From: Flavobacteriaceae bacterium
Lineage (GTDB): Bacteria > Bacteroidota > Bacteroidia > Flavobacteriales > Flavobacteriaceae
Direction: 5' to 3'
Assembly: GCA_024644745.1 (NCBI GenBank)
Contig: JAHEHF010000024.1
Span: 1 to 38,519, forward strand
Length of the DNA stretch: 38,519 nucleotides
Part shown: one piece after another, positions 1-38,519 of the stretch
How the letters are laid out: every line of letters begins with the position of its first letter
How positions within the stretch are numbered: position 1 is the stretch's first letter
The notes under the pieces: generated by a model
The model's database searches: none
Told to the model about the DNA's origin: nothing
What the model saw: the letters and a program-made list of their open reading frames with translations, nothing else
Program-made: the position numbers and the translations under genes

Positions 1-3000
1 CGGGTATAGGTCTGTTCAAATACCCTTGCAAACCTTTTAAAAATATCATGTGCCTCAGGTACTTTTTCATATGTAATAAACAGGAGGTAGCCCTTACTGA
101 ATTTGCAGAGGTGATTAATTTGATAGGTTGGCAAAGTAAGCCCGGCCTTTTGAAGGTTTTTGAATGTCTCTTTCAGTTCGGGTAAGGATATCATATAATC
201 ATAGTGTTGCACCAAGTCTTCACCTCCCAGTTCCTGAACAAAAAAGTCTTCCTCACTTTTTAAAAATTTTCCCATTTCTATAAAAGAGGCCTCTTCTGTA
301 TAATACAGGGGAAAAGGATCCTGCAACTGATCTTCACTACTCATCCAGCACTTGCTTCTGGTTTTATCATCAGATAAAACGTTATATCCGGCACTCCAGG
401 CATTAATACCCAATTCTCTGATCTGTCTGAATAACAAATTCGCTGCTTCAACAAGCTCAGCACTCGATTGCATGGCCATGGTTCGGGATCTCACTTTTTC
501 AAGCGACGCTTCTATCTGTGCTTCACGGGCCTGTTTTTCTGCTTTTTTCAAATCAAGAAAACGTTTATAATTCTGCTCAAAAACCTGGCTAAATCTTTTA
601 ATGATTGCTTTATTTTCTTCAGAAAGTGATTCCAGACCCGCTGTCTGGATCAGGCCATATTTATTAAAAGAGCCTGAAAGAATGACCTTCTTTGGTGCCT
701 TCATGGCATTCTTGACTTTTCTCGGAAGGCTCTTAAAATACCCTTCAAGGAGGATCTCATCCCAGCGGTCCTTATTTTTTCCCTTTAACTCGTACTCCCA
801 TTCCTCTAATTGAGATTTCCAGCCCTTTATATAATTTTTATAGGCAGGATGATTGTGGTAAGGTACATGATAGCTATCTGCACTATCCGGGTCTTCGGAG
901 TTCGTCATCCAGGCAGTCGCCGACTGATCATCCTTGTTAAAGATCCATAAAAGACACCTGGTCAAATCCATATCAAGATCCTGCAGCTCCTTGAATACCG
1001 TAATGATAAGTTCGCCCAATTCATCAGAGGCCATCATTGTCATTGCCCTGTTTCTTACCCGTTCAAGAGATAATTCTATCTCTGCTTCCCTTGCCTGGGA
1101 TTCGGCTTTCTCAAGATCTAAAAACCTCCTGTAAGTTTGACCAAAAACAGCAGCAAACCTTGATAATATATCAGAAGATTCTTCTGAAATCGGAGCTTCC
1201 GAAAAGGCAAAAAGAATCCCGGAAGAAAAAAAGAAACTTTTATGAAATTCTTGTTCAGGCAATGCTTTTAAATTTGCATTAAAAGGATATTCCGGTTCAT
1301 TGTTAAGTGCTTCATAATATTTTCTGACATCCTTTTTTGTATATTCATATGCATATCCCTTTTCTCCTTTTTCCCAGGCTTTTTTCAGTCCTACCAGCAT
1401 CGGATGGATCGTCATATTCAACATCCCTACCCGTAATTCAACTTTTCCGTCATGACTCGCATTCACAGATCTGGTTTCCATTCCTTCATGTCCTTCAAGA
1501 ATTCCCAGCCCGCAACGCATGGAACTGTCAAGACCCAAATTCAATACTTCTTCAAATAAAGTAATGACAATACCTTCCATATCCTTGCTGTTATGCATGG
1601 CCATCGTTTTGGAACGAACTCTCTCCAGAGCTGCTTCAATCTGTGATTCACGGGATTGTGCTTCTGCGTTCTTCAGATCCAGAAATCTTTGGAAGGTTAG
1701 TGAAAAAACCGCTGTAAACCGATGTAAAAGCTGTTTTTGATCGCCGGATAAATCATCTTTTGTGTACACAAAGATGTCTCCATGTTTGAAGTAAAAACAG
1801 TGAACCATCTGGCGATCTGGGTATTCAGCGATTTTTGGAAATTTATATCCCTTGACTTTGCCTAATTTCTCATAGTATTCACGAACTTCCTCACCGACTA
1901 ATGTGTATGAAGAATAGCTTTCATTCCTTTTCCATGCATCAAATGCGTGTTGAATTATGGGATGAAAATCGGAATCCAAATAACCTTTAACCACTTCATT
2001 GACTTTTTTGTCTTTTAGTGACATCTGCGTAGACCAAACTTCCATTAGAGAAGTTTCATTATTCAGGATGACAATTCCACACCTTTCCATTTCAAGGCCT
2101 AGCCCAGTCAACTCATTAAATACAATTGCCGTAGCATCTGAAATATCTTTTGTGGTGTGCATTGCCATAGCTTTTGCACGTACCCGTTCCAGTGACGCTT
2201 CAATCTGTGCTTCCCTTGCTTGCGCTTCGGCTTTTTGAAGGTCAAGAAAACGAGTGTATGCCCGTTCAAATTCAATCGCAAAACGATGCAGGATATCAGC
2301 TTCATCATTTTGAAGTGCTCTTCTGATATTAATTCCAAAACAGCCATATTTCATATAGGCTTCAGAATAATAAATGCCTTCAGGAAAATAGCGTGCCTTG
2401 AGCTTTTTAGCTCCTTTGAGCAATTCCTTCCAGGTATCAAAAAATTTGACAGTTTCTTCAGGTAAAATTTTCGATTCATGAACCTGATCTTCACTTTCCC
2501 ATGCTTGATAGCAAGCAGCCGTATAAGGTTCTGATTTATCAAGCGGATAAATAACTGATTTACTCAATGTAGATGTTGATCCTTTGGTTGTTTCTGTCCA
2601 GGTTGCCCAAAACATGTGCTCCAGCCTTTTCTCATCCGGAAGCCAGACATAAGAAAACTCCGAAGGTATATCTAAAGCGATCAGTTGTTCGTGAAAAATT
2701 TTAGAGAGATCTTTTATTTCATCTGAATGCTGCATCTGCATACTTTTATTCCTGACTCTCTCCAAAGCTGCTTCAATTTTAGCCTCCCGTGCTTGTTCCT
2801 CAGCTTTTTGGAGATCCAGAAATCGGGTATAGGTTTGCTGGAATACTTTTCCAAAACGCATCAGGATGGCATTTTCCTCTTCGGTATATGGGATTCCCGA
2901 AAAATTCTCGATGTACAAACCGACATTCTCCATCAAAACGGTTGATGCTGCAAGTCCATCGTAACTTAAATAAGATTCTATCGATTCTTCCGGAACATCT

Positions 3001-6000
3001 GATATCAGTTTGAAAAGATCCTCATAAAATTTGTTCTTTTCTTCAAAATTCAGATGGGTTACAAAAAAATCCAGTCCTTTTTGCTTTGCTTCATTAAAGC
3101 TGTTCCAATAGTCGCAGTCAAAATAAGGAAAACTGATCTCAGACTGAATCTCATGGCGATCGGCCAGCCAGATATGCATGTCTTCATTAGCCTTGTAATC
3201 CATGATAAAACCGGTATGCTCTATATGGATACCTAAAGTGACAAATTGTTCATATACCACCTGTATGACCTCTTTGAGTTCCTCACTTTGATGCATGGCC
3301 ATACTTCTTGATCGAACTCTTTCAAGAGCCGCTTCTATCTGGGCCTCCCGGGCCTGTGATTCCGCTTTTTGAAGATCAAGGAAGCGGGCATAGGTTTGTT
3401 CAAATACCCTGGTGAACCTGGCCATTAAGGTCTCTTCTTCACTTGTCAGCTCCGAACCTGTCACCAGGTGCAGGTAACCATGTGAAAAATTAAAGCAATA
3501 AAATACAGTGGGATCCGGAAACTGGGTCAGTACCATTTCCTCAGCTTCTTTAGAATTAAAAGTCGTAATGGCGTATTCAAGATGTTTGCGTCGTACCTCT
3601 TCGGCTACCTTTTGATGAAATACGGGTTGCTGTTGTTGCCATGCCGCATAGCGTTCATCAAAAGTGTGATCCCCGGTTAAGGGAAGGTAAAATAAGCCTA
3701 AAGAATCTCCCCCGGGGCCTGTAACCCAGGTAATTTGTCTCTTCATTTTCTCATTTACTTCAACATAACCACAGGTAACGAAGTTGGTAACCCCCAGCGC
3801 CATCAGTTCCTTGTATAATAGAACCACCACATCTTTGAGCTCTTCACCCTTTTGCATGGCCATGGTTCTGCTTCTCACTTTTTCCAAAGCATTTTCAATC
3901 TTTGCCTCCCGTGCCTGTTCCTCAGCTTTTTGCAGATCTAAGAAGCGTGTGTATGCCTGTTCAAATACTTTAGCAAATCGTTTAAAAATTTCTTCATTTT
4001 CGTAGTTTTCTGTAGTAATGACCAGTAAGTATCCATATTTAAAATAGGCTGCATGCCATTTTTGCCAATCAGGGAATTGAATTCCACGATCTAACATTTC
4101 CTGAAAAATTGGGCTAACGTCAGGAACCGTGAGCATATATTTATAGTGTTCTTTTAATTCCTTACCCCCTTTTGACAATGAAAATGCGTCCAGGTTTTCC
4201 TTCCATCCTTTGTACATTTTTTTATGTGCAGGATCTTTTGTGTTTGGAATTTTCAGAGGTGGCAGGATACCATTTTCATTGGCAAACCAAAATTCATCAA
4301 CATCTGAATCTTTTTCACAGAATCCGAAACCGGTTCCCCAAAGTTCCCCACCCAGGCTTTTTAGTTGTTCAAAAAGCACGAAAGCCACATCTCCAATTTC
4401 TTCACTTTTGTGCATGGCCATTGAGCGACTTCTCACTCTTTCCAACGCAGCTTCTATTTGTGCCTCTCTTGCTTGTGCTTCAGCTTTTTGAAGGTCAAGG
4501 AACCTCCTGTAGGTTTGATCAAAAACCTTTGCAAAACGCTTGAAAATCTCTTCTTCGGGGCATGGAACCCTGGTAATCATCACGAGATAGCCATAAGAGA
4601 AATAAGCACAGTGCAATTTTTGCCATGAGGGCCGCTCAAAGCCATCAGCCTCCATTTCATCAAAAATTTTCTTGGCAACGGGCATGGTCATCAGCCAGTC
4701 GTAATGCTCCTGCAGGGCATCCCCTTCCAACTGTTCTGTATGGTAAGATTCACCCTTTTTCCAGCCGTTGTAAATATTGTGGTGTGTTGCATCACCTACA
4801 TTGGGCAAATAAAATGCCGGAATGAATCCCTGTTCCGTGCTCAGCCACCATTCATCTTCATTTCGATCCTTTTCACATAACACGAAACCGCAGGTCCATA
4901 AATTATCGACAAGTTCATTCAATTCCTTAAATAAAACCGTGGCTACATCTCCAAGTTCCTGGCTTTGCTGCATACCCATGGTTCTTGACCTGACACGTTC
5001 GAGGGCTCCTTCTATATTTGCCTCTCTGGCCTGAGCTTCTGCTTTTTGTAGATCAAGGAAACGGGTGTAAGTTTGTTCGAATACCCTGGCAAATCGTTTA
5101 AAGACCTCATGCATTTCCGGAAAATGCTCGTAGGTTATGAAAATAAGGTTGCCATAGGCAAAATTAGCGACATGATCTACCTGAAAAGCAGGAAGTTCAA
5201 AGTCGGCATCCATCATATTGCGCAAAAAATCACCGACTTCAGGAAGTGAGAGCATATAGTCGTAATGATCTTTCTGTTCTTTTCCTTTCTTTTCATAGAT
5301 CAGCAGTTCTACACCCTTCTCTTTTGATTCCTCAAATCTCCTAAAAACAGGATGTTCATTGAGCGGTATTTTACATGTAAAAGGTATTATTTTCCCATCA
5401 GGGCTGCCCGGGTAATAAGTGAACTCCTGATCACCGACTTCCCAAATATTGAATCCACAATTCCATTGAGGAACTCCGAGGGCTTTCACCTGCTGAAACA
5501 ACACCGAAGCAACATCCAGTAATTCATCACTGTGCTGCATGGCCATGGTCCTGGCCCTGACTCTTTCCAAAGCCAGTTCTATTTCTGCCTCCCTGGCCTG
5601 GGCCTCTGCATTTTGAATATCCAGAAAGCGCCTGTAAGTCAATTTAAAAACCCCTGCAAAACGCTTCAGGATGTCAATATCATGTTCTGAAATAGGTTCA
5701 GGAGTAAGCAAATACATCATGCCATACTTGAAATAAAAGCTATTGGTATATTCAGAAGTCTGATTGGCCAATACTTTGTTTTTAATCGAATTCGGGATAC
5801 TTTCCTTATTGGTAACGGCCTCATAATACTTTTGAAGATCTTCCCCGTGAATTTCTTTAATGATATATGGGTCAGCTTTACGCCATGTAGCGACCACATC
5901 AGTAAGTATGGGATGCTGATCATAGTCCAGTGTTCCTGTAACAATAGTGGCCTTTCCATGTTGATTTAAATTTGCACTCCAGTCTTCCATGACCTGCCGT

Positions 6001-7310
6001 TCTTCATCCATAATCAGGAATCCGCAACCTCTGACATGAAAACCCAGTTCTGTTACTTGTGAAAATAACAACATCGCCGTATCTGCCAACTCATCAGCTT
6101 TGTGCATGGCCATGGCTCTTGACCTTACTCTTTCAAGGGCAGCCTCTATCTTTGCTTCTCGCGCCTGTGCTTCAGCTTGCTTTAAATCATTGAACCGGAT
6201 ATAGGTCTGCTCAAAGACTTTTGCAAAACGCTTCAGCGTATTGTTCTCTTCATCCGAATAAGGAATCGCATCCAGATTGTATATCCAAAGGGAGATGTTC
6301 TTTAAAAAAGCCTGGGAGATGGCCAGACCCGGTTTACTCAGGAGTTCATCTTTTTCTTCCTGAGGATAATCACCCATAAACTTGAACATATACTTAAAAA
6401 TGCTGTTTTTATCTTCAAAAGAAAGCGTATTTGCCAGAAAATCCAGTCCTTTTTCCTTTGCATTTTTATAGTAGTTAAATTGGGGATGATCGATATAAGG
6501 AATAAACATCAATGAAGGCAATGACCCGCTTTTATTTGCGATCCAGGTGTTCCAGTCATTATTCTGATGATAATCCAAAGTAAAGCCCGCAGCATCAATC
6601 TCAAAGTTCAGATCAATTAACTGGTCGTGAATTACTTGTATGACTTCCCTTAATTCCTCACTTTTCTGCATCCCGATAGAACGGCTCCTTACCTTTTCCA
6701 GGGCCAGTTCTATTTCTACTTCCCTGGCCTGTTTCTCTGCTTTTTGGAGATCGAGGAATCTTCTGTGGGCAAGATCAAAGGCTCCTGCAAAGCGCTCCAG
6801 GATCCTGAGATCCTCTTCTGGAGGATTTTTCACAACACCGGGCAAACTATATCCTATCTCACCGTGGGAGGTGCGAGCCATGATAAAGGTGATACCGCCA
6901 ATATGCCTTATATCATCTAGAGTAGGGGCATTTGGATCAACCTTTTGAAAATTGCCAAGGGTAATCATTTTGTCTACATAATCTACTGCATCTTCAACGT
7001 TCAGGGGCAATATCATGATGGGCTCATCACCGGCTTCCCATTCAGACATTCCTTTGTAATGACTATGAAAGTCTCTTGGTAACTCCATTACCATACCAAT
7101 CTGACTCCCATCACCCGATGTCATGGCCTTTTCATATTTATCAGGTAAATACATCATATGCCAAAAATAATCTGCCCTGTGACCCAGTTTGGTAAAGGCA
7201 TTTCTCATGGTCACAACAATGTCAAGCAGCTCAGTGGATTGCTTCATTGCAGTGGCCTGCGACCGTATACTCTCAAGAACGACTTCAATTTCCAGGGCCC
7301 TGTTTTTAAG
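1..7310 (-). repeat. Thirteen in-frame coding repeats of 558-576 bp
   Basis: The linker-encoding sequence (reverse complement of motifs such as CATGGCCAT followed by TCTTGA and CTC) recurs 13 times on the minus strand. The second linker Met codons begin at 7247, 6671, 6107, 5540, 4973, 4415, 3857, 3296, 2735, 2162, 1598, 1037 and 473. All spacings are multiples of three (558 to 576). The linker is the best-conserved part. The cores have diverged into subtypes: modules 2 and 8 resemble each other; 3, 10 and 11 form a second group; 4, 5, 6 and 13 a third. Modules 1, 7, 9 and 12 are more individual. These groupings were made by eye from the translation. Confidence 0.85.
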
Positions 7311-7805
7311 TTCCAGTTCGGCAGTCCTTCTTTTTATCGCATTTTTGAGTTCCAGGTTTTCTGCTGAGATCTTTTCAGTTCCTATTGTTTCTCCATCCTG
7401 GGCCTTCAGGTCTGGGGTTGAAAAATGCTGGTAAAAAAACCGCCATCCGTTTTTGGTGTTCCGCATCATTGAAGTAAATCTGAACCGGGCATAGTAAACC
7501 CATTCTGGATCGCTTTTGACATAGGCATCAGCGAGATCAGTAATCAGTACCATCCCATCCAGCGGTTCAATGGTGATCACGGCATTTTCACGTTTGACCT
7601 TTCCCGCAAGCTGCTCGGCTGTCTCCTCAAAAAAATCAGTGGCTGCCTTTCTATTCAAAAACTCTTCGGAACTCGTGGATCCAACAAACCTGAAATCATC
7701 TTCCAGAAAGTAATCATAAGTCTTTACGTCACCGTTCAAATAACTGTCCCACCAGGTATTGTAAACCTCCATGATTTCTGCTTCCTGCTTTTTCGTTAAT
7801 TTCAT
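1..7805 (-). CDS. Giant tandem-module sensor-like protein, N-terminal 2601 residues (3' end outside window)
   Basis: Reading the minus strand from the ATG at 7805, I met no stop before the left edge. Residues 1 to about 125 resemble the NTF2/SnoaL fold (starts MKLTKKQEAEIMEVYNTWW). A helical stretch then leads into 13 tandem modules. Each module begins with a charged helical linker of the form QAREAxIExALERVRSRxMAM and ends with a segment like FKRFAxVFEQTYxRFLDLQKAE. The second Met of the linker falls at residues 187, 379, 567, 756, 945, 1131, 1317, 1504, 1691, 1882, 2070, 2257 and 2445, so the period is 186-192 residues and always in frame. The module cores look GAF-like, with a recurring aromatic-Gly segment (such as YGYLVMIT) near their ends. 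I infer a cytoplasmic signalling protein; similar linkers occur in Bacteroidota kinases, cyclases and regulators. No signal peptide or membrane segment is visible. The output domain would lie left of the window. Frame and repeats are certain; the function is not. Confidence 0.85.
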   Translation of the reverse strand, partial: MKLTKKQEAEIMEVYNTWWDSYLNGDVKTYDYFLEDDFRFVGSTSSEEFLNRKAATDFFEETAEQLAGKVKRENAVITIEPLDGMVLITDLADAYVKSDPEWVYYARFRFTSMMRNTKNGWRFFYQHFSTPDLKAQDGETIGTEKISAENLELKNAIKRRTAELELKNRALEIEVVLESIRSQATAMKQSTELLDIVVTMRNAFTKLGHRADYFWHMMYLPDKYEKAMTSGDGSQIGMVMELPRDFHSHYKGMSEWEAGDEPIMILPLNVEDAVDYVDKMITLGNFQKVDPNAPTLDDIRHIGGITFIMARTSHGEIGYSLPGVVKNPPEEDLRILERFAGAFDLAHRRFLDLQKAEKQAREVEIELALEKVRSRSIGMQKSEELREVIQVIHDQLIDLNFEIDAAGFTLDYHQNNDWNTWIANKSGSLPSLMFIPYIDHPQFNYYKNAKEKGLDFLANTLSFEDKNSIFKYMFKFMGDYPQEEKDELLSKPGLAISQAFLKNISLWIYNLDAIPYSDEENNTLKRFAKVFEQTYIRFNDLKQAEAQAREAKIEAALERVRSRAMAMHKADELADTAMLLFSQVTELGFHVRGCGFLIMDEERQVMEDWSANLNQHGKATIVTGTLDYDQHPILTDVVATWRKADPYIIKEIHGEDLQKYYEAVTNKESIPNSIKNKVLANQTSEYTNSFYFKYGMMYLLTPEPISEHDIDILKRFAGVFKLTYRRFLDIQNAEAQAREAEIELALERVRARTMAMQHSDELLDVASVLFQQVKALGVPQWNCGFNIWEVGDQEFTYYPGSPDGKIIPFTCKIPLNEHPVFRRFEESKEKGVELLIYEKKGKEQKDHYDYMLSLPEVGDFLRNMMDADFELPAFQVDHVANFAYGNLIFITYEHFPEMHEVFKRFARVFEQTYTRFLDLQKAEAQAREANIEGALERVRSRTMGMQQSQELGDVATVLFKELNELVDNLWTCGFVLCEKDRNEDEWWLSTEQGFIPAFYLPNVGDATHHNIYNGWKKGESYHTEQLEGDALQEHYDWLMTMPVAKKIFDEMEADGFERPSWQKLHCAYFSYGYLVMITRVPCPEEEIFKRFAKVFDQTYRRFLDLQKAEAQAREAQIEAALERVRSRSMAMHKSEEIGDVAFVLFEQLKSLGGELWGTGFGFCEKDSDVDEFWFANENGILPPLKIPNTKDPAHKKMYKGWKENLDAFSLSKGGKELKEHYKYMLTVPDVSPIFQEMLDRGIQFPDWQKWHAAYFKYGYLLVITTENYENEEIFKRFAKVFEQAYTRFLDLQKAEEQAREAKIENALEKVRSRTMAMQKGEELKDVVVLLYKELMALGVTNFVTCGYVEVNEKMKRQITWVTGPGGDSLGLFYLPLTGDHTFDERYAAWQQQQPVFHQKVAEEVRRKHLEYAITTFNSKEAEEMVLTQFPDPTVFYCFNFSHGYLHLVTGSELTSEEETLMARFTRVFEQTYARFLDLQKAESQAREAQIEAALERVRSRSMAMHQSEELKEVIQVVYEQFVTLGIHIEHTGFIMDYKANEDMHIWLADRHEIQSEISFPYFDCDYWNSFNEAKQKGLDFFVTHLNFEEKNKFYEDLFKLISDVPEESIESYLSYDGLAASTVLMENVGLYIENFSGIPYTEEENAILMRFGKVFQQTYTRFLDLQKAEEQAREAKIEAALERVRNKSMQMQHSDEIKDLSKIFHEQLIALDIPSEFSYVWLPDEKRLEHMFWATWTETTKGSTSTLSKSVIYPLDKSEPYTAACYQAWESEDQVHESKILPEETVKFFDTWKELLKGAKKLKARYFPEGIYYSEAYMKYGCFGINIRRALQNDEADILHRFAIEFERAYTRFLDLQKAEAQAREAQIEASLERVRAKAMAMHTTKDISDATAIVFNELTGLGLEMERCGIVILNNETSLMEVWSTQMSLKDKKVNEVVKGYLDSDFHPIIQHAFDAWKRNESYSSYTLVGEEVREYYEKLGKVKGYKFPKIAEYPDRQMVHCFYFKHGDIFVYTKDDLSGDQKQLLHRFTAVFSLTFQRFLDLKNAEAQSRESQIEAALERVRSKTMAMHNSKDMEGIVITLFEEVLNLGLDSSMRCGLGILEGHEGMETRSVNASHDGKVELRVGMLNMTIHPMLVGLKKAWEKGEKGYAYEYTKKDVRKYYEALNNEPEYPFNANLKALPEQEFHKSFFFSSGILFAFSEAPISEESSDILSRFAAVFGQTYRRFLDLEKAESQAREAEIELSLERVRNRAMTMMASDELGELIITVFKELQDLDMDLTRCLLWIFNKDDQSATAWMTNSEDPDSADSYHVPYHNHPAYKNYIKGWKSQLEEWEYELKGKNKDRWDEILLEGYFKSLPRKVKNAMKAPKKVILSGSFNKYGLIQTAGLESLSEENKAIIKRFSQVFEQNYKRFLDLKKAEKQAREAQIEASLEKVRSRTMAMQSSAELVEAANLLFRQIRELGINAWSAGYNVLSDDKTRSKCWMSSEDQLQDPFPLYYTEEASFIEMGKFLKSEEDFFVQELGGEDLVQHYDYMISLPELKETFKNLQKAGLTLPTYQINHLCKFSKGYLLFITYEKVPEAHDIFKRFARVFEQTYT

Positions 7806-7997
7806 GATCAATAATGCTTTAAGACCCTAAATAGTAAAATTTTCAAATTTGTAATTCACCTATCAGACTACCATGATGTTCCTCTTCATCGCGATGGATT
7901 TACCAATATCGGAAATAAATTGTAAATGTTCACATGAATTGTTTTGAACCCGGGAAATTTTTAAAGTACGGGCCATCATGAGCCCTTCCAGAATGAA

Positions 7998-8117
7998 TCA
8001 AAGTTGCTTATTGTTGTTTTGCTCCTTTTTTTGCTTTAAAAACATTGTGACCAGCCTTACCCCTAATCGTGCAAACAATATGATGGCGATAACCATGACG
8101 ATATCAAGTCCTTCCAT
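7998..8117 (-). CDS. Possible 39-residue single-span membrane peptide
   Basis: An ATG at 8117 opens a 39-codon frame ending in TGA at 7998. The peptide begins MEGLDIVMVIAIILFARLG, giving one hydrophobic segment (about residues 6-27), then a basic, Asn-rich tail (KQKKEQNNNK). Its start overlaps the end of another tiny hydrophobic ORF (8104-8196) by 14 nt in a different frame. It has no recognisable family. It may be a real small protein, the remnant of a frameshifted membrane gene, or chance. Confidence 0.25.
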   Translation of the reverse strand: MEGLDIVMVIAIILFARLGVRLVTMFLKQKKEQNNNKQL

Positions 8118-8196
8118 TTGATGAATATACAAAATCTGATCCTATCGCAAGGAAGAAAAACAAATACATTAAAACCAGCGGGCCATAAATAGGCAT
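8104..8196 (-). CDS. Possible 30-residue hydrophobic peptide or remnant
   Basis: ATG at 8196 and stop TGA at 8104-8106. The product starts MPIYGPLVLMYLFFFLAIG, mostly one hydrophobic segment. It overlaps the next tiny ORF (7998-8117) in another frame. Two hydrophobic segments in adjacent frames could be the decayed remains of one membrane protein broken by a frameshift. There is no homology or promoter support, so confidence is low. Confidence 0.18.
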   Translation of the reverse strand: MPIYGPLVLMYLFFFLAIGSDFVYSSNGRT

Positions 8197-8271
8197 GAGG
8201 TCGAAATTTCAGAAAAATTAGCCCGGGCAAGCCTAAGAATCATTCCCGGTGCCGACCGTTAGTGTCCCTTT

Positions 8272-8301
8272 TTGATCAAAAATCATCATTTTATTGATCA
8301 A
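8272..8301. promoter_or_regulatory. Paired palindromes TTGATCAA upstream of ftsH
   Basis: TTGATCAA occurs at 8272-8279 and again at 8294-8301, a 22 bp period (about two helical turns), 143-172 bp before the ftsH ATG. The spacing would place two dimer sites on one face of the helix. No bound regulator can be named, and an 8 bp AT-rich palindrome can recur by chance. Confidence 0.25.
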
Positions 8302-8443
8302 GATTACTTATTTCATTGACCCAGGTTAATGCATTTGAAATTTCTGTGTCATAATTTTAAGGTTGACGTGTATAGATACCATAACATCGCGCATTTACAA
8401 CATATTTACAGAACAAAAATGCTTTAAACTGTTATTAAAAAAC

Positions 8444-10402
8444 ATGACAAACCAAAAAAAGCATCCGGAACCAAAACGGGATCCGAAAAATAAGCCACAA
8501 TTGCCTTCGAACAGAGGGAAGGCCATATTGTGGTTCTATGCCCTGCTCGCTTTGATTCTTATTTTTTCACTATTCGCAAATTACGGTTCCAGGACAAAGG
8601 AAATCAGCTGGTTAGAATTTGACAGAAAAATGCTGAGCCAAAACGATGTTGAAAAAATTGTGGTTGTGAACCAGACAATCGCCAAGATTTATATCAAGGA
8701 GGATCGCTTGTCGGATCCTAAATACAGCGATCTTCAGGGTTTCTTTTTTCAATCAAAATCGGGTCCGCATTATTCAATTCAACTGGGCTCATTGGAGCGT
8801 TTTGAAAATAAGCTGGAAGAAGCACAAAAAGATTTTCCGAAAGAAGAAAGGATTCAGATTACCTATACGAATCAGGTCAATTGGATCAATTATGTTTCCT
8901 GGATCATCCCCATGGTCCTGATCATTTTTGTTTGGATGATTTTACTGGGCAGAATGGGAGGCAAAGGAGGTGCAAGCTCCATGTTCAATTTTACAAAATC
9001 AACCGCAAAACTAACGACCAGAGAAACAAAGAGCAAGATTACCTTTGATGATATTGCCGGATTAAAAGAAGCCAAAACAGAAATCATGGAGCTCGTCGAC
9101 TTCTTAAAAAATCCGGAGACCTATACCCGATTGGGCGCTAAAATACCCACAGGAATAATGTTGGTAGGTCCCCCCGGAACCGGAAAAACCCTGCTTGCCA
9201 AAGCCGTTGCCGGCGAGGCCCAGGTTCCGTTTTTTTTCCTGTCGGGATCAGAATTTGTGGAAATGTTCGTAGGTGTAGGGGCCTCGCGGGTAAGGGACCT
9301 TTTCAAACAGGCCAAGGCACAGGCCCCAAGTATAATTTTCATAGATGAGATCGATGCCGTGGGACGTGCGCGCAACCGAGCCAACTTCTTCCAGTCAAAT
9401 GACGAACGAGAGAACACCCTGAACCAGCTCCTGGCTGAACTTGACGGCTTTGGTGTCAATACGGGAGTGATCGTGCTTGCCGCAACAAACCGGGCCGACA
9501 TACTTGACAAGGCCCTGCTGCGTCCTGGCCGGTTCGACAGGCACATCTATCTGGAACTGCCAGACAAGCAAGAAAGAATTGAAATATTCAAAGTTCATTT
9601 GAGACCGATCAAAAAAGCGAAAGACATTGATGTGGAATTACTCGCCTCAATGTGTCCGGGATTTTCCGGTGCAGACATCGCGAACATTTGTAATGAAGCA
9701 GCATTGATCGCTGCCCGTCAGCACAAAAAGTTAGTCCATCAGTCTGATTTTATGAAGGCAAGGGACAGAATCGTTGGTGGGTTGGAAAGAAAAAACAGGA
9801 TCACATCACAGAAAGAAAAAGAGATCATTGCTTATCATGAGGCGGGTCATGCTGTTGTGAGCTGGTATTTAAAGCACGTGGCCTCCCTGGTCAAGGTTTC
9901 CATCATTCCCAGGGGAAAATCGCTGGGCTCGGCCTGGTACCTGCCTGAAGAAAGACAAATTGTAACCAAAAGTCAGTTCATAGATCAGATCTGCGCCTCT
10001 CTGGGGGGCAGGGTAGCGGAAGAAATCGTTTTTGAAGATATTTCTTCCGGGGCATTGGACGATCTTGAAAAAGTAACCAAACAGGCCTACAGCATGGTGG
10101 CCTATTTTGGATTGGATGAGGAGATCGGACCAATAAGCTTTTATGATTCCACAGGCAAAAACGAACAACTTCTGGTAAAACCCTACAGTGAAGACACGGC
10201 GAAAAAAATAGATAAGGAAGTGCGAGACCTTATCAATTCAGCTTACGAAAGAACCAGGGACATACTTGTTGAGCACAGAGATGAGCTTGAAAAATTAACG
10301 CGCTTACTGATAAAGCAGGAGGTTGTTGAAAAAGATGAGCTCGAGGATATTCTGGGTAAAAGAAACAACAAGAATGAAAAAGTTGCCTCTGAGAATTTAT
10401 AG
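8444..10402 (+). CDS. ftsH: ATP-dependent zinc metalloprotease FtsH
   Basis: This 652-residue membrane-anchored AAA+ protease degrades damaged membrane proteins and regulatory proteins at the inner membrane. From the ATG at 8444 the order is: basic Pro-rich N-terminus, transmembrane segment about residues 27-47, a periplasmic FtsH extracellular domain, second transmembrane segment about 149-168, and the AAA domain with Walker A GPPGTGKT at 242-249. Walker B FIDEIDAVGR and the second region of homology (ALLRPGRFDRHI) follow, then the M41 zinc motif HEAGH at 465-469. Length fits the family. The frame is open further upstream to a TTG at 8363, but the ATG gives a typical N-terminus and is preferred. 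No FtsH-typical neighbour is present. The 3' end lies close to a small coiled-coil gene, which may be co-transcribed. Confidence 0.95.
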   Translation: MTNQKKHPEPKRDPKNKPQLPSNRGKAILWFYALLALILIFSLFANYGSRTKEISWLEFDRKMLSQNDVEKIVVVNQTIAKIYIKEDRLSDPKYSDLQGFFFQSKSGPHYSIQLGSLERFENKLEEAQKDFPKEERIQITYTNQVNWINYVSWIIPMVLIIFVWMILLGRMGGKGGASSMFNFTKSTAKLTTRETKSKITFDDIAGLKEAKTEIMELVDFLKNPETYTRLGAKIPTGIMLVGPPGTGKTLLAKAVAGEAQVPFFFLSGSEFVEMFVGVGASRVRDLFKQAKAQAPSIIFIDEIDAVGRARNRANFFQSNDERENTLNQLLAELDGFGVNTGVIVLAATNRADILDKALLRPGRFDRHIYLELPDKQERIEIFKVHLRPIKKAKDIDVELLASMCPGFSGADIANICNEAALIAARQHKKLVHQSDFMKARDRIVGGLERKNRITSQKEKEIIAYHEAGHAVVSWYLKHVASLVKVSIIPRGKSLGSAWYLPEERQIVTKSQFIDQICASLGGRVAEEIVFEDISSGALDDLEKVTKQAYSMVAYFGLDEEIGPISFYDSTGKNEQLLVKPYSEDTAKKIDKEVRDLINSAYERTRDILVEHRDELEKLTRLLIKQEVVEKDELEDILGKRNNKNEKVASENL

Positions 10403-10442
10403 TGAAAAGGTAGACAATGAAATCAAATTAAAATTCAATATT

Positions 10443-10829
10443 ATGAATAAAGAAATCATTTATAACCCTGATCTGCATTTTGAACACGACACATGGATCA
10501 AAGAGATCGAATTTTGGGAAGACGAATTAAAAAGCTACCAGAACAGACTGGATGAACTTGTTGCAAGGTGGACCGATAATCAGGTTCTGGGACAGATCGA
10601 AAAATTTCAAAACAAATTCTTGATCCATGAAAAAGAGATGGATTCAGTAAAAAACCAGATCGCCATGCACGAGACGAACATGGCAGATCATTATCAGCAA
10701 AATGCAGATGTGCTCAATAAAAATCTGGTCAACAAACACCTGATGATCCGTGACAAGATGGAAACACAAAGAAACATGTATCAGGACCTGAAAAAGGAAT
10801 TTTTTAGATTCATGACCAGGTACATGTAG
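10443..10829 (+). CDS. Small coiled-coil protein of unknown function
   Basis: 128 residues from the ATG at 10443 (MNKEIIYNPDLHFEHDTW), 40 nt after the ftsH stop. The sequence is highly charged and helical with no signal peptide or membrane segment, and probably forms a coiled coil over most of its length (EIEFWEDELKSYQNRLDEL onward). In-frame alternatives are the ATG at 10374, which would overlap ftsH by 29 nt, and a TTG at 10323. The later ATG is favoured because the residues added upstream look unstructured and the overlap is long. I do not recognise a family. Its position suggests co-expression with ftsH, but a functional link is only inference. Confidence 0.7.
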   Translation: MNKEIIYNPDLHFEHDTWIKEIEFWEDELKSYQNRLDELVARWTDNQVLGQIEKFQNKFLIHEKEMDSVKNQIAMHETNMADHYQQNADVLNKNLVNKHLMIRDKMETQRNMYQDLKKEFFRFMTRYM

Positions 10830-10968
10830 GAATTGCTTCGCCTTTGTAATTTAACCTGATGCAAGGCATTCAGGGCTCTGATCATGAGCTCTCATGAAAA
10901 TAATAAACAGGTGTAAATTTATTTATGCCTGCTTATTTGCATTTTTTATCGAGTTTTAAGGGCATAAA

Positions 10969-12114
10969 TCATTCGCTTTGTTTCTCCAGTTCAATGAAGA
11001 ACAACCGCGACAAGGGAATCAGCATTAATCCTGAAAAAATAAAGAGAAGGAAGGCATATTTTAAATGGAACAGGTGTGCCAGATATCCAACCAGAGGAGG
11101 GCCGATCAGCATTCCAACGATCCCGTATGTCGAAATGATAGAAATGGCCATTCCGGGTGAATATTTTTTGGAACTTCCTGCCAGCGAAAAAGTCATCGGA
11201 AAAACTGCTGACACCCCGATACCGACCATTGAAAAGCCAAAAAGGGCGGGCCAAAAATAGGGAAACAAAATTGAGATCAAAATCCCTGCAGTAACAATAG
11301 ATGCCCCTAAAACATACATATTGCGCATTCCGATCTGTTCGATCAATCGGTCTGAATAAAACCTTGACAGGGCCATAAAAGTCATAAAGATCAGATAGCC
11401 CAGGGTAAATATCTCCTCATTTACCACCTCTTTAAAATATACACCGCTCCAGTCAAACATTCCCCCCTCACAAAGCGCTGCAAAAAAGATCATCAGGCCC
11501 AGGTATAAAATGAACTTATCAGGTTTTCCTAAAATCAGCTTATTGCCCACGGGAGCCCTGTCTTTTTGCAATAAATATCTATAGGAGAACGCTGCAGGAA
11601 CCAATGATAAAATGGCCACATATATAAAGTGTTCCCGCATTGGAATGTTCCATTTCACCATGAGTGTGGAAAGAAGTGCTCCAGCAAGTCCGCCAAAACT
11701 CCATAAACCGTGAAGCGAACCAATGATTTTCTTGGTATAATTCTTTTGCAGAACGAGTGATTGGGTATTTACAGAAATATTGGCAATTCTCATGTTAAAA
11801 GACAATAAAGCAACGGCTAAGACAAGGTGGGTGACCTCTGTCGCAAACCCTACCATAACAAGAGATAGCACAAAACATATAAAAGAGATGAACAAGGGGA
11901 TTCTGCTGTTAAATTTGGAGACCAGCCACCCCGAAACAGGAAGTCCTATCATTGAACTTACAGGCATGGCAAGCAGCAAGTTGCCAAGTTCTGCTTCATT
12001 GAAATCGAAATTAGATTTAATCGATGGAATTCTGGCCGCCCAGGAGGCAAAACAAAACCCAAGTAAAAAGAAAAAAATACTTAAAGAAACCCGCTGCGCA
12101 GCTACCTTTTTCAT
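10969..12114 (-). CDS. MFS transporter, YbjJ-like
   Basis: 381 residues with about 12 hydrophobic segments, typical of a compact major facilitator permease in the inner membrane. The N-terminus (SIFFFLLGFCFASWAARIP) and the following GNLLLAMPVSSMIGLPVSGW resemble the YbjJ/fucose-permease-like branch, including the basic loop after TM2 (SKFNSR). The substrate cannot be read from sequence. ATG at 12114 sits 18 nt downstream of a good Bacteroidota-type promoter (12133-12162), so the gene appears to be its own transcription unit, separated from the upstream esterase by a terminator. Confidence 0.8.
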   Translation of the reverse strand: MKKVAAQRVSLSIFFFLLGFCFASWAARIPSIKSNFDFNEAELGNLLLAMPVSSMIGLPVSGWLVSKFNSRIPLFISFICFVLSLVMVGFATEVTHLVLAVALLSFNMRIANISVNTQSLVLQKNYTKKIIGSLHGLWSFGGLAGALLSTLMVKWNIPMREHFIYVAILSLVPAAFSYRYLLQKDRAPVGNKLILGKPDKFILYLGLMIFFAALCEGGMFDWSGVYFKEVVNEEIFTLGYLIFMTFMALSRFYSDRLIEQIGMRNMYVLGASIVTAGILISILFPYFWPALFGFSMVGIGVSAVFPMTFSLAGSSKKYSPGMAISIISTYGIVGMLIGPPLVGYLAHLFHLKYAFLLFIFSGLMLIPLSRLFFIELEKQSE

Positions 12115-12132
12115 ATGCTCGATTTATAGCTG

Positions 12133-12162
12133 CAAATATCCGACCTATTTTGCAATTATCAA
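12133..12162 (-). promoter_or_regulatory. Candidate promoter of the MFS gene (TTG-N19-GATATTTG)
   Basis: On the minus strand TTG (12162-12160) is followed after 19 nt by GATATTTG (12140-12133), one mismatch from the Bacteroidota -7 element TAnnTTTG. A start site near 12126 would give a leader of about a dozen nucleotides before the ATG at 12114. The match is by eye and not experimentally supported. Confidence 0.4.
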
Positions 12163-12175
12163 GTTATTTTGAATG

Positions 12176-12209
12176 ATATTAAAAAAGCAGCAGCCATGGC
12201 TGCTGCTTT
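12176..12209 (-). terminator. Intrinsic terminator of the esterase gene
   Basis: A perfect 26 bp palindrome (12184-12209; core AGCAGCAGCCATGGCTGCT) is followed on the minus strand by a run of T (complement of 12181-12186). It lies about 30 nt after the esterase stop and before the MFS promoter, as expected for a rho-independent terminator. Confidence 0.8.
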
Positions 12210-12236
12210 CTAAATTTTGAATTTGGTAGGCAGGTA

Positions 12237-13349
12237 TCAATCCATTTTGTTTGAACAAAAGGCCAGTGAAATCTCCAACCTTGAGTAGAGCCTGTTGAAA
12301 TGCCCACCTTCAAAAGTCTCAAAAGTGTGTTCAATACCCAGAGCATTCATTTTAGCCTCAAATGCCTGTACCATGGCCATCATTCCTAATTCGTCCTGGT
12401 TACCGCAGTCAATATAAATACCATTCAGGGTTCTTATTTGTGCCTGATGCTGCTCCATGAGGTTAAAAGTACATTGTTTAATCCAGCGATTCCTGACTTC
12501 GGCGATGACCTCACCGGATGGAAATTCAAAAGGCAAATCGACCATGAACGGAGGATTGTTCAAATTTGGGGACCAGGCTGAACTCATGGCATAAACTGCG
12601 CTGGTAATAAATTTGTCGGGATCCGGACCATTGAATCCATCTGGATTTTCCGCAACAAGGAGTTCGCCGTTCATCAATATTCCATCGAGGTATAGTAAAC
12701 CGCTGTGGCCAGCAACTACCCCAAATTTTCCAGGATATAGCATGCCAAATTTTACTGCGGCATAGGCCCCTTGTGAAAATCCGATCAGGGCCCTTCCGTT
12801 CTTATTGGAAAGGGTTTTATAATTGCTATCCACAAATTTTACCAAATCATTGACGATATAATCTTCAAAGCGTCCGTTAAGGCTTGAATTCGAATAAAAA
12901 CTAAACCCAAAATTCTCGTTCATCGCATTGGGCATAACAATGATCATGGGGTCAATTTTCCCTGAATCAATGAGTCCGTCTATCCAGCTTTTGAATCCTT
13001 CTTCCGGAAAATCGGGATAGGTTTGGAACGGGCTTGTACCCCCTATCCAGGGATCCCATGCTGATTTTGAAACGAATGCATTTTCAGAAAATGGTAATCC
13101 ATGCAAAAGATAAACTACCGGATAGGATGCACTGCCGTCAGGGTCATAATCCTTTGGTGTATAGACCTGCACTTTTCTCAGCTCTGAATTTCCCATTGGG
13201 TTATTCATCATAGAGGTGCTGGTAAACTCTTTCACCTCCAGCTTGCTCAAAAATACAGGATCAACAACATCATCATCATCATCGCAAGCGTAAAATAGCG
13301 TCATTGCCAGAAACAATCCGATAAGGAGCTTTCCTGTTTTTTTCATCAT
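12237..13349 (-). CDS. Esterase-D-like alpha/beta hydrolase lipoprotein
   Basis: 370 residues. The N-terminus MMKKTGKLLIGLFLAMTLFYAC is a lipoprotein signal with the lipidated Cys at 22, followed at once by a run of five Asp. Such acidic residues after the Cys resemble the lipoprotein export signal of Bacteroidota, so surface exposure is plausible. The catalytic domain carries the nucleophile elbow GFSQG with Ser192, an upstream HG oxyanion motif (YLLHGLPFSE), a likely acid in DCGNQDELG and His350 in GGHFNR. This is the layout of the putative esterase family that includes feruloyl and acetylxylan esterases. The substrate is unknown. It is transcribed alone, with a terminator just downstream. 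A second Met at codon 2 is an equally possible start. Confidence 0.8.
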   Translation of the reverse strand: MMKKTGKLLIGLFLAMTLFYACDDDDDVVDPVFLSKLEVKEFTSTSMMNNPMGNSELRKVQVYTPKDYDPDGSASYPVVYLLHGLPFSENAFVSKSAWDPWIGGTSPFQTYPDFPEEGFKSWIDGLIDSGKIDPMIIVMPNAMNENFGFSFYSNSSLNGRFEDYIVNDLVKFVDSNYKTLSNKNGRALIGFSQGAYAAVKFGMLYPGKFGVVAGHSGLLYLDGILMNGELLVAENPDGFNGPDPDKFITSAVYAMSSAWSPNLNNPPFMVDLPFEFPSGEVIAEVRNRWIKQCTFNLMEQHQAQIRTLNGIYIDCGNQDELGMMAMVQAFEAKMNALGIEHTFETFEGGHFNRLYSRLEISLAFCSNKMD

Positions 13350-13547
13350 ATTGGAATTTAAAATTCAAATAAAAGTATTCAAAACCCCTTTTTTATGCTA
13401 TGATTCCAGTCAAGGGAAAGCTTGATTTTAATCAACAAGGATAAGTAAAAATGAGTTTTTCCTTATCGCAATATTTTCATCTCGTTAAGATTACAGACCA
13501 CAGAGGGCATCCGTCTGACGCAATAAGCACCAAGACTTAAGAAACCC

Positions 13548-13742
13548 TCAGCCCTCATATTCAAAGATCTCTTCTATAGGAAGGTTAAAGAGATTTGAAA
13601 TACGAAAGGCTGTTGGCAAACTTGGGTCAAATTTTTCCTTTTCAATGGCATTGATGGTTTGGCGTGACACCCCAATGATCACAGAGAGCTCCTCCTGTGT
13701 CAGATTTTTCTCGGCACGTAAAACTTTGATCCTGTTTTTCAT
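13548..13742 (-). CDS. XRE-family helix-turn-helix regulator
   Basis: 64 residues, essentially a single HTH_3 domain: MKNRIKVLRAEKNLTQEELS, recognition helix around SRQTINAIEKEKFDPSLPTA, and the short tail IEEIFEYEG. This form is typical of small transcription factors encoded with an integral membrane partner. Its ATG overlaps the stop of the upstream membrane-protein gene by 4 nt (13739-13742), so the two are translationally coupled. An inverted repeat overlapping the operon promoter is a candidate site for autoregulation. Confidence 0.88.
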   Translation of the reverse strand: MKNRIKVLRAEKNLTQEELSVIIGVSRQTINAIEKEKFDPSLPTAFRISNLFNLPIEEIFEYEG

Positions 13743-14131
13743 TGGTACTTTTTGTTATTAACTGCTATACTTGTCATGTAGGTCAGTCCTATGAAAATGA
13801 CCAAAAACCCAATCTCTGCATCCATTGAGATCAAGTTCGTTGAATCCAGCAAACTGTAAGAGAGCCCAACAACCACTGCCAGCCCAAGGGTCAGGCCCAT
13901 GGATTCAAGCTGGATCTTCTTTTCAAGTTCGTCCCCTTCCATGATCAGCTTGCGGTTGGTTAAAATCATTCCAATACCAATGGCAAGATTGATCGTAATG
14001 GCTATAATGGTGAGGAGGGTATTGCCATCCCACAAAAATTTCGGGCCAAAGGATGCTACAGCCATTGAAAGGGTCCATAGCATTGTCCAGAATGCCAATT
14101 GTTTTAGTCTTTTTTTCTTAAGTTCTTTCAT
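13739..14131 (-). CDS. Four-span membrane protein, partner of the XRE regulator
   Basis: 130 residues with a basic N-terminus (MKELKKKRLKQ) and about four hydrophobic segments. A charged loop EGDELEKKIQLESM lies between spans two and three. It resembles the small uncharacterised membrane proteins that precede compact XRE regulators in many bacteria. Being first in the operon and overlapping the regulator gene by 4 nt, it may sense a membrane or envelope cue or modulate the regulator; this is inferred from context only. Confidence 0.7.
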   Translation of the reverse strand: MKELKKKRLKQLAFWTMLWTLSMAVASFGPKFLWDGNTLLTIIAITINLAIGIGMILTNRKLIMEGDELEKKIQLESMGLTLGLAVVVGLSYSLLDSTNLISMDAEIGFLVIFIGLTYMTSIAVNNKKYQ

Positions 14132-14169
14132 TTTTAATTGTAATTAAGATTTTACTTTATGTCATGTTT

Positions 14170-14207
14170 ACTTGACAAATGTACATAAAATTTTATAAAT
14201 GTCAAGT
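14170..14207 (-). promoter_or_regulatory. Promoter with overlapping inverted-repeat operator of the membrane protein/XRE operon
   Basis: On the minus strand TTG (14205-14203) is followed after exactly 19 nt by TACATTTG (14183-14176), a full match to the Bacteroidota TTG/TAnnTTTG promoter. Two perfect 8 bp inverted arms, ACTTGACA (14170-14177) and TGTCAAGT (14200-14207), overlap the -7 and -33 elements. A start site near 14169 leaves a leader of about 38 nt. The geometry suits repression by the XRE protein encoded in the operon. Confidence 0.6.
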
Positions 14208-14382
14208 CTTATTTACATTTATCAGAAAAAAAATAGAAAAAACACCTGGTTTTTGCTTCAAAACAATGTGAGGCATTTCATTGACATGAATGCACAAGAT
14301 GCAATTTGATGAGTTAACATCAAAGAATATAAGATGCAAGAACAGGAGCATCTGCCTAAAGGTCACTTTTCAAATTTCCAGA

Positions 14383-16593
14383 CTAACCCAGCACCTTCAT
14401 TTCATTGATAAAAGGCTGGTTGTAATAACGTTTGCCCGTTGCCTTATACAAAGCATTAGCAACCGCACCCATGATTGGCGGGAACGGAGGTTCGCCCAAA
14501 CCTGTCGGATCAATTTCATTTTGAACAAAATGCACCTCAATATCTTTTGGGGCTTCACTGTGTCTGATGAGTCGGTACTTGTCAAAATTGTTTTGCTCGG
14601 GAGCTCCTTCCTTCACTGTTAATTCACTGTACATGGCATGTCCTATACCATCTACAATTCCACCTTCCGCTAAATTAACGGCTGCATCAGGATTTACCAC
14701 GATACCACAGTCGATGGCACAATATACCTTGTCGACAACAGGAGATCCATCTTTTACAACCATGTCCAAAATCTGGGCCACATAACTGTTGTGACAATAA
14801 TAGGCTGATACACCCCGATGCTTGTTGCCCTGCTCAGAACCCCAACCGGATTTATCTCTGACCAGTTCAAGCACTCCGGCGTAGCGTTCAGCTTCATAAT
14901 CATTATTTTCTCCCACAGGTTCCTTTCTGGCCCTTTCCAGAAGCTCTAAACGGAAATCAATCGGATCTTTGCCCATTTCCTCAGCAACTTCATCGAGGAA
15001 AGACTGTTCAGCCCCTGCAATGAAATTGGATCTGGGTGCTCTAAAGGCTCCGACACTAATATTGGATCCTGCAGACCATCCTTCCGCAAGATAGTTGTCA
15101 ATCGCCCCCGCAGGAAAGCGGTTTGCAAAAAGAGGGCTTTCAGGTATTCCTCCAGCCTTCACGTGAAATGCAATCAACTGATTGTTCTCATCAAGCGCGG
15201 CACGATAAGTAGCCAGATATGCCGGACGATAAATGCCAAATGTCATGTCATCCTCTCTTTTGTATATCAATTTTACCGGTGCCTGTACTTTTTTTGAAAT
15301 TACCGCGGCTTCCACCAAAAAGTGTCCATAGAGCCTTCTACCGAAACCTCCTCCCATTCTCGTCATCTCAATATCCACTTTTTCCAAAGGCAAGCCCAAA
15401 CGGGAAGCTACTGTTTTCTCCATGAATTCAGGGGTTTGAACCGGTCCTGCAAGTGATGCGCTATCCGCTGTCACATTTGCATAAAAATTCATGGGCTCCA
15501 TGGTATTATGTGCCAAAAACGGACAACTGTAGGTTCTTTCAATAATTTTTGATGCTTTCTCAAATGCCGCCTCAGGATTACCATCCTTTCTTTTCGTCTC
15601 AGCGGGTTTGGATTCCATTTCACGCATCAATTCTTTATGCCCCGTAGTATTTTCAAGTCCTGACCCTTTATCGCTGCTGTCGGCCAGCATCCATTCTAAT
15701 CTTAATGCTTCCTTGGCCTTCATTACTTCCCAGGTCGTGTTTCCAACGACAGCTACCATATCAGGATAGGTCGAGGTGTCTGACCATTGCAACTGATAAT
15801 CTTCATTATATGTATTGATGCGGAACACGTCTTTGATACCCGGCATGGCCTTGGCCCCAGCAGCATCAAAAGACTTTAATTTCATTCCAAAAGCCGGTGG
15901 GTGAGCGATCATGGCAATCAACATCCCATCTGTCTGATAATCCAGGCCATACAATGGCTGACCTGTTACTATTTTTTTTGCATCTACATTTTTTCTCGAG
16001 GTTCCGATGATCTTATAGTCTTTAATTTCCTTAAGAGCCACTTCCTCCGGAACCGGTATGTTGGCTGCTGCGGATGCCATTTCACCAAAACCTGCCGACT
16101 TACCACTGCTTTCGTGCATTAAGACCCCTGCATCGGTGGTAATTTCTTCTGCCGGTACCTGCCAGGCCTGAGCTGCTGCCTCTTTCAGCATGTGCCGCGC
16201 TGATGCTCCTGCCATGCGCAGTGCATCCCAGCCTTGACGGATAGACTGGCTTCCCCCTGCCAACTGGCGGGTAAAAAGATCCGTATTCAACGGAGCCTGT
16301 TCCACAATGACATCCTCCCATGCTGTGTCGAGTTCCTCGGCGACGATCATGGGCATAGAAGTTTTGACATTCTGACCAATTTCAGGATTGGGTGACATGA
16401 TCGTGACCAAACCATTTTCGCCTATCTTGATGTAGGCATTGATATCGAACCATTCCTTCGGCATGTTCTTTATCTGCTCCGGACTTGGTTTACAGGACGC
16501 AATCCAACTGAATCCTATCATCATACCTCCGCCGGCAAGGGCCGTGCATTTCAAAAAAGAGCGTCTTCCGTATGTTGTTTTTACAAGTGTCAT
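14383..16593 (-). CDS. Molybdopterin-binding subunit of an IorB-type aldehyde/N-heterocycle oxidoreductase
   Basis: 736 residues of the xanthine oxidase family large subunit, isoquinoline 1-oxidoreductase beta (IorB) type. The N-terminus has a twin-arginine signal (YGRRSFLKCTALAGGG, Arg10-Arg11), so the cofactor-loaded enzyme is exported folded to the periplasm. Family motifs include GGGFGRR (414-420) in the molybdopterin-binding part and GLGEP with the presumed catalytic Glu701. The small 2Fe-2S subunit gene lies 55 nt upstream in the same direction. No FAD subunit is encoded, as in Ior-type enzymes, which pass electrons to a cytochrome or quinone instead. The substrate is undetermined; aldehydes or N-heterocycles are typical. 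No XdhC-like maturation gene is in the window. Confidence 0.88.
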   Translation of the reverse strand: MTLVKTTYGRRSFLKCTALAGGGMMIGFSWIASCKPSPEQIKNMPKEWFDINAYIKIGENGLVTIMSPNPEIGQNVKTSMPMIVAEELDTAWEDVIVEQAPLNTDLFTRQLAGGSQSIRQGWDALRMAGASARHMLKEAAAQAWQVPAEEITTDAGVLMHESSGKSAGFGEMASAAANIPVPEEVALKEIKDYKIIGTSRKNVDAKKIVTGQPLYGLDYQTDGMLIAMIAHPPAFGMKLKSFDAAGAKAMPGIKDVFRINTYNEDYQLQWSDTSTYPDMVAVVGNTTWEVMKAKEALRLEWMLADSSDKGSGLENTTGHKELMREMESKPAETKRKDGNPEAAFEKASKIIERTYSCPFLAHNTMEPMNFYANVTADSASLAGPVQTPEFMEKTVASRLGLPLEKVDIEMTRMGGGFGRRLYGHFLVEAAVISKKVQAPVKLIYKREDDMTFGIYRPAYLATYRAALDENNQLIAFHVKAGGIPESPLFANRFPAGAIDNYLAEGWSAGSNISVGAFRAPRSNFIAGAEQSFLDEVAEEMGKDPIDFRLELLERARKEPVGENNDYEAERYAGVLELVRDKSGWGSEQGNKHRGVSAYYCHNSYVAQILDMVVKDGSPVVDKVYCAIDCGIVVNPDAAVNLAEGGIVDGIGHAMYSELTVKEGAPEQNNFDKYRLIRHSEAPKDIEVHFVQNEIDPTGLGEPPFPPIMGAVANALYKATGKRYYNQPFINEMKVLG

Positions 16594-16648
16594 TTTGGTT
16601 TATGTTTTAATATTGATAGAAGTTCATGCTAAGGCCAGTAATGCTGCA

Positions 16649-17113
16649 TTACGCATTTTTCATATTGGCAGCAGTCTTGATTGCCTTCTTGATTCTGGTG
16701 TAGGTACCGCAGCGGCATATATTACCGTCCATCACTGCCTCAATCTCTTCATCACTCGGATTAGGATTGTTGTTTAATAAGGCGCTTGCATTCATGATCT
16801 GTCCTGACTGGCAGTAGCCGCATTGGTAAACATCGTGTTCCATCCATGCTTTTTGAACCGGGTGATCTCCGTTTTCTGACAAACCTTCGATGGTAGTGAT
16901 TTCCTGATTACCGATGGCCGATACAGGCATTGTACAGGAGCGTACTGCCATACCCCCTAAATGAATCGTGCAGCTGCCGCACTGGGCTATTCCACAGCCG
17001 TATTTGGTGCCTACCAATTTCAGATGATCCCGGAGTACCCACAATATCGGGGTGGCAGGATCAACATCCACTTCTTGCTTTTTTCCGTTGACGTTTAAGT
17101 TATAGATTGCCAT
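16649..17113 (-). CDS. 2Fe-2S subunit of the IorAB-type molybdenum hydroxylase
   Basis: 154 residues, the usual length for IorA-like small subunits. The plant-ferredoxin-type cluster uses Cys40, Cys45, Cys48 and Cys60 ([12 protein letters not shown]). The second cluster domain uses Cys98, Cys101, Cys133 and Cys135 (QCGYCQSGQ and NICRCGTY). It moves electrons from the molybdenum centre of the large subunit encoded immediately downstream. It has no signal peptide and would be co-exported with its Tat-targeted partner. The two genes form an operon. Confidence 0.92.
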
Positions 17114-17202
17114 GATTTAAAATTTTAACTAAAATAAAAAAAATGAATAAATAATATTCGTAAAAATCGATCAGGTTTATTGGTTTTATCCACAAACAGA
17201 AT

Positions 17203-17230
17203 AAAAAAACCGGAAGTATCCGGTTTTTTT
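17203..17230 (-). terminator. Terminator downstream of dps
   Basis: Perfect 12 bp stem (AAAAAAACCGGA at 17203-17214, TCCGGTTTTTTT at 17219-17230) with the loop AGTA. It lies about 130 nt after the dps stop and before the iorA start. The A and T tracts make it able to act on either strand, but position implies service to dps. Confidence 0.8.
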
Positions 17231-17360
17231 AACTTTGAGTAATATCATGCATCCGAAAATGGTGATGTTACAGCTCTATTATTGGCTTTACAAAAGACTT
17301 TCTGTTCTTTTAAATTTCGCATGAAGACCTACTCGCTGATTTCGGTTTCTGTTTTCCTTT

Positions 17361-17867
17361 TCAGGATTTACACCATGAGGTAAACATCCAGTTTCTTTTT
17401 TCCAGGTCGCTCATAAATTCTGTGATCATTTGCTCGGTAACGTTATCACCTGTTTCGAGAGAAGCATTGAGAACATCCATCATTTTTTGATGTAAAATAC
17501 CATAGTCCTTTAATAACTCCCGCACCATATAAGTGGCTTCCATGCGCTCAGATTCTACTTCCCGTATCGTTGACATTTCGAGAATTTCTTCGAGATTCAT
17601 TGAGGGCTTTAAACCAAACACCCTGATCCTTTCGGCAATCATATCAATATGTTCTGTTACCTTGTTGTACTCATTCTCAAATTCCTGATGCAATTCGAAA
17701 AAATCCTGAGATTCGACATTCCAGTGAAAATTTCTTAGTTTCTGATAATGAATGTGATAATTTGCAAATAATTCCTTTAAAGACACCACGATTTCTGCAG
17801 TTTCTAAAAAGGTGAATCCGAGTTTTCTAAATGTTTTTTGTGATTTTTCTATTGTTAAATTTTCCAT
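17361..17867 (-). CDS. dps: Dps-family ferritin-like protein
   Basis: 168 residues. Dps forms dodecamers that oxidise and store iron and protect DNA during starvation and peroxide stress. The dinuclear ferroxidase ligands are all present with canonical spacing: His48, His60, Asp75 and Glu79 (in FHWNVESQDFFELH and EHIDMIAER). The N-terminal tail has several lysines and could bind DNA. It is a single gene with its own downstream hairpin. A 24 bp near-perfect palindrome lies 56 bp upstream of the start (17923-17946) and is a candidate operator. Confidence 0.92.
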   Translation of the reverse strand: MENLTIEKSQKTFRKLGFTFLETAEIVVSLKELFANYHIHYQKLRNFHWNVESQDFFELHQEFENEYNKVTEHIDMIAERIRVFGLKPSMNLEEILEMSTIREVESERMEATYMVRELLKDYGILHQKMMDVLNASLETGDNVTEQMITEFMSDLEKRNWMFTSWCKS

Positions 17868-18170
17868 GATTATTGTTTTTTAGATATTTATTTAATTTTG
17901 TCCTTTTCACCTGATTTCAGACCATATCATGTTCCAACATGATATGCTGATTGCTGAGGGTGAATCGTTTAGTTTTTTTGAAAAATAGGAATAGCTATAG
18001 ACCTTATTGGGGTCTAGATCACTTTGAAGATTGATATATATTGATCGTACATCATGTCTTTAATATACGTTTTTTTAGCAAAAATGCAAAAATTTAACAT
18101 TTATTAACAGCTTAAGCGATAGGATGCAACATGTCTCTTCATGCCTGTCAATTTAAACTACTTCTATGCA
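17868..18170. other. Intergenic region upstream of dps
   Basis: 303 bp with no credible ORF. It lies between the phosphoribosyltransferase stop and the dps start. The one structured element is the palindrome at 17923-17946. No TTG/TAnnTTTG promoter pair was found by eye for dps. Confidence 0.6.
17923..17946. promoter_or_regulatory. 24 bp palindrome in the dps upstream region
   Basis: Arms CATATCATGTT (17923-17933) and AACATGATATG (17936-17946) are perfect inverted repeats of 11 bp around a central CC. The site is 56 bp upstream of the dps ATG and is not followed by a T run, so an operator is more likely than a terminator. The sequence does not match the Fur or PerR consensus as I recall them. 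Confidence 0.5.
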
Positions 18171-18818
18171 TCATGTGACCAATTCAGCACTTTCAAGTAT
18201 AGCAATAGCCTGTTCATCTGATATCTGACCAAAATCCCTGTAAAACTGACCTATGGCATAAAAATGCCTGGGCTGGTGCAGGCATACTACTTTATCAATA
18301 TTTGGGGAAGACATCAATTTTCGAACGGCAGAAGACGGAGCCACAGGAATGGCAAGAATGATTTGATCCGCGCCTTCCTTATGTAGCAGATCCACGGTGG
18401 CCAGCATCGTGCTTCCGGTAGCAATGCCATCATCAACAAGAATGATCTTTTTATGTTTCACTTCTTGCCTTTTCCTTTTTTGATGGTATTTATTATCGCG
18501 TTCCTTTAGCAGCTTCCTGATTCTTTCTGTTTCGGACTCAATATATTCAGGGTCCGAATCAGCTGCCTGTGGTTCCAGAATGCGTCCTTTTATGCTTAAG
18601 GCCCCAATGGCGTATTCTTTATTATGCCTGGCCCCTATCTTTTTCACCAGCACGACATCCAGTGGAAGGTGCAGCCGTTTTGCAATGATGGCCCCCAGGG
18701 GTAAACCACCTCTTGGAATCGCAAGTACAAGGTCGTATTTTTTTGAATGAGCTGAAAACTGGTCTGCCAGTCTTTCACCTGCCTCATTTCTGTCTTTAAA
18801 AAGTGTATCATTCAGCAT
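18171..18818 (-). CDS. Phosphoribosyltransferase-domain protein
   Basis: 215 residues of the type I phosphoribosyltransferase fold. It has the PRPP-binding loop ILVDDGIATGSTM (about 126-138), preceded by AIPRGGLPLGAIIAKRL and a VLVKKIGARHNKEYAIGA segment characteristic of this uncharacterised subgroup. Between them is a charged helical insertion (ESETERIRKLLKERDNKYHQ). The gene follows an alpha/beta hydrolase gene by only 5 nt, so they are co-transcribed; the two domains occur fused in some actinobacteria. The substrate is unknown. The subgroup is often found with stress genes, in keeping with dps next door. Confidence 0.82.
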   Translation of the reverse strand: MLNDTLFKDRNEAGERLADQFSAHSKKYDLVLAIPRGGLPLGAIIAKRLHLPLDVVLVKKIGARHNKEYAIGALSIKGRILEPQAADSDPEYIESETERIRKLLKERDNKYHQKRKRQEVKHKKIILVDDGIATGSTMLATVDLLHKEGADQIILAIPVAPSSAVRKLMSSPNIDKVVCLHQPRHFYAIGQFYRDFGQISDEQAIAILESAELVT

Positions 18819-18823
18819 TTCGA

Positions 18824-19471
18824 TTATTTTAAATTATCTTCAAACCAACTCGCAGAGATTTCAGTTACTTTTTCCAGGGCTCCTGCTTCCTCAAAAAGAT
18901 GTGTGGCTCCGGGAATCAGGACCATCGATTTTTTGCAGGTAAGATGGGCATAGGCTTTTTTATTCAGATCAATGACCACCTCATCCTTTTGACCAATAAT
19001 GAAAAGGGTTGGAGCTGTAACCGACTCAAGTTCTATAAAGCCGGCGAGATCAGGTCTTCCCCCTCTTGACACCACCGCCCCTATTTTATCTTTTAATTCT
19101 GAAGCGGCTTTCAGGGCCGAAGCGGCTCCTGTGCTGGCACCGAAATATCCAAGGGGCAGGTCGCTCGTGTCCTCATTTTCCAAAATCCAGAGGGTAACTT
19201 CGATCAGCCGTCTGGTCAAAAGTTCAATATCAAATCGGTTCTCATAAATGAGGTCCTCCTCTCTTGTTAACAAATCAAAAAGTAAGGTGGCGTATCCATG
19301 TCTGTTGAGTTGTTTGGCTACAAAATTGTTTCTCGGACTCAGCCTGCTGCTGCCGCTTCCGTGTGAGAAAACTACAATTCCCTTGGCGTCAAATGGAATG
19401 ATGAGGTTTCCGGGTAAGTCAATATCACGCAAAGGTATGTTTACCTCATGAATGTCGCTGTTTGATATCAT
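18824..19471 (-). CDS. Dienelactone-hydrolase-like alpha/beta hydrolase
   Basis: 215 residues from the ATG at 19471 (an in-frame GTG lies one codon upstream). The fold shows the oxyanion HGSGSSRLSPRN, the nucleophile elbow GASTGA with Ser113, an acid in IIGQKDEVV (Asp163) and His191 in GATHLFEE, a complete hydrolase triad. No signal peptide, so cytoplasmic. It is the first gene of a two-gene unit with the phosphoribosyltransferase. The real substrate is unknown; dienelactone activity is implied only by the family name. Confidence 0.82.
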   Translation of the reverse strand: MISNSDIHEVNIPLRDIDLPGNLIIPFDAKGIVVFSHGSGSSRLSPRNNFVAKQLNRHGYATLLFDLLTREEDLIYENRFDIELLTRRLIEVTLWILENEDTSDLPLGYFGASTGAASALKAASELKDKIGAVVSRGGRPDLAGFIELESVTAPTLFIIGQKDEVVIDLNKKAYAHLTCKKSMVLIPGATHLFEEAGALEKVTEISASWFEDNLK

Positions 19472-19793
19472 CACAGTGTAGTTAAATTATTTATATATGT
19501 TATTGCTCGCTGCGATCAGACAGCTTCCAATTTTGTGAAAATTAAAATATCTGACCCTGAATCGCAATGACCCTGATCAACTAATCCCTTGTTTTGGCTC
19601 ATCAGGGAATTCTTGTTGATTTGTAAAATACAAGCCTGCCTGAACTCAAAACAAAGAGACTTTGGATCATCCTTTTTATACTGTTTCGAAAGGACTAAAA
19701 ATGATGAGAATCAATTTTTAGTTTGACAGGAATCATTTAAAATTCAAGCAATGATGCCTAACTTTTTACCTTATTAATTAAAAGAGAGATGAT
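19472..19793. other. Divergent intergenic region between hydrolase and dodecin genes
   Basis: 322 bp without a credible ORF. It holds a 7 bp inverted repeat, CCCTGAT (19571-19577) and ATCAGGG (19601-19607), next to a promoter-like pair on the plus strand (19594-19623). No other structured element was recognised. Confidence 0.55.
19594..19623 (+). promoter_or_regulatory. Candidate plus-strand promoter for dodecin
   Basis: TTG at 19594-19596 (within TTTTG) is followed after 19 nt by TTGATTTG (19616-19623), one mismatch from TAnnTTTG. It would give a leader of about 165 nt, which is long. The inverted repeat CCCTGAT/ATCAGGG overlaps its upstream half. Confidence 0.3.
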
Positions 19794-19997
19794 ATGTCAG
19801 TTTTAAAAGTTGTAGAGATTTTAGGCAATTCCACCGTAAGCTGGGAAGATGCTGTTCAACAGGTAGTGAACGAAGCTTCCAAGACCATTAAAAACATCAA
19901 ATCAGTTTATATCAAAGACATGCAGGCCATGGTAAAAGACAACAAAATAAGTGAATACCGGGTCAATGCCAAAGTCACCTTTGGCATAATGGACTAA
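19794..19997 (+). CDS. Dodecin, flavin-storage protein
   Basis: 67 residues, the full length of dodecins, which form hollow dodecamers that bind and protect riboflavin, FMN or related flavins in the cytoplasm. The family pattern is clear: VLKVVEILGNSTVSWEDAVQ, then the helix ending in KNIKSVYI, and the strand pair KISEYRVNAKVTFGI. The position that carries the flavin-stacking Trp in the best-studied dodecins appears to be Tyr39. Monocistronic, ending before a bidirectional terminator. Confidence 0.9.
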   Translation: MSVLKVVEILGNSTVSWEDAVQQVVNEASKTIKNIKSVYIKDMQAMVKDNKISEYRVNAKVTFGIMD

Positions 19998-20128
19998 TGC
20001 CAGTCAATCTTACCACATCAAATTAAATCTGTTTTTTACAGAATAAAAGTGGGCCAAAAAAAATGATTTGTTCTTATTCCTGAGTTACTAAGGATTCGGG
20101 ACAGGAAAATTGTATTGCCAAATCAATA

Positions 20129-20158
20129 AAAAAGCACCCGTAGTTTCGGGTGCTTTTT
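20129..20158. terminator. Bidirectional terminator between dodecin and the DoxX-like gene
   Basis: Perfect 12 bp stem, AAAAAGCACCCG (20129-20140) and CGGGTGCTTTTT (20147-20158), with the loop TAGTTT. A and T tracts flank it on both strands. It lies between two convergent genes and can serve both. Confidence 0.85.
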
Positions 20159-20227
20159 GAATTCTTTTTGGCTGCAATCAAAATCATCTTATCATGACTG
20201 CTAAAAATCTGTACAATTATTCGGATC

Positions 20228-20584
20228 TCAGTCAGACTGGTCCTTGGAAAAGAACCAGGCCGCACCGGCCAGGGCAAAATCCTTTAAAAACATAGAGGTG
20301 GCTGTTTGATCCCCTCCGATGGCTCCGGGCAACCAGAGCAACACGGCAAAAAGTAAAAGCATCAGACCCAGGAGCTGTAATGCCAATTGGGCTTTTTTTC
20401 CCATAATCACTGCCACAACCGCTGCTAAAAGTGCAACCCCTGTCAGGTACACCCAAACGACTTTTGCCGGCAAAAATGCAGGAACGATTCCGGACATTGC
20501 TTCAGCATTCATAAAATGAAACAATCCGAAGATGGCTAAAGGGATCAAGTACATGTACTTTCCCAGTGTGTGTAAAATTTTCAT
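20228..20584 (-). CDS. DoxX-like small membrane protein
   Basis: 118 residues with four predicted transmembrane segments, and the DoxX-type opening (LGKYMYLIPLAIFGLFHFMNAEAM) followed by WVYLTGVALLAAVVAVI. DoxX-family proteins are inner-membrane proteins of poorly defined role, some linked to quinone or thiol redox and oxidative stress. It is a single gene with a terminator downstream. The context gives no sharper prediction. Confidence 0.75.
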   Translation of the reverse strand: MKILHTLGKYMYLIPLAIFGLFHFMNAEAMSGIVPAFLPAKVVWVYLTGVALLAAVVAVIMGKKAQLALQLLGLMLLLFAVLLWLPGAIGGDQTATSMFLKDFALAGAAWFFSKDQSD

Positions 20585-20816
20585 TGGTATTATTGATTAA
20601 AGTTTGTTAAATATAAGAAATTAAAATAAGCCGGTGCTTAATTGCCTCATTACGAGCCATCAGTGAATTATTCTTTATCCCATGTATCTTTAAGCTGAAA
20701 GTGAGGCTTATCCGATTCTATAAATAAGGCAGCGCATGAAAACGCTGACATTTTTAACTTTTAAACTAAAAGAAAACACTGAGGATGTGTCACATTGATA
20801 CTTCTAAATTCTGTAA

Positions 20817-22133
20817 TCAGGTTTGGAGGCGGCCCTTGACGTTCAGGTATCCAAAACCAGCTATAACAATAAATGACACAAGGGGTATGACAAATGAAAT
20901 TCTTACCGCAGCCATAGAACCAACTGACTGCAAATCAATCACTGCCCCCTGCAAAGGTGGCATCAGCGCCCCTCCTACAATGGCCATAACCAGTCCAGCA
21001 GAACCATATGTTGAATCATTCCCCAGGTCCTCCAGTGCAATTCCGTAAATGGTTGGGAACATTAAAGACATGAAGGCTGAAGTGGCAACAAGGCAATACA
21101 ATCCCCAATGTCCTTCTATAAAAATAGTTCCGGTCATGGTCAATACCCCTCCCAAAGCAAAATACATCAACAACTTTTTAGCATCCATGAATTTCATCAG
21201 CCAGGTCGTCAGAAATCGGCTGGCTAAAAAAATAGACATGGCCACAATATTATACACCTGAGCCTCTGATTTGGTCATCCCAAGGTGCTCTCCATACTGG
21301 ATGATGAAGGTCCAGCACATGATCTGCGCTCCTACATAAAAAGCCTGGGTAACGACACCTGCCTTGTAACGCCTGTTGCCAAGAAGTCGTTCCAGCGATT
21401 TTTTTAAGTCACTTCTGAGTGAAGTATCCCTGCCTTCGGGCATTTTTGTCAGTAAAACAATCACAAACATCACAAGAACAACAAAGCCTAAAACCAGATA
21501 AGGATCTCTGATCAAAATCAGGTCTGCTGTTTTCTGAACGGTTTTTTCAACTTGTCCAAGTGTCGGATAGATCAATTCTCCGTCTGCAGTTCGGGCATCT
21601 GACTGAAGTTTCTTCAGGATGATTTGAGCAGCAACGGTCATTCCTAACAAAGAACCGACAGGATTAAAGGCCTGGGCGAGGTTCAATCTCCTTGTTGCCG
21701 TCCTTGGATCTCCCATCTGAAGTATATACGGATTCGCGGTCGTTTCCAGAAAAGCCAGGCCAAAAGTAAGGACGTACAGCGACAACAAAAACAACTCAAA
21801 GATCTCAAAGCGGGCTGCAGGATAAAACATAAAAGCCCCTGTGGCATATAAGGCAAGGCCTAGCAGGATACCCTTTTTATAACTGTATTTCTGAATAAAC
21901 ATGGCAGCCGGAAGTGCCATACATGTATACCCCCCGTAGAATGCGAACTGCACCAAAGCAGCTTTTGAGTTTGGAATTTCCATTAAAGTCTTGAAAGCGG
22001 CTACCAGAGGATTGGTAATATCATTAGCAAATCCCCAGAGGGCAAATAAGCTCGTCACGATCACAAATGGCAATGCAAACTTCTTTTCAAGGGTTTTTGG
22101 AAGCGGGTTCATCACAACAATTTTTCTTGACAT
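20817..22133 (-). CDS. FucP-type sugar:H+ symporter
   Basis: 438 residues from the ATG at 22133 (MSRKIVV), the same length as E. coli FucP. The frame is open upstream, but the extra residues look non-membrane. Family marks are ALWGFANDITNPLVAAF in TM1, ALVQFAFYGGYTCMALPAAM, and FGLAFLETTANPYILQMG with the Glu-Thr-Thr-Ala-Asn-Pro-Tyr signature of the fucose/glucose/galactose permeases. It has about 12 spans and sits in the inner membrane. Fucose is the likeliest substrate because a FucU-like gene starts divergently just upstream, but related members carry other hexoses, so the substrate is inferred. Confidence 0.85.
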   Translation of the reverse strand: MSRKIVVMNPLPKTLEKKFALPFVIVTSLFALWGFANDITNPLVAAFKTLMEIPNSKAALVQFAFYGGYTCMALPAAMFIQKYSYKKGILLGLALYATGAFMFYPAARFEIFELFLLSLYVLTFGLAFLETTANPYILQMGDPRTATRRLNLAQAFNPVGSLLGMTVAAQIILKKLQSDARTADGELIYPTLGQVEKTVQKTADLILIRDPYLVLGFVVLVMFVIVLLTKMPEGRDTSLRSDLKKSLERLLGNRRYKAGVVTQAFYVGAQIMCWTFIIQYGEHLGMTKSEAQVYNIVAMSIFLASRFLTTWLMKFMDAKKLLMYFALGGVLTMTGTIFIEGHWGLYCLVATSAFMSLMFPTIYGIALEDLGNDSTYGSAGLVMAIVGGALMPPLQGAVIDLQSVGSMAAVRISFVIPLVSFIVIAGFGYLNVKGRLQT

Positions 22134-22268
22134 ATCACAAGAGCCAATATATAAATTAAAATCAATATTCCTCATTTTCTCAACTACGGAAATTGATCCT
22201 CAACACCCTTTTGATCTTTGCAGAACTCTTTACTAATGCCTATATTGGATCCCGTAAAGAAAGAAATT

Positions 22269-22700
22269 ATGCTTAAAGGTATTTCACCTGTCATCAGTCC
22301 GCAGCTTTTGGCGGCACTGGCTTCAATGGGTCACGGAGACGAAATCGTGCTGGCCGATGCCCACTTCCCGTCTGGGAATATAAACGACAACATCCTTCGT
22401 GCCGATGGTATTAAGATCGCTGATCTTTTAAAAGGGATCCTTCCTTTATTTGAACTCGATGCCTATGTTCCCTGCCCTGTTTTTATGATGGATGCTGTAA
22501 AAGGAGACAAAATCGACCCAGCTGTTGAAGCCCAATATTTAAAAGCGATTCATGAGACCAACCCTCAGCTGAAGAGCATTGAACGACTTGAAAGATTTGC
22601 ATTCTATGAAAGAGCAAAAAAGGCATCTTACGTATTGATTACAGGAGAGCTTTCCAAATACGGAAATATCATTTTAAAAAAAGGTGTAACCCCGGTTTAG
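22269..22700 (+). CDS. fucU: L-fucose mutarotase (RbsD/FucU family)
   Basis: 143 residues from the ATG at 22269 (MLKGISPVISPQLLAALASM), which aligns with the start of E. coli FucU. An upstream in-frame ATG at 22236 would add 11 residues. Family residues are present: MGHGDEIVLADAHFP with His22, the RADGIKIADLL segment, and the C-terminal AFYERAKKASYVLITGE and YGNIILKKGV. The enzyme interconverts alpha and beta anomers of fucose (or ribose in the RbsD branch) so that downstream enzymes get the right anomer. It is divergent from the FucP-type permease and convergent with the kinase fusion. Confidence 0.9.
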   Translation: MLKGISPVISPQLLAALASMGHGDEIVLADAHFPSGNINDNILRADGIKIADLLKGILPLFELDAYVPCPVFMMDAVKGDKIDPAVEAQYLKAIHETNPQLKSIERLERFAFYERAKKASYVLITGELSKYGNIILKKGVTPV

Positions 22701-22721
22701 CTTTTCATAAGGCCTGTTTGG

Positions 22722-23864
22722 CTATGGCATCCAGCGTCGAATTTTCACTTTCATCGAATTTTTAACAGGGTGGTCAGCAACGAGCACCAGATACCCGCCT
22801 CCTCCGGCACCTGATAATTTCCATGCCATTGCCTTGTCTTTGTACTGATCGATCACTTTCTCAATCTTTGTGTTCAGCATGTTTGGAAATATCGATGTCT
22901 GGGCCTCAAAAGAAGCCCTGAATGCATCTGCAAAACCAACCAGGTCCTTGCTCAAAATTGAATCCCAGCAACTGGCACTCGACTCTGCCAGTTTTCTGAT
23001 CAGCGGTTTTTCAAAACGGGTATTGGATAACAGATCCGTACCCTCGGGACGCGGCCAAAGGGGTATTAAAAACAAATGGTCCTCAAGCCAGTTCAGGATA
23101 TCCTCGTCATATTTCTTCTCTATGGTTTCGGGCCAATACTCCCCTTTATAAAAATGCCTTGACAAACCCGGTACACAAATCCCTATGGCATCCTGTGCTC
23201 CCGAGACCAATTTGTTTCCGGGTTTGTTCTCGAATCGGAACAACAACTCTGCCAGTTTTTCCGGTTTCCCAAGCGGAAGCTGGTTATTCCAAAGTTCCTT
23301 GGCCGCCTTTCTGGTTGATGTAGACATGCCACTTCGCTCATTGTATTCTATAACAGGCTCGAGTGATATGGTAATGGCCCATCCCGGATAAATTTCAGAA
23401 AGATAGGGCTGATCAATCCATGTGCCCGCGAGGTCAAGCCTGTAAGGTAAATGATTCATCATATCTTTTCTGATGACCGTTGTTGACCTCTCTGGCAGCC
23501 CTGGCTCAGGTACTCTGTTCAAAATAATGTATTCTATACCCAAATCCTTACAAAGGTCCTGTTTAAAGGGAGAGTGACCATCCTCATTAACCACATATCT
23601 GTCAGGGGACAATTTTTTTAGTTCTTCCTTGAAGTCAAGGATCCCAGAGCCTGAATTGATCCAGGCACCAGCAACATATTTTATCGATTGCACAATAAAC
23701 AACCTTTCCTGTTCTGAATTCAAGGTTTCTCTACCCTTCAATTCTTCGATGGTCCTGTCAGAACCAATACCCACATAAACTTCCCCATACTGAGCCGCCT
23801 CCTTAAAAAAGGCAACATGCCCGCTGTGTAACATATCAAAACATCCGGATACAAAAACTTTCAT
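22722..23864 (-). CDS. Fused cytidylyltransferase-like and GHMP-kinase-like enzyme
   Basis: 380 residues. Residues 1 to about 130 form a nucleotidyltransferase of the HxGH class (VSGCFDMLHSGH at 5-16, a family member of GCT and HldE-C type). From about 137 a GHMP sugar-kinase domain follows: substrate motif LPYRLDLAGTW (139-149), a degenerate glycine-rich motif SGMSTST (178-184), a GAQD segment (222-225), and the C-terminal LSGAGGGG (350-357). Fewer residues than usual separate the first two kinase motifs, so the kinase is compact. The logical reaction is sugar phosphorylation plus nucleotidyl transfer, giving an activated sugar. The neighbours fucU and FucP point to fucose or a similar deoxyhexose, but the order and folds differ from Bacteroides FKP. 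Substrate is inference. Confidence 0.75.
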   Translation of the reverse strand: MKVFVSGCFDMLHSGHVAFFKEAAQYGEVYVGIGSDRTIEELKGRETLNSEQERLFIVQSIKYVAGAWINSGSGILDFKEELKKLSPDRYVVNEDGHSPFKQDLCKDLGIEYIILNRVPEPGLPERSTTVIRKDMMNHLPYRLDLAGTWIDQPYLSEIYPGWAITISLEPVIEYNERSGMSTSTRKAAKELWNNQLPLGKPEKLAELLFRFENKPGNKLVSGAQDAIGICVPGLSRHFYKGEYWPETIEKKYDEDILNWLEDHLFLIPLWPRPEGTDLLSNTRFEKPLIRKLAESSASCWDSILSKDLVGFADAFRASFEAQTSIFPNMLNTKIEKVIDQYKDKAMAWKLSGAGGGGYLVLVADHPVKNSMKVKIRRWMP

Positions 23865-23919
23865 GAGCTGATCATTATATTTGGTCCAAAAATAGTTTTT
23901 TTTTCATGATCTCCTGCGG

Positions 23920-25053
23920 TCAATCAAAATCTACCTTTGAAAGGGTTTTCATGATCTCCTCTACCCATAAAGCATACATTTTTCCACTGGGATGAAGATT
24001 GTCATCCGCAGTGAGAGAGCTGTCGTTAATGGCAAGCCTTGAAATCCCGGTGACATCAAAATACCTCACCTGACGCAAATCGGCTTCTTCTTTGATCACC
24101 TGATTGAACCGGTCGATCTCAGTTGAAATTTTAACCCTGTCAAAATTGCTTCCAAAAGGGGTATAGCCCCAATCGGGTATGGAAACAACAAATACCCTGG
24201 TTTTTTCATTACCGCTCAGGCTCATAGCCTTTTCAAGAAGCTCCACAAATTCGGGACGAAAATCTTCAGGGCTTAAACCCTGGTATTGATTGTTCACCCC
24301 AATTAGCAAAGAAACCAGGCCATAGGGCGCTTGTAAATCAGATTGAATGACTGCCTGTTGCAACTGGTCGGTACGCCATCCGGTTTGGGCTATAATTTTT
24401 ACAGTCTCAAGGGAAGTATTTGTCTTTTTCAATTCGTCAAGCAGCTGTACGGGCCATCTTTCTGATTCCTCCACAGATTGCCCAATGGTATAACTGTCTC
24501 CAAGCGCGAGATAAACCGATTTATTTTCAGTATTGATCTCTTCAAAAACAGCCTTTATTGTTTTCGACATATCCATGGTGAGTTCATAGGGGTTTGTGAG
24601 CCGGGACACTCCTTCGGTCTCCCATCTGGAAAACTGCCATCCTTCCTCAGGAATGGCGGTGAGTTGCACCGGAACCCCAGCAGCATAGTTTCCAGAATCG
24701 GATTCCGGACTTAAATTTACGGTTCCATTACCAATGATCTGGATGTTCAGACCAAATTCACTTTTCACAAACTCTGCCGTAATTTTTTTATGATCATCCA
24801 TGGTCAGCCGAACAGGGTTCTCATTTCCCGACAAGGCGCCTTTCCACTGAGAAAAAACATAGCCATTGATAGCAGCTGCTTTGATCTCCAGAACTTGACC
24901 CGCCTCATACCGCCCCGAATTTGGAGACACAAATCCGGCATCAACAGGAACCACCTCCGTTGAAAGATCATAAAGGGGTTCAGAATCGCTGTCAGCTGAA
25001 CAGGCAACCAGAATCAGCCAAGCAACAAATGATATCCATAATAGCCTAGGCAT
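23920..25053 (-). CDS. SGNH/GDSL hydrolase lipoprotein with two beta-repeat domains
   Basis: 377 residues. A lipoprotein signal ends at LILVAC with Cys18. Two repeats of about 70 residues follow (about 33-97 and 101-172), each with a YxAGxxVxxxA...GYxFxxWxG core, resembling the divergent InlB-type or bacterial-repeat beta modules found in surface proteins. The C-terminal catalytic domain is SGNH: GDSYT with Ser187, GVNNQ with Asn254, and DNLH with Asp351 and His354. It is probably an exported carbohydrate esterase or lipase-like enzyme anchored to the outer membrane. It lies 55 nt upstream of, and co-oriented with, the kinase fusion, so it may share its operon. Confidence 0.82.
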   Translation of the reverse strand: MPRLLWISFVAWLILVACSADSDSEPLYDLSTEVVPVDAGFVSPNSGRYEAGQVLEIKAAAINGYVFSQWKGALSGNENPVRLTMDDHKKITAEFVKSEFGLNIQIIGNGTVNLSPESDSGNYAAGVPVQLTAIPEEGWQFSRWETEGVSRLTNPYELTMDMSKTIKAVFEEINTENKSVYLALGDSYTIGQSVEESERWPVQLLDELKKTNTSLETVKIIAQTGWRTDQLQQAVIQSDLQAPYGLVSLLIGVNNQYQGLSPEDFRPEFVELLEKAMSLSGNEKTRVFVVSIPDWGYTPFGSNFDRVKISTEIDRFNQVIKEEADLRQVRYFDVTGISRLAINDSSLTADDNLHPSGKMYALWVEEIMKTLSKVDFD

Positions 25054-25210
25054 AAAACAATTTTACCCTGTAAAGATAAAAAGAATGCTGATGAAGAAAA
25101 CTCAGTCAATGATCAATATTATCTATGATTTAATCAATAAAAAGTAACACAAATCGCAGAAATTTTATTTAAAGTTCAGTAACTTAGAGATATAATTTTA
25201 AAACAGGTAA

Positions 25211-27415
<2,205 letters not shown>

Positions 27416-27430
27416 TCCTATCTCGTAATC

Positions 27431-27477
27431 ATGATCAGGTATGCTGACTTTGTTCGGCATACCTGATCATTTTATTT
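27431..27477 (+). terminator. Terminator of katG
   Basis: Perfect 14 bp stem, ATGATCAGGTATGC (27431-27444) and GCATACCTGATCAT (27457-27470), with a 12 nt loop, followed by TTTATTT on the plus strand. It abuts the stop of the convergent minus-strand membrane-protein gene and may also limit read-through from that side. Confidence 0.85.
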
Positions 27478-27741
27478 AAAATAAAGGTAAGCTGTGAATA
27501 AAAGAAGATAGATCAACAAATAGAAGCGGTAAAAATTACGCTGCTTTATAAAATCCGGATCCCCGGGATGGTAAAATCCAAACAGAGCCTTAAGCTCCCT
27601 GATGAATTTAGGCTGTATGTTGATCAGCCAATGATCAGTATGATAGACTATCTTTCGAAATTTGCTGCGGTAGTAAGTAAGCGGCAATCCCCACAACACA
27701 AAGAGAATCAGCCAAATGTTTTCATACAGCAGGTCCTTCAT
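27472..27741 (-). CDS. Small membrane-associated protein of unknown function
   Basis: 89 residues with a hydrophobic N-terminal segment (YENIWLILFVLWGLPLTYY) and a second at the C-terminus (FYRFYLLIYLLLFTAYLYF), separated by a basic, aromatic loop. Its ATG overlaps the stop of the upstream DUF1295 gene by 4 nt (27738-27741), so the two are translationally coupled. I do not recognise a family. It may be an accessory subunit of the DUF1295 protein. Confidence 0.7.
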   Translation of the reverse strand: MKDLLYENIWLILFVLWGLPLTYYRSKFRKIVYHTDHWLINIQPKFIRELKALFGFYHPGDPDFIKQRNFYRFYLLIYLLLFTAYLYFK

Positions 27742-28511
27742 GTTTTCTTTTTTGGAAACCAGGGCAAAAATGCACTGGTCCTCTGAATGTATTTCTCATA
27801 GCCAGGCTTCTTTTGCGCCAGTGATTTTTCCAGCATCGCAACCCCCGATATTTTGATGATCAAATAGGTCATTATCACAGATCCCAGGCTATACCAATAA
27901 GCTCCTGAAGCGATGGCCAAAACCCCAAAACCCCACCATACTGCGGCATCCCCAAAATAATTCGGATGACGGGTATAGCGCCATAAACCGGTGGTAAGCA
28001 ATTTTCCCTTATTTTCAGGGTCTCGCTTAAAAACAGTCAGCTGCCAATCGCCGACAGCCTCAAATACAAATCCAATGGTCCACACAAAAAGTCCTATATA
28101 ATCGATCAGGTTCAACTCATTTGAATGGGTCTTGATGGCTATACCATATTGGGGAGAAGAAATGATCAGGACCAGAACCCCCTGCAATAAAAACACTTGA
28201 AAAAAGCTGAACCACCAATAACGATGCGCCCCGTATCGCTGACGAAATTCACGGTACCTGTAATCTTCACCTTTCCCTCGATTACGGATCATAAGATGAA
28301 TGGAAAGGCGCAGGCCCCAGATAATCACCAAAATCAAAACGACCTTCATCCGGGTATGAAGGACCTCAACATGCGAGGCATAGACCAGAGTAGCAAGCAC
28401 AAATCCTATGCCCCAGAAATTGTCTACGATACTTACATTTTTCAAGTATATGCTGCATACCCATAAAAAGGTCATCAAGCCCAGAACTGCAACACAGGCC
28501 CATAATATCAT
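27738..28511 (-). CDS. DUF1295 / steroid 5-alpha-reductase-like membrane protein
   Basis: 257 residues from the ATG at 28511. The frame is open to a TTG at 28541, which would add 10 residues. Several membrane spans and the C-terminal signature GLWRYTRHPNYFGD followed by WWGFGVLA identify the DUF1295/isoprenylcysteine-methyltransferase-like superfamily, whose members are NADPH-dependent lipid or steroid reductases or methyltransferases. A -7-like TATCTTTC at 28538-28531 favours the ATG start. It overlaps the next small membrane-protein gene. Substrate unknown. Confidence 0.82.
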   Translation of the reverse strand: MILWACVAVLGLMTFLWVCSIYLKNVSIVDNFWGIGFVLATLVYASHVEVLHTRMKVVLILVIIWGLRLSIHLMIRNRGKGEDYRYREFRQRYGAHRYWWFSFFQVFLLQGVLVLIISSPQYGIAIKTHSNELNLIDYIGLFVWTIGFVFEAVGDWQLTVFKRDPENKGKLLTTGLWRYTRHPNYFGDAAVWWGFGVLAIASGAYWYSLGSVIMTYLIIKISGVAMLEKSLAQKKPGYEKYIQRTSAFLPWFPKKKT

Positions 28512-28643
28512 CACACAAATTTTTGTTATTGAAAGATACAATATTTACAGGACAATAAAATTTTCTACTGCCCCTGCGACACCTCTTTTTACAATGAAAA
28601 GGTCAAACCGCCTGCCTGTCGCTTCACTTTACAAGAATCTTCA

Positions 28644-28799
28644 TTAATGACCCTGTCGTATTTCAGAATATTTATTCGAAGCTGTATTGGGTGGCAAAAC
28701 ATTGCCTTTTGTTGCGGTTTCGGTTTTATCCTGCGAGTATTTCATCGATCCGCAGGACATTGTCAGGAGTACCAATAAAAAAAACAGTAACTGCTTCAT
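28644..28799 (-). CDS. Small lipoprotein, 51 residues
   Basis: ATG at 28799 (a further in-frame ATG at 28805) and TAA at 28644. The N-terminus MKQLLFFLLVLLTMSCGSMK is a clean lipoprotein signal with Cys16. The 35-residue mature part is polar (KYSQDKTETATKGN, then NKYSEIRQGH). It lies in the gap between the DUF1295 and GH42 genes on the same strand. No family recognised. The signal-peptide grammar makes a real gene likely despite its size. Confidence 0.6.
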   Translation of the reverse strand: MKQLLFFLLVLLTMSCGSMKYSQDKTETATKGNVLPPNTASNKYSEIRQGH

Positions 28800-28898
28800 A
28801 ATCATTAATTTTTTTTTAAAAAGATTATAACATGTATTAAAGATAAAAAAAACTCAGCAGAACTCAGCCTTTTTTCCTGCTTCATGAATATAATCTTA

Positions 28899-30995
28899 CT
28901 ATTCTTTCCAAACCGTTACACCCCCGGGTCTAACTGTGGTATCTCCTATCAACACATCTGATTTCCCGGTTATGTTTAATTTGTATTCCTTTGAAGAGTA
29001 ATTGACAGCCACCCAAAATCCATCCCGCCATTGTACATAAACCCCTTCGGGATAGTTTTCTGTCGTAATATTTCCCTGTGCATAAACCTTTCTTAAAACA
29101 TCTTTCTCCAATGACCCATCATCTGTATCAACTCCGATATAGGTCACTGTGCCCATTCCCATTTTATGACTCACCACCGCAGCCTTACCTTTATAAAACT
29201 GGTTCGTATAATGAGCCAAAACATTTTCAGGTGATTTCGCATGAACCAGATCTGCCCAGTTGTTCCAATAATATTCTTTACCAAATGCTTCAAGAGTCCC
29301 TTTGGCACTTGGCATCAATTGGTCAAAATTCTGTATTTCAGCATCGATAAGCGGATAAATCATTTCTCCCCATCCTGAACTGAAAATATGCCCGTTTCTG
29401 TCTTTTACACCTGTCCGTAGTGTCAAAACCAGGTGACCTCCCTGTATCACATAATTTTCCCACTTACGTATCAACGCCTTATCAACCAACTCAAATGTCG
29501 GGGCGATGACTACCTTATAGGCACTTAGATCATCATCCTCATAAACGATATCAGCAGGTGCTCCAAATGATTTTATGATTTCCAGATATTTTTGAAAGAA
29601 TTTCAAGGTATTCCATTGTTTGGTTTGGCCCTGACCTTCCATGCTCCAGAAATTATCATAATTCCACAATAAAGCCGTTTTACGATCTTTTAATTTTTCA
29701 GGCATATGCACATCCTCATCATAAGCTTCACGCAGGATTTTGAATTCACCAATGGTCTGTTTATAATCCTTTCCACCTTGCGACAGGCTAAGACCATCCA
29801 GTTTGGTGATTCCACTATGGTACTGTTCCGCCCCATAATTAATCTGACGGTAACGATAGGAACAGGCAAATGACAAATCTCCGCCAAAACAATGATACAA
29901 CCACATACGCAAGGTACCGGGCTGCAACAGAGGGTTGATGCCTCCCCAATTGACAAAACCCGGTTGTAATTCCATGATACCGGAAACCAAATGCTCAGAT
30001 TTGAAAAAACTGAGCGCAAAAGAAAGCTCTTTTGGATCGCCTAACCTAAATCCAAGGTCACCTAAATTGGCATTACCCTTGTTAGGATAAGAAGTAAAGG
30101 AATTAAAATCGAGCATCTTTGTCCTTCTTGGATCCGCTGCCGGAGTTGTTGCCGTATAATTTGTCGTGATGTACTGACTTGTTGAAATTAAAGGCCTTAA
30201 TACTGCTGCCTGCATATCCAGAAATCCAGCCTGTATATCTGCCGAATATCTTTTGAGATCAAGCAAAGAATGCGGATTGATGCCCCACCAGCCCACAAGC
30301 TTGGCATTGGGAATTTTTATTTCTTCAAAAGCACCGTAAGTTTGGCTCCAAAATGCATTGCCCCAGGCCTTGTTTAAGTTTTCTATGGTTTTGTATTTGT
30401 TTTGCAACCATACCCGAAATGCCTTTTGGGAAGACGGGCTGAAATCTTCTTTAGCCCAGGGCTCATTATCGATCTGCCAACCTATGACTGTAGGATTCTG
30501 ACCATATCGTTCACCCATTTTGGCAACAATTTTTTTTGAGAGATCCCTCCACACAGGGTTGCTAAGTGATTGCTGGTCTCTCGTGCCATGTTCCTGCCTT
30601 GTGTAATCAGCGTTCATCAAATAGATTTCAGGGTATTTGATACCCATCCAAACCGGAGTTATGGATGTAGGTGTACCCAAAACAACTTTTAATTCATGTA
30701 TTGATGCCAATTCTATCACCTCATCCAACCAAGTAAAGTCATAAACACCTTCTTCAGGTTCGAGGTTTGCCCAGGAAAATTCTGCCATATGAATAAACTC
30801 AAAACCCAAACTTGCAATATTTTTTATATCGCGTTCCCATTCTGTTTTATCCCAGTGTTCGGGATAATAATAGATCCCGAGAGACATTAGATCATCCTTA
30901 GGGAAAAATTGGGTTTTATCTTGGGCCTTAACTGTTGTTGTGAGTAAAACGAACAAAATAAATCTGCTCAGTAGTTTTTTTAATTCATCATTCAT
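28899..30995 (-). CDS. GH42 beta-galactosidase, exported
   Basis: 698 residues. A signal peptide (about residues 1-24, ending TTTVKAQ) precedes a GH42 TIM barrel opening with LGIYYYPEHWD. The acid/base is Glu178 in IGWQIDNEPW and the nucleophile Glu342 in GIMELQPGFVNW, both standard GH42 motifs. The central and C-terminal regions fit the trimerisation and beta-sandwich domains. It should cleave terminal beta-galactosides in the periplasm. It is the last gene of the GH31-GH97-GH42 operon (43 nt after the GH97 stop). Confidence 0.92.
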   Translation of the reverse strand: MNDELKKLLSRFILFVLLTTTVKAQDKTQFFPKDDLMSLGIYYYPEHWDKTEWERDIKNIASLGFEFIHMAEFSWANLEPEEGVYDFTWLDEVIELASIHELKVVLGTPTSITPVWMGIKYPEIYLMNADYTRQEHGTRDQQSLSNPVWRDLSKKIVAKMGERYGQNPTVIGWQIDNEPWAKEDFSPSSQKAFRVWLQNKYKTIENLNKAWGNAFWSQTYGAFEEIKIPNAKLVGWWGINPHSLLDLKRYSADIQAGFLDMQAAVLRPLISTSQYITTNYTATTPAADPRRTKMLDFNSFTSYPNKGNANLGDLGFRLGDPKELSFALSFFKSEHLVSGIMELQPGFVNWGGINPLLQPGTLRMWLYHCFGGDLSFACSYRYRQINYGAEQYHSGITKLDGLSLSQGGKDYKQTIGEFKILREAYDEDVHMPEKLKDRKTALLWNYDNFWSMEGQGQTKQWNTLKFFQKYLEIIKSFGAPADIVYEDDDLSAYKVVIAPTFELVDKALIRKWENYVIQGGHLVLTLRTGVKDRNGHIFSSGWGEMIYPLIDAEIQNFDQLMPSAKGTLEAFGKEYYWNNWADLVHAKSPENVLAHYTNQFYKGKAAVVSHKMGMGTVTYIGVDTDDGSLEKDVLRKVYAQGNITTENYPEGVYVQWRDGFWVAVNYSSKEYKLNITGKSDVLIGDTTVRPGGVTVWKE

Positions 30996-31038
30996 CGATA
31001 TCTGCTTTTAAACCTGAATTGATTTTCATAAACCATTT

Positions 31039-33045
31039 TTACGGCTGTGTTTTTTTAAAACGAATTGCCATGCCTCCCCCCGGAGCCAATTGAATCTGCA
31101 GGGAATCTCTCGATTTCACCTCCTTTGATGAAATAACAACTTCCGAAGCATTTTTGTTCCATGATATGCCCTTGGCATCAGCATAAATTTGAGCTTCATA
31201 AGTAGACTCCCTGTCAAGGAATGACAAGTCAATATCAAACGAACGACTTTTCTCATTGGTTAAACTTCCCAAAAACCAATCTTCACTGTATTTATCTTTG
31301 CGGACTGTGGTGATGTATTCGCCGATTTCTGCGTTTAGCACCTGGGTGTCTTCCCAGTCTACCGGAACCTCCTGTAAGAATTTAAAAGCCGGATGGCCTT
31401 CATAATTTTCAGGTAAATCGGCCAGCATTTGAATAGGAGAATAAAGGACCACATACAAGGCCAGTTGTTTGGCCGCAGTTGTATGAACGTCCCTTCCTTC
31501 AAAGCCCTGCTTGATATCAACATCCAGGATCCCGGGGGTAAAATCCATCGGCCCGGACAGAAATCTTGTAAATGGTAATATTGCTGTGTGACTTGGGGGG
31601 TTACCTTCGCTCCATGCATTGTATTCCATCCCTCTTCCTCCTTCGCGGGACATCATATTGGGATAGGTTCTTCGCTCTCCGGTATCTTTGATAGGTTCGT
31701 GGAAATTAACGGTTAATTGATATTCAGCTGCCTTTTCCAGTACTTCTCTGTAATAAGCCACTCCAAACTGTCCGTGATGCCACTCTTTCATGTTTAACCT
31801 CGAACCCACCTGACCTATTTTCACGTCGTGAATTCCTACTTCTTTGTACAGGGCCATACCGGCATCGATCTGATCCAAATAATTGATCAGGTTCGACCCT
31901 GTTTCATGGTAGCCAATGATGCTGACCCCATTTGCCCTGGCATAATCTGTAACCTTTTTAAGATCAAAACCATCGGCTTCCCTGGTAAAGCTGAATTGAT
32001 GCATGGCATTTTCATACCAAGCCGGAGTCCAGCCCTTGTTCCATCCTTCAATAAGCAAATGATCAATACCAAATTTTTTGCAATAATCAATATATGCAAA
32101 GGCATTTTCAGTCGTGGCACCCTGGGTGGGACTTTCCCAGAATGTATATTTACCAATATGCATTCCCCACCAGATCCCTAAATATTTGCTGGGTTTGATC
32201 CAGCTCGTATCTGTTAATTTATTCGGATCATTGAGGTTCAAAATCATGTAGGAGGTAATTAAATCACCGGGGGTTTCCGCAATTTGCAAGGTTCTCCAAG
32301 GGGTTGTGAAGCTTCCGTCTGTTTTTACCCTGTCTCCGTCTGCCCATGGTACGAGATCAGCTTTGAGTGTCGTACCCCTGGTCCTTTTCAGGGTCATACT
32401 GGCAAAATCCTTTAATTTTGCCTCATGAAAACTCAGGAAAAATCCGCTATTACTTTTTATGGTCAGTGGTGTATGAACAATTTCCAAATCACTGACAGCT
32501 GATTTGCTTGTTAAATATTCATACCTGTTATCCTGATAGGCAGGGATCCACCAGGCATCCCCATCGTCTGTTAAATTAAAGGTCGTCAGTTCATCCATAA
32601 TAACAAGACTATCCTTCCCCTGCCGCTGATAGATATACCGTAAAGCGATACCATCATCAAAGGCCCTAAACTGAATTTCCAGTTCCCGTTCGTATCCGGA
32701 CCTTTCTTTAAGCATGACTGATAATTCATTGTAATGATTCCGTATGATTTTCTTCTCTCCCCAAATTTGCTCCCAGGATTCATCAAACCCGGAGGTGTTA
32801 CTTGCATTTACTTCGAAATTGCCACAGAGTGAATCCCGGTCTTTGAATACGAAGCCTAAATCAGAATCATTCAAAATCATTGTATTACCATGGGCAACCC
32901 TGTAAACAGGAATACCCTCCTTGATCTCAAAAGTTATTTTGTTTTTGGCGTTGGGGGATGAAATTTGATACGAATTTGTTTTTTCCTGATTTGTGCAGGA
33001 AATAAAAAAGGCCAGTGATAAGGCACAAATAAAAAATTGATTCAT
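31039..33045 (-). CDS. GH97 alpha-glucosidase-like lipoprotein
   Basis: 668 residues. A lipoprotein signal (SLAFFISC, Cys17) leads into the GH97 N-terminal beta-sandwich and a catalytic barrel with LGIWWGMHIGKYTFWE and LLIEGWNKGWTP. Acidic candidates are Glu381 (GYHETGS), Glu450 (VNFHEPI) and Glu468 (REGGRGMEYN). The segment DVKIGQVG has Gly where retaining GH97 alpha-galactosidases carry the nucleophile Asp. By recalled comparison with SusB this predicts the inverting alpha-glucosidase subtype. It is in the middle of the operon, between GH31 and GH42. Confidence 0.88.
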   Translation of the reverse strand: MNQFFICALSLAFFISCTNQEKTNSYQISSPNAKNKITFEIKEGIPVYRVAHGNTMILNDSDLGFVFKDRDSLCGNFEVNASNTSGFDESWEQIWGEKKIIRNHYNELSVMLKERSGYERELEIQFRAFDDGIALRYIYQRQGKDSLVIMDELTTFNLTDDGDAWWIPAYQDNRYEYLTSKSAVSDLEIVHTPLTIKSNSGFFLSFHEAKLKDFASMTLKRTRGTTLKADLVPWADGDRVKTDGSFTTPWRTLQIAETPGDLITSYMILNLNDPNKLTDTSWIKPSKYLGIWWGMHIGKYTFWESPTQGATTENAFAYIDYCKKFGIDHLLIEGWNKGWTPAWYENAMHQFSFTREADGFDLKKVTDYARANGVSIIGYHETGSNLINYLDQIDAGMALYKEVGIHDVKIGQVGSRLNMKEWHHGQFGVAYYREVLEKAAEYQLTVNFHEPIKDTGERRTYPNMMSREGGRGMEYNAWSEGNPPSHTAILPFTRFLSGPMDFTPGILDVDIKQGFEGRDVHTTAAKQLALYVVLYSPIQMLADLPENYEGHPAFKFLQEVPVDWEDTQVLNAEIGEYITTVRKDKYSEDWFLGSLTNEKSRSFDIDLSFLDRESTYEAQIYADAKGISWNKNASEVVISSKEVKSRDSLQIQLAPGGGMAIRFKKTQP

Positions 33046-33087
33046 TCTGCTAATTTATTTGAAGTGAAGGATTCATGGATTCTTCCT

Positions 33088-35475
33088 TTATTGATTGATT
33101 TTAAAATTTATTTTTTGGAGCTTTGGATTCTTTTTCAAAACGAATTTGAATCCGGATTTTTCTGCAATCAATTCATACAAGGCATCATCATTGGGTAAAT
33201 GAATCTTTCCTTTGGCAACACCTGCATCTGCAGCATAAATCTTCAATTCTATCTCGCTCCAGTCCATATCTTTGGTTGATTGCGCCAGCTTCATGTGCGG
33301 AATTACGGCCCCGTCCCTTACCAAAACAATGATCGGAATGTCTCCTGACTCAATCTTGTTCCATCCCTTTTCATACACCTTATTGCTTTGATAATCGATC
33401 CATTTTCCTTCGGGCAAATACACGTTTCTTGCAGTTATATTTTCAAACAAAGGGGCCACCAGCATATCCGAACCAAAAAGGTATTGGTCGTCTACCAACC
33501 AGGCACCCGGATCGTCAGGGTATTCAACGAACAAGGCTCTTAACATGGGCAATCCGTTTTCCGAGGCATATTTAGCCTGGGCGTAGATATAGGGCATTAA
33601 CTTATAACGCATATTATCGGCCTTTCTAAATTCGCTTAAGAACTGATCACCGTACTCCCAAGGCTCTGTTGGAGGCTCCCCATGGCTTCGCACATGAGAG
33701 GTCAGCATACCGAAGGGAGTCCACCTTCTGTATACATCCTCAGGTGATTTGGTGGTAAATCCGCCAACATCATGGCTCCAAAATGAAAAACCGGATAAAC
33801 CCAATGACAAGCCTCCTCTCAAAGTTGCTGACATGGCCGTATTGGTTGTTGCCGCGTCACCTCCCCAATGCAAGGGGTAACGCTGGCTTCCGGCCCAGGA
33901 ACTGCGTGCCCAGATGATGTTGTTCCCGGTTATTTCTTTAGTAATTTCCGCAACGGCTTTATTATAACGCAAGGGGTACAAATTGTGTTCATAAAAACCT
34001 GTTCTGCCATTGCTGTAAATTCCTGTTCGCGGACCTGCCTCGCCAAAATCAACTTTGATCACACCAACACCCATTTTCAAAAGCGATGCTATCTTATCCT
34101 GGTACCATGCAACAGTTTTAGGATTCGTGAAATCGAGCGTTGCATCTTCATAAGGAATATTTCCCTTCTTATCTTTTACAGCCAGTTCCTTTTCCATAAT
34201 TTCATCAAAAAGTGTGTTTTTTGGAGTGAAATAGGGAAGTTGCCATAAACAAATGTTAAATCCTTCCTTTTTCATATCGGCGATCATACTGACAGGATCA
34301 TCAAATCTGTTTTTTGAAAATTCGTAATTGTTTCGCCAATCCACTTCAAACCAACCCGTATCAAAGTGGATCACATCACTGGGTATTTTATGTTTTCTCA
34401 AATTTTTAGCTATTTCCCGTCCTTCCTCTTCAGAAAAATAGGTGATCCGGCTCATCCAAAAACCAAAAGACCAAAGCGGAGGCATTTGCGTTTTTCCTGT
34501 GAGGTCAGTATATTCATCCAAAATGTCTTTTGGCTGCCCGATAAAGACGAATAAATCAGCCTCATCATCACCAATCATCATAGAATTGGCTCCATTAAAA
34601 TATTTCCCGAAATCAACTGTTATCGGCGTGGAATGATGCATAAAAACACCATAACCCCTGCTACTCATATAAAACGGTATGGGTTTATACATGGTTTCAT
34701 TCTGAACCCCGTTTGCATCATCGGTCCATAAAATGACCTTTTGCCCACGTTTGTTAAATTGGGTAAACGATTCACCACAACCAAAAATTTTCTCTTCCGG
34801 TGACATTGAAAATACCGCATCCATACTTCTGCTATAATCATCTGCCCGGCGTACAAAAGAGAAAGGGGTTACAGGCGTATAAGTGCTATTGACATCTTCT
34901 GAATGAAGGGTTCCGGTCAATAATTTTCCTTTTGCATCATAAATATAGACGTGCCATGGGTTTACAGTTATCAATACTGACCCTTCGCTACTCGTGTATT
35001 TATGCCCTTCTGTCACCCTGGTGTATTTCCACAGATCTCTTGCATTTTTGGCCACCCCGTTGATCAGCATCAATGAGGAATCTTCCTTTTTGAACTGTGG
35101 CCCTGATGATGTCTTGATACGAATGGTTCTTTCTGAAACAAATTCAATCGAAAATGGTAATTCAGGCGAAATTTCATATTCTGTCGTTGGAAATTCATTG
35201 GCGTCCGCCGGCACAAGCTTGCTCAGCATATTGTCAAATGCCTGTCTTGTTGCGAAATTATGTCGTACATATTTTATGCTTCCCTTTCCCGATCCGGGAT
35301 CAAAAGAGGCCAATTCATCAGCCAGATAATAGGTATTTCTAAAATCCTCAAAGTCTTTACTGATGTCAGGCGGTTCATTTAAGACGTTGGTGTTTTGAAT
35401 TTGTGCCTTGGCGACAGTTAAAAGAAAAAGGAATCCTGTAAAAATGTAAAGATTAAGGTATCTGTTAGTGAACAT
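33088..35475 (-). CDS. GH31 alpha-glycosidase, exported
   Basis: 795 residues from the ATG at 35475, which directly precedes a signal peptide (MFTNRYLNLYIFTGFLFLLT, then VAKAQ); upstream in-frame Met codons would spoil it. The catalytic barrel has the nucleophile Asp476 in IKVDFGEAGP and the acid/base Asp540 in HWGGDA, plus FWSHDVGGF. The KVDFGEAGP sequence resembles the alpha-xylosidase branch (YicI-like KTDFGE), so alpha-xylosidase is as likely as alpha-glucosidase. It is the first gene of a three-gene hydrolase operon; the GH97 gene follows after 42 nt. Confidence 0.9.
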   Translation of the reverse strand: MFTNRYLNLYIFTGFLFLLTVAKAQIQNTNVLNEPPDISKDFEDFRNTYYLADELASFDPGSGKGSIKYVRHNFATRQAFDNMLSKLVPADANEFPTTEYEISPELPFSIEFVSERTIRIKTSSGPQFKKEDSSLMLINGVAKNARDLWKYTRVTEGHKYTSSEGSVLITVNPWHVYIYDAKGKLLTGTLHSEDVNSTYTPVTPFSFVRRADDYSRSMDAVFSMSPEEKIFGCGESFTQFNKRGQKVILWTDDANGVQNETMYKPIPFYMSSRGYGVFMHHSTPITVDFGKYFNGANSMMIGDDEADLFVFIGQPKDILDEYTDLTGKTQMPPLWSFGFWMSRITYFSEEEGREIAKNLRKHKIPSDVIHFDTGWFEVDWRNNYEFSKNRFDDPVSMIADMKKEGFNICLWQLPYFTPKNTLFDEIMEKELAVKDKKGNIPYEDATLDFTNPKTVAWYQDKIASLLKMGVGVIKVDFGEAGPRTGIYSNGRTGFYEHNLYPLRYNKAVAEITKEITGNNIIWARSSWAGSQRYPLHWGGDAATTNTAMSATLRGGLSLGLSGFSFWSHDVGGFTTKSPEDVYRRWTPFGMLTSHVRSHGEPPTEPWEYGDQFLSEFRKADNMRYKLMPYIYAQAKYASENGLPMLRALFVEYPDDPGAWLVDDQYLFGSDMLVAPLFENITARNVYLPEGKWIDYQSNKVYEKGWNKIESGDIPIIVLVRDGAVIPHMKLAQSTKDMDWSEIELKIYAADAGVAKGKIHLPNDDALYELIAEKSGFKFVLKKNPKLQKINFKINQ

Positions 35476-35536
35476 GATGAATGATTTATATTCCTGATAA
35501 AAAAATGACCTCATTATAAAACCGATATAACCCATC

Positions 35537-35574
35537 AATCTGACAAAAATAAAACTGGTTATCCCCGTCAGATT
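35537..35574 (-). promoter_or_regulatory. Candidate GH31 operon promoter with inverted repeat
   Basis: Minus-strand TATTTTTG (35551-35544) matches TAnnTTTG. Inverted arms AATCTGAC (35537-35544) and GTCAGATT (35567-35574), 22 nt apart, bracket it. No TTG sits at the expected distance, so a regulator-dependent promoter is possible. A start near 35537 gives a leader of about 60 nt. Confidence 0.35.
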
Positions 35575-35604
35575 CCAACATTAAAATTAATGTATATTTT
35601 ACCT

Positions 35605-35676
35605 TTAATCACAATAGAAGGGAACTTTATTACTCAATTTGACCTACATTTTTTTCGGATTCTAATTGATACAGAT
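35605..35676 (+). repeat. Imperfect direct repeat, left copy (upstream of katG2)
   Basis: Shares about 70 nt with 38210-38275, best over the stretch starting AATCACAATA and continuing AAGGGAACT, where 24 of 26 positions agree. Similarity then continues more weakly through a T-rich run and GGAT to TACAG. The copies flank the lipoprotein katG. Alignment was by eye. Confidence 0.6.
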
Positions 35677-35810
35677 TCAGTACATGGTTTTTGCCTTTTT
35701 AGGATGAAAACCCCAGCAATTCGGCTTAAAAAATATATTGAGATTTTGAAATGAAGTCATTTTTATGGATACCTTCTTAAAAGCGGTCATCATTCAGCAA
35801 CTGTTCATTT

Positions 35811-35840
35811 ATCATTAATTATTATCAGATCATTAATTAT
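35811..35840 (+). promoter_or_regulatory. Twin ATCATTAATTAT direct repeats upstream of katG2
   Basis: ATCATTAATTAT occurs at 35811-35822 and 35829-35840, an 18 bp period, just upstream of the katG2 -7 element. This could be a tandem activator or repressor site, though AT-rich sequence makes chance repetition easier. Confidence 0.35.
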
Positions 35841-35877
35841 ATCTATAAAAAAATAAATTATCTCCGAAATAAATGAA

Positions 35878-35885
35878 TAATTTTG
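35878..35885 (+). promoter_or_regulatory. -7 element of katG2
   Basis: TAATTTTG fits TAnnTTTG exactly and lies 28 nt before the ATG. No TTG occurs 19-20 nt upstream, so activation through the twin repeats at 35811-35840 would be plausible. Confidence 0.4.
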
Positions 35886-35889
35886 TTAG

Positions 35890-38178
<2,289 letters not shown>

Positions 38179-38209
38179 GGTGAGGTAAAATCAGATGAAT
38201 ATGGTATGT

Positions 38210-38275
38210 TAAATCACAATAAAAGGGAACTATATTAGCTGTTGAGCTTATTTTTTGGATAAATTCTTACAGCTT
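38210..38275 (+). repeat. Imperfect direct repeat, right copy (downstream of katG2)
   Basis: Copy of the element at 35605-35676, starting 32 nt after the katG2 stop, in the same orientation. The 26 nt core beginning AATCACAATA has two mismatches. The remainder needs small gaps. Confidence 0.6.
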
Positions 38276-38355
38276 TATTTTGCTCATTCCTCCTAGCTTC
38301 CTTTTATCCGTTTCACTTCATTGGGATAAACTTTCCTACAATCGAAGTACACAGT

Positions 38356-38383
38356 AAAAAGCCATTTTTTAAGATGGCTTTTT
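38356..38383. terminator. Bidirectional terminator downstream of katG2
   Basis: Stem AAAAAGCCAT (38356-38365) and ATGGCTTTTT (38374-38383) with an 8 nt loop. It separates katG2 from the convergent gene entering from the right edge and has T runs on both strands. Confidence 0.8.
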
Positions 38384-38423
38384 GCTGTTCCTGCTATGCC
38401 TAAGTTTCAGCCAAGAACCCTCT

Positions 38424-38519
38424 TCACTTCGTGACCCGGGCAATGAGGTTGGCATCAATTAATTCAAGAGACTTGACCATGTTTTTGGTTGCCGTTTTAT
38501 ATTTCAGGAAATGAGCCGT
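38424..38519 (-). CDS. C-terminal 31 residues of a gene from the right edge
   Basis: A minus-strand frame is open from the right edge to TGA at 38424-38426. The peptide starts TAHFLKYKTATKNMVKSLEL and ends ARVTK. It faintly resembles the C-terminus of YgiN-like antibiotic-biosynthesis monooxygenases (a His-Phe followed by a Lys-rich helix), but the piece is too short to be sure. Its position facing a terminator fits a real gene end. Confidence 0.5.
   Translation of the reverse strand, partial: TAHFLKYKTATKNMVKSLELIDANLIARVTK

Follow-up and report, generated by a model that had tools for sequence, protein, structure and literature searches.

A giant flavobacterial histidine kinase with 15 predicted GAF-fold modules, and single-module exchange among related Bacteroidota kinases

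Sensor kinases usually bear one to a few sensor domains. Among the described proteins closest to the kinase reported here, the cyanobacterial adenylyl cyclase CyaB2 (1ykd) and phosphodiesterases 2, 5, and 6 (1mc0, 3mf0, and 9cxh) likewise have tandem GAF domains joined by long helices, but they carry two GAFs, have cyclic-nucleotide ligands, and hold a cyclase or phosphodiesterase output within their own chain. Phytochromes and multi-GAF cyanobacteriochromes place several GAF sensors along a helical spine that leads to a histidine kinase, as here, although with far fewer modules; three-GAF All2699 (PMC6696110) is an example. Soluble kinases of the DosT type share with the giant kinase a cytoplasmic GAF fold followed by HisKA and HATPase_c, and DosT is introduced in PMC8534201 as a soluble sensor kinase with two tandem GAF domains. 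The DosT-type kinases have one to a few GAFs, however, where the giant kinase has 15. In two-component operons with a class III cyclase response regulator, a protein with a receiver and a Guanylate_cyc domain adjoins the kinase, as is also the case here; unlike those operons, the giant-kinase loci contain several kinases of similar core per one receiver set.

The window, by which we mean the whole stretch of 38,519 nucleotides that was analyzed, comes from a Flavobacteriaceae bacterium and is contig C1 of a 138-contig genome. Its left edge truncates a giant minus-strand gene. The original prediction, made from the letters of the window, described a single frame of over 2600 codons, and the open reading frame does run from a TTG at 7811 to base 3 with no stop (2603 codons), leaving through the contig edge; an in-frame ATG lies at 7803-7805. 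The prediction proposed following this frame leftwards to its stop and searching the C terminus for an output domain, and both steps were productive. A search of the same genome found an identical copy of the last 39 residues of the window protein at the end of contig C97, the C1 edge and the C97 end overlap by exactly 121 identical bp, and C97 carries the frame on for 649 further codons with two further modules and a kinase, so that the giant gene has 3252 codons when counted from the TTG and 3250 when counted from the ATG. Its order is SnoaL_3, 15 modules, HisKA, and HATPase_c (Table 1). The C-terminal part on C97 scored 80.9 bits for HATPase_c (cutoff, 26.4) and 29.7 bits for HisKA (cutoff, 26.9), identifying the output as a HisKA/HATPase_c histidine kinase. 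No receiver domain was found in the chain, the C97 part giving only HATPase_c and HisKA and the window part only SnoaL_3/DUF4440, which rules out a hybrid histidine kinase.

Table 1. Features of the giant histidine kinase gene in the window and its continuation on contig C97
Feature	Position	Strand	Basis or remark
Giant histidine kinase gene, window part	3..7805	-	Open frame without stop; 3' part on C97
121-bp overlap with the C97 (L006) end	1..121	.	Exact match; C97 continues the gene
SnoaL_3 (NTF2-like) N-terminal domain, residues 13-133	7413..7775	-	PF13474, E 6.8e-16, 59.2 bits, cutoff 22
Segment from SnoaL_3 to module 1, residues 134-169, coiled-coil-like by eye	7305..7412	-	Sequence
Module 1; in relatives its subtype sits mostly at first positions	6729..7304	-	Profile, alignment, clustering
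Module 2	6165..6728	-	Profile, alignment
Module 3; at most 42% identical to any module in the named loci (best 80 of at least 546 stretches)	5598..6164	-	
Module 4; 82% identical to L007 position 8 and L008 position 3; AlphaFold2 model	5031..5597	-	
Module 5	4473..5030	-	
Module 6; 86% identical to L057 module 8, 81% to module 6 of the Algoriphagus kinase (L052)	3915..4472	-	
Module 7	3354..3914	-	
Module 8	2793..3353	-	
Module 9	2220..2792	-	
Module 10	1656..2219	-	
Module 11	1095..1655	-	
Module 12	531..1094	-	
Module 13, truncated by the contig edge	3..530	-	
Modules 14 and 15 and HisKA-HATPase_c	L006:4611-6677 on C97		

Elsewhere in the window lie two PF00141 peroxidase genes, each with two PF00141 stretches and catalase-peroxidase-like, at 25214-27415 (+) and 35914-38178 (+). 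They are about 8.5 kb apart, and GH42, GH97, and GH31 glycosidase genes occupy 28899-35538 on the minus strand between them.

The module count and the linker described in the original prediction hold up in the window, where 13 repeats of a 186- to 192-residue module are present as 12 complete modules and a 13th without its last residues; the figure of at least 13 tandem modules is right for the window and becomes 15 for the whole gene. The modules begin at residues 170, 362, 550, 739, 928, 1114, 1300, 1487, 1674, 1865, 2053, 2240, 2428, 2615, and ~2798, a start-to-start spacing of 183 to 192 residues over the whole gene (186 to 192 inside the window). The linker, which had been called strongly conserved, is the most conserved part of the module. 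R14, M20, and F173 are invariant in all 15 modules, and E3, I6, E7, L10, E11, L40, G149, R168, F169, R179, D182, and E187 are nearly so. A profile built from the 13 window modules matched the array of a same-genus genome at an E value of 2.4e-72, and dN/dS was 0.03 to 0.11 in 15 of 17 same-genus module pairs (the remaining two were not computable, and dS was saturated in many); these results together exclude a chance array. Recent tandem duplication was rejected as the source of the array because the best identity of each module to another within the protein is 26 to 53%, yet some relatives do have adjacent copies of the same subtype. The idea that linker conservation reflects a mere DNA repeat was rejected as well, codon identity at identical residues of the window linker being 0.42 against 0.39 expected from codon use. 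The same comparison in seven other proteins gave a larger excess in some of them, up to 0.50 against 0.36, so that some DNA homogenization is possible there.

The giant protein had been called cytoplasmic, sensor-like, and GAF-like, and structure prediction on single modules had been named as a way of checking this. The AlphaFold2 model of module 4 is a GAF fold at high confidence (pLDDT, 94.7), and no membrane-type stretch was found, the 19-residue hydrophobicity maximum being 1.51 at a threshold of 1.6, so the protein is probably soluble. In both respects the models and the hydrophobicity profile agree with the description. The best Foldseek matches of the module model were GAF structures, although remote, with only one match at E <= 0.001. 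A three-module model (pLDDT, 94.3; pTM, 0.74) matched tandem GAFs and phytochromes at whole-chain TM-scores of only 0.25 to 0.36, and these matches are therefore uninformative on the inter-module angle. In structure, the one-module and the three-module model both came closest to the tandem GAFs 1ykd, 1mc0, 3mf0, and 9cxh, and phytochromes were also among the matches. The NKFDE motif marks cyclic-nucleotide-binding GAFs; such a motif is not established in the array modules, the NKFDE pattern that was run being loose and non-specific and listing no more than ten modules. A further difference from phytochromes is that the domain search of both parts of the giant kinase found no PHY or PAS domain. 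Across the alignment of all 15 modules, no Cys, the residue to which a bilin would be linked, is in an invariant or nearly invariant column.

Against Pfam, the window protein matched no GAF family at E <= 1, with only SnoaL_3/DUF4440 above the cutoff, and its NCBIfam search returned nothing informative. When the whole genome was searched with GAF_2, the match was on another contig and not in the giant gene, and the module profile run against PDB sequences had a best E value of 0.22 with no GAF among its matches. For 75 subtype representatives (see below), no GAF family was found among the 25 of 46 Pfam families listed, a single representative matched DUF3369 (E 0.0066), and none of the 21 NCBIfam families matched was a GAF. 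The modules thus differ from the GAF superfamily at large in that no listed Pfam or NCBIfam GAF model matches them and in that their subtypes are exchanged singly. A literature search, with most subscription journals and bioRxiv outside its range, found no published description of such arrays. On the predicted fold and these searches, the modules appear to form a new GAF-like sequence family without prior description.

A linker-pattern search of a genome collection gave at least 546 confirmed stretches, and the best 80 of these, chosen by their likeness to window module 4, make up the 78 named loci that are compared below as the best-80 set. All lineages in this set are named Bacteroidota except that of L063, a 4,026-base contig of a 'Bacillota' metagenome-assembled genome that carries modules and is possibly a misbinned Bacteroidota contig. 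In the best-80 set, 64 relatives are complete and have two or more modules, with a range of 2 to 20. The longest, with 20 modules each, are L024 from Aquiflexum sp. (4232 codons) and L039 (4068 codons); L064 has 21 profile matches and is truncated by a contig end, as is the gene of genome G014. In a separate sample of 392 Bacteroidota genomes, with at most 8 candidates scored per genome for most of them, the module was present in 37, the genome of the window included, and two of these 37 had a single weak match only (E 1e-4 and 2.6e-6). Within the window's genus, 7 of 22 genomes have the module, again counting its own, and 4 of 6 do so among the better assemblies. As judged from sequence, giant module arrays are a recurrent Bacteroidota architecture and not unique to this genome.

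Downstream of the giant gene on C97, on the same strand, lie genes for a SnoaL_3-HisKA-HATPase_c protein of 434 amino acids, a Response_reg protein of 124 amino acids, and a protein of 348 amino acids with Response_reg and Guanylate_cyc. The kinase cores of the giant protein and of its 434-amino-acid neighbor are 71% identical (203/285). In the best-80 set, a kinase core is present in 60 of the 64 complete relatives and absent in 4, and a SnoaL-like N terminus was found by phmmer in 42. A second kinase occurs within 6 kb on the same strand in 61 of these 64, a receiver is nearby in 28, and a receiver-cyclase is present in 25, with none seen in the examined stretch for the other 39. Among six same-genus stretches, a receiver-cyclase lies upstream of the giant gene in G004 and a 301-amino-acid neighbor matches the receiver-cyclase query in G017; none was seen in the remaining four. 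These counts indicate that the kinase neighbor is general and that the receiver-cyclase is common, not universal. Several loci have further arrangements of their own. At L052:3011-16513, two multi-module kinases stand in the same orientation with few bases between them, and L010, L037, L060, and L076 likewise have two multi-module kinases per locus in the same orientation. L119 (G017, same genus) has an array of about 5 modules in a 1006-codon open frame without a kinase core.

We then compared modules between proteins. Eleven of the 15 modules have a counterpart at 66% identity or more, up to 86%, in the best-80 set, and modules 2, 3, 10, and 12 find only 42 to 55% there; for module 12, however, G011 supplies a counterpart at 85%. 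The 764 modules of the best-80 set fell into 133 clusters at 50% average identity, with modules below 120 residues excluded from the identity comparison and those below 150 from the clustering. The larger clusters are mostly spread over many positions, and first and last modules fall mostly in position-bound clusters. Counterparts of module 6, for example, are module 8 of L057, module 6 of L013, module 4 of L049, and module 6 of L052. The best match lies in another locus for 758 of the 764 modules in the best-80 set, close relatives being counted. With order labels (Flavobacteriia, Cytophagales, and Chitinophagales/Sphingobacteriales) assigned from record names and the 53 modules without a label left out, another order group supplies a better match than the module's own protein for 680 of 711 modules, at 60% identity or more for 418 and at 70% or more for 214.

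In 505 of 1150 cross-order protein pairs of the best-80 set, the best common module exceeds the kinase cores in identity, and in 645 it does not. When only isolates are considered, 14 of 295 cross-order pairs have a common module at or above the 80% threshold (81.9 to 89.9%) and kinase cores at 48 to 66%. Module 6 of Maribacter arcticus and module 5 of Belliella aquatica are 86.6% identical, and their kinases 48%; for Christiangramia module 5 and Cognataquiflexum aquatile module 10, the values are 87.8% and 50%. Module 6 of the giant kinase is 81% identical to module 6 of the Algoriphagus algorifonticola kinase, and the kinase cores are 47% identical. A faster-evolving kinase core was rejected as the explanation, since a same-genus pair has a core at 77% and matched modules at 66 to 84%. 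In 43 high pairs (45 modules, 30 loci), selected as interior, of equal length, and at least 75% identical, so that only the drop outside the module is informative, identity is about 0.7 to 0.9 within the module and, past the linker on either side, drops to the level seen between unrelated pairs. This drop at both linkers indicates that the unit shared is one module with its borders in the linker. At the level of these comparisons, single-module exchange between kinases is demonstrated.

The exchange has limits. Two proteins of the best-80 set have a mean of 1.3 close modules in common, and in the 120 pairs with at least 4 common modules, 1120 of 1295 order comparisons were concordant and 175 discordant. 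The mostly kept order and the few common modules speak against wild shuffling. A one-module difference is seen between two same-genus genes, those of G011 (8 modules) and G013 (7 modules), which are 94 to 100% identical per module, G013 being without module 2 of G011. Their DNA alignment has a single in-frame gap of 561 nucleotides, equal to one module. The right-hand block flanking it is 98.3% identical and the left-hand block 84.0%, with 56 bp of linker overlap; the two linkers of G011 agree at 38 of these 56 bases, and G013 tracks the first G011 linker and then the second, switching within or just after the 56-bp stretch. The shift from 84% to 98% between L115 and L116 (G011 and G013) at the linker of the absent module raises the possibility that a border of recombination lies at the indel.

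What is locked in these proteins is the length of the linker. Counted from the Phe motif of the end helix, the next LERVR motif comes 25 residues on in all 14 linkers of the giant kinase and in all 458 linkers counted in the best-80 set, the count covering linkers that fit the motif at both ends in a search that allowed 5 to 60 residues. The module period itself varies (5th to 95th percentile, 182 to 194 residues). In the three-module model, the linkers form unbroken helices of 45 to 48 residues. Substitutions would then be tolerated in the attached domains and insertions not in the helix, as a register-dependent coiled coil would need, and 15 extended units with such helices would give a rod on the 100-nm scale. 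Conservation of the modules has a second component. Over 25 subtypes with at least 9 members each, the GAF core has a conservation of 0.58 inside a subtype and 0.14 across subtypes, the corresponding values for linker helix 1 being 0.79 and 0.60. The core strands have about 75% identity within a subtype and are almost entirely different between subtypes. The positions that best distinguish subtypes are 46, 50, 59, 61, 139, 141, 145, 150, 152, and 154 in core strands and 108 to 111 in a helix, and the contrast is stronger on one strand face (0 of 20,000 permutations), the faces having been picked after the data were seen. Subtype conservation together with purifying selection is the pattern that would be expected of distinct, selected ligand pockets. 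The original prediction had offered three uses for such a chain, namely integrating many ligands, acting as a scaffold, or forming a long signaling rod. Subtype-specific conservation would favor the many-ligand use, and the invariant linker would fit the signaling rod as its mechanical part.

Our main reading, to which we give a probability of about 0.6, is that the giant protein is a soluble, cytoplasmic, multi-input histidine kinase whose sensor cassettes can be exchanged along a helical spine locked in register. It could instead act chiefly as a spacer or scaffold, a rod by which kinases are held or clustered, with most modules free of ligand and only length or number of importance. A linker conserved above all else, an array of anywhere from 2 to 20 modules in the complete relatives, and four window modules without a close counterpart (both in the best-80 set) would suit such a rod, but it would need neither the high core-strand identity within subtypes that otherwise differ almost wholly, nor dN/dS values of 0.03 to 0.11, nor the retention of one subtype at 80 to 90% across orders, and we regard it as unlikely. 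Somewhat less likely again is that the modules are units of protein-protein contact, serving docking or assembly with neighboring kinases and not the sensing of small molecules; the nearby kinase in 61 of 64 complete relatives (best-80 set) and the 71% core identity of the neighbor here are in keeping with this, but the subtype-specific positions are mostly alternate residues of core strands, as for an inward face (sequence-based, with faces chosen post hoc). Finally, a giant length produced by a wrong contig join or a repeat chimera is very improbable: the break in the gene falls at a contig edge, where the exact 121-bp overlap is typical of an assembler branch end, but 2603 codons lie within a single contig, modules 13 to 15 are collinear across the join with modules 14 to 16 of G004 (76, 79, and 80% identity) and 6 to 8 of G011 (75, 78, and 82%) from the same genus, and the 3433-codon, 16-module gene of G004 is internal to one contig of 1,116,545 bases, so an assembly artifact was dismissed as the source of the array.

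For the multi-input kinase, we propose the following mechanism. The 15 modules, GAF folds of different subtypes by prediction, follow one another directly, and in the three-module model the final helix of a module passes unbroken into the first helix of the one after it. In a presumed dimer, these helices would form a long parallel spine ending at the HisKA dimerization helix. The GAF pocket of each subtype probably takes a distinct small ligand, as conservation within and divergence between subtypes would suggest. GAF-linked kinases, phytochromes, and phosphodiesterases are precedents for ligand binding shifting a helical spine, and by analogy with them such a shift would alter the kinase/phosphatase balance here. 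To judge from gene order, phosphate would pass to the neighboring receiver protein and the receiver-cyclase, and the output would be a cyclic nucleotide. Sequence comparison shows that, as the array evolves, whole modules are gained, lost, and exchanged and the joins fall within the invariant linker helix, which would give lineage-specific sets of inputs. A broader version, which we hold tentatively and at somewhat less than even odds, is that Bacteroidota have a phylum-wide pool of GAF cassettes, single members of which cross orders by in-register recombination in the linker, fit any position, and drive a common kinase. Each cassette would read a different metabolite, and the array would be an evolvable, lineage-specific list of inputs to one switch, perhaps with a cyclic-nucleotide output.

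Relative to the known GAF-containing soluble histidine kinases, what is new is the extreme number of modules, a GAF-like sequence family without earlier description, and evolution in the manner of cassettes. With 15 predicted sensor modules, a linker of constant length, and subtypes that turn up again in other kinases, the array would be a modular integrator of signals provided by nature. It allows two questions to be put to the test: how inputs to many domains are summed over a single helical spine, and whether sensor domains are freely interchangeable as long as the register is maintained. The subtypes, sampled here by 75 representatives that no listed GAF model matches, also offer a large number of candidate ligand-binding domains that have not been described before.
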